NCBI GenBank assembly: GCA_943788725.1
Contig: CALSRJ010000003.1
Coordinates: 620,001-684,000, forward strand
Direction: 5' to 3'
From: an uncultured Flavobacteriales bacterium
Lineage (GTDB): Bacteria; Bacteroidota; Bacteroidia; Flavobacteriales_G; Salibacteraceae
Length of the DNA: 64,000 nucleotides
A model generated the notes under the pieces. The model was given only the letters and a program-made list of their open reading frames with translations, searched no databases and had not been told where the DNA came from. Numbering within the stretch: position 1 is the stretch's first letter; each line of letters begins with the position of its first letter. This document shows positions 1-64,000 of this stretch, piece after piece. The translations under genes and the position numbers were made by a program.

Positions 1-55
1 GACACGCTGTTAAAACAGCTGCGAATACGATAAAAAGAAGGAGTGCCTTGCGCAT
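1..55 (-). CDS. N-terminus of a lipoprotein, cut by window edge
   Basis: Reading the minus strand from the ATG at 53-55 gives an 18-residue signal peptide, MRKALLLFIVFAAVLTAC, which ends in a lipobox (LTAC) with the cysteine as the last visible residue. The rest lies outside the window, so the function cannot be told. It is divergent from the L31 gene, with about 95 bases between the two starts. The assignment as an SPII lipoprotein rests only on this short stretch, but the hydrophobic core and cysteine are clear. Confidence 0.6.
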   Translation of the reverse strand, partial: MRKALLLFIVFAAVLTAC

Positions 56-94
56 GGATGCAAATTAACCGTCATTTTATTAAAATATTGCTGA

Positions 95-129
95 TTGAAA
101 TGATTTCTTGTAAAACCTTCATATATTTG
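95..129 (+). promoter_or_regulatory. Candidate promoter of rpmE2
   Basis: TATATTTG at 122-129 matches the Bacteroidota -7 consensus TAnnTTTG. A TTG lies at 95-97, 24 bases upstream, which is at the long end for the -33 element. The predicted transcript would start near 136, a few bases before the purine-rich GAGGAAGG that precedes the ATG at 150. Confidence 0.5.
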
Positions 130-149
130 CCGCCCCAAAAGAGGAAGGT

Positions 150-425
150 ATGAAGAAGGAAATCCATCCAGAGAATTACAGAATGGTCGTGTTCAAGGAC
201 ATGAGTAACGGCTATGAGTTTTTGTGTCGTTCTTGCACTGAGACCAAGGACACAACCAAGTTTGAAGACGGAAATGAGTATCCGTTGGTGAAGCTGGAGA
301 TCTCTTACAAATCGCACCCATTCTATACTGGTAAACTTCAGTTGGTGGACACTGCAGGACGCGTAGACAAGTTCCGCAACCGGTACAAGCGCCACATCAA
401 AGAAGAAGCAAAGAAGGAAGATTAA
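150..425 (+). CDS. rpmE2: Ribosomal protein bL31, type B
   Basis: The 91-residue protein starts [20 protein letters not shown] and contains the typical bL31 segments: the CRSCT stretch, [16 protein letters not shown], and the basic RNA-binding [11 protein letters not shown] near the end. bL31 sits on the large subunit at the inter-subunit bridge. The protein has the type B form, which lacks the four zinc-binding cysteines of type A and carries the longer middle insertion, as usual in Bacteroidota. A GAGGAAGG motif precedes the ATG. The gene is a single transcription unit with its own terminator at about 450-480. Confidence 0.96.
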
Positions 426-448
426 TCGTCTTACTTCTCTAGATATTG

Positions 449-479
449 AAAGCCTTTCGATCCGTCGGAGGGCTTTTTT
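449..479 (+). terminator. Rho-independent terminator after rpmE2
   Basis: AAGCCT at about 450 pairs with AGGGCTT at about 468-474, and the stem is followed by TTTTTT. It lies 25 bases after the L31 stop codon. Confidence 0.7.
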
Positions 480-510
480 GTTTTTAGCCCTTTCTTGTCG
501 TTTACATTTG
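478..510 (+). promoter_or_regulatory. Candidate promoter of the GlmU-like gene
   Basis: TACATTTG at 503-510 is an exact TAnnTTTG -7 element. TTG at 478-480 lies 22 bases upstream and may serve as -33. The ATG follows at 531, so the leader would be about 15 bases. Confidence 0.55.
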
Positions 511-530
511 AGGTACTTTAATCATCCAAC

Positions 531-1691
531 ATGGCCAACGTCATCCTCACCGACCATCTAGAGCGCGATCACCTCCTTCCACTAACGCATACCAGACCCG
601 TGGCGGGTATTCGCATGGGGCTATGGACCATGGCTGAGCGATGGGAGCGCTGCTGGAGCAGTGTTGTATCCTACCAGACACAAGATTATCTTTCTAAGGT
701 CTTTCCATCGGCATCGACAGGAGACAACTTCTTCGTGAACGGCGCTTTGTTTCCAACCGCTTCAGTGGTGGATCAGATCATGAACCTGAAGGAAGGCGAA
801 ACGCTCGTTGCAGAAGGAAAGTGGGTAGCAACGCGATCCTCGGAATCAACCATCCAAGCATCAACAGAAGGGAAGGAAGCGTCAGGCGAGGTGCGCATCA
901 TCCAACGTCCTTGGCATATTTTCCAATGGAATGGGTGGGCCATTGATGAGGATATGGCGTGGTTGAAACAAAATAAGACCAGTAAGGATGTGCCTTCGGG
1001 TGTCACCTTGATCGGCGATAACATTTTCTTGGAAGAAGGAGCGGAGATCATGCCTTCCATCATCAATGCGAAAGAAGGGCCGGTCTATCTCGGAAAGGAT
1101 GCGCTGATCATGGAGGGATCTCTGGTGCGCGGAAGCTTAGCGCTCATGGATCACGCACAATTGAAAATGGGAGCGAAAATCTACGGTCCCACTACCATCG
1201 GACCTCACTCGAAAGTCGGAGGGGAGGTCAACAACTGCGTGATTTTTGGGTATTCTAATAAAGGCCATGATGGGTTCATCGGCAACTCGGTGATCGGTGA
1301 ATGGTGCAACCTTGGAGCAGACACCAATACCTCCAACCTGAAGAACAACTACGCCGACGTCAAAATCTACAATTACGCACTCGGAAGAAGCGAGAGCACT
1401 GGCGGACAGTTTTGTGGACTGATGATGGGTGATCATGCCAAGGCGGGCATCAATACCATGTTCAATACGGGAACGGTTTGTGGCGTTTTTGCCAATGTAT
1501 TTGGTGGCGATTTTCCGCATCGCAAGATTCCAGATTTTGCCTGGGGAGGCGCTACGGGATTTAAAGCTTATCGATTGAAGGATGCCCTTGAGGTGGCGGA
1601 AAAGGTGATGAGTAGAAGAGACACAGCGCTTACACAGGAGTGGATTGAAGTCTACACCCACCTCAACGAGCGCTTTCCGTTCGAACGCTAG
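531..1691 (+). CDS. GlmU-like sugar nucleotidyltransferase/acetyltransferase, Bacteroidota type
   Basis: The 386-residue protein belongs to the alternative GlmU-like family found in Bacteroidota. The N-terminal half (about 1-160) resembles a reduced nucleotidyltransferase region beginning ILTDHLERDHLLPLTHTRPV. The C-terminal half (about 165-340) is a left-handed beta-helix with hexapeptide repeats, ending in the conserved stretch around ADVKIY and FPHRKIPDFAWGG. A role in making UDP-N-acetylglucosamine or a related sugar nucleotide in the cytoplasm is inferred from the family; the actual substrate is not proven. It stands between rpmE2 and lon, with its own TAnnTTTG promoter, so it is probably transcribed alone. 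Confidence 0.8.
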   Translation: MANVILTDHLERDHLLPLTHTRPVAGIRMGLWTMAERWERCWSSVVSYQTQDYLSKVFPSASTGDNFFVNGALFPTASVVDQIMNLKEGETLVAEGKWVATRSSESTIQASTEGKEASGEVRIIQRPWHIFQWNGWAIDEDMAWLKQNKTSKDVPSGVTLIGDNIFLEEGAEIMPSIINAKEGPVYLGKDALIMEGSLVRGSLALMDHAQLKMGAKIYGPTTIGPHSKVGGEVNNCVIFGYSNKGHDGFIGNSVIGEWCNLGADTNTSNLKNNYADVKIYNYALGRSESTGGQFCGLMMGDHAKAGINTMFNTGTVCGVFANVFGGDFPHRKIPDFAWGGATGFKAYRLKDALEVAEKVMSRRDTALTQEWIEVYTHLNERFPFER

Positions 1692-1803
1692 GAATCGGAC
1701 AAAAAAGCAGATGCTACTCAATGGCACATCGCTTGTCCTAGACTCAGTGAAAGAAGGAGGGAAATCATCCCTCTCAGAAGGAAAGATAATTGCGCTGTAA
1801 GCT

Positions 1804-4257
1804 ATGACTGACGAAGGATTTAAACTATCAATGCTCGAACTTTCTGGTGTCTCAGATGAGAATTCAGAGTTCATTCCACTGATGAGTTCAGAGGATGAGG
1901 AGCGGATGTACAAGGAGGAAACTCCAGATGAACTGCCATTATTACCTGTTCGAAACACGGTGCTCTTTCCAGGAGTTGTCATTCCGATTACCGTCGGCCG
2001 CGATAAGTCGATCAAACTGATCAAGGATGCATATGCCGGCGATAAGATGATTGGAGTGATTGCTCAATTAGATCAGACCAAGGAAGAACCGAGTGCCGAA
2101 CATCTTTACGAAATCGGAACCATCGCAAAGATCCTCAAGATGCTCAAGATGCCCGACGGTAGTTCTACCATCATCATCCAAGGCATGCGCAGGGTGCGCG
2201 TTCGAGAGATCACACAAGAAGATCCCTATTTTAAAGCTAAGGTGGAATCTTTCACCCAAGAAGAGGCGAAACCCGTTGAAGAGCGTTTTGGAGCCATTGT
2301 GGGCTCGATCAAAGACCTCGCGTTGCAAATCATCAACGAGTCGCCACACATTCCGTCAGAGGCGAGCATTGCGATTAAAAACATCGATAGTCCTGTCTTC
2401 CTCATCAATTTCATTTCTGCGAACATGCAGAGCCCGGTGAAGGAAAAACAAGCCTTGCTGGAGATTTCTGACTTGGAGGAGCGCGCCAACAAGTTGCTGG
2501 CACACTTGACCAAAGATTTGCAGATGCTCGAGATCAAGAACGACATCCAGAGCAAGGTGCGCAACGACATTGATCAGCAGCAGCGGGAGTACTTCTTGAG
2601 CCAACAAATGAAGACGATTCAGGAAGAGCTTGGAGGAAATCCGTCGGAGCAAGAGGTGGAAGAACTCAGGGTAAAAGGCGCCAAGAAGAAGTGGAACGCT
2701 AAGGTTTCTAAGACCTTTGACAAAGAACTGGCCAAGTTGGTGCGCATGAATCCCAGCGGGATGGAGTATTCCGTGCAATTGAACTACCTCGACACCTTCG
2801 TTGAGCTTCCTTGGGATGAGTTCAGTAAGGATAAATTCGATCTTAACAGGGCCATGCGGATTTTGGATCGTGATCACTACGGACTGACGAAAGTGAAAGA
2901 ACGCATCCTCGAGCACTTGGCGGTATTGAAACTAAAAGGGGACATGAAGTCGCCAATTCTCTGCTTCAATGGCCCTCCCGGTGTTGGAAAAACGTCGTTG
3001 GGCAAGAGCATCGCTGAAGCGTTGGGCCGTGAATATGTGCGCATGTCACTCGGAGGTCTTCGAGACGAAGCCGAGATACGGGGACACCGAAAAACGTACA
3101 TCGGAGCGCTCCCAGGACGGATCATTCAGAACATCAAGAAGGCAGGAACATCGAACCCGGTGTTCATCCTTGACGAACTGGATAAAGTGGGTAGAGATGG
3201 ACATGGTGATCCATCATCAGCGCTATTGGAAGTGCTCGACCCGGAGCAAAACGACTCCTTTTACGACAACTTCCTCGAAGAAGAGTTTGACCTTTCTAAG
3301 GTGCTCTTCATCGCAACCACCAATAACTTGGGTGCCGTGCATCCCGCACTGAGAGATCGTCTTGAGGTGATCGATCTGAGTGGATATACCGTGGAGGAAA
3401 AGATTTCCATTGCCACGAAACACTTACTTCCCAAGCAAATCAAGGAACACGGCGTGAAGAAGGGAGATGTGAAACTCTCGAAGAAGACGCTTCAGGCCAT
3501 CATTGAGGGGTATACGCGTGAGTCAGGGGTGCGTCAGCTCGACAAAAGAATTGCAGGTGTAATTCGGAAGATGGCCAAGAAGTTGGCGATGAATGAAGCA
3601 GTGGACCATCAGAACATTGAGGTGAGTGAATTAGAGGATATGCTGGGTCCCGGCTACATCAAAGAAAAGGATGTAAAGCATGAGGTTCCAGGAGTCGCCA
3701 ATGGGCTCGCGTGGACTTCAGTGGGTGGGGAAGTACTCTACATTGAAACGAGCATCACCAAAGGCAAAGGCAAATTGACGTTGACCGGAAACTTAGGAGA
3801 TGTGATGAAAGAATCTGCTGTGATTGCGATGGAATACCTCAAGGCGCACGCCGAAATGATCGATCTGGATCAGGAAGTATTCAACAATTACAACGTGCAC
3901 ATGCACGTACCAGAAGGTGCTACGCCAAAGGATGGTCCTTCAGCGGGAATCACCATGTTGAGTGCCTTGGCGTCGATTTTCACCCAACGCAAGTTCAAGA
4001 GAAATGTGGCCATGACAGGTGAAATCACGCTGCGCGGTAAGGTCTTGCCTGTGGGTGGAATCAAGGAGAAAATCCTTGCCGCCAAGCGAATGGGGTTGAC
4101 CGAAATTGTGCTGTCATCGCAGAACGAGCGTGACCTGAAGGACATTGAAGAGCAATACCTGAAAGGATTGACCTTTCATTTTGTAGACCGCATGATCGAT
4201 GTGCTCGACTATGCGTTAGACGAGAGAAGGGTCAAGAATGCCATGAAGGTGGCTTGA
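1804..4257 (+). CDS. lon: ATP-dependent Lon protease
   Basis: This is a full-length LonA of 817 residues. Order of domains: a short acidic N-terminal extension (1-40); the LON substrate-binding domain starting LPLLPVRNTVLFPGVVIPI; a coiled-coil helical region; the AAA+ module with Walker A GPPGVGKT near residue 390 and Walker B VFILDELDKV; and the C-terminal Ser/Lys protease domain with PKDGPSAG (Ser near 713) and the catalytic Lys in GGIKEK near 754. It degrades misfolded and regulatory proteins in the cytoplasm. It is preceded by 112 bases without a clear TAnnTTTG element. All key residues are present. Confidence 0.98.
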   Translation: MTDEGFKLSMLELSGVSDENSEFIPLMSSEDEERMYKEETPDELPLLPVRNTVLFPGVVIPITVGRDKSIKLIKDAYAGDKMIGVIAQLDQTKEEPSAEHLYEIGTIAKILKMLKMPDGSSTIIIQGMRRVRVREITQEDPYFKAKVESFTQEEAKPVEERFGAIVGSIKDLALQIINESPHIPSEASIAIKNIDSPVFLINFISANMQSPVKEKQALLEISDLEERANKLLAHLTKDLQMLEIKNDIQSKVRNDIDQQQREYFLSQQMKTIQEELGGNPSEQEVEELRVKGAKKKWNAKVSKTFDKELAKLVRMNPSGMEYSVQLNYLDTFVELPWDEFSKDKFDLNRAMRILDRDHYGLTKVKERILEHLAVLKLKGDMKSPILCFNGPPGVGKTSLGKSIAEALGREYVRMSLGGLRDEAEIRGHRKTYIGALPGRIIQNIKKAGTSNPVFILDELDKVGRDGHGDPSSALLEVLDPEQNDSFYDNFLEEEFDLSKVLFIATTNNLGAVHPALRDRLEVIDLSGYTVEEKISIATKHLLPKQIKEHGVKKGDVKLSKKTLQAIIEGYTRESGVRQLDKRIAGVIRKMAKKLAMNEAVDHQNIEVSELEDMLGPGYIKEKDVKHEVPGVANGLAWTSVGGEVLYIETSITKGKGKLTLTGNLGDVMKESAVIAMEYLKAHAEMIDLDQEVFNNYNVHMHVPEGATPKDGPSAGITMLSALASIFTQRKFKRNVAMTGEITLRGKVLPVGGIKEKILAAKRMGLTEIVLSSQNERDLKDIEEQYLKGLTFHFVDRMIDVLDYALDERRVKNAMKVA

Positions 4258-4277
4258 TGCGCATGAAATAAAATTGC

Positions 4278-4310
4278 TTGGAGAACGTACTTCTAGGGCA
4301 TTTACCTTTG
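4278..4310 (+). promoter_or_regulatory. Candidate promoter of porQ-cmk
   Basis: TACCTTTG at 4303-4310 matches TAnnTTTG, with TTG at 4278-4280, 22 bases upstream. It places transcription start just before the ATG at 4319 and rules out the upstream in-frame TTG at 4274 as the translation start. Confidence 0.55.
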
Positions 4311-4318
4311 AAGTATCC

Positions 4319-5365
4319 ATGAAGAGATTCCTGCTAGCCGTATTTGTATTTCTTCCGTGGGTTGTTCTGGCTCAGCCGGGACGATCAGCATTCTCTTTTA
4401 CCCAAGTACCGATTTCTCCGCTGGCATCAGCCTTGAGCGGATCTCAGGTGGCTACGTACCTGGGTGATGTTGCACAAACGGTTGATAATCCGGCATTCAT
4501 AGACAGCGCCATGCACGGTGGTGCAAGCTTGAGCTACCTCAACTACCTCAGTACGATCAATCAAGCTTCCTTGGCATACGCCCATCGCTTTGATAGCTTG
4601 GGTTTTGGATCGGCTTACTTACGCTATTTCGACTACGGCACCTTTCAAGAAATCGACGAAACCGGAATAGAACTCGGTCAGTTCAAAGCCGTTGATTACG
4701 AACTTGGAGTGAGCTTTGCGCGCTCCTACAAGCATGGCACAACCTACGGAGCGACGTTCAAACAGGTCTTTTCTAACATGTATCGCTACTTCGCATACGG
4801 CGCTGCAATCGACTTAGGAGCACATTATACATCGAAGAGTGGAAACCTAATGTTGGGCTTGACGGCTGATGATATCGGTTTGAAACTCATCGATTATACT
4901 GCTGGACACCATGAGTGGTTTCCTTACTCCCTGAATTTTGGAATCACCAAGAAGTTTGCAAAAGCACCGTTGGTATTTGCGTTTCAATACAGCGATGTTC
5001 AGCAGTGGGATTTGGCGGCGGTTGATCAGGACGCCATCGACGATGTGAAAACAGACCCGTTGACCGGTAAGGACGAGCGTTCAGTGTTTACGTTAGATAA
5101 TTTCGCACGCCACCTTTCGGCTTCTATGTTGTTTGTGCCCAACGAGAAGTTCAACCTCTTCTTAGGCTACAATTTCAGGCGGCGACTTGAACTGGCGACT
5201 TCTGAGCGTCCGGCGCTCGTAGGTTTTTCCTTTGGAGCACAGGTGAAAGTGAAACGATTTGGAATCCAATACTGTATAACGAGCTATCACCTCAGTGGAA
5301 CCTCGAATCACTTTGGAATTACCACGAATCTCAATGAATGGTATTCTAAACGGAAAGCAGGATGA
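4319..5365 (+). CDS. porQ: Type IX secretion system protein PorQ
   Basis: The 348-residue protein begins with a signal peptide (MKRFLLAVFVFLPWVVLAQ) and then reads as a PorV/PorQ-like outer-membrane beta-barrel: the NPAF segment, the SYLNYLSTINQASLAYAHRF region, and LRYFDYGTFQEIDETG, all typical of PorQ. PorQ is an outer-membrane part of the attachment complex of the type IX secretion system. The start at 4319 is chosen because of the signal peptide and the promoter immediately upstream; the open frame extends 45 bases further. Its stop overlaps the ATG of cmk by four bases, an arrangement I recall from other Bacteroidota. Confidence 0.85.
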   Translation: MKRFLLAVFVFLPWVVLAQPGRSAFSFTQVPISPLASALSGSQVATYLGDVAQTVDNPAFIDSAMHGGASLSYLNYLSTINQASLAYAHRFDSLGFGSAYLRYFDYGTFQEIDETGIELGQFKAVDYELGVSFARSYKHGTTYGATFKQVFSNMYRYFAYGAAIDLGAHYTSKSGNLMLGLTADDIGLKLIDYTAGHHEWFPYSLNFGITKKFAKAPLVFAFQYSDVQQWDLAAVDQDAIDDVKTDPLTGKDERSVFTLDNFARHLSASMLFVPNEKFNLFLGYNFRRRLELATSERPALVGFSFGAQVKVKRFGIQYCITSYHLSGTSNHFGITTNLNEWYSKRKAG

Positions 5366-6060
5366 GGAAGATCAACATCGCCATAGACGGTTATGCAGGC
5401 TGCGGCAAGAGCACGTTGGCGCGTGACTTGGCCAAGGCACTCAATTACATTTTTGTAGACAGCGGCGCCATGTATAGAGGCATAACGCTCTTTCTCTTAG
5501 AGAAGGGAGTAGATATTACTAGTAGCGCAGCCGTGGCTGAAGCTTTGGCCGAGCGGCCTGAACTGAGCTTTGCCAATGAAAACAACCACCTTTTTCTGTC
5601 AGGCAGAGAAGTGGAAGCCTTGATCCGGGGTGACCAAGCTGTAGCAAATAGCGTGAGCGATGTAGCTGCTCTCCCAGAAGTGAGAGACTACTTGAAAGTT
5701 CAACAGCAAGCATTCGTGGCAAAAAAGGGAGTAGTCATGGAAGGGCGCGACATTGGCACCGTCATCATGCCTTCAGCGGAGCTCAAACTATTCATCACTG
5801 CGTCCATCGACGAGCGAGTGAGAAGGAGGTCAAACGATCTCTTGGGTCGTGGTGAGTCGGTGGATGATGATGCGATACGAAACAACCTTCAAGAACGCGA
5901 TCGCAAAGATGCCACTCGGGCAGAAGCCCCTTTGTGCAAGGCAAAGGACGCCATAGCGTTGGATTCTACGCATTTTGATCGGGTAGGACAACTAGAAGCC
6001 GCCTTAGCCATGGCGCGGCCCCTCATCGATCCGGAGTCCCTTCTTCCTTTCATCCCCTGA
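5362..6060 (+). CDS. cmk: Cytidylate kinase
   Basis: The protein has 232 residues. It phosphorylates CMP and dCMP with ATP in the pyrimidine salvage and recycling pathway. The P-loop reads GYAGCGKST at residues 9-17, followed by VDSGAMYRG and the conserved MEGRDIGTVIMP, and the RRR lid region. The GYxxxGKST form of the P-loop is what I recall in this phylum. The ATG overlaps the stop of porQ (ATGA), so translation is probably coupled. The last 11 bases overlap the end of the convergent ispH. Confidence 0.96.
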   Translation: MRKINIAIDGYAGCGKSTLARDLAKALNYIFVDSGAMYRGITLFLLEKGVDITSSAAVAEALAERPELSFANENNHLFLSGREVEALIRGDQAVANSVSDVAALPEVRDYLKVQQQAFVAKKGVVMEGRDIGTVIMPSAELKLFITASIDERVRRRSNDLLGRGESVDDDAIRNNLQERDRKDATRAEAPLCKAKDAIALDSTHFDRVGQLEAALAMARPLIDPESLLPFIP

Positions 6061-7279
6061 TGCCAGCTTCTTCCAAGGCTGCTTGCTTGGATTTGATGTT
6101 GGGATAAAACCCCAAGAGCCGATCGATTACTGCCTCTACGACACTGTCTGGACAAGAGGCTCCGCTGGTAACAACCACCCTGAGTTTATCCTTGGCTGGT
6201 AGGTATCCATGCGTGGTTTTGTGCTCTTTATTGTGGTAGTCGAAGTGGTGGATGTCGGTTCCGCTTTCAAGTTCCTTGGCTCCATTGATGAAGTAAGTTT
6301 TAAAGCGGGTTTTGCAAAGGTCTACGAGGTGACTCGTGTTGGAACTGTTGTACCCACCTACCACGAGGGCCAGGTCTGCATCTAACTTTAGGAGCTCATA
6401 GGTAGACTGCTGGTTGTCATTGGTGGCATAGCACAAGGTATCCCTGGTATCTGCGAAATGGTCTTTTATGTTTTCCTCTCCATGTGCTTCTATCATCACG
6501 GATTGGAAATACTCTGAAATCTCATGCGTCTCGCTTGCGAGCATGGTTGTCTGGTTGATCACACCGACTTTTGAAAGGTGGTCAGAAGGGTCAAAATGCG
6601 ATGAGTAGCGGCCTTTGAAATGCAGTTCGAAATCGCTCAGGGGTCGCTTGTTGAGGATAATATCGCCGATGATGCGCGCTTCATCAATGTCTTTGATGAC
6701 CACGGATGGAGATTCCGCGGTACTGTGTGAGAAGGTAGCGCGCGTTTCCTCGTGCTTGAACTTGCCATGGATGATGATCGTGTAATCATCCTTTCCGAGC
6801 TTCCCAGCCATTTTCCACACCTTTTCTACGAATGGACAGGTGGTATTATAGGTTTGGGTTTCGATGCCTTTGTCGGCCAGAGACTGCTCGATTTCCAAGG
6901 TGGTGCCAAAGGCGGGTATGATGACTAGGTCTTCAGAGGTGACTTCATCCCAAGGCGTAAGCTGATTTCCTTCTGTATCGAGGATGAAGCCCATGCCGCG
7001 GTCTTGGAGATCTTGATTCACCACTGGGTTGTGGATCATTTGCGAGAGCATGAATATGCGCTTGCCGGGATTTTCTTCCAGCGCCTTGTAGGCAATTTCA
7101 ATCGCGTTTTCCACTCCGTAGCAGAAACCGAAATGGCGCGCTAGGACGATTTCTATGCCCCCAAAATCCACGATGGTCGGTGAGAAGTCTTTCTTACGCG
7201 GATCTTCCTTTTTACGGAAATTCTTGATGGGTCCGATAAAATCGCTTCGGTAAAAGGTTGGAATGTCAAACTGCTTCAT
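6050..7279 (-). CDS. ispH: 4-hydroxy-3-methylbut-2-enyl diphosphate reductase
   Basis: IspH/LytB performs the last step of the MEP pathway of isoprenoid synthesis, reducing HMBPP to IPP and DMAPP with a [4Fe-4S] cluster. The three cluster cysteines are visible in HFGFCYGVENA, NTTCPFV and SGASCPDSVV. The protein has 409 residues, longer than the roughly 310 of E. coli, in line with the longer form with extra N-terminal residues and insertions seen in Bacteroidota and cyanobacteria. It is convergent with cmk and overlaps it by 11 bases. The gene stands alone on the minus strand. Confidence 0.95.
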   Translation of the reverse strand: MKQFDIPTFYRSDFIGPIKNFRKKEDPRKKDFSPTIVDFGGIEIVLARHFGFCYGVENAIEIAYKALEENPGKRIFMLSQMIHNPVVNQDLQDRGMGFILDTEGNQLTPWDEVTSEDLVIIPAFGTTLEIEQSLADKGIETQTYNTTCPFVEKVWKMAGKLGKDDYTIIIHGKFKHEETRATFSHSTAESPSVVIKDIDEARIIGDIILNKRPLSDFELHFKGRYSSHFDPSDHLSKVGVINQTTMLASETHEISEYFQSVMIEAHGEENIKDHFADTRDTLCYATNDNQQSTYELLKLDADLALVVGGYNSSNTSHLVDLCKTRFKTYFINGAKELESGTDIHHFDYHNKEHKTTHGYLPAKDKLRVVVTSGASCPDSVVEAVIDRLLGFYPNIKSKQAALEEAGIRG

Positions 7280-7391
7280 GGTCCAAAGGACTAAAATTCA
7301 ATTAGGAGAACAAAGATGGGCGTATGAAGTTTTGTAAGTTGGTAGGGAAAGAAAATTTTAATTTCTTTGATTACACTTAAACCACCAAATC

Positions 7392-7772
7392 ATGAGGTTT
7401 CTTCACGGAAAGGTAAAAGCGAACAAGGGCGGAAAGATCAAAGTATCGATTTCGAGTCCAACACGCGTGCTCATTATGAATGACCGCAACTACCGACGAT
7501 ATAAAAACAATCAGACCTTCACTTATTACGGGGGGGCGAAAGAGGGACGCTATGAATTTAACGTGCCATCTACGAATATTTGGAATGTTATCGTGGAGAA
7601 GGGCACATACGCAAAACCGATTGATCTGAAAGTATCCATCGAAGTTGAAAAAGGGGTTGCAAAGACGCACTCTGTGCCTCGTTCTTTAGCGACGACCCTT
7701 GATGAGGCAGATGCTCAGCTCGATCAACAAGAAGAAGCGGTGCCCGAAGAGGATGAAGACAACGACGCATAG
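7392..7772 (+). CDS. DUF1883 domain protein
   Basis: The 126-residue protein begins MRFLHGKVKANKGGKIKVSI and contains the hallmarks of DUF1883: VLIMNDRNYRRYKNN, FTYYGGAKEGRYEFNVP and IWNVIVEKG. The last 35 residues are acidic and low-complexity, rich in Asp and Glu. The family is small and cytoplasmic, and its molecular role is not established. An AT-rich leader (TTTTAATTTCTTTGATTACA) lies upstream but without a perfect TAnnTTTG. A strong terminator follows at 7805-7830, so it is a single-gene unit. Confidence 0.75.
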   Translation: MRFLHGKVKANKGGKIKVSISSPTRVLIMNDRNYRRYKNNQTFTYYGGAKEGRYEFNVPSTNIWNVIVEKGTYAKPIDLKVSIEVEKGVAKTHSVPRSLATTLDEADAQLDQQEEAVPEEDEDNDA

Positions 7773-7804
7773 ATTATTTGCTCTTATCCAAATGATATTT
7801 TAAG

Positions 7805-7830
7805 ACCGAAGAGAATTCTTCGGTTTTTTT
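7805..7830 (+). terminator. Rho-independent terminator after DUF1883 gene
   Basis: A perfect 8-bp stem, ACCGAAGA / TCTTCGGT, with a GAAT loop, is followed by a run of T. It lies 32 bases after the stop codon. Confidence 0.9.
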
Positions 7831-8143
7831 ATGCTTTATCAACAGGTTACTTCGAATTGTCAGCTGCGGGATGCGGTTATTGGGAAAATCGGAATCCTGT
7901 TGGTACCTTTCGAACGAAGTTCTTTGATCGAGTTTGTTTCGTCTGGTAGCTTAACATAGCAATGCCAGTCAAGCAGTATTGTTACTTCGAGGTCGGACCG
8001 AAACCCTTGCGGTTCTTGGATTCATAGACATCGGATGACCGGAATGTACCATCTGCCCCAAACCTTATAAAGAGGTCTCATCAGGCTAGGCAAACAACAT
8101 TAAATAAGAAAGCCCCGAACGTCAAAGTTCGGGGCTTTTTTTT
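7831..8143 (+). ncRNA. Possible structured RNA between two + strand terminators
   Basis: This gene-free stretch starts right after one + strand terminator and ends at another (8109-8143) whose U-run is much better on the + strand than on the minus strand. No + strand coding sequence lies between. CAACAGG (7840-7846) can pair perfectly with CCTGTTG (7896-7902), AGCAAT near 7958 with ATTGTT near 7977, and ACCG with CGGT near 7997-8013. That suggests an independent transcript of up to about 300 nt. No known RNA family was recognised, and the structure is less convincing than that of the RNA at 50.5 kb. Confidence 0.35.
8109..8143. terminator. Strong terminator, mainly + strand
   Basis: AAAGCCCCGAAC pairs perfectly with GTTCGGGGCTTT around a GTCAAA loop and is followed by eight T on the + strand. 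On the minus strand the tail is CTTTCTTATTT, so it can also end the operon whose last gene stops at 8159. Confidence 0.9.
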
Positions 8144-8158
8144 GTTCTGTTGATCCAA

Positions 8159-8617
8159 TCAATACTGATCGTTCACTTCTTGTCTTGTCGGAAATTTCGT
8201 GGTAAAGTCTCCTGCTTTTCGCACCCACTTCAAGTACTTTCCGTTTCCACGGCACGCATACGCATGAAGGGTGTCGTTTTGATTCATATCCATTCGATAA
8301 AAGCACTGCCAGCGATCGTTTTCACGTTGAACACACGACATCAGGTCAACCTTTTCGTTACAGGAGTTCATCAAATCGACGGTATATTTCGCTTCGCTGA
8401 ATCCGTAATTTAAACAGGTGCCGCCCCACTTGCTGCCCACTTTTTGGATGCAGCTGTTCCAATCTTGTTGGTCAAGGGCTTCGGTAACATACGTATCGCT
8501 TACGTCATTAAAGGACTTTGCTTCGGGCGAAGCGGTGAATGCGAAAGTGATCATGATCAGCGCTGCGAACAGCGTTCCTAGAATCAATTTTTGCTTCAAA
8601 GTAGGGTCAGTTAACAT
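8159..8617 (-). CDS. Exported hypothetical protein with six cysteines
   Basis: I do not recognise this 152-residue protein. A hydrophobic segment at about 11-29 (LILGTLFAALIMITFAFTA) acts as a signal peptide or anchor. The mature part contains six cysteines (NSCIQ, GTCLN, NSCNE, MSCVQ, WQCFY, YACRG), which suggests disulfide bonds in the periplasm or outside. Its start overlaps the stop of the upstream TPR gene by seven bases, so it is translated with it. It is the last gene of a three-gene minus-strand operon of small exported proteins, ending at the terminator at 8109-8143. Confidence 0.65.
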   Translation of the reverse strand: MLTDPTLKQKLILGTLFAALIMITFAFTASPEAKSFNDVSDTYVTEALDQQDWNSCIQKVGSKWGGTCLNYGFSEAKYTVDLMNSCNEKVDLMSCVQRENDRWQCFYRMDMNQNDTLHAYACRGNGKYLKWVRKAGDFTTKFPTRQEVNDQY

Positions 8618-9117
8618 TGGTTGTTCTTCAAAATGATTTTCGCCTCCTGGTTTCCCATCTTTTTAGAGGTCTTCCAATCTGCACAAGCCCCATCCTTATC
8701 CCCCATGCCTTTTTTTGACCAACCGCGGTTGTTATAGGCTTCGGAGTTGTTCGGATCGAGCTCAATTACCTTATTAAAGTCTTGAAGGGCCTCTTCGAAA
8801 CGTTCGAGTTTGTTATAAGCACTTCCGCGGCTAAGATAAGCAGAAATCAATGCAGGATTCAACTGTAATACGTGGGAATAATCAGATATTGCTGATTCAT
8901 AGTCCTTTAAAACGCTGTATGTGAAGGCGCGCTGTATAAAAGCAGTCTGAGATGCAGGATCTAGAATGATGGCCATGTTGAATTGCTCCAGGGCTTCTTC
9001 ATACTTTCCGTTCTGAATCAATTGCTGGCCATTATCGACATGTGCTTGGGGGTCTTGTCCCATGACATGGAGTGTGCTGATCGTCAGCACTAGGAGGGTT
9101 GTGAAAAGAGCGCGCAT
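8611..9117 (-). CDS. Exported tetratricopeptide repeat protein
   Basis: The 168-residue protein has a signal peptide (MRALFTTLLVLTISTLHVMG, then Q) and about four TPR units of 34 residues, from AHVDNGQQLIQNGKYEEALE to the C-terminus. The repeats contain the usual pattern of A/G, Y and L positions, for example SAYLSRGSAYNKLERFEEAL and SEAYNNRGWSKKGMGDKDGA, and the last repeat has the ACADWKTSKKMG form common at the end of such proteins. TPR proteins bind peptides or partner proteins; its partner is unknown but may be one of the two small exported proteins in the same operon. Confidence 0.8.
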   Translation of the reverse strand: MRALFTTLLVLTISTLHVMGQDPQAHVDNGQQLIQNGKYEEALEQFNMAIILDPASQTAFIQRAFTYSVLKDYESAISDYSHVLQLNPALISAYLSRGSAYNKLERFEEALQDFNKVIELDPNNSEAYNNRGWSKKGMGDKDGACADWKTSKKMGNQEAKIILKNNQC

Positions 9118-9126
9118 GATAAGCTA

Positions 9127-9609
9127 CTATTCAAAAGGTTCTGTTCGTTCTACATCATCCAATGCGTACAACTTGATCAAGTGTTTCATAGCCTCGGTCA
9201 AACCAGCGCAGTCGTCGCTGCAACCTGTGGTGAGATTTGTGCGGTCGTATAGAATCTTCGTATCGCGCTTAATGATGTCGCGTTCAATGCATTTTCCTGC
9301 TTTTTCATAGCAGGCTACGATCACAGCTCCTTCGCTTTCTGAATAGGAGATACCCTCGTCAAAATCGATCGATTCGGGAAAGAGGTAGTCGATGCGTGCA
9401 GGTTCTCCGTTGTAATAGAATTCAACGCGCAAGTTCTTCTTTTCAGAAAAGACCTTGCATTTGTCGTCCAATTTCCCGTTGATGTAGTCCACTGTGTAGT
9501 CTATGTCATAGACCTGTGCTGTTGTATTCAGCGACGAAAAAAACAGGGTGAAAACAAGCAGAGAAGAGGAAAGGGTTTTAGGGTTAAGTAATCTCATATG
9601 TATATTCAT
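9127..9609 (-). CDS. Exported hypothetical protein, first gene of operon
   Basis: The protein has 160 residues, or 156 if translation starts at the second Met (ATG at 9597). It has a signal peptide ending near SLNTTAQ. The mature part has five cysteines, two of them in a GCSDDC pair, and beta-rich stretches such as LRVEFYYNGEPARIDYLFP. I do not recognise the family. Nine bases separate its stop from the TPR gene, indicating one transcript. The cysteine pattern does not match the last gene of the operon closely, so the two need not be homologous. Confidence 0.65.
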   Translation of the reverse strand: MNIHMRLLNPKTLSSSLLVFTLFFSSLNTTAQVYDIDYTVDYINGKLDDKCKVFSEKKNLRVEFYYNGEPARIDYLFPESIDFDEGISYSESEGAVIVACYEKAGKCIERDIIKRDTKILYDRTNLTTGCSDDCAGLTEAMKHLIKLYALDDVERTEPFE

Positions 9610-9630
9610 TCAATAAAACGTTTGTCCTTA

Positions 9631-9638
9631 TACTTTTG
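9631..9638 (+). promoter_or_regulatory. -7 promoter element for the repeat-protein gene
   Basis: TACTTTTG matches TAnnTTTG. It would start a transcript near 9645 with a leader of about 90 bases before the ATG at 9738. The open frame can be read from TTG 9636, which lies inside this element, so that start is unlikely. No good -33 TTG is seen. Confidence 0.4.
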
Positions 9639-9737
9639 AGGGCGTTAGTCGTATACCAATTTCTGAACCAAAGTTATCATACTATCACAAGTAGCATTGA
9701 GATACAGCATCGAATCTTCAACATTAGAGCCTTGAAC

Positions 9738-12700
9738 ATGCGTTTCGTTCTTACGGCTGTGGTATTGTTGCTCTCGGTTGAGCTAATTGCGCAAAATGAC
9801 TTCATCATTTCGGGGAAGTTCAAGGTGGATGGCGGTACGAACAACGGGGCTAAGATCGTAGTGGAGAAGAATGGCAAGCAGGTCAAGCAGTTAGAAGGCG
9901 AATCGCGTTTTGAGATCAGCTTAGACTTCCAGGCTATTTACGTGGTGTCTTTTCAGAAAGAGGGTTTTGTAACGAAGCGACTGCGATTTGATACGAATGT
10001 TCCGGAGGATAGAATCGAGTATGGTTTTGAGGTCTTTCCATTTACCGTGGAGATTTTTGAGCAATACGACGATATCAATATGGTTGTCTTCAATCAACCG
10101 GTAGGACGCATATCGTATAGCGAATTGATCGACGAGTTTGATTACGATACGGATTACACAAAGTCCATTCAGGCACAGATTGATCAAGCGATGGATGACG
10201 TAGAAGAAGCGAAAGAGAAAAAGGAGGACCAAGCAGCAGAGACGGAAAAGGAAATTGCTCAACTTAGTAAAACTGCTGAATCGAGCGCTAAATCAGGAAA
10301 TATTGAAGTTGCCATCCAGAAATATGAGGCGGCGCAGAAATTGAAGAAAGACCCTGAAATTCAAAAGCGGATCGAAGAGTTGAAGAAGGAAGCTGAAGGT
10401 GAGAAGAAGCAGCAACAATTAGAAGGAATTCTGGATAAAGCTGAGCAAGCCATGGCCGCTGGTGACTTGGATGAGGCAAAGCGACTGTATGAGCAAGCGA
10501 ACGGCGTAATGGCCGGTGATGCCAGGGTGCAAAAGGCCTTAGCTCAGATCGAAGAAGATAAAAAGGCCCAAGCTCAGCAGGCCCAGGCCTTTGATTCAGC
10601 AGTAAAGGCAGCTGACGCAGCTCTGAAATCAGGCAACCCTGACGCAGCGATTGCCAAGGCCGAAGAAGCCCTAAAAATCAAAGCAGATCCAAAAGCAGAA
10701 CAGATATTAGCCCAAGCTACGCAAGCAAAGGCGGATGCCGAAGCAGCTTCAAAAGCAGCGGCGGAGTTGGACGGTAAGGTTGCCGATCTAATTGCAGAAG
10801 CTCAAAAGGCAAAAGGAAAAGGGGACCTAGAGACAGCATTGGCCAAATTAGAGGAAGCGAAGCAGCTCAAAGCAGATCCTACCATAGACCAAGAGATTCA
10901 ATCGGTGAAGCAAGTAGTTGCTCAACTGGAAGAAGAGAAGAAAAAAGAGGAGCAGGCAAAAGCTCAATTGGCGGGTGTGTTGGATGAAGCAGAACAGCTA
11001 TTGGCGAAGGGTGATCTGGCAGGAGCAAAAGCCAAGTTAGCTGCCGCTGGTGAACTCGGGAAAGACGACCGGATTGCTTCAATTGGTGCTTCTATTGAAG
11101 CCGAAGAGAAGCGATTGGCAGATGAAACTGCCGCCGCACAACAAAAGCAAGCGGCCATTGAGGGTTTGCTCAAGGAGGCGAATGACCTCATGGCTTCCGG
11201 AGATTTAGATGGTGCGGAAAAGAAGGCGAACGAGGCAAAAGCACAGGGCGCCGACGCAGCACAGGTAGACGCTGTATTGAACAAGGTAAAGTCTCAACGC
11301 GATGCCTTGGCGGCTGAAGAAGCCGCTGCTGCCGAAGCGGAGGCGGCTAAAAAGGCGCAGATGGACGATAAAATTGCTGCTGCACAGAGTGCGTTGACTG
11401 CTGGGGATATAGCCGGAGCACGAACGGCGCTACAAGCCGCTGGTGAGTTGGGCTCGGATCCGCGGATAGGAACCATCGAAAAACAAATAGCCGAACAGGA
11501 GAAAGCCCAAGCGGATGCTTTAGATGCTGAGGAAGCAGCTAAAAAGGCTAAAGAAGAGGCGAAAGCGAAATACGATCAGTTGGTTGCCGAAGGTGATGAG
11601 GCCTTGGCTTCCAAAGAGCTGACGAAGGCTGAGAAGGCCTTCAATGATGCAAAGACTTTGTCAGATGATCCAAAGGAGGCGCTGGACGGATTGGCATCCG
11701 TAGAGGAGATGAGGGCTCAACTATCATCCTTGCAACGGGAAGAAGAAGCCGCCGCAGCTGCTGCAGCCGCTGCGGCGGTTGCTCAGAAAGCGGAGGAAGA
11801 GGAAGCGGCTAGAATAGCGGCGGATGCAGAAGCTAAGAAAGCAGCGGCTGCTGAGGCTGTAAGGATCGCAGCTGAACAGGAGGCAGCTCGAGCAGCCGAG
11901 GAAGCAGCAAAACTCGCTGCAGAAGAAGCTGCGAGAAAAGCAGAAGAATTGGCTGCTGCGAATGCGGGAGCCAGTGAGGCATCGGCGGAAGAGGAAACTG
12001 CGAGAAAGGCTGCGGAAGAAGCCGCTAGAAAAGCAGCAGCGGAGGAAGCCGCTAAAAAAGCCGGCGAGGCCGCTGCTAAAATGCAGGAGCAGATCGCAGC
12101 CAAACGAAGTGAAGCAGAGGGTCTGTTCAGTGCTAACCAACTGAAGCCTGCACTGAAGGCATACAACGAGCTTTTGACCCTTGTTCCAAACGACCCGGAT
12201 GCGCAAGCAAAGATCAGCCAGATTCAAGGAATTCAACAAAAACTCGCTGCCGAGAAGGCGGCAAACGAGGCGGCGGCACGCGCGATTGCGGATCAACCCG
12301 GAAGAGAAAGCGAGCAGCTAGCGGAGATCATAGAGCAAGAAGAAATCAAAGCTGAAGTGAACCCAACGCCGGTGCAAAACACACCTGATCCGATTGCAGA
12401 AGATCAAGTAGAACGCGAAGTGCTTTCACCCTCGGTAAGTGATCCGGCTTCCTTCAAAAAGGCACAAGCGGTAATGGAGCAGGATGTGCGTCCAGGGGCT
12501 CCAATTGGCCCCATCATCATTTCGGATGATAAGGTAGGAGAGGAGGCCCGTCAAACAAGAACCGGACAGATGACCGAAGATGATAAGTACGACGGCATGG
12601 TGAAGCGTACCGAAGAGCAAGTGATAGAATTTCAAGCCAGCGAAGAGATGAAGGCCCTTATGGCTCAGTATCCGGATCGTCGTTCTGAAGAGACAGAGAA

Positions 12701-12851
12701 AGTGGGCAATAGCGTGATCACCTGGGTTTACATCAATAATGGTGATTTCATCACGACCTACAAGAAGGTAGTGCACAATTGGGGAGGAGTGTACTTTTTC
12801 GTGGATGGCAAGGCGACAAACCAGCGCTTCTGGGAGCACGAGTCACAATAG
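9738..12851 (+). CDS. Exported repeat and coiled-coil protein, 1,037 residues
   Basis: Not a named family as far as I can tell. Parts in order: signal peptide (MRFVLTAVVLLLSVELIAQ); an N-terminal beta-sandwich of the carboxypeptidase-regulatory type, with GFVTKRLRFDTNVPEDRIEY and KPVG-like NQPVGRISYSELIDEFDYDTDY; then about 700 residues of Ala/Glu/Lys-rich helical repeats of 60-70 residues containing AGDLDEAKRLYEQANG-like units, TPR-like in places; an almost pure Ala/Glu/Lys coiled coil (about residues 670-790); and a conserved C-terminal domain with HNWGGVYFFVDGKA. It is probably periplasmic or envelope-spanning, TolA-like in composition. The start is set by the signal peptide. Confidence 0.8.
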   Translation: MRFVLTAVVLLLSVELIAQNDFIISGKFKVDGGTNNGAKIVVEKNGKQVKQLEGESRFEISLDFQAIYVVSFQKEGFVTKRLRFDTNVPEDRIEYGFEVFPFTVEIFEQYDDINMVVFNQPVGRISYSELIDEFDYDTDYTKSIQAQIDQAMDDVEEAKEKKEDQAAETEKEIAQLSKTAESSAKSGNIEVAIQKYEAAQKLKKDPEIQKRIEELKKEAEGEKKQQQLEGILDKAEQAMAAGDLDEAKRLYEQANGVMAGDARVQKALAQIEEDKKAQAQQAQAFDSAVKAADAALKSGNPDAAIAKAEEALKIKADPKAEQILAQATQAKADAEAASKAAAELDGKVADLIAEAQKAKGKGDLETALAKLEEAKQLKADPTIDQEIQSVKQVVAQLEEEKKKEEQAKAQLAGVLDEAEQLLAKGDLAGAKAKLAAAGELGKDDRIASIGASIEAEEKRLADETAAAQQKQAAIEGLLKEANDLMASGDLDGAEKKANEAKAQGADAAQVDAVLNKVKSQRDALAAEEAAAAEAEAAKKAQMDDKIAAAQSALTAGDIAGARTALQAAGELGSDPRIGTIEKQIAEQEKAQADALDAEEAAKKAKEEAKAKYDQLVAEGDEALASKELTKAEKAFNDAKTLSDDPKEALDGLASVEEMRAQLSSLQREEEAAAAAAAAAAVAQKAEEEEAARIAADAEAKKAAAAEAVRIAAEQEAARAAEEAAKLAAEEAARKAEELAAANAGASEASAEEETARKAAEEAARKAAAEEAAKKAGEAAAKMQEQIAAKRSEAEGLFSANQLKPALKAYNELLTLVPNDPDAQAKISQIQGIQQKLAAEKAANEAAARAIADQPGRESEQLAEIIEQEEIKAEVNPTPVQNTPDPIAEDQVEREVLSPSVSDPASFKKAQAVMEQDVRPGAPIGPIIISDDKVGEEARQTRTGQMTEDDKYDGMVKRTEEQVIEFQASEEMKALMAQYPDRRSEETEKVGNSVITWVYINNGDFITTYKKVVHNWGGVYFFVDGKATNQRFWEHESQ

Positions 12852-12870
12852 TCAACCGAACAATAGGGTA

Positions 12871-12899
12871 AAAAAAAAGGCCCCACTTTGGAGGCCTTT
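12871..12899 (-). terminator. Terminator shared by convergent genes
   Basis: AAAGGCC and GGCCTTT form a 7-bp stem around CCACTTTGGA. On the minus strand it is followed by nine T, so it chiefly ends the lipoprotein gene at 12923-13207; on the + strand the tail is poor. Confidence 0.75.
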
Positions 12900-12922
12900 C
12901 GTATGTTTTTGCTGATCAGAGA

Positions 12923-13207
12923 TCAGTTATCTGTGCCTTCGTCATCATCTGACTCCTCATCACCATCTGAGACTTCTTTTACAACACCAGAATCGTCTTT
13001 TGTGGTTTTTTCCTCGTCCGTAAGACCAGAGTCGTCAAAGAGCGATGTCCCCTCGAGCGTTTCATTGTCGTACAATACGTCACCCGACTGTCGAGCTTCC
13101 TGCTGGACAACCTCTTCTTCCATCAACTCACTGAATTCAGTCTTTTCACAACCGGTAAACAGTAGGCCTATGATGGCTAAGGATGCTATGTGGAACTTGA
13201 TGTTCAT
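12923..13207 (-). CDS. Small acidic lipoprotein
   Basis: The 94-residue protein has a lipoprotein signal (MNIKFHIASLAIIGLLFTGC) and a very acidic, low-complexity mature part rich in Asp, Glu, Ser and Thr with no cysteines. It looks disordered and its role is unknown. It is a separate minus-strand gene between the repeat protein and the sensor kinase, with the terminator at 12871-12899 after it. Confidence 0.65.
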   Translation of the reverse strand: MNIKFHIASLAIIGLLFTGCEKTEFSELMEEEVVQQEARQSGDVLYDNETLEGTSLFDDSGLTDEEKTTKDDSGVVKEVSDGDEESDDDEGTDN

Positions 13208-13246
13208 GAGTACAATCTATCAAATATAGTTAAACCAACTTAAGAA

Positions 13247-16243
13247 TCAAGTTTTTACCTCGTACATCTGTTTGAATTTTTGGAAGTTGGCGGGCAGTGT
13301 AATTTCTACTCGAGTCCCCAAGCTGTTTCCCTTGTCATCTTTAAGTTCGAAGGGGCCGTTGACGCCATATGCATTGTTAAAGGCCTTAGCAATGATTTCG
13401 ATGCGTTGCTTGGTGATTTTCATTCCATTTGAAACGTGCTGCGAAGTGCCGTTCTTGCTGCCTACACTTGTTTCTATTCCAATGCCATTGTCGTCTACGA
13501 TAAGTTGAATGCCTGCAGGGTGAGATTTTATCTCAATGCGTATTGAACCGTGTTCATCCGACGGGAGGATGCCGTGCATGATGCTGTTTTCAACAAAGGG
13601 CTGCAGTATCATGGATGGTACCTGAATGCTTTCTAATTCAAGACCCTCTTCGATGTTGATTTCAAATGAAAACCTGTCTTTGAATCGCATTTGCTCCAAG
13701 TTGATGTACAATTCCAAGCGTTCCAGCTCATCTTTTAAATAAATCGAATCCACCTGTGCGCTGTCTAAATTTTTCCGAACAAGCGAAGCAAAATTTGTCA
13801 GGTATTGATTGGCTTGTTTTCGATCCTCGGTGTTGATGTAGTACTGAATGGAATTCAAGGCGTTGAAAATGAAATGGCGATTCATATGGGCATTCAACGT
13901 CTGCTGCTCCAGTCCGAGTACACGTGCCTTGTTTTTGATTTCCAGCAATTGTCGTTTGCTTCGCTCCTGTCGACGAACCTGGAGAAACACGAGCCACCCT
14001 AACGCGAGGAAGAGTGTCAGTGTTCCCAAAAGGAACCACCACCGCAGGTAGAAGGGAGGACTTACATAAAACCTGAAGGGTGCATGCGATTGAACCCATG
14101 CTCCAGCGCTGACGCTTCCTCTGACTTCGAATGTGTACTCGCCAGCCGGCAGGCTCGAATACGTAATGTAGTTTTCTCTCGTCGCCGGTGACCAATCTTG
14201 ATCCAAGCCATTTAGGCGATAGCTGTACTCGACTTTATCAGGGTTGGTGAAGTGAATGGCAGAAAACCGGAAGGTCAATCGACTTTCGTTGTATTTGAAG
14301 GTGTTGGCTTCGTGAGATGGGCTGTTTCTGTCCAGCGTGTTGAAAACCGATTCAAAGTTTTGTTGGATGTCCGTGACGTGTACCCCAATCACGCTGTTCG
14401 TTCGTTGGGTGCCATTGCCGTGATTATATTTAAGGAGGCCACCGTTGGTTCCGAACCAAACATTACCCGTCTGGTCTACGAATGAGGCGTTTTGGTTGCA
14501 CTCATTGCTGATGATGCCGTCGTACTTATTGAAGCTTTTCAAATGAAAAGTGCCATCGGTATAGAACTGTTTCAAGTCCACTTGAAAAAGGCCGTTATCT
14601 GTGCCGAGCCAAAGGCGCACATTCCTTTCGTTTTCGATGAAATTGATGACGTTGCTGCTCACCTTGTCGGAGAGCTCAAACTGACTAAAGGCCCCGGTCT
14701 CCACGTTGAAGTGGATCAGGCCCTCTTCCGACCCGAGCCATAAATCGCGTCCAGCCCCTCTTGCGATGCACGTGATGTAGTTTTCTGGCAAACCCTGCTG
14801 TTCAGTAATCCGCTCTGCTTTACCATCTGGAGTGAAACGGACGAGTCCAGCATTGGAAGTTATCCAAATAGCACCGTCGTGCTCAAGGATGCCTTTGCTG
14901 TCACGTAATTCCATTTGCTCGAGGGAGGGAGGGAGGTATAATTCACCTTCCTTCCAAACCGCGATTCCATCTCTTGTAGCCATCCAAATCCTACCAAGTC
15001 CATCGATCGACAAATTGGAAACTCGAGGGAAAGGGAGTGCGTCGTTGGCCTCGAAAGGATGCACCCTATCTCCACTGAGAATTTGAATCCCGTCGGAAGT
15101 ACCAAACCACACCTCATCGCCCACGGGAAGAAGGCTCCAAACAGTGAGGTTGGGTAGTCCCTGTTCGTTCTGTATGGTATCAATCTCGCTGCCTTTTTGC
15201 CGAACGACACCGTATCCATACGTGGCAAAATAGTAGGCTCCATCTGCATCTTGATCGATGGCCATAACGATGTTGGAACTCAGCCCATCCTCTGTGCTGA
15301 AAAGTTCAAAACGATCGCCGGTAAATCGGAGAATGCCATACCCATCTGTGCCCACCCAGATGTTGTGCTCGCTATCCGCGTAAATCACCTTCATGTTAGC
15401 GGTTTGTTCTGGATCGAACGCTTTAATGGTACTGAAGGAAAGGGTTGTTCGATCCAGTACTTGGATGCTGTTTTTACTGAGGATCCAAGGGTTGCCCTTA
15501 TGATCTATCGTGACATCGCGTACGTAACGATTGAGTAATCCGTCGGCCTTTGTGAACTGTCGAAGAGAGTCATTCGCAAATAAGAATAACCCATCACCGT
15601 TGGTAGCAATCCAATGCCCAGCGTCAGATACCACAATTTCATTGACGCTGATGGAGTCTTTGAGCAAGGATGAACTGCCTCGCTCATCGATCAAGATGAG
15701 ACCGTCCTTTGTGCCCGCCAAAATCTGATGGCCATACCAACTCAAGCAACGGATGAAATTGCGGTTGTTGCTTCCTAAATCAAGCCGTTTGAATATGTTG
15801 TCGTTGCTGAAATAAAGCAATCCATTGCCATTGCTTCCCAGTATGTATTGCTCCTCATCCAGCAGCAAGTCATTGACCAATACATTTTCATAAGGAGCTT
15901 CGAAACGGTGGTCTTCCAAATCTGAACCATTAAACAACACCAACCCACCAGGGCATGAGGCCACCATCGTACCTCCATTTCCCGGGTAAAGTGCATTGGT
16001 CAGGTTGTTGATCAGGCCGTTCGATTTGTTGAAGGTTTCAAAATTGATTCCATCAAAGCGACTGATGCCTCCTACGGTGGCTATCCATAAGAATCCGTCG
16101 TCTGATTGTACGATATCACGCACTTGAGATTGTGCTAAGCCTTCGTTTACACTATAGGGAATGAAATAGTGCCGTTGTGCTTGGATCGCTGTGTTTCCAA
16201 GCAAAAGGAAGAGTAAACAAGATATGTAGCGGCTGCCTTTCAC
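13247..16243 (-). CDS. Two-component sensor with propeller, Y_Y_Y and LytS-type histidine kinase domains
   Basis: The 998-residue protein has a signal peptide (MKGSRYISCLLFLLLGNTAI). About residues 25-620 form two seven-bladed propellers of regulator-propeller repeats (SDDGFLWIATVGGISRFDG, DSEHNIWVGTDGYGILRF and similar). A Y_Y_Y domain follows (KVEYSYRLNGLDQDWSPATRENYITYSSLPAGEYTF, written here only in part), then one membrane segment near 735-755, then a His_kinase/HATPase_c pair with MNRHFIFNALNSIQYYI (phospho-accepting His) and the N-box PFVENSIMHG. It resembles the membrane sensors that work with LytTR response regulators, but no regulator gene is next to it here. The inducing signal is unknown. 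Confidence 0.9.
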   Translation of the reverse strand: MKGSRYISCLLFLLLGNTAIQAQRHYFIPYSVNEGLAQSQVRDIVQSDDGFLWIATVGGISRFDGINFETFNKSNGLINNLTNALYPGNGGTMVASCPGGLVLFNGSDLEDHRFEAPYENVLVNDLLLDEEQYILGSNGNGLLYFSNDNIFKRLDLGSNNRNFIRCLSWYGHQILAGTKDGLILIDERGSSSLLKDSISVNEIVVSDAGHWIATNGDGLFLFANDSLRQFTKADGLLNRYVRDVTIDHKGNPWILSKNSIQVLDRTTLSFSTIKAFDPEQTANMKVIYADSEHNIWVGTDGYGILRFTGDRFELFSTEDGLSSNIVMAIDQDADGAYYFATYGYGVVRQKGSEIDTIQNEQGLPNLTVWSLLPVGDEVWFGTSDGIQILSGDRVHPFEANDALPFPRVSNLSIDGLGRIWMATRDGIAVWKEGELYLPPSLEQMELRDSKGILEHDGAIWITSNAGLVRFTPDGKAERITEQQGLPENYITCIARGAGRDLWLGSEEGLIHFNVETGAFSQFELSDKVSSNVINFIENERNVRLWLGTDNGLFQVDLKQFYTDGTFHLKSFNKYDGIISNECNQNASFVDQTGNVWFGTNGGLLKYNHGNGTQRTNSVIGVHVTDIQQNFESVFNTLDRNSPSHEANTFKYNESRLTFRFSAIHFTNPDKVEYSYRLNGLDQDWSPATRENYITYSSLPAGEYTFEVRGSVSAGAWVQSHAPFRFYVSPPFYLRWWFLLGTLTLFLALGWLVFLQVRRQERSKRQLLEIKNKARVLGLEQQTLNAHMNRHFIFNALNSIQYYINTEDRKQANQYLTNFASLVRKNLDSAQVDSIYLKDELERLELYINLEQMRFKDRFSFEINIEEGLELESIQVPSMILQPFVENSIMHGILPSDEHGSIRIEIKSHPAGIQLIVDDNGIGIETSVGSKNGTSQHVSNGMKITKQRIEIIAKAFNNAYGVNGPFELKDDKGNSLGTRVEITLPANFQKFKQMYEVKT

Positions 16244-16305
16244 TGCGTTTGACCGGTAAAGTTATGCCTTTTATAGAGGGCTTAAATCGCCTTTGAGTAA
16301 ATGGT

Positions 16306-16313
16306 TACATTTG
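16306..16313 (+). promoter_or_regulatory. -7 promoter element that decides the start of the next gene
   Basis: TACATTTG at 16306-16313 is an exact TAnnTTTG. It overlaps the upstream in-frame ATG at 16301, so translation must begin at the next ATG, 16322, where a clean signal peptide starts. Confidence 0.55.
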
Positions 16314-16321
16314 CATACTCA

Positions 16322-17197
16322 ATGGACTATAAGCTAACCAGAACGCTACTTACGCTGCTTTTATTCGCTTGGATAAACGGTGTCTCTTTCGCTCAGCGAG
16401 GAGGAAATACGTCATGGAAGAAGTACCAGCACGAAGCTGCCATTGGCGTTGGGATCAATAGTGTTTTCGCCAATCTTGGTGAGAAAGACGGCTTAGGCGT
16501 AGGATATGCAATGCAGCGCTCTACATTCAATGGCACGTATCGCTATTACTTCATGAAGAACTTTGCCGCTAGGGGAAGTATCACGCATGGCTATTCTAGA
16601 AAGAATGATAAGTCCCTCAATTTTGGCGACCGTCAGAATGCGCGATTGGACTACATCAGCACGGTAACAGAGTTTGCTGCGATGGGTGAATATCACTTGA
16701 TCGACGAAACGACAAAAGGAAAAAGGGGAAAAGTAAGACGGTCCAGAGGAGGAATGTCAAAAGGACTCAATATGGGCCTCAGCGCCTTTACGGGAATTGG
16801 ATTGAGTTACTTGCGACCTTTTGGAGAACTCCAGGGAAGAAAGATGGAGTTCAAGCCTATCACGACTCCGCTAACGGTTCCGAACGACGATCGCTACAAG
16901 CGCCTTCATTTGCATGTTCCAGTGGGCATCAATGCCCGTGTGCTGATCAACGAGAATTGGAGAGCTGGCATTGAGTTTGGCTACCGCATTGGATTCAGGG
17001 ATTACGTGAACAATGTGAGCGGAGTTTATAGTGCCGACGACTTTGAAAACCCCGCCCCTTTTTCTCCAGACACCCAATACTTCGGAATCACCACCTTCGC
17101 GAAAGAAGAGGCGCCGATTGCCGATCTTTCAAGCGACAGCGGAAGGCGTAGCTATTTCTTCGGGTTCCTTACGCTGGCTTACCGTCTAAAGTCCTAA
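16322..17197 (+). CDS. Outer-membrane beta-barrel protein
   Basis: The 291-residue protein has a signal peptide (MDYKLTRTLLTLLLFAWING, cleavage after SFAQ). The rest alternates hydrophobic and polar residues in barrel-like strands and ends SYFFGFLTLAYRLKS, a typical barrel C-terminus. It resembles the porin-like proteins common in Bacteroidota, but the substrate is unknown. It is divergent from the sensor kinase and convergent with the K+ channel gene. The start at 16322 is chosen over 16301 because of the promoter element and the signal peptide. Confidence 0.7.
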   Translation: MDYKLTRTLLTLLLFAWINGVSFAQRGGNTSWKKYQHEAAIGVGINSVFANLGEKDGLGVGYAMQRSTFNGTYRYYFMKNFAARGSITHGYSRKNDKSLNFGDRQNARLDYISTVTEFAAMGEYHLIDETTKGKRGKVRRSRGGMSKGLNMGLSAFTGIGLSYLRPFGELQGRKMEFKPITTPLTVPNDDRYKRLHLHVPVGINARVLINENWRAGIEFGYRIGFRDYVNNVSGVYSADDFENPAPFSPDTQYFGITTFAKEEAPIADLSSDSGRRSYFFGFLTLAYRLKS

Positions 17198-17207
17198 TGC
17201 TCAACCC

Positions 17208-18142
17208 CTACTGCTTTTCGTAGTCGTTCAGGCGATCCAAGTCCAATAGGATTTCCCCTTCCTCATTCGTCTCGAACATCGGTAAAAACCGTGCATTTGG
17301 AATGATTTCGCTCAATTCATAGCTGAACCGGCTGTGGAGTTCCTGAGAAAACATTTCATCAAAGCCTTTGATGTGAATCAATAACTCACCATGGGTCGAT
17401 ATGATCTGGTCATTGCTCAATTCCTTGAGCGGACTTTCATCATCGATGGGGTGAACGACGGTCCAATTCAAAGGGAAAAATTCAATGCGATTGATCTGCA
17501 GGTTCAAGCGCTTGTATGTGCGCTGTGCGCCGTCATTGAGGTGTGTAGTCATGTTTAAAATCACGGTCGCTGACATATCCATGAGCTGATTTGGACGCTC
17601 ATTGACGATCCGAAACACAATCGAACGCACCCCATTTGTGGTTTGAATCAAGGCGTGTTCACTGAAGAGTAGCTTGGCCCTTGGTTTACTGAACCGTCCG
17701 AAGAGAAGTCCCGTAGCCAATGAGAAGGACAGAAAACCCACCAAGGCCTCAAAGGAAGCAATGATCGAAGCGAGGTGTGAACTGGGTGAAATGGCACCGT
17801 ATCCGACCGTGGTAAAGGTTTGAGTAGAGAAGTATAGTACGCCTCTAGAAAACGATCCGTGAAGTCGCCTTTCGATGCCGTGTTGAACGCACCCTCTCCA
17901 AGTGAAACATAGAGGCAAGCGAAGAGGAGATTGACCGTGATGAACCCAGCCAAGATGAGCAGGATGAATTGGAACCAGGTCAGGTTGATGAAGAACAGAT
18001 AAGCATCATTCAGTCGAAAACGAGCCCCTTCTTTAACCACGTTGAACGATCCATCCTTGTTGATGATCCGCTTGGTAGGGAGCTTGAAACGCGTGCCGAT
18101 TCCTGGATCATACCCATTGGTTTTGTCTTTTTCTCTGCTCAT
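17208..18142 (-). pseudogene. Inward-rectifier K+ channel (Kir family), frameshifted
   Basis: Two minus-strand frames together form one bacterial Kir protein of about 310 residues. The first (from ATG 18142) gives the cytoplasmic N-terminus, the first membrane helix (FQFILLILAGFITVNLLFAC) and the pore helix up to FLEAYY. The second frame continues FSTQTFTTVGYG (selectivity filter TVGYG), the second helix and the whole cytoplasmic beta domain to the stop at 17208. The frames meet near 17832-17836, where TACTATAC could be TACTAC with a duplicated TA. The total length, 935 bases, is 3n+2, as expected for a 2-base insertion. Either a recent inactivation or a sequencing error. It follows lplA by four bases. 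Confidence 0.85.
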
Positions 18143-18146
18143 CGTT

Positions 18147-19094
18147 TTAAAATAGGGCCGTTAATAGGGAGCCAGCATCTGCTGGAGTAAGCCCAACTGC
18201 CTTGAGCACTGCTTCAACGTTTGCGTAGTGATGTTTTTGCCCGATAAGTTGCTGCGCGATGTACTCTGTGTCCTCGCCTTCATGCCGAATCTTGGCATTT
18301 TGTATGATTCCCCCTCTCTCTACCTCTAGTTCAACCGTGAATGCTTTGTATGCATTCCGGAACACGTAATGCGGACTGTACCCAAAATTCCAGTCATCTG
18401 AGTCGTAGCGTTCCTTTATTGCGTCGTTGAGTGCTTCCCTTTCGAGCGGAAGGGCTGCCTCTTCAAAGTTTAGCTCGATGAGCGTTGCGTGTAGTTTTTG
18501 AAGAAATGAGGGGGTGTCACCTAGGTCCTTGTATGACCTTAGGTTGTTGATCGGACTGCGCACCGAGCGAACGGCTTTGTCTTCGAAAACGCCGCTTGGT
18601 CGTTTAATAGAAGAGCGCAACAAGTCTAGGTCGGCGTCATAGAGGAGGGTGCCGTGGTGCAAGGAGCGTCCCTTCTTTAAGTGCTGCGCATTTCCTGAGA
18701 TTTTCTGTCCCTCGAGGAAGAGGTCGTGCCGTTCGTTCATTTCTACAGGATAGCCTAGGGATTGTAGGGCCTTATGGATCATGTTAAGGCTCCGGTCGTA
18801 GTCGATCATCTTTTCCTTTTGCACCCAGCGGAAGAAGCTGAAATTGACGTTGCCTGGATCGTGATAAACCGTGCCGCCACCGCTGATGCGCCGCACGATA
18901 GGGATGTGGTGTGTGCGGCAGAAATGAAAATGGCATTCAGAAAGGGCATTTTGGTGCTTCCCTACTACAACGGAGCGGGGATTCACCCAAAGTCGTAAAG
19001 TCTCCCGCTCGAATTGCGCGAAATACCACTCCTCATACGCGAGATTCTCTGCGCACGTGGGTAGGTGAAGGATGTCAAGCAGCATGCGATCCAT
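18147..19094 (-). CDS. lplA: Lipoate-protein ligase A
   Basis: The 315-residue protein joins lipoate to lipoyl domains of 2-oxoacid dehydrogenases and the glycine cleavage system, using ATP. Typical signatures are visible: VRRISGGGTVYHDPGNVNFSF, the GQKISGNAQHLKKGRSLHHGTLL region that binds lipoyl-AMP, and the C-terminal accessory domain (NFGYSPHYVF and GEDTEYIAQQLIGQ). Start either at 19094 or at the fourth codon (19085). The K+ channel gene follows four bases after the stop. The two are unrelated in function but probably share a transcript. Confidence 0.92.
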   Translation of the reverse strand: MDRMLLDILHLPTCAENLAYEEWYFAQFERETLRLWVNPRSVVVGKHQNALSECHFHFCRTHHIPIVRRISGGGTVYHDPGNVNFSFFRWVQKEKMIDYDRSLNMIHKALQSLGYPVEMNERHDLFLEGQKISGNAQHLKKGRSLHHGTLLYDADLDLLRSSIKRPSGVFEDKAVRSVRSPINNLRSYKDLGDTPSFLQKLHATLIELNFEEAALPLEREALNDAIKERYDSDDWNFGYSPHYVFRNAYKAFTVELEVERGGIIQNAKIRHEGEDTEYIAQQLIGQKHHYANVEAVLKAVGLTPADAGSLLTALF

Positions 19095-19155
19095 ACAGCC
19101 ACGAAAGTGAAGCTTTCAGAATAATCCGACGCAAAAAAGCACAGAACAAATAGCT

Positions 19156-20169
19156 TTGGACAAAATTTTAGACTTGGACTACAGCGCATTATTGGAACTC
19201 TTCACAGCGAAGAAACGCATCGTTATTACCACCCACAGATCTCCAGATGGAGATGCCATTGGCTCTTCATTGGCTTTGTATAGCTTTTTGCTGAAACAAG
19301 GCCACGATGCCCTGGTCATCATTCCAGATGCTGCCCCGAATTTTTTGCATTGGATGGAAGGTTTAGATGAGATGTTGAACTTTGAAATGGTGCCAGAAGC
19401 CTGCATTGAAGCCGTTGAGCAAGCAGAGGTTATCTTCAGTTTGGACTACAATCGATTGGATCGCATTGCCGCTTTGGGTGAGCACGTGATGGCTTCTAAT
19501 GCGATTAAAATCCTCATCGACCACCACATCGCCCCAGCAGATTACTTTGACTATGTATTGAGCGATACCTCCGCCTCATCCACTTCCGAATTGATTTACC
19601 GTTTTTCCAAGGAATTGGGTTGGTTGGGACATCTCAACGAGGCGATTGCCGAGTGTTTGTACGCTGGTATAATGACGGATACAGGATCGTTTAAATTCTC
19701 GTCTACCTCTGCAGAAACCCACCGCATCACTGCCGATCTTATGGATGCAGGCTTGGTCCCTGAGAAAGTGCACAGCGCAATCTTCGACACCAACACCTAT
19801 GATCGACTGCAGCTCCTCGGGTATGCACTGACCAAAAAGCTCGAATACGATGCCGAGCGTGGCGTGAGTATCATTAGTTTAAGTCTTTCTGAAAAGAACA
19901 GATTCAATTATAAAAAGGGCGATACAGAAGGACTGGTCAATTATGGTCTTTCAATTCAGGGAACGAAAATGGCGGTGTTTCTCTCAGAGGAATTGAACAT
20001 CACGAAATGTTCATTTCGCTCAAAGGGCGATGTGGATGTGAATGTGATTGCGCGCACCTGGTTCAACGGCGGAGGACATAAAAATGCAGCCGGTGGACGG
20101 TTGGATATGAAATTGGAACCTGCATTAAGCTTTTTGAAAGATGTTATTGAGCATAAACTACAGCACTGA
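19156..20169 (+). CDS. nrnA: DHH-family phosphoesterase, NrnA type
   Basis: The 337-residue protein is a bifunctional oligoribonuclease/pAp phosphatase of the NrnA type: THRSPDGDAIGSS (motif I), SLDYNR, ILIDHHIAP (DHH motif) and the DHHA1 signature FNGGGHKNAAGG near the C-terminus. It degrades very short RNA and hydrolyses 3',5'-pAp. It lacks an ATG; the TTG at 19156 overlaps a possible promoter element TAGCTTTG (19151-19158), so the real start may be the TTG at 19174. The FKBP lipoprotein gene starts one base after its stop codon. Confidence 0.9.
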   Translation: MDKILDLDYSALLELFTAKKRIVITTHRSPDGDAIGSSLALYSFLLKQGHDALVIIPDAAPNFLHWMEGLDEMLNFEMVPEACIEAVEQAEVIFSLDYNRLDRIAALGEHVMASNAIKILIDHHIAPADYFDYVLSDTSASSTSELIYRFSKELGWLGHLNEAIAECLYAGIMTDTGSFKFSSTSAETHRITADLMDAGLVPEKVHSAIFDTNTYDRLQLLGYALTKKLEYDAERGVSIISLSLSEKNRFNYKKGDTEGLVNYGLSIQGTKMAVFLSEELNITKCSFRSKGDVDVNVIARTWFNGGGHKNAAGGRLDMKLEPALSFLKDVIEHKLQH

Positions 20170-20170
20170 T

Positions 20171-20698
20171 TTGAAGACGATCATCTCCATCTTACTGTTG
20201 ACTACGACCATGCACGCCTGTCAGGAAAACCAGGCGCCTCAGGGCGATGGTCTGCCAACTCAGCGGGAGGTGAACAAGAGCATGGAAGACATCAACCGTC
20301 AAATGGCTCTAGAAGAGGATGCGGAGATCGAGGGTTACGCCCAACGCCAAGGATGGGAAATGACCAAGACAGGAACGGGGCTGCGTTACATGATTTATGA
20401 AGAGGGTCCGGAAGGGCCAGCTGCGCTTGAAGGGCAAGTGGCAACGGTACATTACGAGGTGAGTCTGACCGATGGAACGATCGTTTATGCGTCGAGTGAG
20501 CAGGGGGCTCGATCCTTTTTGATAGGGCAAGACAATGTAGAGTCTGGCATCCACGAGGCCATTCAATACTTGAAGGTGGGGGATAAGGCGAGGGTTATTC
20601 TGCCGAGTCACCTCGCACATGGCTTGACGGGCGACAACGATAAAATCCCGCCGCGTTCTACCGTGATCTATGATCTTGAATTGCTTTCGTTGAGATGA
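20171..20698 (+). CDS. FKBP-type peptidyl-prolyl isomerase lipoprotein, GldI-like
   Basis: The 175-residue protein reads as a lipoprotein from the TTG at 20171 (MKTIISILLLTTTMHAC), one base after the nrnA stop. An upstream in-frame ATG at 20141 overlaps nrnA and gives a worse signal, so it is not preferred. After a helical linker comes one FKBP domain (GQVATVHYEVSLTDGTIVYA through PSHLAHGLTGDNDKIPPRST). The layout and the neighbouring DHH gene resemble GldI, the FKBP lipoprotein needed for gliding in flavobacteria, but gliding itself cannot be inferred. It acts in the periplasm, probably on folding outer-membrane or secreted proteins. Confidence 0.8.
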   Translation: MKTIISILLLTTTMHACQENQAPQGDGLPTQREVNKSMEDINRQMALEEDAEIEGYAQRQGWEMTKTGTGLRYMIYEEGPEGPAALEGQVATVHYEVSLTDGTIVYASSEQGARSFLIGQDNVESGIHEAIQYLKVGDKARVILPSHLAHGLTGDNDKIPPRSTVIYDLELLSLR

Positions 20699-21552
20699 AT
20701 CGCATACTCTGCATTGTACTTCTTCTTTGGGGGCTAACATCCTGCGAGACGACGGATCATCCGGGTTTCAGGCGATTGGAGGGCTCGGTGCATTACCGAC
20801 TCACCGCACTGGGAGACCATGATCGACCCGTCACTCTTGATAGCTATGTATCCATGGAGGTCAAGGCCTTCTCAACTGAGGGACAGCCGTTGGCCCAAAA
20901 GCGAGTACTGCGGATCGATTTCGGAAAAGCGCTATGGCCTGAAGTTTTAAAACGACTGCTGCTGGAAGCTGCTGAAGGAGATAGCTTGGATGTGATCGGC
21001 AGCGTGAAAGAACTCGACGCAAATACTTGGTTTCAGCCCATTCAGATGGGAAGTGACTCCGACTTGATCGCGCTTCAGGTTTCGGTTGTCGAGGTTTTGA
21101 CCGCAGAAGAGGTCTTGCAATCTAGGGCAGAGGAACGATCAGCAAACGATCGCGAATTGATCGAATTGGCAACGATGAAGCACGCCATCGACTCATTGGG
21201 GTTCAAAGACGAAGACCTCCAAGACGGAATTTTCTTTCGCTCCATTCATCCCGGTAGCGGATTGCGCGCCTTGTCTGGAAATGAAGTGATCGTTCGTTAT
21301 AAAACTTGGTTGGCAGATGGTCAACTCATCGATGACACCTTTCAGGTAGAAGCCCTCGAATATATTGTCGGGAAACCAGACCAAGTCCTGCCTGGATTCT
21401 CCAAAGCGATGGCACGCATGACAGAAGGGGCAAAGGCCCTGGTGGTCCTTCCTGCTGACCAAGCTTATGGCAGCCGAGGGTCTTCTTCGGGAATCGTTCC
21501 GCCCTATGCCGCCTTGATTTATGAGGTAGAATTGGTAAAAGTCAAGCCGTAA
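20695..21552 (+). CDS. FKBP-type peptidyl-prolyl isomerase lipoprotein with N-terminal extra domain
   Basis: The 285-residue protein starts with a lipoprotein signal (MNRILCIVLLLWGLTSC). Residues 25-130 form a divergent FKBP-like region (VHYRLTALGDHDRPV, YVSMEVKAFS, KRLLLEAAEGDSLDV); residues 185-285 form a recognisable FKBP domain (GNEVIVRYKTWLADGQLID to GSSSGIVPPYAALIYEVELV). Several aromatic residues of the FKBP active site are changed in the first region, so only the second is likely to be an isomerase, if either is. Its ATG overlaps the stop of the previous FKBP gene (ATGA), so the two are co-translated. Confidence 0.8.
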   Translation: MNRILCIVLLLWGLTSCETTDHPGFRRLEGSVHYRLTALGDHDRPVTLDSYVSMEVKAFSTEGQPLAQKRVLRIDFGKALWPEVLKRLLLEAAEGDSLDVIGSVKELDANTWFQPIQMGSDSDLIALQVSVVEVLTAEEVLQSRAEERSANDRELIELATMKHAIDSLGFKDEDLQDGIFFRSIHPGSGLRALSGNEVIVRYKTWLADGQLIDDTFQVEALEYIVGKPDQVLPGFSKAMARMTEGAKALVVLPADQAYGSRGSSSGIVPPYAALIYEVELVKVKP

Positions 21553-21566
21553 TTCTGCTAGCTTTG
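21532..21566 (+). promoter_or_regulatory. Candidate promoter for the tandem FKBP gene
   Basis: TAGCTTTG at 21559-21566 matches TAnnTTTG, and TTG at 21532-21534 lies 24 bases upstream. It would allow the third FKBP gene to be transcribed apart from the nrnA operon. Confidence 0.45.
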
Positions 21567-21588
21567 CCGCCAAATAGAAGAAAAAAAC

Positions 21589-22431
21589 ATGAGATCTTAT
21601 TCAATTTTACTGGCTGCATGTGTAGCATTATCCGCTTGTTCTAATCCATCAACCGATGGCGAAGGAGGGGGGGCAGATTCAACCCAAAATGCCGTATCCA
21701 GCACGGGTATGGTGACTACACCTAACGGTGTTGAAGTGGATATTACTGCTGCAGGGGATGGTATTCGACTACAGTTCGGTCAGAAAGTCGTGTGTTCTTA
21801 TACGGGCATGTTGTCAGACGGACAGGTATTCGATCAGAGTGCGCCAGGACAGCCAATGGAGTTTGTTTTGGGTTCAGGCCAAGGCATGCCCGGCTGGCAT
21901 GAAGGAATTGCTGAGCTTTCAAAAGGAGCAGTCGCTACGATCACGATTCCTTCGGAGCAGGGCTTTGGAGCGGAAGGACTGGGTAACTTGATTCCACCGA
22001 ACGAAATCTTGACGTTTGAAGTTCAGGTGCTGGATGTAAAGGAGGCGCCCCAGCCCATCGCACACGAATTGTGGAGTACGGAAGGACTGGAGAAAATGAC
22101 CACCAATAGCGGACTTGAGTATTACATCATTGAGGAAGGTACAGGCGAGCAGGCTGCTGCAGGTAGAATGGTTCAAGTACACTATTACGGTGTATTGGAA
22201 GATGGGACCAAATTCGACGAATCATATATGCGCGGAGAGCCGATTGAATTCCAACTGGGTTCAGGACGCGTTATTCCAGGATGGGAAGAAGGCATTGCTC
22301 TTTTGACTGCAGGTTCGAAAGCTCAACTTGTCATTCCTCCATACCTAGCGTACGGTGAGCAAGGAGCAGGTGGTGCCATACCTCCAAACGCGACGTTGAT
22401 CTTCGACGTTGAGTTGGTGGCTGTTCAATAA
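21589..22431 (+). CDS. Lipoprotein with two FKBP isomerase domains
   Basis: The 280-residue protein has a lipoprotein signal (MRSYSILLAACVALSAC), a Gly/Ser-rich linker, and two complete FKBP domains: about 60-152 (GQKVVCSYTGMLSDGQVFDQ to IPPNEILTFEVQVLDV) and 180-280 (GRMVQVHYYGVLEDGTKFDE to IPPNATLIFDVELVAV). Both keep the YTG/YYG, FD, G..I/MPGW and Y/FG..G elements of active FKBPs. It is a periplasmic folding catalyst held at a membrane by its lipid. With the two genes before it, it forms a row of three FKBP lipoprotein genes. It is convergent with the T9SS Plug gene, five bases apart. Confidence 0.92.
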   Translation: MRSYSILLAACVALSACSNPSTDGEGGGADSTQNAVSSTGMVTTPNGVEVDITAAGDGIRLQFGQKVVCSYTGMLSDGQVFDQSAPGQPMEFVLGSGQGMPGWHEGIAELSKGAVATITIPSEQGFGAEGLGNLIPPNEILTFEVQVLDVKEAPQPIAHELWSTEGLEKMTTNSGLEYYIIEEGTGEQAAAGRMVQVHYYGVLEDGTKFDESYMRGEPIEFQLGSGRVIPGWEEGIALLTAGSKAQLVIPPYLAYGEQGAGGAIPPNATLIFDVELVAVQ

Positions 22432-22435
22432 GCAC

Positions 22436-23803
22436 CTAATCGCGCGGCGGAAAAGTGACGGTGGTGATGCGTAGTAACCGATCGTAATCCCACCCCATTT
22501 GCCGGTGATACACCAGCACGGAATATTCATTTTCGGTCTGGAAATGCGAACCTTCGAAGCGGGTAAAGTCGGGCTGAATCTCTCCATCCTTTACAAAGGC
22601 GTAGATGTAGTTGTAGATTCCTTGCTTGATGTAAAGTGATGATTCATATTGTAATGCGACCTGGTTGAAGGTCATTTTCGCTTCCGGCTTAATCTTCCAG
22701 TCGGTCAGTGCTCCATAGACATATACGTCGCCGTCGCTCAACGCTTGCTGCTGGCGCAGACTGAAGTGGGCGGTAACGTAATCTGCGGATACATGCCCTT
22801 CACCTCCGAAAAGATCGTTTTGGATGAAAAACCAGCCGTTGATGTCCCGGTTTTGCAGGTAGGTTTTGCTGAGTCGACTCTTGTCTGCTTCTAAGTAGGC
22901 GTGATTCTCTCCACCTCCGTAGGTCACCTTTTCAACGCCCATACCGGTGAAGCGAGTGTTCTTGATGTCAAGGATCCTGAATTCATTCCCTCCTTCCATT
23001 GCATTCGGACCATCGTAGTCATAGTCCAATATATTTTGCTTGACAAACCGCGGATCCAGGCCGGTTAAGGGGTTAGACCACGAATGATTTTGAAGAATCA
23101 CTACGTGCAAGTCTTGGTAGGGGTTTGTCAAGACATATCCATTCGTGGCAATCGTGAAGTCAATTTCTTGATGGCTGTAGCGCTGTTTGACCATGGTTGC
23201 CTGTTTGACTTTCACATCCACGTTGAGGATGTCTTCGGTGACGCAAAACCTTCGGGTCAGTAAGAGGCCTTTGGTTTCTGAGTCGAACACCTTGAGCACA
23301 TAATTCCCTGAACGCGTAATCCGCATATTAAAATTGGGAATCTCCAAAGCGTAATGAATGTACTTCTGATAGGTGTTGCGCGAATAGTCGTATTCGTTGA
23401 GGTAATCTTCTGGAGGGCCATCAATATACTCCTGTGGGTCTAATTCACTCTGTTGCCAATCGTGGTCGCAGTGGATCAGGCTGTACATGAAGTTGCCCAA
23501 ACTGGAATCCAAGATGTCGAAGTGCAGTTCTAGAAAGCTCTCCTGATCGTCGAGTTGAATGAAGGGAGGGGCGAGTGGCCAACCCTTCGGATGCAGCATC
23601 ACCGTGCGAACATTCGGGTGGTAGACAAAATTTTCGAGACGTATGAACGAATCGTCATAGTAATTGTCTTCTCCTTGTGCTTCATCAATGTTGAACTGTG
23701 CGAACAGCGGTATCGAAGTCGCCATGAAAGCGAGCATAAAAAGGGCTTTTCGCGTAGAAATCAGGGTGGTAGGGCGCAGAAGAAGAGTGAATGGTTTGGC
23801 CAT
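22436..23803 (-). CDS. Type IX secretion system Plug protein
   Basis: The 455-residue protein is of the former DUF5103 family, now named the type 9 secretion Plug. A signal peptide (about 17-36, FMLAFMATSIPLFAQ) is followed by FVYHPNVRTVMLHPKGWPL, the IHCDHDWQQSEL motif and the IPNFNMRITRSGNYVLKVF beta domain, then by a second domain with DVYVYGALTDW. In the known structure Plug closes the periplasmic side of the SprA (Sov) translocon. It is divergent from nqrA, with 193 bases between the starts. An arrangement next to the NQR operon is something I recall from other Flavobacteriales. Confidence 0.85.
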   Translation of the reverse strand: MAKPFTLLLRPTTLISTRKALFMLAFMATSIPLFAQFNIDEAQGEDNYYDDSFIRLENFVYHPNVRTVMLHPKGWPLAPPFIQLDDQESFLELHFDILDSSLGNFMYSLIHCDHDWQQSELDPQEYIDGPPEDYLNEYDYSRNTYQKYIHYALEIPNFNMRITRSGNYVLKVFDSETKGLLLTRRFCVTEDILNVDVKVKQATMVKQRYSHQEIDFTIATNGYVLTNPYQDLHVVILQNHSWSNPLTGLDPRFVKQNILDYDYDGPNAMEGGNEFRILDIKNTRFTGMGVEKVTYGGGENHAYLEADKSRLSKTYLQNRDINGWFFIQNDLFGGEGHVSADYVTAHFSLRQQQALSDGDVYVYGALTDWKIKPEAKMTFNQVALQYESSLYIKQGIYNYIYAFVKDGEIQPDFTRFEGSHFQTENEYSVLVYHRQMGWDYDRLLRITTVTFPPRD

Positions 23804-23952
23804 GAAGGGGAGGACTTTCGATTGGTAAAGAAACGAATGTTGGGCGAATGAATTATGATGGTGAAGTGGGCGAGGTTAGAAACCAGATCGCATCGTTCGG
23901 TTACGCGAGTGATTTTCATCGCAATTAATCGACTTATGATTAAAAAATCATG

Positions 23953-23960
23953 TAGGTTTG
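23953..23960 (+). promoter_or_regulatory. -7 promoter element of the nqr operon
   Basis: TAGGTTTG matches TAnnTTTG and lies 36 bases before the nqrA ATG. Just upstream is an inverted repeat, ATGATT AAAA AATCAT (23936-23951), which may be an operator. No exact TTG at -33; TTA is at the expected place. Confidence 0.5.
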
Positions 23961-23996
23961 CGCCCGTTTTTGAAGCGTCAATTTTAACAGAAACCA

Positions 23997-25343
23997 ATGC
24001 CTAAGAACGTTAAAATTCGCAGAGGAGCCGACATCCAACTTGATGGTGCGGCCGAGAGGATCAAAGGAGATATTGCATTTCCCTCCTCATTTGCGATCAA
24101 ACCTACTGACTTCCATGGTTTAACACCGAAAATGGTGTTGAAGGAAGGAGCCGAAGTGAAGGCGGGCCAAGAGATCTTTCACGACAAGTACAACGAACGT
24201 GTGAAGTTTACTTCACCGGTAAGCGGAGAGATCGCCGAGATCGTTCGCGGAGCGAAGCGTCGAATTTTGGAGGTTCGGATCGTGCCAGATCAAGAGCAAA
24301 AATTCGAGGCGTTTGATGTCAGCGATGTCAGCTCAGCCGAAAAGGTGAAGCAGCTGTTGATGAGCGCTGGATTCTGGCCGATGATCAAGCAGCGTCCTTA
24401 TGACGTAATCGCCAATCCAGAAAGCAAGCCCAAGTCGATTTTCGTATCAACGTTCGACACCGCTCCATTGGCAGCGGATTACGATTTCATTCTTCATGGC
24501 GATAAGGATGCCTTCCAAAAAGGACTTGATGCATTGGGCAAATTGACGGACGGAAAGGTCCACCTGAATTCACGTCCAAACGCTTCAACGGATACGGTAT
24601 TCGCTGCTGCTAGTGGCGTCGAGAAAAACACGGTCAGTGGACCACACCCTGCGGGAAATACAGGAATTCAAATCCACCACATCGATCCGATCAACAAAGG
24701 CGAGCTGGTATGGACGGTCAATGCGCAAAGCGTAGCAATGATCGGTCGATTCTTGATGACGGGAAAGCCTGATTTTAGCAAGACCATCGCACTGGCAGGT
24801 TCTGAAGTGGAGAAGCCGCGCTATGTTTCTACCATCATCGGTGCTTCTATGAAGGCGCTTACGGAAGGACAAATCAGCACGGGAGACAACCGGATCATCA
24901 GCGGGAATGTTTTGACGGGTGATCATGCAGGAGCGGAGGGTTACCTCGGATTTTATCATGACGTAGTCTCCGTTATTCCAGAAGGTAAAGAACCTCAATT
25001 CTTAGGATGGCTTGCACCGAACTTTCACAAGTTCTCTTTATCACGAGCTTATTTCAGTTGGATGATGCCTGGAAAGAAGTTCCGTCTCAATACCAATCAG
25101 AATGGTGAGGACAGGGCATATGTAATGTCTGGTCAATACGAATCTGTATTGCCGATGGACATCTATCCTGTTCACTTGATCAAAGCGATCATGACCAACG
25201 ACATCGAAAAGATGGAAACGCTTGGAATCTACGAAGTAGCTCCAGAGGATTTAGCGCTTTGCGAATACGCATGCACAAGTAAAACTCCAGTTCAAGAAAT
25301 CCTCCGAGGTGGATTGGACTTGGCTCAGAAGGAATTAGGATAA
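23997..25343 (+). CDS. nqrA: Na+-translocating NADH:quinone reductase subunit A
   Basis: NqrA, 448 residues, is the peripheral cytoplasmic subunit of the sodium-pumping NADH dehydrogenase, involved in quinone reduction. Family features include GADIQLDGAAER, the PTDFHGLTPKMVLKEG segment, the barrel-sandwich part FTSPVSGEIAEIVRGAKRR and the FLTGKPDF-type SBBP region. It is the first gene of nqrABCDEF, all with gaps of 6-13 bases. The complex replaces proton-pumping complex I in many marine bacteria and drives Na+ export. Confidence 0.97.
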   Translation: MPKNVKIRRGADIQLDGAAERIKGDIAFPSSFAIKPTDFHGLTPKMVLKEGAEVKAGQEIFHDKYNERVKFTSPVSGEIAEIVRGAKRRILEVRIVPDQEQKFEAFDVSDVSSAEKVKQLLMSAGFWPMIKQRPYDVIANPESKPKSIFVSTFDTAPLAADYDFILHGDKDAFQKGLDALGKLTDGKVHLNSRPNASTDTVFAAASGVEKNTVSGPHPAGNTGIQIHHIDPINKGELVWTVNAQSVAMIGRFLMTGKPDFSKTIALAGSEVEKPRYVSTIIGASMKALTEGQISTGDNRIISGNVLTGDHAGAEGYLGFYHDVVSVIPEGKEPQFLGWLAPNFHKFSLSRAYFSWMMPGKKFRLNTNQNGEDRAYVMSGQYESVLPMDIYPVHLIKAIMTNDIEKMETLGIYEVAPEDLALCEYACTSKTPVQEILRGGLDLAQKELG

Positions 25344-25352
25344 ATCAGGATC

Positions 25353-26579
25353 ATGAAGTTTCTACAAGACCTAATGTTCAACAAGATTCGCCCCAACTTT
25401 GAGAAGGGCGGCAAGTTTGAAAAATACTACCCGGCGTATGAAGCGATGGAGACATTCGCATTCACCCCGCCACACGCTACCCACACGGGAGCGCACATTC
25501 GAGATGCCATCGACCTCAAGCGCACCATGTTCTTCGTGGTCATCGCCTTGATTCCTTCGTTGCTTTTCGGAATGTGGAACACGGGACATCAATACTATCT
25601 GTCGATTGGAGAATTCACGGGACTCGCCGACGGCCTGGTGGATAAGCTCATTTTCGGAGCTATTCGCGTGCTTCCTTTAGTGGTCGTAAGTTACGTGGTT
25701 GGCTTGGGCATCGAATTCGGCATCGCAGTGTTAAAGAATCACTCGGTAAACGAAGGTTACCTGGTTTCAGGAATGCTCATCCCCTTGGTGCTGCCTTCTG
25801 AGCTTCCATTGTGGATGGCCGCGGTGGCCACTGCGTTTGCGGTAGTCATTGGTAAGGAGGTGTTCGGAGGAACAGGCATGAACATCCTCAATCCAGCCCT
25901 TACGGCGCGAGCCTTTTTGTTTTTTGCCTATCCTACGAAGATGAGTGGAAACATGGTCTGGATTCCTCAGGAAACAGGCATGGCAACAGTAGATGGATAC
26001 ACAGGCGAAACACTTCTTTCTCAGGCCTACAACTCAGCCGCGGGATCCAATTTTGGAGACATTGCCTACAACGCTGCAGGGCAGCCTTTCGGAAGTTTGG
26101 CCGATACGATGTGGGCTTCCTTCTGGGGATGGATTCCAGGTTCGATCGGTGAGACGTCTGTCTTTGCCATTTTATTGGGAGCAGCCTTCCTATTGTACAC
26201 AGGAATCGGAAGTTGGCGGATCATGTTGAGCTTCCTCGTTGGAGGTTTGAGTATGTCAATGCTATTTAACGCTTGGGGTGCCAATGCCTTTATGGCCGTT
26301 GATCCCGTTCAACAATTGCTCATGGGAGGCTTCATGTTCGGAATGGTCTTCATGGCCACTGACCCAGTGAGCGCAGCTCAAACCAGCACTGGAAAATGGA
26401 TCTATGGATTTTTTGCTGGATTTCTCGGCATCATGATCCGGGTTTTCAATCCAGCGTATCCGGAAGGCATCATGATGGGCATCTTGTTCATGAACGTGAT
26501 GGCACCGTTGATCGACCATTACGTGGTACAAGCGAACATCAACCGTCGAATGAAGCGCGCAACAGTTGCGACTGCATAA
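25353..26579 (+). CDS. nqrB: Na+-translocating NADH:quinone reductase subunit B
   Basis: NqrB, 408 residues, is a polytopic membrane subunit with around ten helices that carries a covalently bound FMN and riboflavin and forms part of the Na+ path. The N-terminal loop FAFTPPHATHTGAHIRDAIDLKR is typical. The FMN attachment site should be a Thr in D-x-x-(S/T)-G-A-T; here the sequence reads DGYTGET (Asp 214 to Thr 220), with Glu in place of the usual Ala. Nine bases follow the nqrA stop. Otherwise the length and helices are regular. Confidence 0.97.
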   Translation: MKFLQDLMFNKIRPNFEKGGKFEKYYPAYEAMETFAFTPPHATHTGAHIRDAIDLKRTMFFVVIALIPSLLFGMWNTGHQYYLSIGEFTGLADGLVDKLIFGAIRVLPLVVVSYVVGLGIEFGIAVLKNHSVNEGYLVSGMLIPLVLPSELPLWMAAVATAFAVVIGKEVFGGTGMNILNPALTARAFLFFAYPTKMSGNMVWIPQETGMATVDGYTGETLLSQAYNSAAGSNFGDIAYNAAGQPFGSLADTMWASFWGWIPGSIGETSVFAILLGAAFLLYTGIGSWRIMLSFLVGGLSMSMLFNAWGANAFMAVDPVQQLLMGGFMFGMVFMATDPVSAAQTSTGKWIYGFFAGFLGIMIRVFNPAYPEGIMMGILFMNVMAPLIDHYVVQANINRRMKRATVATA

Positions 26580-26592
26580 TACAGAGTGAACC

Positions 26593-27372
26593 ATGGCAAT
26601 CAATAAAGAATCACAAGGCTTTACTTTTCTCTTCTCGGTCATCATGGTGGTGATCGTAGCGACCGTACTTTCTCTCGCTGCTCTTGGTCTTAAGGGACCG
26701 CAGGAGGAGAATATGAAACAAGAAAAGATGCAAAATATCCTCGGCTCTATTCAGGTAGAATCTACCCGAGAGGAAGCAGGTGCGAAGTTCGATCAGTACA
26801 TCACCAAGCGTCTCACCCTTAACGTGAAAGGAGAAGTGACCAGCGAGGTTGCGGGTCCTGTTAAATCCTTGTCTACCGATGGTAAGGAGGGGTTTGAAAG
26901 CGACGCATTTAACATCGACGTTAAGAAGCAATACCGCGACAAGACCATGAGCGATGATGAGCGTAAGTATCCGCTTTTCGTTTGTGAGAAAGATGGAGCT
27001 ACCTACTATGTGGTCCCACTGGTTGGAACGGGGCTTTGGGGGCCTATTTGGGGCTTCCTCGCCTTAGAGAGTGACATGAATACTGTGTACGGTGCAACGT
27101 TCGATCACAAGACAGAGACGCCTGGACTGGGGGCAGAAATCAATCAAGGTTGGTTTGAGTCGCCATTCGTAGGAGATCAAATCTTCGATGAGAACGGAAC
27201 ATTCGTCTCCATTGATGTGGTGAAAGGAGGAGCAGCACCGGAAGACAAGCACGGAGTAGATGCCATCACCGGCGGTACGATCACCAGCAACGGTGTTTCT
27301 AATATGTTGGAAAATACGCTCAAAGTGTACGTTCCATACTTCAAGAAGAATTCTGATATCGCAGCAATCTAA
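26593..27372 (+). CDS. nqrC: Na+-translocating NADH:quinone reductase subunit C
   Basis: NqrC, 259 residues, has one N-terminal membrane helix (FLFSVIMVVIVATVLSLAAL) and a periplasmic FMN-binding domain. The flavin attachment motif DAITGGT (Asp 223 to Thr 229) fits D-x-x-(S/T)-G-(A/G)-T, the target of the flavin transferase ApbE, whose gene lies downstream. NqrC passes electrons from the membrane iron site to the FMN of NqrB. The length is close to the Vibrio protein. Confidence 0.97.
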   Translation: MAINKESQGFTFLFSVIMVVIVATVLSLAALGLKGPQEENMKQEKMQNILGSIQVESTREEAGAKFDQYITKRLTLNVKGEVTSEVAGPVKSLSTDGKEGFESDAFNIDVKKQYRDKTMSDDERKYPLFVCEKDGATYYVVPLVGTGLWGPIWGFLALESDMNTVYGATFDHKTETPGLGAEINQGWFESPFVGDQIFDENGTFVSIDVVKGGAAPEDKHGVDAITGGTITSNGVSNMLENTLKVYVPYFKKNSDIAAI

Positions 27373-27378
27373 AAGACT

Positions 27379-28065
27379 ATGAGTACAGAAGTAAAAGCAG
27401 CAGCAGCTGAAGTGGCGGTCAAGGAACCAAGTGAGCCATTGTTCTCTAAGAAGAACAAAAGGCTGCTAACCGACCCGCTCAACGATTCAAACCCGATTAC
27501 CGTCCAGGTACTCGGAATCTGTTCGGCCCTTGCCATTACCGTTCAGGTGAAGCAGGCGGTGGTGATGTCACTTTCGGTGCTCGCCGTAATGATCGGAGGT
27601 AACTTGATCATCTCTTTGATCAGAAACATCATCCCAAGTCGTATCCGAATCATCGTTCAGTTGGTGGTCGTAGCATCTCTTGTGATCCTTGTAGACCAAG
27701 TTTTGAAAGCCTATGTCTACGATGTGAGCAAGGCATTATCGGTCTTCGTGGGATTGATTATTACGAACTGCATCATCATGGGACGTCTGGAAGCTTTTGC
27801 CTTGGCAAATAAGCCTTGGCCATCTATTCTTGATGCCATTGGAAACGCTGCAGGGTATGGTTGGATTTTGATTGCTGTAGCCGTCGTGCGTGAGTTGTTT
27901 GGCTCTGGTACGCTAATGGGCTTCACGATCATTCCAGAGTCCGTGTTTGGGTTTGGATACATGAACAACAACATGATGATCCTGCCTCCGATGGCCTTGA
28001 TCACCGTAGGTATAATCATTTGGATTCAACGATCTAAGAACACAGCATTAATCGAAGAAAACTAA
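27379..28065 (+). CDS. nqrD: Na+-translocating NADH:quinone reductase subunit D
   Basis: NqrD, 228 residues, is a six-helix membrane subunit which with NqrE forms a symmetric pair that holds an iron centre in the middle of the membrane. The conserved NCIIMGRLEAFA segment with its cysteine is present, as are FGSGTLMGF and the C-terminal helix MAIT-like region (PPMALITVGIIIWIQR). The N-terminal 20 residues are Ala/Glu-rich and variable. Six bases separate it from nqrC and from nqrE. Confidence 0.97.
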   Translation: MSTEVKAAAAEVAVKEPSEPLFSKKNKRLLTDPLNDSNPITVQVLGICSALAITVQVKQAVVMSLSVLAVMIGGNLIISLIRNIIPSRIRIIVQLVVVASLVILVDQVLKAYVYDVSKALSVFVGLIITNCIIMGRLEAFALANKPWPSILDAIGNAAGYGWILIAVAVVRELFGSGTLMGFTIIPESVFGFGYMNNNMMILPPMALITVGIIIWIQRSKNTALIEEN

Positions 28066-28071
28066 GCCGCT

Positions 28072-28689
28072 ATGCTAGATCTCGTAAACATATTCGTTAA
28101 GGGCATCTTCATTGAGAACATGATTTTTGCCTACTTCCTTGGAATGTGCTCCTATTTGGCCGTTTCCAAGACAGTGAAGACCGGCGTTGGACTGGGTGCT
28201 GCCGTCATCTTCGTACTGGGCATCACGGTGCCCGTGAACTATCTTATAGAGAATTATGTTCTTAAAGAAGGCGCGCTTATCTGGTTGGATGAGTCTTATG
28301 CGAGCATTGACCTTAGCTTTCTCAGTTTCATCATGTTCATCGCCGTGATTGCGTCGATGGTGCAGTTGGTGGAGATGGCGGTTGAAAAATTCGCGCCGGC
28401 TTTGTATGGTGCACTCGGTATCTTCCTTCCATTGATTGCGGTGAACTGCTCCATCCTAGGAGGTGCGCTTTTCATGCAAGAGCGTCAATACTCGTCCATT
28501 GCAGAGGCTACTTCCTTCGGATTGGGTTCTGGAGTGGGATGGTTCTTAGCGATCGTAGCCATTGCTGCGATTCGAGAGAAGATCAAGTATTCAAATGTTC
28601 CAGCACCGCTTCGTGGGTTGGGTATTACGTTTATCATCACAGGTCTCATGGGCATCGCGTTCATGGCCTTTATGGGAATTGAACTTTAA
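28072..28689 (+). CDS. nqrE: Na+-translocating NADH:quinone reductase subunit E
   Basis: NqrE, 205 residues, is the partner of NqrD, with six helices in inverted topology. The conserved elements [18 protein letters not shown] and [13 protein letters not shown] carry the two cysteines expected at the membrane iron site. It is encoded between nqrD and nqrF with short gaps. Confidence 0.97.
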
Positions 28690-28698
28690 GAAACAGCT

Positions 28699-29991
28699 AT
28701 GGCAACTACAGTTATCATCAGTATCGTCGTCTTTCTCGTCTTTATCCTGCTCTTGGTGTCGATCATTCTCTTCGCCAAGGCGAAGCTTTCGCCAAGCGGT
28801 AAAGTAAAGTTGACGATCAATGGAGAAAAGACCGTCGAAGTGGATGCGGGAAGTACGCTGCTCACGACGTTAGGCAACAACAAAATTTTCTTACCATCAG
28901 CTTGTGGTGGAGGTGGAACGTGCATTCAGTGCAAGTGCCAAGTGCACAGCGGTGGTGGAGCGATCCTTCCAACAGAAGAGCCACACTTCTCTCGCAAGGA
29001 GCAGGCGGAAAACTGGCGTTTGGGATGTCAAGTCAAGGTGAAAGAAGACATGGATATTGAAGTTCCTGAAGAGGTCTTTGGTATCAAGAAGTGGGAAGGA
29101 ACGGTTGTTCGGAATTACAATGTTGCATCGTTCATCAAGGAGTTTGTCGTTGAGATTCCTGAGGATATGGGCTACCGAGCTGGCGGATACATCCAGATCG
29201 AAATTCCACCTTGTGAGATCAAGTATGCTGACTTTGACATCACTGCACACCCGACTGAACACCCAGGCGAGCCTGAGAAGTTCAAGCAAGAGTGGGATGG
29301 CTTCAACCTATGGCCATTGGTGATGAAGAACGACGAGCTAGTGGAGCGGGCATATTCTATGGCCTCTTACCCAGCTGAAGGACGCGAGATCATGCTCAAC
29401 GTGCGTATCGCTACGCCGCCATGGGACCGTGCTAACAACAAATGGATGGATGTGAATCCAGGTGTCGCTTCCTCGTTCATCTTCGCACAGAAGCCTGGAG
29501 ATAAAGTGATCATCTCAGGACCTTATGGTGAGTTCTTTATCAAGGACTCTGACGCTGAGATGCTCTACATCGGCGGTGGAGCGGGTATGGCACCTATGCG
29601 CAGCCACCTGTATGAGTTATTCCGCACCATCAAGACAGGAAGAAAAGTGTCGTATTGGTATGGAGGTCGTTCTAAGCGCGAGCTGTTCTACATTGATCAC
29701 TTCCGTGCTTTGGAGAAGGATTTTCCGAACTTCAAGTTCTACCTGGTTCTTTCAGAGCCATTGGAAGTGGACAATTGGTCGGTCATGAAAGACATGGAAG
29801 ATGAAGGAGATGGTTTTGTAGGCTTCGTACACCAAGCGGTGATCGATCAATACCTGAGCAAGCACGATTCCCCTGAGGACATCGAGTTCTACTTCTGTGG
29901 GCCTCCTATGATGAACCAGGCTGTCCTCAAAATGTGCGACGATTGGGGAGTTCCTCCCGAGAACGTTGCCTTCGACGATTTCGGCGGGTAA
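28699..29991 (+). CDS. nqrF: Na+-translocating NADH:quinone reductase subunit F
   Basis: NqrF, 430 residues, is the NADH-oxidising subunit. It has one N-terminal helix ([20 protein letters not shown]), a 2Fe-2S ferredoxin domain with the cysteines in [16 protein letters not shown] and LGCQ, an FAD domain ([13 protein letters not shown] with the RxYS motif) and an NAD-binding domain ([13 protein letters not shown] and [12 protein letters not shown]). It takes electrons from NADH on the cytoplasmic side. It ends the operon, and a strong terminator follows. Confidence 0.97.
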
Positions 29992-30020
29992 ACGATGCAT
30001 TAAGTCCAAAAAGTAATTAG

Positions 30021-30054
30021 ATCCCCCAACCCGTAAGGCTGGGGGATTTTTTTT
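30021..30054 (+). terminator. Terminator of the nqr operon
   Basis: ATCCCCCA pairs perfectly with TGGGGGAT around a loop containing CCGTAAGG, and eight T follow. It lies 30 bases after the nqrF stop codon. The apbE gene beyond it therefore needs read-through or its own promoter. Confidence 0.92.
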
Positions 30055-30275
30055 GCCTCGGCGATGATTCTTGGACATTTACCTGAGTACGCCTCGTTTT
30101 CAGAGAAGTCACCAATGACGACATGACCCTCAGGAAGCGAGGTCATCACCTCATAGTTCGCGCTGATTAAAATGGCAGCGTCATCCATCTAAATGTTGTG
30201 CCATCGAGCTGCGAGAAGGAATGTCAGTACATTCAGATGTGCTCGATCCTGCAGAAAGCTTCTTATCATTGTCCA

Positions 30276-31364
30276 ATGCAAAAGATTAGCGTAATTCTTC
30301 TGGTCGTTTGGATATGTGCATCCTGCAGTGCAGAGTTGGAAAAAACCTCCTCAGAAGAGTTTAGGCAGATCATAACCGGCGAAGCACAAGGAACAACTTG
30401 GCGCATCGTGTATTATGATCTCCAGGAACGCGATTTTACGTTGCAGGTAGACAGCATTCTCAAACGCATTGATGCCTCAGTGTCCACCTACTTTGAAGGC
30501 TCTACAATTGACGCCTGGAATAAAAGCGATTCAGGGACCACGATCGACCCACTGTTTCTTGACTTGTTGATGAAGAGCTGGGATGCATATGTCTTGACAG
30601 AAGGCGCCTTTGATCCTACCGTTAAGCCGTTGGTTTCCTTTTGGGGCTTTGGTCCGGAACGTCTGACACACCCCGAAAAGGTGGACCCAAAAACCATTGA
30701 TAGCTTGCTTCAATTGGTCAATTTCGATACCCTGACCTTAAGAAGGAACGAACGTGCCGTTGACTTGGCTGCATTCGATTACACTGGAAAAAAGAGCGCT
30801 GGCTATTTTCTCCACAAGCCCATGCCCCAGATGCAACTCGATTTCAACGCCATTGGGCAGGGGTGGAGCGTTGATAAGGTTGTAGAATTTTTAAAAGCCA
30901 ATGAGCTCAAAGTGTTCTTTGTTGAGATAGGAGGTGAATTGGTAGCGGGCTACCCGAAACCAGGACGAGAGCTCTGGCGTTTTGGAATCGATAAACCTAG
31001 CGACGGGAACTATGAACGCGACCTACAGGCAGTCATCAAACTGCGGAACAAAGGCTTGGCGACCAGCGGAAATTACCGGAAATTCTACGAGAAAGATGGG
31101 ATCCGTTTTTCCCATACCATTGACCCGAAAACTGGATATCCCGTGCAGCATCAACTGCTGAGCGCTACTGTAGTGAGCGAGTCAGCTGGAAAAGCAGACG
31201 CACTCGCCACCGCCTTTATGGTCATGGGCGCTGACTCAAGCATCCAATTCGTCGAGGGTAGGAAATACCTTGGTTCGTACATCTATCTGATTTCAGATGA
31301 TCAAAACGGCGGATTTACTACCTATCAGAGTCGACAACTAGCGGGAATGTTGGAAGAAGAGTAG
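30276..31364 (+). CDS. apbE: FAD:protein FMN transferase
   Basis: ApbE, 362 residues here, attaches FMN from FAD to threonines of NqrB and NqrC. The chosen start, ATG 30276, gives a lipoprotein signal (MQKISVILLVVWICASC); the open frame runs 78 bases further upstream but without a signal. Typical features: GEAQGTTWRIVYY, DPTVKPLVSFWGFG, DFNAIGQGWSVDKV, EIGGELVAGYPKP and HTIDPKTGYPV. It acts outside the inner membrane on the NQR subunits. Its place right after nqrF supports that job. A TATCATTG at 30264 may be a weak -7 element. Confidence 0.93.
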   Translation: MQKISVILLVVWICASCSAELEKTSSEEFRQIITGEAQGTTWRIVYYDLQERDFTLQVDSILKRIDASVSTYFEGSTIDAWNKSDSGTTIDPLFLDLLMKSWDAYVLTEGAFDPTVKPLVSFWGFGPERLTHPEKVDPKTIDSLLQLVNFDTLTLRRNERAVDLAAFDYTGKKSAGYFLHKPMPQMQLDFNAIGQGWSVDKVVEFLKANELKVFFVEIGGELVAGYPKPGRELWRFGIDKPSDGNYERDLQAVIKLRNKGLATSGNYRKFYEKDGIRFSHTIDPKTGYPVQHQLLSATVVSESAGKADALATAFMVMGADSSIQFVEGRKYLGSYIYLISDDQNGGFTTYQSRQLAGMLEEE

Positions 31365-31433
31365 GGTGAAGTTGAATTGCAACCTCAACTGCCACTTCAA
31401 TGTTGATGGAGGCTTAGGGTTGGATTTGGTGGC

Positions 31434-31622
31434 TTACGCCTTTTGGCATTGCTCAGTAGGGCGAGATCCGCATACGGTGCACGTGCCATCATCGCTCTTT
31501 AGCATTGGGTTATTGCTGGCGCATGTTCCGGCGAATTCACCGCCTTTTTTACCCCAAATCTTTACGGCAATTCCTGCGAAGGCTAGGCCCAACAAAGCTG
31601 CTGAGAGTAGGATCAATTTCAT
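31434..31622 (-). CDS. Small membrane protein with four cysteines, NqrM-like
   Basis: The 62-residue protein has one N-terminal helix (about 2-22, LILLSAALLGLAFAGIAV), a basic KIWGKKGG, and four cysteines at 34, 48, 51 and 59 in GTCAS, GTCTVCG and TEQC. This resembles NqrM of Vibrio, a small single-helix protein with four conserved cysteines that is needed to insert iron into the NqrD/NqrE site and whose gene follows nqrABCDEF-apbE. The layout here is the same except that the gene is on the opposite strand. NqrM function is inferred; the sequence match is not close. Similar proteins seem common in Bacteroidota. Confidence 0.6.
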   Translation of the reverse strand: MKLILLSAALLGLAFAGIAVKIWGKKGGEFAGTCASNNPMLKSDDGTCTVCGSRPTEQCQKA

Positions 31623-31700
31623 GCTGCGAAATTACGGAATAGGCGGCAGAATAGCCGCACCATTTGCAAGGTTCTGTACGGTTTACTTGTCCATTGGGAG

Positions 31701-32450
31701 CTAGTCCACGAAGAATACTTGCCCACCGCCTTCTTCGTGCCATCGCGTCAAAGCCGGATCACCCGACACATAGATGTTGCCGAGGTGGTAGATTTGAGTG
31801 AATACACTCTCCCATGCGCGTACATAGGTGTCGGAGGTACCGTTATTGTGAACAGTGGCCGTGCGAGCGACGCATTCCTCGGCATGAATAGGGCCATATC
31901 CTGAGTTATAGACATACAGCTGCGTGCTGGATCCTTTGAGGGTAACGTCTGTGGCGCCGGTATGCACCAATATGTTTACTCGCTCACTTTCCGCAAGTAT
32001 GTACATCGACCCAGCGGCGTCCTCGATCTCAATGCGCAGGGTGTCTCCCACGTATGCATCCATGAAACGTACTTCTGCTGCCGATTGGCTGAATATGCTA
32101 TTGAGACTCGAATAGTGGATCTCTACCAAAGGAAGCGGGTCAATTTTTTTGAACCAGTCGCATTGATTTACCTCACTTATGCGCAGCGTGTCGTCGCTAA
32201 CGATGGTTTGGATACCCGCCAATCCATTCTGGCCATAGGCAACGCGCACATAGTCCGCGCTGTCAGCGAAGAGGCGTACGTTCACCCTCCCCTCTACATA
32301 CAGGTGGGTAAACGTGGACAGCGTTCTGATTTCTTCTGATTGGTCGCCTCGACCTTGCACGCACCCTGCACCTTCTTTTTGACAACCAGAGGTCAAGAGG
32401 GAGGCTGCAAGGAGCAAGCTAGAAACGAAATGCAACGCCTGCCTCTGCAT
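31701..32450 (-). CDS. DUF2807-type lipoprotein
   Basis: The 249-residue protein has a lipoprotein signal ending LLTSGC and a beta-solenoid-like body of the putative auto-transporter adhesin, head GIN (DUF2807) type: EEIRTLSTFTHLYVEGRVNVRLFADS, DTLRISEVNQC, and repeated strands such as VNILVHTGATDVTLKGSSTQLYVYNSG. The first 32 bases overlap the end of the upstream PagL-like gene, so the two are translated from one message. It is anchored in the envelope; its ligand is unknown. Confidence 0.72.
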   Translation of the reverse strand: MQRQALHFVSSLLLAASLLTSGCQKEGAGCVQGRGDQSEEIRTLSTFTHLYVEGRVNVRLFADSADYVRVAYGQNGLAGIQTIVSDDTLRISEVNQCDWFKKIDPLPLVEIHYSSLNSIFSQSAAEVRFMDAYVGDTLRIEIEDAAGSMYILAESERVNILVHTGATDVTLKGSSTQLYVYNSGYGPIHAEECVARTATVHNNGTSDTYVRAWESVFTQIYHLGNIYVSGDPALTRWHEEGGGQVFFVD

Positions 32451-33504
32451 AGTCAGCTTTGAATTTATGGGTTTTGAGAGATAGGTTCACGCCAAAGGAG
32501 TCGGTGAAGAAATAGCGCAGACCGACGCGGTTGTACATCCACCCGTCGCGCCCGTATGTGTCCAATACGTAACCACCGATTTGAAAGAAGATCAGCATGT
32601 CTTCCACGTGTAGGTTGTATCCAGCGCGAATCCCGATTTGTGTATTCTCCAGCGCAGTCAATTCTTGATACATCGCTCTGCGGTATTGCAGGAGGGCGAG
32701 GTTGTACATCACGTCTGCGCCAAAAGAAAAGGAGCTCTTTCTTCCCAGTCCAACGTTGTAGTCTGCAAGCGCCACAAACGCGGGTTGTTTTGCCTTGTAG
32801 GGACGCGTGTATTCTTTCAGTCCATTGCTGAAGCCAACGGTCCAAAAGTTTTGGACCTTTTCAACGGCTTTCACCTCCGAAAGGCTGTCGGGTTGTTTGG
32901 AGGGTAAGCGATAGCCGATACCGGTTGAAACCATGGGATAGTTTAATCCGAGGTTTGGCAGGGTGAAGGCAGCATTTGAGAAATGATTGAAGGATAGGTT
33001 GAGGTTCAGATCGAGCCGTTCGTTGAGGTGGTAGCTAAACCGCTGGCCGAGCATGATAAATACATTGCCATAACTTCCGATCGCCACATTCTTGTAATTG
33101 CTGCCAGGGTTGAATGGTTTTGTAACAATGCCCGGTCCGGCCCCTAATTCCAAATTCCACTGAAATTTTGGTTTGATGAGTATGGGAGCGGACAGGTAAA
33201 AGGCGCCTCCAATGCCATAGCCCAAAACATCAGTATTGGCAAGGTCAAAGACGCGCAAGGCAAAGCCAACTTCTGCCTTTGGATAGAGGGTGTGCCATGG
33301 TTTGGATCCTTCAACGGTATGGTATACGCGTCCCTCTGCGAAGTGGGCGGGTCCTTGTGGAAGGTGCTTCATATTTTGCCGGTGTGGCAGCAGAAAGCCG
33401 CGGCCAAAGTTTCCTTCAAATCGGGGTGTCGTCCATTGCGCCGAAAGCGGTAAACCGATAAATAGAAGCAGGATGGAGAGAATGAGCCTTGGAATCATTG
33501 CCAT
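32419..33504 (-). CDS. Acyloxyacyl hydrolase / PagL-like lipid A deacylase
   Basis: The 361-residue outer-membrane protein has a signal peptide (IPRLILSILLLFIGLPLSAQ). The PagL-type active-site stretch NHFSNAAFTLPNLGLN contains the His and Ser of the catalytic HxSN motif and the following PN-G-N. PagL removes a 3-O acyl chain from lipid A in Proteobacteria; the longer Bacteroidota form has 340-380 residues and unproven substrate. The C-terminal half has further barrel strands. It heads a two-gene minus-strand unit with the DUF2807 lipoprotein. Confidence 0.75.
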   Translation of the reverse strand: MAMIPRLILSILLLFIGLPLSAQWTTPRFEGNFGRGFLLPHRQNMKHLPQGPAHFAEGRVYHTVEGSKPWHTLYPKAEVGFALRVFDLANTDVLGYGIGGAFYLSAPILIKPKFQWNLELGAGPGIVTKPFNPGSNYKNVAIGSYGNVFIMLGQRFSYHLNERLDLNLNLSFNHFSNAAFTLPNLGLNYPMVSTGIGYRLPSKQPDSLSEVKAVEKVQNFWTVGFSNGLKEYTRPYKAKQPAFVALADYNVGLGRKSSFSFGADVMYNLALLQYRRAMYQELTALENTQIGIRAGYNLHVEDMLIFFQIGGYVLDTYGRDGWMYNRVGLRYFFTDSFGVNLSLKTHKFKADYAEAGVAFRF

Positions 33505-33608
33505 ACAAAGTTGCGAATGATAAGTTTGCGGTGGGCAAAGGATGAACGAATTAGCATTGATTCATCCATAGTGATGCCCCTTTGAATTCCAATAACCAAG
33601 CATTTTCT

Positions 33609-34379
33609 ATGAGACCAGAACTCGAAGCCTTTGAACGCCTTGTTACCATCATCAGTGAACTGCGCACAGAATGTCCGTGGGATCGCAAGCAAACCATCGA
33701 GTCGCTCCGCTACCTGACCATAGAGGAGACCTACGAGTTGAGCGATGCCATCATCGACAACGACCTCCAGGAAGTGAAGAATGAATTGGGTGATTTGATC
33801 ATGCACGTCGTCTTTTACGCGCAGATTGGATTCGAACGAGGTGCCTTTTCCATCACTGATGTGCTCAATGGGGTCTGCGATAAGTTGGTACATCGTCACC
33901 CTCATGTATATGGAGATGTGGACGTGAACGACGCCGAAGAGGTCAAGCGCAATTGGGAGCAGATCAAATTGAAGGAAGGGAAAAAATCCGTTCTCCAAGG
34001 TGTTCCCAAGAGCCTTCCAGCCATGGTGAAGGCGAATCGTATTCAGGAGAAGGCGAGGGGAGTGGGCTTTGATTGGGATGAGCAGGCACAAGTGTGGGAA
34101 AAGCTGAAGGAGGAACTCAAAGAGCTGCAGGATGAGGTGGAGAGCGGTGCCCCAAAGGCCAAGGTGGAAGATGAGTTTGGTGACGTCTTGTTCAGCATGA
34201 TCAATTACTCGCGGTTCATTGATGTAAACCCCGAAGATGCCTTAGAGCGTACAAATAGGAAATTCATCAAGCGCTTTCAATACTTGGAAAAGCGAGCGAA
34301 CGAACAAGGAAAGCAATTGGCAGACATGACCTTGGGAGAAATGGAATCCATCTGGGAAGAGGCCAAGACGGTGTCTTGA
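33609..34379 (+). CDS. mazG: Nucleoside triphosphate pyrophosphohydrolase MazG
   Basis: MazG hydrolyses NTPs and dNTPs to monophosphates, cleaning abnormal nucleotides. The 256-residue protein has two MazG domains: the first with CPWDRKQTIESLRYLTIEETYEL and EELGDLI-like NELGDLIMHVVF (metal-binding EExxE and ExxD), the second with EELKELQDEVESG and EDEFGDVLFSMIN. The ATG at 33609 is preferred; the frame is open from a TTG at 33582. Its stop touches the stop of the ZIP transporter gene on the opposite strand. Confidence 0.95.
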   Translation: MRPELEAFERLVTIISELRTECPWDRKQTIESLRYLTIEETYELSDAIIDNDLQEVKNELGDLIMHVVFYAQIGFERGAFSITDVLNGVCDKLVHRHPHVYGDVDVNDAEEVKRNWEQIKLKEGKKSVLQGVPKSLPAMVKANRIQEKARGVGFDWDEQAQVWEKLKEELKELQDEVESGAPKAKVEDEFGDVLFSMINYSRFIDVNPEDALERTNRKFIKRFQYLEKRANEQGKQLADMTLGEMESIWEEAKTVS

Positions 34380-35078
34380 TCAGATCGCGATTCCGAGAAG
34401 AATGCCTAGGGCGATGACGGCTACGCGTTTAGGAGATAGCTTGTGGTGGTCGCTGCTTTCAAAGAGAATGGTCGTAGAAACGTGCAAGAGAATGCCGACG
34501 GTCAACCCGAGGCTCATGAACATGAGTTGTTCCGATTCGTTGCCAAGCCATCGCTGGACAAAGGAACCCACTACGGTGCATGCGATAAAGCCGAGCAGCC
34601 AGAGCAGTGCACTGTTCTTACTCAAACCTGACCGGATCAGCAGCGTGGACAAGGTGATGGCTACGGGAATTTTATGTAGCATAATCCCCAAGGTCAATTC
34701 TCGGTCAAAGTGAATCACAGAATCAAAGAGCACTGAGGCAAGTGGCATACCTTCTATCAAGGCGTGCAGGCAAAGCGCTGCGTAGGAAATCAGAAGGGCT
34801 GTTCGAGTGGATGATGCGTGGGCGTGGCCATGCTCGATGCCGCGCGAATAGTTTTCTAGCAATATCTGCACAATGAATCCAATAAGGAGAACATAGCCGG
34901 CCGTATGCCCGAGGTTTTCAAACAGCTCAGGTAGAATGTGCGTGAAAAGTACCGTGATGAGGTAGGCTCCCCCGGCGGACAGGAAGAGGTAGATCCATTG
35001 CTTTTTTTCAGGTGCCTTGTAAATGAACCAGGCACCAGCCGCGAAAGAGATCACAAGTCCGAGGATGTAGGTGGTCAT
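34380..35078 (-). CDS. ZIP-family metal transporter
   Basis: The 232-residue membrane protein has about eight helices. The ZIP signatures are in helix four (CLHALIEGMPL, with His and Glu of the metal site) and helix five (LHKIPVAITLSTLL). The loop before it is His-rich (IEHGHAHASS), as usual in Zn/Fe carriers. It moves zinc or a similar divalent metal into the cytoplasm; the exact metal is unknown. Its start overlaps the stop of the methyltransferase gene by four bases (ATGA), so the two are coupled. Confidence 0.88.
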   Translation of the reverse strand: MTTYILGLVISFAAGAWFIYKAPEKKQWIYLFLSAGGAYLITVLFTHILPELFENLGHTAGYVLLIGFIVQILLENYSRGIEHGHAHASSTRTALLISYAALCLHALIEGMPLASVLFDSVIHFDRELTLGIMLHKIPVAITLSTLLIRSGLSKNSALLWLLGFIACTVVGSFVQRWLGNESEQLMFMSLGLTVGILLHVSTTILFESSDHHKLSPKRVAVIALGILLGIAI

Positions 35079-35812
35079 GCCTTCTTTTTTGCAATGATAA
35101 CCACACGTGGGCTACGCTCGTCATATCCGTGCAACTGGTAGTTTCCAAATGTGTGATCGATGCTAAGTCCTGCTCGTAGGATGAGCTTTTCCAAATCTTC
35201 TTTCGAAAAAGCACGCACCCGCTCTTGGTAGTGCTTCACTTCGTCTCCATCGGTCACTTCGATGTGCTTGACAATGCATTTATCGTCTACGCTGCGGGTT
35301 ACCTTGAACCGAATGCCGTCGATCACGGTAAGGTCTTCCTGCTTGAAGTTGTGAAGGACCTCAGAAGCGTTGAGAAAGTCAATGACCAATTTACCACCAG
35401 GTTTTAGGCATAGTTGCATGTTGTCTAAGGCCTGTTGGTGCTCGGCATCGTTGTCAAAATAGCCGAAACTCGTAAAGAGATTCATGGCTACATCCATATT
35501 AGAAACGGGGAACTTGGCGCGGATGTCGTGTTGAATGAAGGCGATGCGATCTTCCGATGCCGCACATGCATTGGCCTCATCAATGCTGTTCCTGCTCAGG
35601 TCTATGCCCGTGACGTCGTAGCCAAGACTGTGGAGGTATCTTGCATGACGTCCTTTGCCGCAGGCTATATCAATGAAACGCGCTTGCTTCTCTGGGCGAA
35701 GGAAACGAAGAAGCGCATCAATGAATTGACGCGCTTCCACTTCATTCCTATTTCGATAAAGCAGGTGGTAATAGTCTGTGTTGAACCAGGTCTCAAACCA
35801 CGCTTTGCTCAT
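35075..35812 (-). CDS. Class I SAM-dependent methyltransferase
   Basis: The 245-residue protein has the Rossmann methyltransferase motifs: I (FIDIACGKGRHARYLHSLGYDVTGIDLS), with the acidic end of strand two, then post-I AFIQHDIRAKFP, and LKPGGKLVIDFLNASEVL. The start MSKAWFETWFNTDYYHLLYRNRNE is typical of a Bacteroidota subfamily with unknown substrate. It lies between the DPP7 gene, three bases upstream, and the ZIP gene. Confidence 0.88.
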   Translation of the reverse strand: MSKAWFETWFNTDYYHLLYRNRNEVEARQFIDALLRFLRPEKQARFIDIACGKGRHARYLHSLGYDVTGIDLSRNSIDEANACAASEDRIAFIQHDIRAKFPVSNMDVAMNLFTSFGYFDNDAEHQQALDNMQLCLKPGGKLVIDFLNASEVLHNFKQEDLTVIDGIRFKVTRSVDDKCIVKHIEVTDGDEVKHYQERVRAFSKEDLEKLILRAGLSIDHTFGNYQLHGYDERSPRVVIIAKKKA

Positions 35813-35815
35813 TGA

Positions 35816-38059
35816 TTATCCTTTTTTCTGCTCTTCTTTGGCAGGGGTCATTTCACTTGAAGCTTCGTCGGTTCCAACAGAAGGCTTCTTCATGTTGTTG
35901 TGAACGATTTTCATCTCCTTGATGAGGTGATCAGCGCCTGCATACTTGTCAATGATAAACAGAACGTACCGAATATCAACTGCGATGGTGCGTTGAAGTT
36001 CTTTTTCGAATGCGATATCGCCGCTCATCGCCTCCCAGTTTCCGTCAAAAGCACAACCGATCAACTCACCATTGGCGTTGATGACGGGACTTCCAGAGTT
36101 CCCTCCTGTGATGTCGGTGTTGGTGAGGAAACACACGCGAATGGTACCATCTTGACCGTAGGGGCCATAGTCTTTCGCATCATAGAGCTCCTTGAGTTTC
36201 GCAGGAACGATGAACTCATCGTTCTTTGGATCCTCTTTTTCCATCACACCTTCCAACGTCGTGTAGTAGTTGAAATAGACGGCATCCGCAGGGAAGTAGT
36301 CCAAAACATTGCCGTAGGTCACCCGCATCGTTGAATTTGCGTTTGGATAGTAATTCTTGTCGCTGTTCATCTTTCGCAAACCGTGCACGAACAAACGATT
36401 CGCATTGTCGATCAAGTCGTTGGACGGACCCATCTGTGGTGCTACTTCACTTCTGTAGTGGGTAAGGAAACCATTCATGAATTCGTATGCCATGTCCTTG
36501 TCCAACACCTTTTTTGAAGGGTCTGCGAGGAATGCTAGAAACGCTTCTTTTGAGCGGTAGACGCTCTTCTCGTACATTTTGTCCATCATCTTCGTGAAGT
36601 CGCCCTTGTATTTAGCAACATAATCCTTGAAGAAGGTAGGCTGAAGATCTGTAGGAATGTCGTCTGAAAAGAACTGAAACAGTGCCGCACTGATTTTGCG
36701 ATCGGTAGACATGTTATAGTCCTTGTAGAATTTATCGGCGCGCTCTGTCAGCTCAGCTACTTGTGCGTCGATTTGGGCTTGATCAGGTGTTTCGGCTGCA
36801 AGCGCAGCGTATAAGCGAGAAGTTCTATACGCCATGACTACTGCTTCGCTGCCGAAGATGCATTCATTGATGTAGGTTCGATACAACGCCGTTTCGTTTG
36901 AAGACTCGAATCCCTCCTTCCAATCGTTCAAAACGTTGCCGTAAATCTCTTTACGCTCGTAGCTTTCGTTGACCCATTGCTGAAATGCAGCTTCTTCCAT
37001 CTGCTTCTTTTCTTTCACCTTCAGGCGCTTCAATCCGCGTTGCTGACCGATGAAGTACTTCCAGTAGTTGCTCACTCCAGCGTACTTGGAAGCGTACTTG
37101 ATGCGCACCTCATCGCTGGCCTTCATATCTTCTTTCATCAAGGCCAGGCGCGTTTCACGCACTTTCACCGTATTTGGTTGACGAACGGTTAGCTCTTGTT
37201 CAACGCCATAAGAGCTGAGGTAGCGGTCAGTGCTGCCTGGGTAACCCATGATCATGGCGTAGTCACCTTTCTCGACACCATCTAGTGATACGGGAAGGAA
37301 ATGCTTAGGCTGATAAGGAACGTTGTCTTCAGAATAGTCTGCTGGCTTGCCGTCTGCGCCCATGTAGACGCGCATCATGGAGAAGTCGCCGGTGTGTCGT
37401 GGCCACATCCAGTTATCGGTGTCTCCTCCGTATTTTCCGATGGCCGATGGTGGAGCACCCACCAAGCGCACATCGCGGAATGTCTCGTAGACAAAAGCGT
37501 AGTACTCGTTTCCTTCGAAGAAACTGCGGATCACAATGTTGTAATGCTCTTCTACTTCACCTTTGATCGTTTCTTGTACCGCAGTGATTGCCTCACGAAC
37601 TGCGGCATCGCGCTCGCTGCCACTCAGCGTAATGCTAACGTCGCCTAACACAGCATCAGTTACATCGCGCATTTCAATGAGGAAGCCGGCCGTCATCCCA
37701 CTAGCAGGAAGTTCTTGCTTCATTGCCATGGCCCAAAAGCCGTCGGTCAGGTAGTCATGGTCGGTAGCACTATTGTCTTGGATGACCCCATATGCACAGT
37801 GGTGGTTGGTGAGGAACAAACCTTTTCCGCTGATCATCTCTGCCGTGCATGAACCTCCGTTAAGCACCACGATAGCATCTTTCAAGCTTGATTGGTTTAC
37901 GCTGTAGATTTCTTCTGCGCTGAGCTTGAGGCCATGCTCTTGCATGTCTGCATAGTTGAGACGTTTGACCAGCATCGGCAACCACATTCCTTCGTCTGCC
38001 TTCACGCTGGTAGATGCCAGTAGGGTCAAGGCCATAAATAAGGTAACTAACTTCTTCAT
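35816..38059 (-). CDS. S46-family dipeptidyl peptidase, DPP7 type
   Basis: The 747-residue exported protease removes dipeptides from the N-terminus of peptides in the periplasm. A signal peptide (MKKLVTLFMALTLLASTSVKA) precedes DEGMWLP. The catalytic triad lies in FLTNHHCAYG (His), TDNWMWPRHTGDFSMMRVY (Asp) and TGGNSGSPVINANG (Ser). Eighteen residues after the Ser comes FDGNWE with Gly; P. gingivalis DPP7 has Gly at this place and DPP11 has Arg. This predicts preference for hydrophobic over acidic P1 residues. It feeds peptide use. It leads a minus-strand unit with the methyltransferase and ZIP genes. Confidence 0.93.
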   Translation of the reverse strand: MKKLVTLFMALTLLASTSVKADEGMWLPMLVKRLNYADMQEHGLKLSAEEIYSVNQSSLKDAIVVLNGGSCTAEMISGKGLFLTNHHCAYGVIQDNSATDHDYLTDGFWAMAMKQELPASGMTAGFLIEMRDVTDAVLGDVSITLSGSERDAAVREAITAVQETIKGEVEEHYNIVIRSFFEGNEYYAFVYETFRDVRLVGAPPSAIGKYGGDTDNWMWPRHTGDFSMMRVYMGADGKPADYSEDNVPYQPKHFLPVSLDGVEKGDYAMIMGYPGSTDRYLSSYGVEQELTVRQPNTVKVRETRLALMKEDMKASDEVRIKYASKYAGVSNYWKYFIGQQRGLKRLKVKEKKQMEEAAFQQWVNESYERKEIYGNVLNDWKEGFESSNETALYRTYINECIFGSEAVVMAYRTSRLYAALAAETPDQAQIDAQVAELTERADKFYKDYNMSTDRKISAALFQFFSDDIPTDLQPTFFKDYVAKYKGDFTKMMDKMYEKSVYRSKEAFLAFLADPSKKVLDKDMAYEFMNGFLTHYRSEVAPQMGPSNDLIDNANRLFVHGLRKMNSDKNYYPNANSTMRVTYGNVLDYFPADAVYFNYYTTLEGVMEKEDPKNDEFIVPAKLKELYDAKDYGPYGQDGTIRVCFLTNTDITGGNSGSPVINANGELIGCAFDGNWEAMSGDIAFEKELQRTIAVDIRYVLFIIDKYAGADHLIKEMKIVHNNMKKPSVGTDEASSEMTPAKEEQKKG

Positions 38060-38082
38060 TTTCGTTTATTCTTTTAGGGCGC

Positions 38083-38117
38083 CAAAAATAGGAAAGCAAA
38101 TCCGTGTAATGACGCAA
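38083..38117 (-). promoter_or_regulatory. Candidate promoter of the DPP7 gene
   Basis: On the minus strand, TATTTTTG (38090 to 38083) matches TAnnTTTG, and TTG (38117 to 38115) lies 24 bases upstream. The ATG is 24 bases downstream of the -7 element. Confidence 0.5.
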
Positions 38118-38177
38118 GATGTTGACCAACTAACAATCCATTGATGAAACGTTTAAACACGTACCCTAAATAAACCT

Positions 38178-38753
38178 ATGCCTTATCCGTTATATTTGTC
38201 AAAATCATTACCCTTCCTATTAGTGGAGAGCCAAGCGATTAAGCAGTTTACGGAGGATTTTAATGGGGGTGCGATACTGGTGAACTTTCAAGGAGAAGTG
38301 CACGAGGAACGTATCAGCCAAATCTTGGGTGACGTTGAACAAAAGCTAGAGGTGGCGGAAGAGGATTTTAAGAAGCAACGCAAAGTGTACAACATTTTGG
38401 TTGAAACGCTTCAGAACCTCTACCATCATACGGATGCTTTTTCCGATGGCCAAAAGGTGGTGACCTTCATGCTTGCTAAATCCGATGAAGGTTATTCTAT
38501 CCTTGCCGCCAACTACATTGATCTCAACAATGTGGCCCCACTAAAGGCCAAGCTTGATAAGATTAACTCCTTGGACAAGGATGGCTTGCGCAGCTACTAT
38601 AAGGAAGTCCTTGATAATGGACAATACAGCGTACATGGGGGAGGTGGACTTGGAATAATTGATATCGCTCGTAAATCCGGAAATAAGCTGGATTACGATT
38701 TTTCCGATGTAAGCGATACCTTTGGCCTGTACGTGCTTAAAATCAAAGTGTAA
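38178..38753 (+). CDS. SiaB-like protein kinase (DUF6272)
   Basis: The protein has 191 residues from ATG 38178. It resembles the SiaB family: a GHKL-type fold related to anti-sigma kinases, with FNGGAILVNFQGEVHEERISQILGD (partly) and KKQRKVYNILVETLQNLYHHT, the latter being the ATP-binding N-box region. In Pseudomonas, SiaB phosphorylates SiaC and thereby controls a diguanylate cyclase. Conserved sequence starts near residue 22. A perfect -7 element, TATATTTG, lies inside the first codons (38191-38198); if it is used, translation would start at GTG 38223. The SiaC-like gene follows after 32 bases. Confidence 0.75.
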   Translation: MPYPLYLSKSLPFLLVESQAIKQFTEDFNGGAILVNFQGEVHEERISQILGDVEQKLEVAEEDFKKQRKVYNILVETLQNLYHHTDAFSDGQKVVTFMLAKSDEGYSILAANYIDLNNVAPLKAKLDKINSLDKDGLRSYYKEVLDNGQYSVHGGGGLGIIDIARKSGNKLDYDFSDVSDTFGLYVLKIKV

Positions 38754-38785
38754 ATTAAACTGTAATCCCTAAATAAAGAATCAAG

Positions 38786-39166
38786 ATGGATCCAATTAAA
38801 ATTGAAGGAACACCCAAAACGCCAACAGTAAATTTCGATGCCGAATCAGGTGTACTTGAGATCAAAGGACGCTCGATTCCTGAGAACGCCGTAGAATTCT
38901 ACAAGCCACTTGTGGATTGGATCGGTTCGTATGGTGACAGTGCGAAATCTGATACCGTAGTGAACATTCAGCTCGAGTATTTCAATACGAGCTCTTCGAA
39001 GTGCATCCTCGATGTTTTCAAGAAACTGGAGTCTGTAAACGGTAAGACCAATATCGCAATCAATTGGCATTATGAAGAAGATGATGAGGACATGCTTGAG
39101 GCTGGTGAAGACTACCAAGCCATCATTAACATTCCTTTTAAGATGATCGAAATGGAAGAAATGTAA
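38786..39166 (+). CDS. SiaC-like regulatory phosphoprotein (DUF1987)
   Basis: The 126-residue protein is of the SiaC/DUF1987 family, small single-domain proteins with a STAS-like fold. The N-terminus IKIEGTPKTPTVNFDAESGVLEI and the LEYFNTSSSKCILDVFKKLE stretch are typical. Thr 68 in NTSSSK stands where SiaC of Pseudomonas is phosphorylated by SiaB. It is adjacent to a SiaB-like kinase, which supports a partner-switch pair; no SiaA phosphatase or SiaD cyclase is in the window, so the output is unknown. A terminator follows at 39212-39248. Confidence 0.82.
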   Translation: MDPIKIEGTPKTPTVNFDAESGVLEIKGRSIPENAVEFYKPLVDWIGSYGDSAKSDTVVNIQLEYFNTSSSKCILDVFKKLESVNGKTNIAINWHYEEDDEDMLEAGEDYQAIINIPFKMIEMEEM

Positions 39167-39211
39167 GCCACGCGCTTACTGATCCTTCATTTTCTAGATC
39201 CATAGAACTTG

Positions 39212-39248
39212 AAAAGACCCTTTGTCTTAGGACGATGGGTCTTTTTTT
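39212..39248. terminator. Terminator after the SiaC-like gene
   Basis: AAAGACCC pairs with GGGTCTTT across a loop of about 17 bases, followed by TTTTT on the + strand. It may also end the minus-strand polysaccharide operon, whose last stop is at 39317. Confidence 0.8.
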
Positions 39249-39316
39249 GTATTCTACCCTTTGGGATGTATCGTCGATGGTGCCGTAGGAAGCGCTGCAG
39301 AGGAAGGAAGAGAAGG

Positions 39317-40732
39317 TTACTTGCCGCGTCCTTGCAAAACGATCAGTACAGTGTGGATGAGGATCTTAAAATCCACCATCAGCGACATGTTTTCAATGTA
39401 CAGTACATCAAATTTGAGTCGCTCCACCATTTCGTCCACATTTTCCGCGTAACCGTACTTGACCTGCCCCCAACTCGTAATGCCGGGACGCACCTTGTGT
39501 AGGTGCTTGTAATGGGGCGCGTGCTGCACGATTTGGTCGATGAAGAACTGCCGCTCCGGTCGAGGACCTACCAGGCTCATGTCGCCTATCAAGACATTGT
39601 AAAACTGAGGGAGTTCATCCAGTCGCGACCTGCGAAGGAATTTTCCGATGGGCGTAATGCGACTATCGTTTTCGCTGGATAGAGCGGGGCCATACTGCTC
39701 AGCATTCTCGAACATCGAACGAAATTTATAGATCCGAAAAGGCTTGCCGTTCAGTCCAACCCGGTGGTGGGAATAGATCATGCTTCCCTTGGATCCAGTC
39801 TTGACCAAAATGGCGATTAGCATGAATAAAGGCAAGAGCATGATCAGGCATAGCGTGGAAACGACCACATCTAGTATGCGTTTGACGGATTGCTGCCACA
39901 CGGGCATGATTTCTTGGTTGATGTCAATAAGCGGAGCTCCGAGGATGGAAGACATCTTGACTTGTCCGCTCAGGATATCGTACATTTTTGGAATGATCTT
40001 GATGTTGATCGAAGTGCCATCCAGAACGTTCAAGATCTGCCCAATCTTGTCATGTTCATTGGTTTCTAGAGCGATGATCACGTCGTCAATTCCCTCTTTT
40101 TCGATGATCTCATCGATATCCCTAAAGTGCCCTAGATGGGGCAATTGACCTTCAAGGGCGTGGTTCTTTCCGCCGTTGATGTGTACAAACCCTTTGATGA
40201 AGAATCCGGATGATTTACGCTGTGACTCAAGGTCTCGGTAGAGGTTGAGGGCATTATCATTGCTGCCAATGATTAAGGTGTTAAATCCGAGCTTTCTACT
40301 GTGGATACGATTTGCCGTAAGGGTCGAAAGCATCAGCCTGCCAAAGGCAGTTAGGGTGAAATGCGTACCAAAGAGGATGGAGAACGATAAGTAGTAACTC
40401 TTGTACGAGTCGATAAAATCGTCGAGCAGTATGGAGAAGAAAAGAAAAATGTTCCCTAGCAAGCTCAAGGTGAACGTCTGCGTGAACTCCTTCAGTCGCG
40501 ACCTGCGATAGATGCTGCGGTAAACCCCCGTTATTACATACAGTGCAAGCCAGAAGGCGACAATGATGGTAAGGCTCAGGAAGAACTTCTGATCATAGAT
40601 GACCAACACGTTGTCTCCAAACACCTTGGTTTCGATCAAGGTCTTTCGGAAAGTGAACACCGCAAAATACGCGAGTGCAGCAGCAAGGCTGTCGCTAAGT
40701 ACGTACTTGAGTATTTGTAATCTTCGATTCAC
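39317..40732 (-). CDS. Polyprenyl-phosphate sugar phosphotransferase (WcaJ type)
   Basis: The 471-residue membrane enzyme moves a sugar phosphate from a nucleotide sugar onto undecaprenyl phosphate, starting an exopolysaccharide or O-antigen unit. It has four or five N-terminal helices (about 10-130), a CoA-binding-like middle part (LIIGSNDNALNLYRDLE) and the C-terminal bacterial sugar transferase domain with KFRSMFENAE, RLDELPQFYNVLIGDMSLVGPRPER and KVRPGITSWGQV. The start is GTG 40732, overlapping the stop of the upstream lipoprotein gene (GTGA). It is the last gene of a three-gene operon. Confidence 0.92.
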   Translation of the reverse strand: MNRRLQILKYVLSDSLAAALAYFAVFTFRKTLIETKVFGDNVLVIYDQKFFLSLTIIVAFWLALYVITGVYRSIYRRSRLKEFTQTFTLSLLGNIFLFFSILLDDFIDSYKSYYLSFSILFGTHFTLTAFGRLMLSTLTANRIHSRKLGFNTLIIGSNDNALNLYRDLESQRKSSGFFIKGFVHINGGKNHALEGQLPHLGHFRDIDEIIEKEGIDDVIIALETNEHDKIGQILNVLDGTSINIKIIPKMYDILSGQVKMSSILGAPLIDINQEIMPVWQQSVKRILDVVVSTLCLIMLLPLFMLIAILVKTGSKGSMIYSHHRVGLNGKPFRIYKFRSMFENAEQYGPALSSENDSRITPIGKFLRRSRLDELPQFYNVLIGDMSLVGPRPERQFFIDQIVQHAPHYKHLHKVRPGITSWGQVKYGYAENVDEMVERLKFDVLYIENMSLMVDFKILIHTVLIVLQGRGK

Positions 40733-41664
40733 TGTTGGTACAATATCTTGATGTTGTCCAACAATACGATTCCATTATCTCGAGTGCTGGACTGAATATC
40801 GGGCAAGAAGTACATATAGACGGATTGCATGTCTACCTGATCAGAAAGTACAGACGTCAAGGCAACATAAGCTTTTTTCCATTCTACCTCTTCACTTTGG
40901 GAAGCTCTCAGGACCAGGTAATTCACATTTTTATCCGCCAGAACGTTTTGATTGATGTGTACTCCAATCACCAAGTCGTATTGAGTGTAGTAGTCCAATT
41001 CTAGGAATACAATCTTGCCCAATTGAGGCAGTACAAAGTCTTCCGTTGTCCTGATCCATGCCGCTTTTGTCGTATCGGTAATTTCGATCAACCCAGCGCC
41101 GTAGCCATATTTTACGTAGTCCCCTTCCGTGGTCCTTTTGATTTCTGCGTCTGTGTTGTCGTTTGGATTGAGTTCGATAAAGGCATCTTCGAATTCCTCT
41201 ACAATGAGGTACTTGAAGTTGTTTCCTTCGTCGCGGTAAGAGATGCTAGGGATGATGTTGACCTTCTCACCGGGAGTGAGCGTAACATCTTGTTGATGTG
41301 CGTTGTAAAATAAGTAGTTGTCACGAAGGGTAGATACGGTCGAGACCTTGATGCCGGGGCCGACAAGCAGTTTGTGCTTTCCCTCGTCGAGGATGGGGAT
41401 GTCTGCAGGAAGCTCGAAAATGCCAATCAATTCGTCGTCAATGAATACCCATGCGTCTGAAATGTCTTGGGATAAAGCCCCCTCATCCACATTGGGATTG
41501 TCGACCATGGTCATGCTGTCGATGGTGATCCAAGAAGGTGTTGGCTCATCACGGTCTACTAGGTCGCAAGAACTCACCACTATCATCGCGAGGAGTGCGG
41601 CCAACATCACATATCGAATCCCTTGCAGCAAAATCAAGTCAGTAGAGAAATTAAACGAGGCCAC
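40729..41664 (-). CDS. Lipoprotein of unknown function in polysaccharide operon
   Basis: I do not recognise this protein of up to 311 residues. It contains a lipoprotein signal (VMLAALLAMIVVSSC) with the cysteine at residue 33 of the longest frame. The start could be GTG 41664 or ATG 41607. The mature part is beta-rich with acidic stretches, for example SDAWVFIDDELIGIFELPADIPIL, a segment resembling Bacteroidota proteins with a carbohydrate-binding-like C-terminal half. It sits between the sugar dehydrogenase-like gene and the sugar transferase, which suggests an envelope job linked to polysaccharide. Confidence 0.7.
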   Translation of the reverse strand: MASFNFSTDLILLQGIRYVMLAALLAMIVVSSCDLVDRDEPTPSWITIDSMTMVDNPNVDEGALSQDISDAWVFIDDELIGIFELPADIPILDEGKHKLLVGPGIKVSTVSTLRDNYLFYNAHQQDVTLTPGEKVNIIPSISYRDEGNNFKYLIVEEFEDAFIELNPNDNTDAEIKRTTEGDYVKYGYGAGLIEITDTTKAAWIRTTEDFVLPQLGKIVFLELDYYTQYDLVIGVHINQNVLADKNVNYLVLRASQSEEVEWKKAYVALTSVLSDQVDMQSVYMYFLPDIQSSTRDNGIVLLDNIKILYQQ

Positions 41665-41690
41665 GGCCTCGATATTTCCTTGGGTTCTAA

Positions 41691-42686
41691 TTAGGCTGCG
41701 AAAATAGAATTCGTAAAGTTCAATTGCTCAAGTATTTGGTGAGCAACATGGATGGCTTGGTAACCGTCTTCTATCGTTACTTGGGGCTTTGTGTCCTTTT
41801 GAATGCTTTCGGCAAAGCTTCTGAGCTCCTCTTTTAGCGCATTGCTTGGCGGCACGTCTGGATTGTCAAACAGCAATTGTTTGGGCTCCTTGCCATTCTC
41901 AGGGTCGATCACCATGGCGAATGGGTTGCTCTCGTCAACTTCTTGCAGTTTGACCACTTGTGATTTCTTCTCTAGAAAATCTACGCTGATGTACGCGTTC
42001 TTTTGAAAAAACCGCGATTTCCGCATGTTCTTAAGTGAGATGCGACTCGCCGTGAGGTTGGCGACGCATCCGTTGTCGAATTCAAGCCGAGCATTACAGA
42101 TATCAGGCGTGTCAGAGATCACGGCGACTCCACTTGCGCTTGTCTTTCGCAGGTTGGCATTCACAACGCTCAACACGATGTCGATGTCGTGGATCATAAG
42201 GTCGAGTACGACGGAAACATCCGTCCCTCGCGGATTGAACTCAGCCAAGCGATGGGTCTCCACGAACATGACGTGATCAAACTGTTCTTTCACCGCAACG
42301 AAGGCTGGATTGAAGCGTTCGATGTGCCCCACTTGTACTTTGACCTTGGCCTCATGAGCGAGGTCGACCAACTTTTTGGCTTCCTCAGTGGTCTGGGTAA
42401 CCGGCTTTTCAATGAAGACGTGCTTGCCGTTCTTCAAAGCATACATCGCGCATTCGAAGTGGGAAAGGGTAGGTGTGACGATGCTTACCGCCTCAGAAGC
42501 GTCAATCAGTGCTTCCATACTCTCGTACGCCTTCAATCCATAAGTCGCCAAAGCCTTGGCGGTTTTCTCTGGATCCGGATCGTAGAATCCGATGACCTCA
42601 AAGGAATCGCTCAATTCTAGCGACAGCTTGATATGGATGTTTCCTAAGTGCCCCGTTCCTAGTATGCCAAGTTTGATCTTCTTCAT
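41691..42686 (-). CDS. Gfo/Idh/MocA-family oxidoreductase
   Basis: The 331-residue protein has an N-terminal NAD(P)-binding Rossmann fold (LGILGTGHLGNIHIKLS, YDPDPEKT) and the EKP motif in GKHVFIEKPVTQT, with the C-terminal beta domain. Members oxidise or reduce sugars and sugar nucleotides, and the position upstream of the sugar transferase suggests a role in polysaccharide precursor formation. The ATG at 42686 is chosen because the Rossmann fold starts there; the frame is open 45 bases upstream. Divergent from pcm. Confidence 0.88.
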   Translation of the reverse strand: MKKIKLGILGTGHLGNIHIKLSLELSDSFEVIGFYDPDPEKTAKALATYGLKAYESMEALIDASEAVSIVTPTLSHFECAMYALKNGKHVFIEKPVTQTTEEAKKLVDLAHEAKVKVQVGHIERFNPAFVAVKEQFDHVMFVETHRLAEFNPRGTDVSVVLDLMIHDIDIVLSVVNANLRKTSASGVAVISDTPDICNARLEFDNGCVANLTASRISLKNMRKSRFFQKNAYISVDFLEKKSQVVKLQEVDESNPFAMVIDPENGKEPKQLLFDNPDVPPSNALKEELRSFAESIQKDTKPQVTIEDGYQAIHVAHQILEQLNFTNSIFAA

Positions 42687-42783
42687 TGCGCTAACAAAGG
42701 TCTTTTCAAATAAGCAGTTGTCGATAAACAAGGGAACATTCGTTTAACATCCCATTGTCGAAATAGATATTTTCGAACCCAGT

Positions 42784-43440
42784 ATGCAGGACACGTTGAA
42801 ACATAAAGGCATGCGCAAAAAACTCATTGAAGTTTTGCGCGTCAAAGGGATTGATAATCAAAAGGTTCTGGATGTGATCAATGAGATTCCGCGGCACCTT
42901 TTTTTCTTCGACACGGCCTTCCTTCACTTGGCGTATGAAGACAAAGCCTTTCCAATAGGCTCAGGACAGACCATATCTCAACCCTTTACGGTCGCTTTTC
43001 AGACATCGCTGCTCAATCCAAAGAAGCGTGAAAAGGTTTTGGAGATAGGAACGGGTAGCGGATACCAAACGGCCGTTTTATCCAAGTTAGGCATGAAGGT
43101 GTTTACGATCGAACGACAGCATGCGCTTCATCTGAAAAGTCGCGATTTACTGGAGGAGATGCGTATTCCTGCTCGTTGCTTCTACGGTGATGGGTACGCC
43201 GGGAAAAGCGCTTTCGCACCTTTCGATAAGATTTTGGTTACGTGCGGTGCGCCTAAGATTCCAGATGCCCTGAAGCAACAACTCAAGGTCGGAGGTCGCA
43301 TGGTCATTCCCGTGGGCGAAGTGAACAGTGTTCAGCACATGCTGACCATTGATAAGGTGAGCGAAACTGAGTATGTCACCGAGGAACACGGAGATTTTCA
43401 ATTCGTGCCCATGCTCGAACGCACGGATAATGCGGATTGA
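42784..43440 (+). CDS. pcm: Protein-L-isoaspartate O-methyltransferase
   Basis: The 218-residue enzyme methylates isoaspartyl residues to repair aged proteins, using S-adenosylmethionine. Signatures: IPRHLFF near the start, FPIGSGQTISQPFTVAFQTSLL (the GqTISQPY-like substrate motif), VLEIGTGSGYQTAVLSKLG (motif I) and KILVTCGAPKIPDAL. The length is standard. A TATTTTCG near 42766 may be a weak -7 element. It is divergent from the oxidoreductase gene. Confidence 0.95.
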   Translation: MQDTLKHKGMRKKLIEVLRVKGIDNQKVLDVINEIPRHLFFFDTAFLHLAYEDKAFPIGSGQTISQPFTVAFQTSLLNPKKREKVLEIGTGSGYQTAVLSKLGMKVFTIERQHALHLKSRDLLEEMRIPARCFYGDGYAGKSAFAPFDKILVTCGAPKIPDALKQQLKVGGRMVIPVGEVNSVQHMLTIDKVSETEYVTEEHGDFQFVPMLERTDNAD

Positions 43441-43485
43441 AATAAAATCCTGACGCATTCGTTCAACTTCCATTATTTTCAAACC

Positions 43486-44271
43486 ATGAAACGAAGCTTC
43501 CTACTAAGCCTTATCATGCTTTCTACCTTTCTGAGCCTTCGCGCACAGGAGAGCATGCCAGAACCGACAATTTCAGTTGTGGAACAAACGAAACCCAGCC
43601 TGCTTCCCAACGCAAAAGATTGGGGTGTTACGGTGAATGTAACAGGTCTGATTAGCAACATACAGCTCGTTCCGAGAACGGATTTATTGAACAACAATTC
43701 AATATTAATCCGCTACACCCAAAGCGAACGTTTGACGTACCGATTGGGCTTTTCTCCGCAGATCTTCCGGTTCAACATGACCACTACGGATAGCGTTGGC
43801 AAAGACTTGGTTGAATTCGACTCAACGGCGAGTCGGTCCAATGTTGCCTTTCGGCCGGGTGTTGAATATCACTTTAAAGGAAGCCGGAGGCTTGATCCAT
43901 ACATCGCATTAGATGCGGAGTTTGGTGTTGTGGGCGGAATGAAAATCGGCAGCGTAACCAATACAACAGACACCACGGGAACCTCTCGTGTGACCAGAAC
44001 CATTACCGAAGACGGTGGCTTTTCGGTGGGAGCTAAGCTCAGTGTGGGTATGAATTATTTCGTTGCCGAACGTTTCTGCGTAGGAATGGAATACGGCCTT
44101 GGTTTGACCAATGTGGTGAGCGGTGGCGACCGTCAGGAGGTCATACAGATCGAGCCGGTGTCGGGAACCAATACGACCCTTCGGAACCTCAGTTCAGCAC
44201 GCACCTCAGACCTTTACTTCCAATTTGACCCCATGGTGCAGATTACCCTAGGTTATTTCTTTGCCCAATGA
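43486..44271 (+). CDS. Outer-membrane beta-barrel protein
   Basis: The 261-residue protein has a signal peptide (MKRSFLLSLIMLSTFLSLRA, cleaved after Q) and a body of alternating strands such as YRLGFSPQIFRFNM, FRPGVEYHFKG and FCVGMEYGLGLTNVV, ending MVQITLGYFFAQ with a terminal hydrophobic pair. It is a barrel of the small porin or adhesin type common in Bacteroidota, with unknown ligand. Its stop overlaps the start of the next gene by four bases. Confidence 0.7.
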   Translation: MKRSFLLSLIMLSTFLSLRAQESMPEPTISVVEQTKPSLLPNAKDWGVTVNVTGLISNIQLVPRTDLLNNNSILIRYTQSERLTYRLGFSPQIFRFNMTTTDSVGKDLVEFDSTASRSNVAFRPGVEYHFKGSRRLDPYIALDAEFGVVGGMKIGSVTNTTDTTGTSRVTRTITEDGGFSVGAKLSVGMNYFVAERFCVGMEYGLGLTNVVSGGDRQEVIQIEPVSGTNTTLRNLSSARTSDLYFQFDPMVQITLGYFFAQ

Positions 44272-44879
44272 TTCGGAAAATCCTCATTGCCATATTGCTG
44301 CTTGGAATGATTGTTCCAGCCTGTAAAAAGGGAGATGAGGATCCTTTTCTAAGCCTGCGCACGCGCAAGAATCGATTGACGGGCGATTGGAAGGTGGAGC
44401 AATACGAGAAGTACTCTAATTACGGTCCGATTCGCAGCATTCGCTATGTGACGGATTCTGGCTTGGTGTTTTTAAAGGAAGACAGCACCTCTTATTACCG
44501 TCCATTTTCATGGAGTTTATCCTTCAAGGGTGATGGTGCGTACACGGCGGAAATGCGGGAAGAATTCCCGGTTGATTCAAGCAGTACGGGCAACGCTTAC
44601 ACGGTGGTTACAGTTGAGAAGGGGGAATGGAAATTTACAGGAGGCAACGGCGTTCCCAATCGCTCTGAACTCCTCTTTTTGAACGAGGAAGTTTCCATGG
44701 AACGCTCGGATCAAGGGTCGAACATTGACATTGTTTCCGTTTCCGGGCCCATGAAAGGGGAGGTGTTTACGATCGACAGGTTATCCAACAAAGAGTTGTG
44801 GTTGAGTTATTCCACACGGACTTCTTATCCTTTTTATGCAGAAACGGATTCTTTGGTCCTTCATTTCGTTAAACAATGA
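44268..44879 (+). CDS. Lipocalin-like lipoprotein
   Basis: The 203-residue protein has a lipoprotein signal (MIRKILIAILLLGMIVPAC). The rest resembles the lipocalin-like lipoproteins of Bacteroidota: LTGDWKVEQYEKYSNYG near the beginning, then beta strands with WSLSFKGDGAYTAEM, KGEWKFTGGNG and LSNKELWLSY. Function unknown; this type is commonly exported and surface or periplasm bound. It overlaps both neighbours by four bases, so the three genes 43486-45562 form one translation-coupled unit. Confidence 0.72.
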   Translation: MIRKILIAILLLGMIVPACKKGDEDPFLSLRTRKNRLTGDWKVEQYEKYSNYGPIRSIRYVTDSGLVFLKEDSTSYYRPFSWSLSFKGDGAYTAEMREEFPVDSSSTGNAYTVVTVEKGEWKFTGGNGVPNRSELLFLNEEVSMERSDQGSNIDIVSVSGPMKGEVFTIDRLSNKELWLSYSTRTSYPFYAETDSLVLHFVKQ

Positions 44880-45562
44880 TGAGCGCAAGAAATAGCTTGG
44901 CGGTTATACTCGTCACGCTGCTGCTCCTCTCAGGGGGTGCTGCTATGCACGGCATCATTCCAAGTCAACAGCTAACGCAGCAAGCGAACAAGGAGTTTGA
45001 GAAGGATAGCCCCGCGTTGGATTTTCGCGACGGCGATTTGATCTTTCAATCTTCCAAATCAGGACAAAGTCTAGCCGTTCAACTAGCTACTCGTTCTAAG
45101 TGGAGTCATATGGGCATGCTTTTCAGGGTAGAAGGGCAGTGGATGGTCTATGAAGCCGTGGGGCCAGTGAAGTACACGCCTCTAAAGGCTTGGATTGCAC
45201 ATGGCGACGGACATCACTACGTGGTGAAGCGACTGGTCAATGCCGATGAGGTGTTGGATGAGGAGACGCTGTCTGATCTGCGCAACGCGGCCGAGGCATT
45301 CGATGGATTGCCTTACGATTTCTATTTTGGATGGGATGATGACCGCATCTATTGCTCAGAGTTGGCCTGGAAGGCGTATAAATCAGCTACAGGGTTAAAA
45401 ATCGGTGAGCTGGCTACCATCGGAGACATGGATTTGAGCCATCCTGCGGTGCAGGAAAAATTAAAGGAGCGTTACGGGGATGCAATTCCGATGAAGGAAC
45501 AAGTGATCACGCCCGGTGATGTATTCAATTCACCGTTGTTGGTGACGGTCATGGTCGAATAA
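44876..45562 (+). CDS. YiiX/YebB-like permuted NlpC/P60 hydrolase
   Basis: The 228-residue protein has an N-terminal membrane or signal segment (LAVILVTLLLLSGGAAM). The YiiX type fold is seen in DFRDGDLIFQSSKSGQS, the His of SKWSHMGMLFR and the Cys of DRIYCSELAWKAY, the two catalytic residues of the permuted papain-like family. Such proteins are thought to be amidases or lipid hydrolases; the substrate is unknown. Last of the three coupled genes, convergent with smpB two bases away. Confidence 0.83.
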   Translation: MMSARNSLAVILVTLLLLSGGAAMHGIIPSQQLTQQANKEFEKDSPALDFRDGDLIFQSSKSGQSLAVQLATRSKWSHMGMLFRVEGQWMVYEAVGPVKYTPLKAWIAHGDGHHYVVKRLVNADEVLDEETLSDLRNAAEAFDGLPYDFYFGWDDDRIYCSELAWKAYKSATGLKIGELATIGDMDLSHPAVQEKLKERYGDAIPMKEQVITPGDVFNSPLLVTVMVE

Positions 45563-45564
45563 AT

Positions 45565-46020
45565 CTATCGCCCCATCTTCTTGAGACGATCCAGCTGTCG
45601 CTTGGTGTCCTTTTCCTTGATGTTATCTCTCTTGTCAAAGAGTTTCTTACCCTGGGCCAGGGATATCTTGAGCTTGGCCAGGCCTTTTTCATTGATGAAA
45701 AGCGCCGTAGGAACAATCGTCAAGCCTTTTTCATTGACTTTTTTACTCCACTTCTTAATCTCGTTTGCGTGCACCAATAGTTTGCGTTGACGCTTCGGTT
45801 CGTGGTTCGCATAAGTGCCATACTTGTACTCGGCAATGTTCATGTTCACCACGTACAGCTCATTCTTGATGAACTGACAAAAGGCCTCGTTGATGCTAGC
45901 TTGTCCTTCGCGGATGCTCTTGATCTCCGTGCCTTGAAGTACGATACCCGCTACCATCTCCTCGAGGAGTTCGAATTCGAATTTCGCTTTGCGGTTCTTT
46001 ATGTAGATATCGTCCTTCAT
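45565..46020 (-). CDS. smpB: SsrA-binding protein SmpB
   Basis: SmpB, 151 residues, binds tmRNA and brings it to stalled ribosomes in trans-translation. Its OB-fold shows in IKNRKAKFEFELLEEMVAGIVLQGTEIKSIREGQ (read in part) and FINEKGLAKLKISLAQGKK; the C-terminal tail KRDNIKEKDTKRQLDR is the part that enters the decoding centre. The tmRNA gene itself was not found in the window. Upstream (46021-46405) are only remnants. Confidence 0.96.
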   Translation of the reverse strand: MKDDIYIKNRKAKFEFELLEEMVAGIVLQGTEIKSIREGQASINEAFCQFIKNELYVVNMNIAEYKYGTYANHEPKRQRKLLVHANEIKKWSKKVNEKGLTIVPTALFINEKGLAKLKISLAQGKKLFDKRDNIKEKDTKRQLDRLKKMGR

Positions 46021-46105
46021 GGCGACTGCAAAGCTCTCAAAATAATCGGGTCAATCCATGCTGCGTATTTGCAACTTGGTTCCGGTCACGCGGAATTGGA
46101 CGTAG

Positions 46106-46201
46106 CTCTTCTTGCCCAGCAACAAATGGAACTTAGTCAAGGTCAAATACTACGACGACAATGAACAGGTGCTAAATGGCTTCATTGAACTGGTTAAGTA
46201 A
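46106..46201 (+). pseudogene. Possible C-terminal remnant of a lost gene
   Basis: After a stop at 46103, this + strand frame reads a protein-like ending (NKWNLVKVKYYDDNEQVLNG then FIELVK and TAA). No start is available, and earlier codons in this frame contain stops. A terminator at 46288 would fit a former gene here. The minus strand of the same stretch also reads a short plausible ending (YVQFRVTGTKLQIRSMD), so which strand was coding is uncertain. Confidence 0.25.
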
Positions 46202-46287
46202 TATTTCTCCATATCAACCAACCCTTTACCTCAACTGCACGTCTACACAGTAGATTATATATCTTAGGGTAGGTTTAGTTAAAAAGG

Positions 46288-46318
46288 ATAAGCCCCGTCT
46301 TCCAAAGGCGGGGCTTAT
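46288..46318. terminator. Isolated strong hairpin terminator
   Basis: ATAAGCCCCG and CGGGGCTTAT form a perfect 10-bp stem. On the + strand TATTTT follows; on the minus strand CCTTTTTAAC. No intact gene ends near it on the + strand; on the minus strand it may end the transcript of the gene at 46610-47698. Confidence 0.8.
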
Positions 46319-46405
46319 TATTTTCTGTGCTTGTAGGGAAGTTGGTCCCGATCAGAGGCACTTGATTTTTCGCTATTTATGCGGAAAAATTTAACATTCG
46401 AAGCT

Positions 46406-46572
46406 ATGTTCAGATATATACCCTTTTTGGTATTGACCCTGTTTGCAGCTGTTGCCAACGGACAGGATAGAGAGGTGAGTGCGGACCCGTGACCTATGAA
46501 ATTCAGTTCAAAAACAAGACGAAGACCTTCACAATGATCTATGTAGATACCCCATTTGTCAGGACAGTTTAG
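46406..46572 (+). pseudogene. Frameshifted gene for a small exported protein
   Basis: From ATG 46406 a clear signal peptide is read (MFRYIPFLVLTLFAAVANGQ) followed by DREVSADP and a TGA at 46490. From 46489 another frame continues VTYEIQFKNKTKTFTMIYVD and ends at TAG 46570. Joined, the two would give an exported protein of about 55 residues. One base lost or two gained near 46487 explains it. Whether it is dead or the first 28 residues are still made cannot be told. Confidence 0.5.
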
Positions 46573-46609
46573 GCAGCTTAACTTTGCAAATCTGACATGT
46601 GTTAAATCA

Positions 46610-47698
46610 TCAATCCAATAATATCAAATTTTTCAGACGAGTGGTTTTGTCAGGTCTAAATAGGTTGCAATCGCAATGATTCCAGAAATCCGTAGAATAA
46701 TGACTACTGCTTGGAAGTCCCCAATTTCTATCAAAATCAATATTTGGTTTAGAGACCAGGGAATCAACATTTTCAACAAAGAGTTCACTATAGACTATCA
46801 CATTATTGGGTTCAATATCCTTATTATGACTGACGATGTATGTTGTGTGTGATTGGAGGTACATCAAATCATCAAAAGAATCGATGTCCCTTACTCTAGT
46901 TCCGTTATTTCGAAAAATCAATTGAATGTTGTGATTTGTAACTTGAACTTCTGTTTTAAGTAATTTTTTACTCTCCAATGAAAAAGGGTCGCTAAAATCG
47001 ATTTTTATCATAGCGTCTTGAACCTCAACTACACCTAGAGTCAAGTCTTGATCCCCTTTTATCAGAAAATGCCCGCTAGATATAGAATCCAGTTTGAGGT
47101 TATTATCAATAAATAAATGCTTTGGAATGTATTTTCTATCAAGCCTTGGAATTCCTACCGCCCGAAAGGTTAATCCTGTTTTGTGGGAAGGCGCAGCGGC
47201 AATTAATTCCTGGTTGACAAACGATCTATTTTCAAGTCGATCGATCTTAGACTTAAATTTCCTGTCTTTAAAGTAGTAGTCAACGGTTCCATCTAAGTAG
47301 TATGAGTTCACCCCATTGTCTTGTTGGAAACTCCTAAAACACCCTTTAACTTTTCTGTATTCAAATACAGTTTCTGTTTTTTCAGCCTCAATATTCACAG
47401 GAGGTAACTCATATGGCCGAACATCAAGTGTTATTTTCTCGTTTGAGATGAGTTGTTTTTTTGTACAGATGTACTTTTCGAATGAAACATGATTTAAAAA
47501 AAGAAGTGTCGTATCGCTGATTGAGATTAGCTTTGAATGGTCAACGTTTCCGTTTAATTGAGAATTAGAAATGAAGTTGGGATCTGAGGAGGTGATCCTT
47601 ACAAAAGGTATAGGATTATCTAGAGAGTCGAGAATTATAGTTTGTCCTAGCACCTGAAGTGATACCAGGGATATCAATACAAGAATTGAATTTTTCAT
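46610..47698 (-). CDS. Exported protein with carboxypeptidase-like regulatory domain
   Basis: The 362-residue protein has a signal peptide (MKNSILVLISLVSLQVLGQ) and an N-terminal CarboxypepD_reg-like domain (IILDSLDNPIPFVRITSSDP to ITLDVRPYELPPVNIEAEK) as in TonB-dependent receptors and related Bacteroidota surface proteins. The remaining 260 residues are unknown. Base composition is clearly more AT-rich than in the surrounding genes (many AAA, ATA, TTT codons), as in the next gene, which suggests recent acquisition. The ATG at 47698 is chosen; an upstream GTG at 47719 lies inside a hairpin terminator. Confidence 0.72.
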   Translation of the reverse strand: MKNSILVLISLVSLQVLGQTIILDSLDNPIPFVRITSSDPNFISNSQLNGNVDHSKLISISDTTLLFLNHVSFEKYICTKKQLISNEKITLDVRPYELPPVNIEAEKTETVFEYRKVKGCFRSFQQDNGVNSYYLDGTVDYYFKDRKFKSKIDRLENRSFVNQELIAAAPSHKTGLTFRAVGIPRLDRKYIPKHLFIDNNLKLDSISSGHFLIKGDQDLTLGVVEVQDAMIKIDFSDPFSLESKKLLKTEVQVTNHNIQLIFRNNGTRVRDIDSFDDLMYLQSHTTYIVSHNKDIEPNNVIVYSELFVENVDSLVSKPNIDFDRNWGLPSSSHYSTDFWNHCDCNLFRPDKTTRLKNLILLD

Positions 47699-47712
47699 AC
47701 GCAAATAAAAAA

Positions 47713-47742
47713 GTTCCACCCAGATGAACTTCTGAGTGGAAC
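47713..47742 (-). terminator. Hairpin terminator directly before the start codon of the next gene
   Basis: On the minus strand, GTTCCACTCAGA pairs with TCTGGGTGGAAC (12 bp with one G-U) around AGTTCA, followed by TTTTTT and then, only eight bases later, by the ATG of the gene at 46610-47698. It should end transcripts of the lipoprotein gene at 47769-48236 and leave the next gene dependent on read-through. Confidence 0.75.
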
Positions 47743-47768
47743 AATTTTTAAGAAGAAAAAATTATAGT

Positions 47769-48236
47769 TCAACAACCTGGACCCCAGCTCCATGTGCTTA
47801 AAGCGGTCCAGCAGTGATCGCCTGGAACACCATTTATGCACCCGCTGCAATTCAGAATTACAAATCCTGACATTCCGTGATTTCCTTCAATAGTGAGAGC
47901 TGCTGCTTGTACCTCATCTTCATCTGCAACTAATTTGGCCTCAGCTTCGTAATCGTCTTTGTGAGCTTCTAGCACAGATTCTGAAGCATAGCCTAAATTG
48001 TCAAGATCTGATGCGGTAAAACCAGGGTTATTTGCCATGTAGTTATATAACGCCCCAGAATGAATGTCGTTTTGATCTTCTAAATACTGGCAATATTCAT
48101 CGTATTCAGTTTCGAAATCTGTCGTTCCACTTTCCAAAACGATTTCATGGTCATTAGATTCAATTGCCGTTTCAATGTTAGGATGCTCACATCCCGCAAG
48201 AATGACAACAATTAGCAGTAGTATTAGCTTTTTCAT
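47769..48236 (-). CDS. AT-rich lipoprotein gene with cysteine-rich C-terminus
   Basis: The 155-residue protein has a lipoprotein signal (MKKLILLLIVVILAGC) and a very acidic middle part. The last 27 residues are Gly/Ser/Cys-rich with NCSGC, GDHCW and a terminal WGPGC, giving four cysteines. I do not recognise the family. Its AT-rich composition matches the following gene and differs from the genome around it. A promoter (48329-48359) and two palindromes (48360-48375, 48381-48393) lie upstream, so expression is probably regulated. Secretion followed by disulfide or other maturation of the C-terminal part is possible but unproven. Confidence 0.65.
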   Translation of the reverse strand: MKKLILLLIVVILAGCEHPNIETAIESNDHEIVLESGTTDFETEYDEYCQYLEDQNDIHSGALYNYMANNPGFTASDLDNLGYASESVLEAHKDDYEAEAKLVADEDEVQAAALTIEGNHGMSGFVILNCSGCINGVPGDHCWTALSTWSWGPGC

Positions 48237-48328
48237 AGCTCAAAAATTTTAATAGTGGTTATTTAAAAAAGACGCAATGGGATGGCCTGCTCCGTGAGGA
48301 ATGCACATCACATTCACATTAATTTGTC

Positions 48329-48359
48329 GCAATGTACTTTCACTTTGTTCTCACCACAA
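48329..48359 (-). promoter_or_regulatory. Candidate promoter of the AT-rich lipoprotein gene
   Basis: On the minus strand, TTG (48359 to 48357), 20 bases of spacer, then TACATTGC (48336 to 48329), one base from TAnnTTTG. The leader would be about 85 bases. Confidence 0.45.
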
Positions 48360-48375
48360 TAGCTATTAATAGCTA
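48360..48375. promoter_or_regulatory. Perfect 16-bp palindrome, operator candidate
   Basis: TAGCTATTAATAGCTA is its own reverse complement and touches the -33 element of the promoter at 48329-48359. A second palindrome, AGTGCT T AGCACT, lies at 48381-48393. The position suits a repressor or activator site. Confidence 0.4.
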
Positions 48376-48460
48376 ATTTGAGTGCTTAGCACTACATGCA
48401 TCATAAATGGAATGATTATCGAAGCAGCATGGCGTTAAGGACTTAAAACTATCGCCACGC

Positions 48461-48646
48461 CGCTTCGCTCAAAAGCAAAAAACCCCAGCTTACGCTGAGG
48501 TTTTCATGTCACTTCGTGACCCGGCTGGGGCTTCCCGCTTGATGCGGGATAAACTTCTCCCCACATTGCTTTATCGCTTTGCTCAAAAGCAAAAAACCCC
48601 AGCTTACGCTGAGGTTTTCATGTCACTTCGTGACCCGGCTGGGGCT
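48461..48646. repeat. Tandem direct repeat carrying the tRNA-Lys 3' end and its terminator
   Basis: The 72-bp stretch 48461-48532 recurs at 48575-48646, offset 114, with one mismatch. Each copy holds a terminator hairpin (AAAACCCCAGC TTAC GCTGAGGTTTT; 48479-48504 and 48593-48618) and the last 16 bases of the tRNA-Lys gene (minus strand). Only the second copy continues into a whole tRNA. The 42 bases between the copies contain a small CCCGC/GCGGG hairpin. Duplication by slippage or an att-like trace of an integrated element are both possible. Confidence 0.85.
48593..48618 (-). terminator. Terminator of tRNA-Lys
   Basis: On the minus strand AAAACCTCAGC GTAA GCTGGGGTTTT is followed by TT and lies just after the tRNA 3' end. 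A second copy lies 114 bases further on (48479-48504). Confidence 0.8.
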
Positions 48647-48703
48647 CGAACCCAGGACCCATACATTAAAAGTGTATTGCTCTACCAGCTGAGCTACCGA
48701 GTC
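48631..48703 (-). tRNA. tRNA-Lys (anticodon TTT)
   Basis: The minus strand folds into a 73-nt cloverleaf: acceptor GACTCGG/CCGGGTC with one T-G pair and discriminator A; D arm with TAGCTCAGCTGGTAGAGCA; anticodon stem ATACA/TGTAT enclosing CTTTTAA; T arm CTGGG-TTCGAGC-CCCAG. No CCA is encoded. A duplicated terminator follows. Confidence 0.97.
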
Positions 48704-48783
48704 CTCATTTTTGAGGGGTGCAAATATAGCCGCAGATTTTACAGAATCAAATGCTTTTGCAATAAATCGGCGACGGGGGAAAA

Positions 48784-50277
48784 TTACCTTGGATTGTTCC
48801 AGTAGTCTAAGGCCCTGCTACCCACTTCATTCATGTCCATTCCACGCAAGTTTCGGTAGTCTGAGACATCTCCTTGGTTGTTCATGGGTTCATCGTTGCC
48901 AGAAGGCGAAGCAGAAGGGGTGGAGAGTTGTTGATACCAGGAATAATCGACCGTTTCACCGGGGACGTTGGAGTGGAGCATGATGAAGTCATTGGTCACC
49001 AGCGTTCGGTCGTAGAAAACAAACTTGGCGTCAGATTTTTTTGGTGTCTTGTAATAATGCCAGATCTCGTAGGGAGAAGCGTTCGGTTCGCGGTGACGCA
49101 TGACCCTTGTGTCTGGTTTTCCGTAGACCAAGTAAACGCGTCCGCGGTCTGTGCGACAAGCGTGTCTGCGTCGGTTACCTAGATCGAATTCCTTTTCGGC
49201 GTACCTGATTTTTTTGTGGTAGCTGTTCCATTCCGATTCCGGATCAATGGCGTTGCGGTCCCTCCAGAACGAGTAGAAGAAGCGTCGGAGGTCGGTAGTG
49301 TCGCCTTCTTCCCAGTTGTCATCGATGTAGCGCTCTTCTGTGGGGCTTGCTTGATAGCGCATGCAATAGACCATGGTGCGAAGGGTATCTCCCCGCAAAC
49401 GGCCTACGAAGGTCTCGCTGAGCTGAAAATCATTGATCTCCTCAACCGTGGGTACGATGTTATGGCGTTGAATACTGCTGCGCGCCGTTGCGATGACTTC
49501 ATTGTTGCGGTTACGCGCCTCGATCTGTACGAGGTAATTGCCCGTTCCCAATCCGGTGATGTCCCAGGTGTGAAAGACAGCTTGCACTTCGCTTCCTTTC
49601 ACCCTTTTCAGGACGTGGTAGGAGCCTAGTACATGTTCGTCCCGTGCATCGAGGATGTCGAGAATGATGAGGTAGTCGTTGGGGCCGCCTAGGCTGTATT
49701 CTGTATTGTACAGCTCGGTGTAGAGTAAAAGTTTGTTTTGATCTGGACCTTGATAGCCAGAGATGCGTGGGATCATGTCTACGTTTCCTCGGGAGAACTT
49801 ACCCACCTTTCCTCCATTGTCGTATACCGTATCTAAGTACACAATGTCACTGAAGTATGCATTCTCCGTAGGGAGCGGAATGGTAATGGTTTGGGCGAAT
49901 GAAACGCTGTCTGAAGGGTTGTTCAAGTCGATCAATCGAATCGTCACATCGTAGGTCGCTGGTTCTAAGAAGAACCGCTGTAAGTCTAGGAAATCGACAA
50001 TGGCATTCAGCGAGTCATTGGTGTACGGACTCTTGATGATGTTTTTCGAAAAGTCGACCACGCGCCCTTCGTTTTCGAAAATGTACGTCAACTCCACGCG
50101 GGCTTGAAAACCATCGGCCGCTTGGGCATAGCGGAGTGAAGAGGCGTTGAAGAGCATTTGGGTTTCCACGTAGGTGCCCTCATCTGGAGTGAGAAATACA
50201 GCGTGGTTGAAATAGGCATCAAGCGCAGAAGCCGAGAAAGAATAAAAAAAGACCGTTGCGAGCAGCAAATACCTCAT
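48784..50277 (-). CDS. GWxTD-domain protein
   Basis: The 497-residue protein has a signal peptide (MRYLLLATVFFYSFSASA) and the long beta-sandwich layout of the GWxTD family in Bacteroidota, with RRFFYSFWRDRNAID, YHKKIRYAEKEFDLGN and TDRGRVYLVYGKPDTRV. The motif that names the family is changed: ACRTDRG instead of GWxTDRG. The start at 50277 is set by the signal peptide; the frame is open 81 bases upstream. It is probably periplasmic or attached to the envelope and its function is not known. A 20-bp perfect palindrome lies upstream at 50412-50431. Confidence 0.82.
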   Translation of the reverse strand: MRYLLLATVFFYSFSASALDAYFNHAVFLTPDEGTYVETQMLFNASSLRYAQAADGFQARVELTYIFENEGRVVDFSKNIIKSPYTNDSLNAIVDFLDLQRFFLEPATYDVTIRLIDLNNPSDSVSFAQTITIPLPTENAYFSDIVYLDTVYDNGGKVGKFSRGNVDMIPRISGYQGPDQNKLLLYTELYNTEYSLGGPNDYLIILDILDARDEHVLGSYHVLKRVKGSEVQAVFHTWDITGLGTGNYLVQIEARNRNNEVIATARSSIQRHNIVPTVEEINDFQLSETFVGRLRGDTLRTMVYCMRYQASPTEERYIDDNWEEGDTTDLRRFFYSFWRDRNAIDPESEWNSYHKKIRYAEKEFDLGNRRRHACRTDRGRVYLVYGKPDTRVMRHREPNASPYEIWHYYKTPKKSDAKFVFYDRTLVTNDFIMLHSNVPGETVDYSWYQQLSTPSASPSGNDEPMNNQGDVSDYRNLRGMDMNEVGSRALDYWNNPR

Positions 50278-50411
50278 GACGCAATTTTTTTCAAAGCTAA
50301 TCAGCACAGATTGAACGTGCATCAAGAATGAGAGAGCGGCGTGCTGGATTATTAACACCCATCATCCAATTGTTCAAACCACATTCACCCCCATACTGGA
50401 TGGTCTGTTCG

Positions 50412-50431
50412 TTATGAACAATTGTTCATAA
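50412..50431. promoter_or_regulatory. Perfect 20-bp palindrome, operator candidate
   Basis: TTATGAACAATTGTTCATAA is its own reverse complement. Half-sites TTGTTCA and GTTCAT recur at about 50371 and 50448. It lies between the GWxTD gene (minus strand, start 50277) and the structured RNA (+ strand, from about 50480) and could serve either. Confidence 0.45.
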
Positions 50432-50479
50432 ACGATGCTGAAAACCTGTTCATTTGTTTTGGGCGCAAATTCTTTGCTA

Positions 50480-51034
50480 TCAGGGAGTTATGTTCTACAA
50501 TTGTCATTGTCAACGTGAAAGAAAGACAGCGACTCACCTTCGGGTGACAGGTTCACGGACAAGCGTTCTTTGAAGCGATTCCGAAGGGTTCTCGGACAGC
50601 AAGTTATTCCGTTCGCGGAAAGATTACGGCACTGAGATCTGAAAGTCCACAACTTTAGGGCTCGCAAGAGCATCTGGAGGGTAACGTGGAACAGAAGGGC
50701 GTTGCAAAGTAGGCCGCTTGATGAAAAGAGGGCGGAGGATGGCGTTAAGTCCTAACGCAGGAATACTTCGGTTGAACTGTAATAGTTGCCGGGGACAACC
50801 GTCCCAGGCGAGTGGCTATGCCCCTGCGTAAAGTAGGTGACATCGATCCTAACCGATTTATCGGGATGGAGAGGCAATCGAAGACTTCGGTCTACGATTG
50901 TGGTCAATGAACCAAGTACCGCACTTCGGTGTGGTCAGGAGCTGAATTTTAGACATCTTGGCACTTGTTGCAAATCGAACGAATTGCAACAAAAAATTGA
51001 AAGCGACTTCGCAAGGGGTCGCTTTCTTTTTTTT
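50480..51034 (+). ncRNA. Large structured non-coding RNA, family not recognised
   Basis: No open frame of note covers this stretch, yet it is full of perfect short hairpins on the + strand: UCACC-UUCG-GGUGA (50534), UCCGA/UCGGA (50580), UUCCG-UUCG-CGGAA (50607), a CCAC/GUGG-closed arm with GCUC-GCAA-GAGC tip (50647-50689), GCGUUA/UAACGC (50742), GCC-GGGAC-AACC-GUCCC-GGC (50788), CCGA/UCGG (50853), CAAUCG-AGAC-UUCG-GUCU-CGAUUG (50875), UGGU/ACCA (50901), ACCGCAC-UUCG-GUGUGGU (50918) and GUUGCAA/UUGCAAC (50967). A perfect 9-bp terminator ends it. UUCG and GNRA tips on this strand only, and the U-run, fix the orientation. It does not show RNase P, tmRNA, SRP or group I/II intron core motifs. The 5' end is approximate. 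Confidence 0.75.
50999..51034 (+). terminator. Terminator of the large structured RNA
   Basis: GAAAGCGAC pairs perfectly with GTCGCTTTC around TTCGCAAGGG and eight T follow. No + strand coding sequence lies upstream for more than 500 bases. Confidence 0.92.
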
Positions 51035-51058
51035 AGGGGCTAGGAGCTAGGGGGAATC

Positions 51059-51180
51059 TCAACTGCAACTTCAACATCAACATCAACATCAATGTGCTAA
51101 TGTGCTAACGCACTAATGAGTTAATTCTCTAATTGACTAGTCCCTAATCCCCAGTCCCCAGTCCCCAGCCTCAGTCCCCG
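51059..51180. repeat. Low-complexity intergenic sequence
   Basis: After the structured RNA comes a simple-sequence stretch: CAACTGCAACTTCAAC, four near-copies of CATCAA, GTGCTAATGTGCTAA and three copies of CCCCAGT. Nothing coding. Short relatives of the CAACTGCAACTTCAAC motif occur at about 31373, 46229 and 62610, also between genes. Confidence 0.6.
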
Positions 51181-51199
51181 ATGCGAAGCAGCTAGCGGC

Positions 51200-51577
51200 T
51201 CACCTCCCTGCGATACAACTGATTTCCACGTTTACGTTTTTGGGTAGGGTGCGCACGGCTACCGTTTCTCTGGCGGGTGGGTTTGACGTGAAGTACTTGG
51301 CGTACACTTCATTTACACTACTGAAATCGCCCATGTCGCTGAGGAAGATGGAGCACTTCAGGACGTTGTTGAAATCCATGCCCGCTTCTTTGAGTACTGC
51401 TTCCAGATTGTGCATCACCCGCTCTGTTTCCGCTGCTATACTGGCATTGTCCATCTCTCCGGTGGCGGCGTTGATGGCGATTTGTCCACTTACATACAGC
51501 ACGTCGCCGTACATCACGGCTTGTGAGTATGGACCTATCGGTGCAGGGGCTTCTTTGCTCTCTATGATCTTTTTCAT
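51200..51577 (-). CDS. ridA: RidA-family enamine/imine deaminase
   Basis: RidA hydrolyses reactive 2-aminoacrylate and related imines. The 125-residue protein starting MKKIIESKEAPAPIGPYSQA has the typical IGPYSQAV, VLYVSGQIAINAATGEM, LKCSIFLSDMGDFSSVNEVY, PARETVAVRTLPKNVNVEI segments, including the Arg and Glu of the active pocket. The start at 51577 is chosen because RidA proteins begin there; the frame is open 78 bases upstream. It is divergent from pabA/trpG. Confidence 0.95.
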   Translation of the reverse strand: MKKIIESKEAPAPIGPYSQAVMYGDVLYVSGQIAINAATGEMDNASIAAETERVMHNLEAVLKEAGMDFNNVLKCSIFLSDMGDFSSVNEVYAKYFTSNPPARETVAVRTLPKNVNVEISCIAGR

Positions 51578-51640
51578 GGCTTCATTCGGTTTGGAGGGGT
51601 GTTTCATCCGATTCAAATATAGATTTTTGGCCTCCGAAGC

Positions 51641-52216
51641 ATGCATGAAACGCAACGCATATTGGTCATCGATAACTACGATTCATTCACGTACAACCTC
51701 GTGCATTTGCTCGAGGCATTGGAGGTGCAGGTCGAAGTACGCAGAAACGATGCCCTGACCCTCGATGAGGTGGGGCTGTTCAGTCACATCCTCATAAGTC
51801 CAGGGCCAGGCGTGCCGGAAGAAGCAGGTATCGTCCCTGAATTGATCCGCATTTATAGCGGTACGCGTTCCATCCTTGGGGTTTGCTTGGGTATGCAGAG
51901 CATCCTCCATGTTGCCGGCGCCGAAATGGTGAACATGCCGAATGTGCAGCACGGAGCGCAAGAGCGATTGAGTATTGATGTAGGTTCTCGTTTGTTTCAA
52001 GGGCTTCCCGACCAAGTGCAGGTCGGTAGGTACCACAGTTGGGCCTTTCAACCGGAAGATGTCCCTGACGACTTTCGGGTAAGCGCTACGAGCGCGGATG
52101 GATTCGTCATGGCGATTGAACATGCAACCCTGCCGTTGTTTGGGGTGCAATTTCATCCAGAAAGCATCATGACCGAACACGGTATGGACATGCTGAGGAA
52201 CTGGATTTATGGTTGA
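51641..52216 (+). CDS. pabA: Glutamine amidotransferase of aminodeoxychorismate or anthranilate synthase
   Basis: The 191-residue class I glutamine amidotransferase gives ammonia to a chorismate-using partner. ILVIDNYDSFTYNLVHLLEA, SPGPGVPEEAG, GVCLGMQ (catalytic Cys) and FHPESIMTEHG (catalytic His) are all present. No trpE, pabB or other trp gene is near, so folate synthesis (PabA) is the better guess, but TrpG or a shared role cannot be excluded. Confidence 0.85.
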   Translation: MHETQRILVIDNYDSFTYNLVHLLEALEVQVEVRRNDALTLDEVGLFSHILISPGPGVPEEAGIVPELIRIYSGTRSILGVCLGMQSILHVAGAEMVNMPNVQHGAQERLSIDVGSRLFQGLPDQVQVGRYHSWAFQPEDVPDDFRVSATSADGFVMAIEHATLPLFGVQFHPESIMTEHGMDMLRNWIYG

Positions 52217-52323
52217 ATTGCGTCTGATTACCGCCTCCTCAAGCCGTGACGTCTTGTTCGAAAGAAAGGGTTTTACACGCTTTATTTAAAACTTGAATTA
52301 AATGATTAACATAAGTGATTTAA

Positions 52324-53022
52324 TTGGCTGGTAAAGAAATTTATATAGATGTGATAGTTCCTGCATTAAATGAGCAGGAGGCGATTGGTTTGGTGGTAGA
52401 AGATGCCCTGGCTCAGGGTGTGCGAAGTGTCGTGGTGGTGGATAATAACTCAACCGATGCAACGGCTCAGGTGGCTGCTGATGCTGGTGCCGTTGTCTTG
52501 CGAGAATCGGTGCGTGGGTATGGAGCTGCTTGCTTGGCTGGGATCGCATATTTGAGCCGAATGGAAGTGCCTTCCGAGGTGGTTGTATTCATGGATGGCG
52601 ACCATGCGGATGACGCTTCTCAACTTGACGAATTGGTAGCGCCCATCCTATCGGGTCAAGCGGATATGGTCATAGGGAGCAGGGTGTCAGGGAAGCGCGA
52701 AGTAGGTTCACTCATGCCTCAACAGGTGTTTGGAAATGCCCTCGCCACCTGGCTGCTCAAGGTGCTGTATGGCCAGCGATTTACAGATTTGGGGCCGTTC
52801 CGCGCTATTCGAATGGAGTCTTTGCTGATGCTTGGCATGAAGGATCTCAATTACGGCTGGACAGTAGAAATGCAAATCAAGGCCGTGAAAGCGCATTTGC
52901 GCTGCACAGAGATACCGGCAAACTATCGAAAAAGGATTGGTGTTTCTAAGGTGTCGGGCACATGGCAGGGCAGTATCTTAGCGGGTTATAAGATCCTGAA
53001 AACCTTGTTCAAATATGCTTGA
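52324..53022 (+). CDS. Family 2 glycosyltransferase, DPM1-like
   Basis: The 232-residue protein has the GT2 fold: IYIDVIVPALNEQEAIGLVV, VVDNNSTDAT, and the MDGDHADD catalytic aspartates, with GSRVSGKREVGSL in the second half. There is no membrane helix at the end, unlike many polyprenol-phosphate mannose synthases. The start is TTG 52324, without a nearby ATG. It overlaps the next glycosyltransferase gene by eight bases, and both likely build a glycolipid or polysaccharide. Confidence 0.85.
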   Translation: MAGKEIYIDVIVPALNEQEAIGLVVEDALAQGVRSVVVVDNNSTDATAQVAADAGAVVLRESVRGYGAACLAGIAYLSRMEVPSEVVVFMDGDHADDASQLDELVAPILSGQADMVIGSRVSGKREVGSLMPQQVFGNALATWLLKVLYGQRFTDLGPFRAIRMESLLMLGMKDLNYGWTVEMQIKAVKAHLRCTEIPANYRKRIGVSKVSGTWQGSILAGYKILKTLFKYA

Positions 53023-54496
53023 AGCGGTGCCCTGGTTGTGGTTTGAGTGGCTTGTTATAGGGTTGTACAGCTTTTTTCTACTCTTCATCTTTTTATACAG
53101 CCTTGTTCAGCTGGACCTTGTGCTGCGTTACCGGCAACGTCCGGGTCGGCGATTGGTAGGGCTTGCTGAGGATTGGCCTATGGTAACCGTGCAATTGCCG
53201 ATGTACAACGAACGCTATGTCGCTGCTCGTCTTATCGATCGTGTGGCTGCGCTAGACTACCCCGGCGATCGATTGGAGATTCAGGTATTGGATGACAGTA
53301 CCGACGGTACTAGAGAAATCATCGAAGAGCGCGTTGCGCACTGGTCGGCGAAAGGTGTGGATGTGGTGCATGTGCGTCGCGCGTCTCGGGAAGGGTTTAA
53401 GGCAGGGGCGCTAGCACATGGATTACAGCGAGCAAAAGGCGAGTTCGTTGCCATCTTTGATGCCGACTTCCTTCCAGGTTGTGATTTCCTGTCGCAGACC
53501 GTCAGGCATTTCCAAGACCCACAAGTTGGTGTTGTTCAGACGCGCTGGGGGCATTTAAACGCCGATTACAGCCCATTAACCGCAATGCAGGCATTCGGGT
53601 TGAATGCGCACTTTACCGTCGAGCAGGGAGGGCGCAATGCGGGCGATTGTTTCATCAACTTCAATGGAACTGCTGGCGTTTGGCGCTCAGCGGCCATCGT
53701 GGATGCTGGAGGGTGGAGCAGCGACACCTTGACGGAAGACTTGGATTTGAGTTACCGGGCGCAGTTGAAGGGGTGGCGGTTTGTTTTTCGGGAGGATGTA
53801 GAGGCGCCCGCAGAACTACCCGCGGAGATGAATGCACTTAAAACGCAACAGTATAGATGGACCAAGGGGGCTGCGGAATGTGCCGTTAAGAACCTTCCTG
53901 CTGTGCTGAGGTCGGATCGTATAGGTGTGCATGCGAAAGTCCATGCGTTTTTTCACTTGATGAACTCGTTCATCTTCATCAGTGTCTTTGCTTCTGCGTT
54001 GCTCAGTGTTCCTTTGATGTTTGTGAAGCAGCGGCATACGCTCGACTCCGTTATGTTCATGGGCGGTGTGGTATTCGTCGCTAGCCTCTTTTTGTTGATG
54101 TTGTTCTATTGGACTTCGTCCAGGCGATCTGAGTTTCCGCCGTCGGTTGGAGGGTTTTTGATCCGCTTTTTCTCCTTTTTGTCCTTGTCGATGGGGATGA
54201 GCTTGCACAATGCCGTAGCGGTATTTGAAGGCTATGTCGGTCGACGTACGCCTTTCGTCCGAACTCCAAAGTTCAGTATTGTCAAGGGTGAAGGGAGTTG
54301 GGTAGGCAGTGGGTACCGCGTCAAGCGGGTTTCAAAGCTCGTTTGGGGTGAGGTGCTGCTTTCCTCCGTCTTTTTCTGGGCGGTGTGGAAAGGGGTGAGT
54401 ATCGGGGATATGGGCTTGTTGCCGTTCCATCTCTTGCTCGCCGTGGGATTTCTCTCGGTTGGAGGGTTGAGTGTCAAGCACGCTTTTCAGGGTTAA
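53015..54496 (+). CDS. Membrane family 2 glycosyltransferase, cellulose-synthase-like
   Basis: The 493-residue protein has N-terminal helices (about 9-34), a GT2 domain with VTVQLPMYNERYVAARLID, LDDSTDGTREI, FDADFLPG and TEDLDLSYR, then QQYRWTKG (the QxxRW motif of processive enzymes), and C-terminal helices. It resembles glucomannan and ceramide glycosyltransferases. It overlaps the preceding GT2 gene and is followed after 22 bases by a DUF3784-type gene, so the three are probably one operon. Confidence 0.88.
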   Translation: MLEAVPWLWFEWLVIGLYSFFLLFIFLYSLVQLDLVLRYRQRPGRRLVGLAEDWPMVTVQLPMYNERYVAARLIDRVAALDYPGDRLEIQVLDDSTDGTREIIEERVAHWSAKGVDVVHVRRASREGFKAGALAHGLQRAKGEFVAIFDADFLPGCDFLSQTVRHFQDPQVGVVQTRWGHLNADYSPLTAMQAFGLNAHFTVEQGGRNAGDCFINFNGTAGVWRSAAIVDAGGWSSDTLTEDLDLSYRAQLKGWRFVFREDVEAPAELPAEMNALKTQQYRWTKGAAECAVKNLPAVLRSDRIGVHAKVHAFFHLMNSFIFISVFASALLSVPLMFVKQRHTLDSVMFMGGVVFVASLFLLMLFYWTSSRRSEFPPSVGGFLIRFFSFLSLSMGMSLHNAVAVFEGYVGRRTPFVRTPKFSIVKGEGSWVGSGYRVKRVSKLVWGEVLLSSVFFWAVWKGVSIGDMGLLPFHLLLAVGFLSVGGLSVKHAFQG

Positions 54497-54518
54497 ACCG
54501 ATTCTTTAATTTTCAGGC

Positions 54519-54824
54519 ATGGGATATTGGATTGCGATCTTCTTGATGGCCTTGGGATGGGGTGTTGACCGCTATAAGCTATATGGCCTTATCGCAGGCT
54601 ACAATACCATGTCAAAGGAGGAAAAGGCCAAGGTCAGAATTGAGGATGTGGCTCGTTTGATGCGGAACACTTTCTTCGGGATTGGGGCGGTCTTGATCTT
54701 TGTGGAATACTTTGGTGCCGACCTCGGGCTTGAAGGCTATCGTTCCATGTTGCAGTCGCTGGTAGTTGTGGTGGGGGTGATCGTTATGCTCATCCAATCC
54801 AACGGAGAAAGGTACAAGAAATAG
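54519..54824 (+). CDS. Small membrane protein, DUF3784-like
   Basis: The 101-residue protein has three hydrophobic segments and the GYNTMSKEEKAKV stretch that marks DUF3784. Its function is unknown. It follows the second glycosyltransferase with 22 bases between them and is convergent with menB. Confidence 0.72.
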   Translation: MGYWIAIFLMALGWGVDRYKLYGLIAGYNTMSKEEKAKVRIEDVARLMRNTFFGIGAVLIFVEYFGADLGLEGYRSMLQSLVVVVGVIVMLIQSNGERYKK

Positions 54825-54845
54825 AGGTTTACTCTCAGAAATACA

Positions 54846-55697
54846 CTAAGGTATCCATTTGATATTCTTGAAGTTAGGCTTTCTCTTTTCAAGGAAAGCG
54901 TTACGTCCCTCTTTTGCTTCGTCCGTCATGTAAGCTAGCCGTGTTGCTTCACCGGCAAATACTTGTTGTCCAACCATTCCATCGTCGGTTAGGTTGAAGG
55001 CGAACTTGAGCATTTTGATCGATGTTGGAGATTTTTGAAGGATCTCTTGTGCCCAGTTGTACGCTTCTTCTTCGAGTTGATCGTGTGGAATTACTGCGTT
55101 GACCATCCCCATGTCAAAGGCCTCTTGCGCCGAGTAGTTTCTGCCCAAAAAGAAGATCTCTCTGGCGCGTTTTTGTCCGACCATCTTCGCGAGGTAGGCA
55201 GAGCCATATCCACCGTCAAAGCTGGTTACGTCAGCGTCGGTTTGTTTGAAGATTGCGTGCTCTTTACTCGCCAACGAAAGGTCACAAACCACGTGCAGGC
55301 TGTGTCCACCCCCAACAGCCCATCCAGGAACCACGGCGATGACCACCTTCGGCATGAAGCGAATCAGGCGTTGCACCTCGAGGATGTTCAAGCGAGGCAT
55401 GCCATCGTCGTCTACGTAGCCTTGATGACCTCTAGCGTTTTGATCGCCTCCGCTGCAGAACGCCCACCCACCGTCTTTAGCGCTGGGGCCTTCACCTGAA
55501 AACAAGACCACGCCAATGCTGGTGTCCTCGCGGGCATCCAAGAATGCTTGGTACAGCTCCGTTACGGTTTTCGGACGAAATGCATTGCGCACTTCTGGGC
55601 GGTTGAATGCAATCCGAGCAACGCCATCGTCGGTCTTTTGATAGGTAATGTCTTCGTATTCCTTGACGGTCTTCCAGTTGGGTGTGTTCATGTGCAA
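54846..55697 (-). CDS. menB: 1,4-dihydroxy-2-naphthoyl-CoA synthase
   Basis: MenB closes the second ring in menaquinone synthesis, converting o-succinylbenzoyl-CoA to DHNA-CoA. The 283-residue crotonase-fold protein has FNRPEVRNAFRPKTVTEL, FCSGGDQNARG, PGWAVGGGHSLHVVCDLSLAS, and the Asp-bearing TSFDGGYGSAYLA. The start may be 55697 or the third codon (55691). Menaquinone is the likely electron acceptor of NQR in this organism. No other men gene is nearby. Confidence 0.96.
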   Translation of the reverse strand: MHMNTPNWKTVKEYEDITYQKTDDGVARIAFNRPEVRNAFRPKTVTELYQAFLDAREDTSIGVVLFSGEGPSAKDGGWAFCSGGDQNARGHQGYVDDDGMPRLNILEVQRLIRFMPKVVIAVVPGWAVGGGHSLHVVCDLSLASKEHAIFKQTDADVTSFDGGYGSAYLAKMVGQKRAREIFFLGRNYSAQEAFDMGMVNAVIPHDQLEEEAYNWAQEILQKSPTSIKMLKFAFNLTDDGMVGQQVFAGEATRLAYMTDEAKEGRNAFLEKRKPNFKNIKWIP

Positions 55698-55783
55698 TTC
55701 TATTGAAGGTAGCGTGGAATCACGCGAGATAAACGCGCATTCGACGCGGCTTCAATGTTACACCTTCTGCAGGAATAATCAAG

Positions 55784-57772
55784 CTACTTAAGGCTGTTGG
55801 TGAGGTATTTCAGGATGGGGTCCATTTCCGTAGGATGCTCAAAAGCCTCGCATCTATAGCGAGGTTGTTGCAAGATTCCTCGGTCTACCATTTCATTCAG
55901 GATGGTCAAATGCGAATGGGAAGTCTTGCCTAAGAACAAGTTATCCAGCTTGACGTCTTGCGCTTGCATTTCCAGAACGGCCTTGAATCCTTTGAGGTAC
56001 AAGTAGTCTTTGGTAAAGCCACCGCCTCGGTAAACCCGGGTCACCAAGTAGTAAAGCTTGTCTTCATTGACGTTGTAGGTATCCTTCAGCATTTCATAGG
56101 TCGTTCTAAAGTCATTCCCTTTCGTCAAAGAATGAACGGCCAGCACACGAAGCGCAAGCTCTTTGAGTCGCCCAATAGATAAACATCCACTGAGCAGTTC
56201 ACTCATGATCGCCAATCCCTCTTGGGTGTAGGTGTTTCGTGGTAGACCTAGGCTGAGAAAGCGCAGCGGCTGCTCCTGAGCGTTCATCGTGGTGACCATG
56301 TGCACACCGATTTCGTGATTGAGTAGGGCATTTAATCGCGTTTGGGTGAATCGCGCTCCCTTCTTGAGCATCAGCAATTTCTTTGAATTGATGACAAGGG
56401 CATCGGAAGGTATATGGCTAACCTCCTGCACTTTGAAGGCAAAGCCATAGCGTTTCCCTTCGGCGATGAAGGCAGCCTTGACATCATTGGTGTCCAGCAG
56501 GGCTTCATTTTCAAACTGAGGCAACTCACTCGTATACAGCAGGAAGGTTGCATTTGCAATGTCTTGCGCTGATGGCTCACCAAAGTAGCGAAGCGAGTTG
56601 TAAAGAAAGTTCTCCGATCCAATGGTGTTCAGAAGATCTACCTTATCCGTATACGAACGAATGATGTCGATGTACACTTGACGTATGTGTACATCCTCCA
56701 AGCTGTCTACATCCAAACGGTACATCAAAGATTTGAAAACGTGTGGGTCGATGGCGAGAGGTTTGTACCTGAATTCTGGGTTTCGGATGAATTTCGATCG
56801 GAAGAACTTCTTCTTTTCCTGTTCTACGTTCAGTGGGTTGACGTATCCGAGCACCTCAAAGTCCTTGGCCAAGCGATAGAGCTCTTTATCCAAATGAAGA
56901 AGTTCTGGTTGCAATCCACCGTGGAGTAAGGTGTTCTTTCGCTTGACATCAATAGACGACATGTCGTTGATGTAGTGCTGGGCGTGGTTGATGATGGCGG
57001 ATTTCAATCCTTTGGCAATGGATTGAATAACAAGGGGGAAGGCCACTCCGGTGTCTTCGTCCATGAATATCTTCTTGACTTCCGTAGCCAGTACAAGCGA
57101 CTCGTTGAATTCTTCTTGTACCAATTTTAACAGGTAACCTCTGCCGAAGAAGATGTGGTTGACCGAAACATCTGATTGGAGCCGTCGGACTTTGATCTTG
57201 AGTAATTCGCGTTTCCAAAAACTCAACTGGCTGTTGTAACGCCTAACATCGATGTTCTCGATGCCAATGTTGAACAAGTAGGTGGTCTTGTGGCGCTTGT
57301 AGTTATAGGAATGGATATCATATATCACAGAAGCACCAAAATCCTTCTCTAGCTTTTTAACCAGGGCGCGCACTACTGCGTAAAAGTTTGCGTGTTTTTG
57401 GAGCGATACCGCTTTTTCCTCTTCTGTCAGGGGACGTTTCCATACTTGCTTTCCCCACGCCTCATCGTAGATGGCGTGCTCGGGAGAACGATTCAGGTCG
57501 TACTCATACCGAGAATCATTGCCGACCAGGGTAATGGGCAGGGATTGGATGAACTGCTCCGTGTGCGGATCCTCTTCGTAGAAGCGTTCTTCTGCGCTGA
57601 GTAGGCAAATGTCCTCTAGTTCTTTTCGGAAGCGTGTTCCTGCGTGAATGGCTGTGCATACGTAGGGCACATACTCCTGAATCTTTACGAAGAATGCATC
57701 TTCATGGCTCGCCTCAAAGCATATTCCTTGCTCGATATTGGCGATGATTTCCTCAAGACTTAGCTTTTGCAT
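55784..57772 (-). CDS. QEGLA-motif protein (DUF1704, MATCAP-like peptidase domain)
   Basis: The 662-residue protein has the DUF1704 domain at about 330-630 with the zinc-protease-like NALLNHEIGVHMVTTMN and NTYTQEGLAIMSELLSG, the motif that names the QEGLA family. The family is described as affecting flavohaemoglobin expression; the eukaryotic relatives are tubulin or matrix carboxypeptidases, so a peptidase role is plausible. The start overlaps by 20 bases the end of the upstream ATP-grasp gene, a pairing I recall from other Bacteroidota. Confidence 0.85.
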   Translation of the reverse strand: MQKLSLEEIIANIEQGICFEASHEDAFFVKIQEYVPYVCTAIHAGTRFRKELEDICLLSAEERFYEEDPHTEQFIQSLPITLVGNDSRYEYDLNRSPEHAIYDEAWGKQVWKRPLTEEEKAVSLQKHANFYAVVRALVKKLEKDFGASVIYDIHSYNYKRHKTTYLFNIGIENIDVRRYNSQLSFWKRELLKIKVRRLQSDVSVNHIFFGRGYLLKLVQEEFNESLVLATEVKKIFMDEDTGVAFPLVIQSIAKGLKSAIINHAQHYINDMSSIDVKRKNTLLHGGLQPELLHLDKELYRLAKDFEVLGYVNPLNVEQEKKKFFRSKFIRNPEFRYKPLAIDPHVFKSLMYRLDVDSLEDVHIRQVYIDIIRSYTDKVDLLNTIGSENFLYNSLRYFGEPSAQDIANATFLLYTSELPQFENEALLDTNDVKAAFIAEGKRYGFAFKVQEVSHIPSDALVINSKKLLMLKKGARFTQTRLNALLNHEIGVHMVTTMNAQEQPLRFLSLGLPRNTYTQEGLAIMSELLSGCLSIGRLKELALRVLAVHSLTKGNDFRTTYEMLKDTYNVNEDKLYYLVTRVYRGGGFTKDYLYLKGFKAVLEMQAQDVKLDNLFLGKTSHSHLTILNEMVDRGILQQPRYRCEAFEHPTEMDPILKYLTNSLK

Positions 57773-58793
57773 TTTTCACAGTAAGTTGGTGTGCAAGCTT
57801 TCGGTTTAGGGCAGACTCCTTTGCGATAACTACGTCCTCTACAAAGTCCAGCACCTTCTGCTGCAGTTTGACGCGGTTGAGTTTGTTGATACGGGTAATG
57901 CCTCCTGGGCTTAACACATTTACTTCGATCAGCTTGCCACTGATGACATCCAATCCAACGAAATACAAACCGTCGGCAACCAAGCGTGGCCCAATCAGTT
58001 CACATATTCTTTGCTCTGCCTTTGAAAGCACGTGTTTTACGGCCGTACCGCCGGTGTGAATGTTCGAACGGGCTTCATCTTTTGCAGGAACCCGTTTCAT
58101 CGCTCCAATTGGCTTGCCGTTGAGCATCAAGATGCGCACGTCTCCTTCGTCGGCGCCCTCTACATACTCTTGCACGATGACGTATTTCTGTTCCTTTTGG
58201 CCGTGGATGTAAAAATCAAGCAAGGAGCTCACGCTGGCGGAAGCCTTACGCTCCAGTAAGATCACGCCACTGCCCCCGTAGCCGTCAAGTGGCTTGAGGA
58301 TCATCTTGTCAGACTTTGACTCGGAAATGACGCGCTTGAGGTATTCCTTGTTCTTCGAAACGTGGGTTTCAGGAATCACACCGGCCTTTCCGTGGAACAT
58401 AGCGGCGGTGTAAAGCTTATTGTTGGCCTTTCGAATCCCGTCTACATCATTCACGATGAACACTTCGTCCTTGATGGCGTCCAAGAAGTTGAGCATGGTG
58501 TTGTCCACTGGTGGGTTAGCCCGCAGGAAGATGACATCAAAACCCGACATCGGAAGTAACTCTTCCTTGAACTTGACCTGTTTATAAAACTTAACGGTAT
58601 CCTTTTGTACGCGCTCGTTGTCTTCGATCATGCGCACGAATCCAAACACATCGTTGTTGCGGATGGTTAAGTTGTTTGGGGTCATGATGCCTACGTTGTG
58701 GTTGCGCAGGTACGCTTCATGGATCATGCGAAGCGTGGTGTCCGTGAGGGCTTCTATGCGGTCCCAGGGATACATGATGAAACAAATGTTCAT
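57753..58793 (-). CDS. ATP-grasp ligase, glutathione-synthetase-like
   Basis: The 346-residue protein resembles the GshB family: NTMLNFLDAIKDEVFIVND, KPLDGYGGSGVILLERKAS (ATP-binding glycine loop), VIVQEYVEGADEGDVRILMLNG and the metal-binding EVNVLSPGGITRIN. It joins an amino acid or peptide by way of an acyl phosphate; glutathione itself is not established, because its operon partner is the QEGLA protein. A TAATCTTG on the minus strand before it may be a weak -7 element. Confidence 0.85.
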   Translation of the reverse strand: MNICFIMYPWDRIEALTDTTLRMIHEAYLRNHNVGIMTPNNLTIRNNDVFGFVRMIEDNERVQKDTVKFYKQVKFKEELLPMSGFDVIFLRANPPVDNTMLNFLDAIKDEVFIVNDVDGIRKANNKLYTAAMFHGKAGVIPETHVSKNKEYLKRVISESKSDKMILKPLDGYGGSGVILLERKASASVSSLLDFYIHGQKEQKYVIVQEYVEGADEGDVRILMLNGKPIGAMKRVPAKDEARSNIHTGGTAVKHVLSKAEQRICELIGPRLVADGLYFVGLDVISGKLIEVNVLSPGGITRINKLNRVKLQQKVLDFVEDVVIAKESALNRKLAHQLTVKNAKAKS

Positions 58794-58901
58794 CGTTGAG
58801 GAATAAAGCTCATTATTTCCAAGTTGCTGATGATTAAATCGGGTGCAAGATTAGTCGAATTTATACTGTTGAGTCCAAAAATGTATAAGAAATTGCTACA
58901 T

Positions 58902-59648
58902 CTAGTCCGCTAGCAACGAGACGGTTACATTATCATTCTCAATGCGCGACAGCAACTCGAGCTCGCCCTTCATGTAAGCATCGTCTATCGCTTCCAGTTT
59001 CAAAGAGGCGTCCGATGGTCTGTAGTTGAGGTAATCTGTGATCCGTATTCCCTTGATATACCTCGGCTCTACAACTTCTCGGAAGCGCATTCCGCCGCCG
59101 TCGTCCAGATAGCTATATGCTAGGTAGGCGATTTGGAGTGAATCCTGATCGATCCAATAGTAGAATTGATCCTGATGGTCTTCGCCGCCTCCTTCCGCGT
59201 CAAACCACACCTTAATCTTGTAGAAATCCCGCTCCTTGATGCGCTTGGTTCCGATGAGTTCCTTGTGCACGGCAAGGTCGTTCAATCCATAGGGTAGGCT
59301 GAAGAAGTACGCGACCGAGTTGACGGAAGCTTGGTACTTCGTCGCCATGGAATCGGGTACGGAAATCATGGAGTCGTTCAAGAAACGCTTGAAGCCGTAA
59401 TTCTCTAGTACGTCACGCAAGACAGAGTCAGGGGTGAGATAGGTGGTTCGGGTATATTCAAACAAACCTCCGTTGCGGAGGATCGAATAGCTGTGGTCTC
59501 GAAAATCAAATTCAATATGCGCATGCTGATAGCGCCCACCACCGGCTCGTTCTATTGTCAGGTCAACGATCTCCTGTGCGGTCTCAGGTTCTTCAGCGCA
59601 GGACGCCAAGAAGACGATCAGGGGAAATAGTACCAAGGAGATTCTCAT
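58902..59648 (-). CDS. DUF6503-type lipoprotein
   Basis: The 248-residue protein has a lipoprotein signal (MRISLVLFPLIVFLASC). The pattern AGGGRYQHAHIEFDFRDHSYS, TPDSVLRDVLENYGF, SVAYFFSLPYGLND, YKIKVWFDAEGGGEDHQDQFYYW and YIKGIRITDYLNY fits the DUF6503 family of Bacteroidota, related to LolA/LppX-like folds. The start is ATG 59648. A strong hairpin terminator (59660-59695) ends just before it, so transcription must be by read-through or from an element not seen. Function unknown. Confidence 0.72.
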   Translation of the reverse strand: MRISLVLFPLIVFLASCAEEPETAQEIVDLTIERAGGGRYQHAHIEFDFRDHSYSILRNGGLFEYTRTTYLTPDSVLRDVLENYGFKRFLNDSMISVPDSMATKYQASVNSVAYFFSLPYGLNDLAVHKELIGTKRIKERDFYKIKVWFDAEGGGEDHQDQFYYWIDQDSLQIAYLAYSYLDDGGGMRFREVVEPRYIKGIRITDYLNYRPSDASLKLEAIDDAYMKGELELLSRIENDNVTVSLLAD

Positions 59649-59659
59649 GGGTGCAAAAG

Positions 59660-59695
59660 AAAAGCCGATTGCCGAAATGAGCAACCGGCTTTTCA
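59660..59695 (-). terminator. Terminator between thioredoxin and DUF6503 genes
   Basis: On the minus strand GAAAAGCCG pairs perfectly with CGGCTTTTC (9 bp) with TTTT following. It sits 21 bases after the thioredoxin stop and ends 12 bases before the next start codon. Confidence 0.8.
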
Positions 59696-59715
59696 ACCTT
59701 AACCTACTATGCGTT

Positions 59716-60153
59716 TTATGTATCGGAATGGGCTATGGATTTCGCGAGTTGCAGCAATTGATTCGCGTTGTGGTATCCCATGGCTTTCTGGACGATGTTT
59801 CCATTTCCATCTAGAAAGAAGAGCGTTGGATAAGCTGTGATGCGATATTGCTGGGCCAACTTCGGTCCGATGCCTTTTTCCATGTCTATGGCTACGCTTA
59901 CGAAGTGCTCATTGAAATAGTCTCCTACCTCTGATTGCGGGAAGACGTTTCGTTTGAGGAGCTTGCAGGGTCCACACCAGCTGGCGTATGCATCGAGAAA
60001 GATCAGTTTGTTTTCTTGTTTGGCTGTTTGCATTGCTTGTTCCCAGGTTCCTTCAAAGAACTGGATCCCCGTGGACTCCGATTCCTTCACCGGCGTGCCT
60101 TGAAGAAAGAGAGCTGCAACGGCAACAAGCAGCATAGATTGAATTGTTTTCAT
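59716..60153 (-). CDS. Exported thioredoxin-fold protein
   Basis: The 145-residue protein has a signal peptide (MKTIQSMLLVAVAALFLQG) and a thioredoxin domain with the active site ASWCGPCKLLKRNVF and cis-Pro ITAYPTLFFLDGNG. It is of the short thioredoxin_7 or DsbD-gamma-like kind, placed in the periplasm, and probably reduces or isomerises disulfides. It is a single gene ending at the terminator 59660-59695. Confidence 0.9.
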   Translation of the reverse strand: MKTIQSMLLVAVAALFLQGTPVKESESTGIQFFEGTWEQAMQTAKQENKLIFLDAYASWCGPCKLLKRNVFPQSEVGDYFNEHFVSVAIDMEKGIGPKLAQQYRITAYPTLFFLDGNGNIVQKAMGYHNANQLLQLAKSIAHSDT

Positions 60154-60326
60154 ACGATTGAATTATACGATTAAGTAGAATGATTTACGAAACCCTTACA
60201 AGCATTGCGCCAGTTTTGTCATTCAATCTGACGACGATGCATAAACGAGCTTTTCTTTGGAGATTGCGCGCTAGTGCCTATGTGAGGTTGGAAGCACAAA
60301 CCCGAGGGTCAAAGACATGTTGAACG

Positions 60327-62345
60327 CTACGCTTTCTTCCCCTCCAAGTTGGCTTGCAAAGCGAACAGCTCATCTCGGTATTGTGCAGCCTGCATGAAGT
60401 CGAGTTCTTTCGCTGCCTTTTCCATGTTTCTCTTGGTCTCTTTGATGGCCTTTTCGATTTGCTCCGCGCTCATGTAGGCGATTACCGGGTCGGCTGCAAT
60501 ACCCATTTCCAAGTCTGAAGAAGAGGTGTACGAAGCGCCCCGTACCGACGATTGCGATTGGATCATCGCATCCATACTTTTCTTAATGGCCGTAGGGGTA
60601 ATGCCGTGTTCCTCGTTGTAGGCGAGCTGCTTGGCACGTCTGCGGTTGGTCTCATCCATGGTACTGGCCATGCTGTCGGTCACCTTGTCGGCATACATGA
60701 TCGCCCTGCCGTTCAGGTGTCGTGCCGCGCGACCGATGGTCTGGGTGAGGGAGCGGTTGCTGCGCAAGAAGCCTTCTTTGTCTGCGTCGAGAATGGCGAC
60801 GAGCGAAACTTCAGGAAGGTCGAGTCCCTCTCGAAGCAAGTTGATTCCCACGAGCACATCTACCGTTCCCATGCGCAATTCGCGTAAGATCTCTACGCGC
60901 TCCATGGTGTCTACATCGGAATGGATGTAGCGTGTCTTGATGTTCACTTCAACCAAGTATTTCGCGAGTTCCTCAGCCATGCGCTTGGTAAGGGTAGTTA
61001 CTAATACGCGCTCTTGGCGCTCTATCCTCAAGCGAATCTCTTCCAGCAGGTCGTCGATTTGATTGGTGGTCGGACGCACTTCAATGATGGGGTCCAACAG
61101 TCCGGTAGGGCGGATTACTTGCTCTGCGACGACGCCTTCGGATAGTCTCAATTCCAGATCAGCCGGAGTAGCGCTTACGTAGATGACCTGGTTTTGTAAT
61201 CCTTGGAATTCTTCAAACTTTAAGGGACGATTGTCCATGGCGGCGGGTAATCGAAACCCGTATTCTACCAAGTTTTCCTTTCTGGATCGGTCTCCGCCAT
61301 ACATCGCACTGATCTGGGGCATGGTCACGTGGCTTTCGTCCACGATCATGAGGTAGTCGTCAGGGAAATAGTCGAGCAAGCAGAATGGACGTGACCCGGG
61401 CACGCGACCGTCGAAGTAGCGCGAGTAATTCTCGATGCCTGAGCAATAACCCAATTCGCGCATCATTTCTAAGTCGCAGTTTACCCTGTCCTCCAAGCGC
61501 TTGGCTTCAAGCGGCTGTCCACCATTGATGAATTGATCGAGTCGTTCGGTAAGGTCATCCTGGATTTGAACCATCGAACTGCGCATGCGCTCTTTGGTGG
61601 TAACGAAGATGTTGGCCGGGTAAATTCTAACTTCCTGTAGCTCTTCTATCACCGTGTTGTTGAACGGGTCGATCGATTCGATGATTTCAATCTCTTCTCC
61701 GAAGAAGTGAAAACGAAAGGCGTTATCCGCGTAGGCAAGAAAGACGTCTACCGTGTCTCCTTTGACGCGAAAATTACCGCGCTGAAAGTCGGCGGTTGTG
61801 CGGGAGTACAAGGATTCCACCAAACGGTGAAGCAACTTGTTCCTGCCGATGGTTTCGCCCACTTTGACCTGGATGATGTTCTCGTAAAAATCGCTGGGGT
61901 TTCCCATGCCGTAAATGCACGATACCGAACTGACCACGATGACATCGCGTCGACCACTCAAGAGGGCGGACGTGGTGCTCAATCGCAGCTTTTCAATTTC
62001 CTGATTGATGCTCAAGTCCTTCTCTATGTACATATCAGAAGAAGGCATATAGGCCTCCGGCTGGTAGTAGTCGTAATAGCTGACGAAATACTCTACTCGG
62101 TTATCTGGAAAGAACTGCTTGAACTCGCCATAGAGTTGCGCCGCCAAGGTCTTGTTATGACTAAGGATCAGCGTTGGCTTTTGGGTCTGCTGGATGACAT
62201 TGGCCATCGTAAATGTCTTTCCGGAACCGGTCACTCCGAGGAGTGTTTGGTGCTTTACGTCTTGGTCGATGCCCTCAACGAGCTGCTTGATGGCCGCTGG
62301 TTGATCGCCAGTTGGAGAGAAGTCGGAGCGTAATGTAAAATCCAA
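60327..62345 (-). CDS. uvrB: Excinuclease ABC subunit B
   Basis: UvrB, 672 residues, is the damage-verifying helicase of nucleotide excision repair. Features in order: [18 protein letters not shown], Walker [15 protein letters not shown], the beta-hairpin [21 protein letters not shown], the DEAD-box-like [10 protein letters not shown], motif [14 protein letters not shown], and the C-terminal UVR motif ([20 protein letters not shown]). Length and all helicase motifs are standard. No other uvr gene is next to it. Confidence 0.98.
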
Positions 62346-62433
62346 AGCCTTCGTTCAAATTAGTGCAAACCACAAACTTACACCGATGAACATTGATGAG
62401 CAACGTCTGTTCTAAAATGCACAACTTTGTACC

Positions 62434-62598
62434 ATGTTCATCAAGCGCATACTTACCTACCTCAATCCGCTGACCATCTTTCAGAAAGGGGAGAAGAACA
62501 TCAACCTAAGATTGATGCACGGGATCAATCGGATCTCGATCTTCATGTTCCTCGTCTGCGTAATCGTACTGATTGTGCGATACTTAGCTAAAGGTTAG
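62434..62598 (+). CDS. 54-residue membrane protein, DUF6728-like
   Basis: A + strand frame from ATG 62434 to TAG 62596 reads 54 residues: a basic amphipathic start (MFIKRILTYLNPLTIFQKG), NLRLMHGINRIS, a single membrane helix (IFMFLVCVIVLIVRYLAKG). The NLRxMHGINRISI sequence matches what I recall of the DUF6728 family of short Bacteroidota proteins. A CAACTTTG at about 62421 is one base away from TAnnTTTG. It sits in the gap between uvrB and the PLP enzyme, divergent from uvrB. Function unknown. Confidence 0.7.
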   Translation: MFIKRILTYLNPLTIFQKGEKNINLRLMHGINRISIFMFLVCVIVLIVRYLAKG

Positions 62599-62653
62599 CA
62601 GTGGACTGAAATTTCAACTTCAACTGCAATTGTTATTTGCTGAGGGAGCTGTG

Positions 62654-63922
62654 TTAGACTTTGTCTAGCGCTTGTCCTATATCGGCATTTAAGTCCTCGT
62701 AGTTTTCTACACCTATGGATAGGCGTACCAATGCGTCGCTGATGCCGTACAAGGCTTTGTCTTCCGGCGTAACGTCTGAATGCGTCATCGTGGATGGATG
62801 CTCTGCAAGACTCTCTGTACTACCTAGGCTCACGGCCAAATGAATCAACTGCAAGGCATTTAAGAATCTAAAGGCTTCTGCCTCCCCACCTACGATGTCA
62901 AATGAGATCATGGCTCCAGCAGAGGTGAGCTGTTTTTTGAAGATGCGGTAGTTCTCTGGGTCTTCTTCTTCGGTCAGAAAACCTAGGTAATGCACTTTGG
63001 CCACTTTCGGATGATCCCGAAGGAACTCGGCTACCTTCTTGGCGTTCATGGCCTGCTCCGTCATACGCACCTTGAGGGTTTCCAAACTTCTCATGAGCAA
63101 CCATCCCGTCCACGGCCCGGCCATGTTTCCTAAAAACGTACGCAAGGTCTTCACACGGGTGATGACTTCTTGATTTCCTAACACGGCACCGGCGATTAAA
63201 TCACTGTGCCCTCCGATGTACTTGGTGGCAGAATACACCACGACATCTGCTCCGTGCTTCAGTGGCTGTGACCAAAGTGGCCCCATGTAGGTATTGTCTA
63301 CCGCGAATATCACTTTGCTCTCTTCGGTGGAATACTTCTTCGCGAGCTTTGCGCAAGCTTCCATATCCACGAGCGCATTGGTAGGGTTTGCAGGCGTTTC
63401 GATGTAAATCATCTTGACCTTGTCTTGAATCCCGTTTTCCTGAATGATCTTATCGATGTTGGCTTCTGATTCGTGTGCGTGGAAGGCTAGGGCGTGGATG
63501 CCAAAACGGCTCAATACCGCCTTGACAAAGTGATAAGTTCCCCCGTAGAGCGGGTTGCTGTAGAGTACGTAATCCCCCGGTGAAAGGAATTCGAGCATCA
63601 CCGTACTGATGGCCGACATACCGCTTTCGAAGACGGCGCAATCTTCCGCACCATCCCACAAAGTCAATCGGTTTTCAAGGATCTCCAAGTCTGGATTATT
63701 CAATCGACTGTAGATCAAGCCCATCTCTTCTGTTGGTCCTTTTTCACGTAAACCGTAAGCAATCTCGAAGAAACCTTTGCCTTCTTCAGCACTTTTGAAT
63801 ACAAAGGTGGACGTCTGGAAAATGGGACACTTTATGGCGCCTTCTGAGAGCTCAGGCTTATAGCCGTAAGACATCATTAAACTCTCAGGGCGCATTTTAT
63901 GTTTCAATTCGTTGTTGCTCAT
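62654..63922 (-). CDS. Cys/Met-metabolism PLP enzyme (methionine gamma-lyase or cystathionine gamma-synthase type)
   Basis: The 422-residue PLP enzyme is of the transsulfuration family: SEGAIKCPIFQTSTFVF, LIYSRLNNPDLEILENRL, ESGMSAISTVMLEF, AVDNTYMGPLWSQPLKHGADVVVYSATKYIGGHSD (the SATKYIGGH Lys binds PLP), and HLAVSLGSTESLAEHPSTMTHS. The family includes cystathionine gamma-synthase, cystathionine lyases and methionine gamma-lyase; sequence reading alone does not choose. The EKGPTEEMGLIYSR insert is typical of a Bacteroidota subgroup. Upstream bases to 64000 hold nothing further. Confidence 0.9.
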   Translation of the reverse strand: MSNNELKHKMRPESLMMSYGYKPELSEGAIKCPIFQTSTFVFKSAEEGKGFFEIAYGLREKGPTEEMGLIYSRLNNPDLEILENRLTLWDGAEDCAVFESGMSAISTVMLEFLSPGDYVLYSNPLYGGTYHFVKAVLSRFGIHALAFHAHESEANIDKIIQENGIQDKVKMIYIETPANPTNALVDMEACAKLAKKYSTEESKVIFAVDNTYMGPLWSQPLKHGADVVVYSATKYIGGHSDLIAGAVLGNQEVITRVKTLRTFLGNMAGPWTGWLLMRSLETLKVRMTEQAMNAKKVAEFLRDHPKVAKVHYLGFLTEEEDPENYRIFKKQLTSAGAMISFDIVGGEAEAFRFLNALQLIHLAVSLGSTESLAEHPSTMTHSDVTPEDKALYGISDALVRLSIGVENYEDLNADIGQALDKV

Positions 63923-64000
63923 GGTTTGTGGTTCTGTGGACTACAAATGGAAGAAAACAGAATGGATTGACCATCCTTTTTCGATGTTCCCTTTCTGTTT

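Follow-up and report, generated by a model that had tools for sequence, protein, structure and literature searches.

The 64,000-nt stretch of DNA analysed here (the window), from the genome of an uncultured Flavobacteriales bacterium (G000), carries a divergent GWxTD-domain gene and a convergent ridA gene, both recognised with Pfam, and between them lies a noncoding locus. Positions 50507-51034 of the + strand (about 528 nt) almost certainly constitute a stand-alone structured RNA gene, as judged from a promoter, homologues, covariation, and a terminator. The transcript, predicted from the promoter, a boxA-like sequence, and the terminator, would begin near 50507, where helix P0 begins when the four loci described below are lined up, and would end in the U-run of an intrinsic terminator (50999-51034, 9 bp followed by U8). 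The initial annotation of this DNA had set the start at 50480, but the -7 element of the promoter occupies 50496-50503; a candidate promoter near 50469 was dropped once boxA had been used to align the four loci. The row of hairpins and the closing 9-bp terminator with eight T residues that it described are both present in the sequence. Each homologue likewise ends in a terminator-like hairpin with a U-run, which is weak in G015. The absence of a coding frame is borne out by single-base indels between homologues, which hit the most conserved part of the RNA.

That the RNA stands as its own gene, as the same annotation held, agrees with the convergent orientation of the downstream ridA. The locus combines its own predicted promoter and terminator with covarying helices, as an independently transcribed structured noncoding RNA should. 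We considered a cis-acting leader or an antisense regulator of a neighbour, as the position between a divergent and a convergent gene might suggest, and regard it as highly improbable. The RNA has its own terminator, and in the window the next 600 bp hold no gene on the same strand; because the terminator is succeeded by the convergent ridA, there is no gene for the RNA to lead. Relatives that lack the RNA nevertheless retain both neighbours, and a covarying core would be superfluous for simple antisense.

Three homologues of the RNA were identified. Two from the same genus, G001 and G005, were found by a DNA search of 60 genomes, and one from another genus of the same family, G015, was found with a covariance model that had been built, from the genus only, for the 134-nt core (E 1.7e-10). 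All four RNAs occupy the same locus between the GWxTD-domain gene and ridA. A further DNA match, in G028, covered the terminator only and was discarded. When a degenerate pattern was scanned against 84,980 species, the three homologues were recovered—the Flavobacteriales MAGs SI074_bin77, SRR6854295_bin.3, and UBA6057—together with a single Rhodospirillales match that spans two transport genes and was put down to chance. No further homologues came from scans with the models, which covered overlapping sets of 35 genomes at family, 42 at order, 395 at class, and 395 at phylum level; for the order, class, and phylum sets the filters were strict enough that weak matches can be missed. One class-level match, in G279 (E 0.0086), falls within a protein gene and was also taken as chance. 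Phage, plasmid, and viral collections contained no match to the RNA.

Within the genus, three genomes (G003, G007, and G011) have the GWxTD gene and ridA about 100 bp apart, without the RNA, and the core model found nothing in a scan of these genomes. In the GWxTD-protein tree the three group together as a single clade (support 100/99) within the RNA-bearing lineage, with support of 97/97 at the fork that joins them with G000 and G005. The simplest account is that the RNA was anciently present and has been lost at least once; because the empty sites are nested in the RNA-bearing lineage, the RNA appears to be old but dispensable, with an accessory function. Such patchy presence, and a tRNA-Lys gene 1.8 kb away, could also be expected of mobile-element or prophage cargo, as the GOLLD and ROOL RNAs often are. 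The RNA, however, keeps one locus in two genera, the tree fits old presence and loss, and the phage, plasmid, and viral sets are without a match, so that we consider mobile cargo extremely unlikely.

The most conserved part of the RNA is a core at 50685-50822 (mean column identity 86% in the genus alignment), from which our models R1 and R2 were derived. The compensatory changes on which the structural proposal had been staked are there: 12 of the 29 core pairs are changed on both sides, against a shuffled mean of 5.0, and none of 500 shuffles scored as high, while slid controls gave 0-3 pairs. The covariation score of the core was 0.506 as compared with 0.269. In the core alignment, which was fitted to the model and leans towards the structure, 94% of the cells are paired. 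Three hairpins lie in the core. The first, P2 (50714-50735), reads CCGCUU/GGGCGG in the genus and has its whole stem exchanged in G015, to CUCAUCCG/CGGAUGGG; the second, P4 (50757-50780), bears a UUCG loop and has seven of its eight pairs changed on both sides; and the third, P5 (50786-50811), has 3 of 10 pairs changed on both sides, with 95% of cells paired.

Between P2 and P4 runs a near-invariant strand, AGGAWGGCG-(U)NAAGUCCUA (50736-50754), in which the four copies differ at two positions, an A/U site and a variable base, and by a single nucleotide inserted in the window copy. This strand is a candidate binding or active site. Were it the active site of a ribozyme that cleaves or joins RNA, the size of the molecule, its multi-helix core, and its near-invariant stretches would be in keeping; but nothing specific indicates catalysis, no ribozyme family in Rfam matches, and protein binding would explain the conserved strands equally well, and we think a ribozyme quite unlikely.

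Outside the core, stems were picked by eye, without shuffle control, and with the structure resting on four sequences the pair-by-pair statistics there are weak. Nevertheless, P0, P2d, the apical stem over UCUG/CAGA, and P6 stay paired with other letters. The 5' domain (50507-50562) consists of the closing helix P0, UUGUC-AA-CGUGAA with UUCACG-GACAA, and a UUCG hairpin, P0b (50534-50547). Equivalents of P0 with different letters occur in G005 and G015, so that this helix is verified in three of the four copies, G001 needing a shifted version, and P0b is present in all four. At 50580-50596 follows a hairpin with stem UCCGA/UCGGA and a conserved AAGGG loop, of which G005 has a similar stem and loop; the AAGGG does not vary in the genus alignment and occurs also in G015. 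A helix around the UUCG hairpin at 50607-50620 (50597-50634) reads CAG/CUG, UAG/CUA, CAGU/ACUG, and CUGC/GCAG across the four copies. The next helix (50638-50695) has an invariant UCUG/CAGA base that carries a hairpin varying in both length and sequence, with apical stems UCCAC/GUGGA, UCUGUC/GGCAGA, AUCGG/CCGAU, and CUCCGG/CCGGAG; in G001 the apical pairing overlaps with the basal one.

Directly after the core, hairpin P6 (50823-50837) takes the forms CCUGC/GUAGG, CCACGC/GCGUGG, CGCUGC/GCAGCG, and ACCAGA/UUUGGU. A long-range pairing between CGCAGG at 50756 and CCTGCG at 50823, raised earlier as a possibility, has to be given up: it is not kept in the homologues, and CCTGC pairs locally with GTAGG in this covarying hairpin instead. 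The variable 3' domain contains one UUCG hairpin in the predicted fold (50874-50901) and another, of 7 bp, from the UUCG-hairpin count (50918-50935). The predicted fold places one more hairpin directly before the terminator (50965-50992), and by inspection G005 has a similar stem.

The initial annotation had counted five UUCG loops. Four of them on the + strand do close hairpins of at least 3 bp, whereas the fifth (50766-50769) has two perfect base pairs and falls short, yet it sits within a covarying hairpin. The asymmetry between strands was correctly noted, with four such hairpins on + and none on -. A count of four was reached by none of 5000 mononucleotide shuffles, and no other stretch with equally many UUCG hairpins was found when the window was scanned. 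Folding energy gave z-scores of -5.1 on + and -2.4 on -. With the terminator removed these became -2.2 and -0.9 for the window copy, and the homologues without their terminators gave -2.1, -3.7, and -4.7 on +. Because the terminator supplies much of the z-score, energy alone is moderate evidence, and it is conservation and covariation, rather than folding energy, that decide the case for a structured RNA. Constraining the fold to the conserved helices gives an energy of -177.6 as compared with -194.9 for the free minimum; this cost of about 17 kcal/mol means that the single-sequence minimum is not everywhere the conserved fold.

Comparison with known RNA families upheld the earlier description of the RNA as one of unrecognised family, as cmscan with Rfam 15 at the gathering threshold matched nothing in the window other than tRNA. 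With E up to 10, the window RNA and its three homologues gave weak matches only, most of which fell at the terminator end and no one of which was common to all four; OLE, ROOL, GOLLD, and the raiA motif, each of which we take to be represented by an Rfam model, had no match in these scans. The exclusion of RNase P and tmRNA in the initial annotation stands, since both are separate genes in the genome, each on a contig other than that of the RNA gene: RNase P RNA (RF00010) at G000:C1:5425-5799 (183 bits) and tmRNA (RF00023) at G000:C1:1002110-1002504 (149 bits). In the region of the RNA itself the RNase P model gave no match with E up to 10, and ARAGORN detected no tmRNA. The tmRNA had been considered because an smpB-like gene lies 5 kb away, at 45565-46020 on the - strand, and was rejected once the real gene was located. 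For SRP RNA and introns the exclusion holds as well, and comes from the Rfam scans alone.

Two short motifs of the RNA are like those of type A RNase P RNA, GUAGGCYGCUUGA and AGGAAAGUCC, and GUAGGCCGCUUGAUGAA resembles an RNase P motif. The motifs occur in the wrong order and the RNase P-like letters, GUAGGCCGCUUGAUGAA included, are lost in G015, the most distant homologue. When each of the four RNAs was aligned locally with RNase P, tmRNA, and 16S, the alignments were matched in score by at least 7 of 200 shuffles every time, and revealed no likeness common to all homologues. These motifs and an OLE-like size might otherwise have spoken for a far-diverged RNase P, tmRNA, OLE, raiA/ModT, GOLLD, or ROOL that escapes the models; with the RNase P and tmRNA genes located elsewhere and both the Rfam scans and the shuffle-controlled alignments negative, we find this very unlikely. 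The RNA thus falls, by sequence and structure, in none of the families tested.

As a kind, large structured noncoding RNAs are already familiar from OLE, raiA/ModT, GOLLD, and ROOL (PMC9723947, PMC11706538, PMC12286853). The window RNA recalls OLE, which is a stand-alone noncoding RNA of about 600 nt with an intricate fold and highly conserved stretches (PMC9723947, PMC10898510), but OLE belongs mainly to Bacillota and to a membrane ribonucleoprotein, and the window RNA matches neither its sequence nor its structure. RNAs of the raiA motif/ModT are structured, stand-alone, trans-acting, and tolerant of deletion (PMC11706538), a description that the window RNA may share as far as action in trans is concerned; they differ in belonging to Bacillota and Actinomycetota, where their abundance rivals that of rRNA, and the window RNA has no match to them in Rfam. 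GOLLD and ROOL are likewise large noncoding RNAs of ornate build without an assigned role, and form RNA-only nanocages (PMC12286853), whereas the window RNA is without a match to them and has a fixed chromosomal locus and vertical descent.

The control elements upstream of and within the RNA gene hold conserved spacing. The -7 element TACAATTG (50496-50503, +) is of the Bacteroidota sigma-ABfr type, TAnnTTTG, and is equally placed in the four loci (TACAATTG, TATTATTG, TAACATTG, and TATGTTTG). Nineteen bp upstream of it lies a -33 element, TTTG (50473-50476, +), which is TTTG in G005, CTTG in G015, and a weak CATT in G001. Both elements conform to the published Bacteroidota consensus of TAnnTTTG (-7) and TTTG (-33) (PMC7366714). 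Farther upstream, a perfect 20-bp palindrome, TTATGAACAATTGTTCATAA (50412-50431), has its centre about 86 bp ahead of the predicted start and is a candidate site for a regulator, presumably an activator. Its core, AACAATTGT, is found in all four RNA loci and the full 20 bp are perfect in the window and G015, with distances from its centre to the -7 element of 74.5, 74.5, 74.5, and 73.5 bp. The palindrome is the sole near-perfect copy in the genome, where 0.03 would be expected per window with up to three mismatches, and it is absent from the empty sites of the relatives that lack the RNA. The only other palindrome-like site (G000:C1:342352-342371, three mismatches) may be a further target for this regulator.

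About 58 nt into the predicted transcript lies GUUCUUUGAA (50565-50574, +), which is identical in the four RNAs and begins 68-69 nt downstream of where the -7 element starts. The clade's own 16S leaders contain GUUCUUUGAA 84-97 nt upstream of the gene in all seven family genomes with a readable leader (with one mismatch in G005), and the same promoter type precedes it in six of the seven, so that the leaders share both promoter type and boxA with the RNA gene. The RNA thus bears, near its 5' end, the boxA of the clade's rRNA leaders. Owing to its presence in those leaders we read GUUCUUUGAA as most likely a boxA. The surroundings of the RNase P and tmRNA genes have neither this boxA nor the promoter layout of the RNA loci. 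In Gammaproteobacteria, NusB and S10 bind boxA, and the boxA complex antiterminates rRNA and CRISPR arrays, shielding long untranslated transcripts from Rho (PMC12691694). By likeness, boxA would serve the same function in Bacteroidota. The window RNA resembles boxA-controlled rRNA leaders and CRISPR arrays (PMC12691694) in that its predicted transcript is long and untranslated and has a boxA close to the 5' end, but is neither rRNA nor a repeat array.

A regulated-looking promoter and a boxA in every copy could also fit a sponge that titrates a protein partner upon induction, or a decoy for NusB-S10 through boxA. Structured RNAs such as CsrB and 6S can work as protein sponges. To act as a sponge, an RNA has to offer many equivalent binding sites or else one long mimic, and this RNA has one boxA and a single complex core; the boxA is moreover placed early in the transcript, where the RNA's own antitermination would be served. 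We therefore judge a sponge or decoy unlikely.

The reading that best accounts for the whole, to which we give a probability of roughly 0.6, is an unlisted large structured noncoding RNA, activator-controlled and antiterminated, that acts in trans in a ribonucleoprotein. Binding of a regulator to the palindrome, at about -86, would probably turn on the standard Bacteroidota promoter. RNA polymerase would then transcribe the folded 5' domain and next the rRNA-leader-like boxA, which may let it get past Rho as far as the intrinsic terminator. The product would be an RNA of ornate fold, and the conserved core, which contains the strand AGGAWGGCG-AAGUCCUA, most likely works in trans within a ribonucleoprotein, a step that we hold at about even odds when taken by itself; the role of the RNA is probably accessory and dispensable. 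A bolder version, in which the RNA belongs to a new category of large RNA machine (a ribozyme or a ribonucleoprotein core) of one Flavobacteriales clade, with rRNA-type antitermination and a dedicated activator, is possible but doubtful.

The large structured RNAs known from bacteria are few, and several of them are still without a biochemical function; the present RNA represents an unlisted family from Bacteroidota and suggests that boxA antitermination in that phylum also serves noncoding RNA genes other than rRNA. It offers two practical handles, a conserved core for further searches and natural empty sites in close relatives for comparison.

Some minor features surround the locus. In G005 a small gene for a DUF6435 protein (Pfam match for this copy) stands between the RNA and ridA, and G015 has a similar gene by sequence (L011:1602-1769, L028:4635-4802); none was seen at this position in the window or G001. 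After the terminator and before ridA, the window has short imperfect repeats (caacatcaacatcaacatcaa, ccccagtccccagtccccag) at 51041-51180. An ORF at 48506-48805, antisense to the tRNA-Lys gene and encoding the peptide DPAGARTQDPYIKSVLLYQLSYR, is likely spurious.
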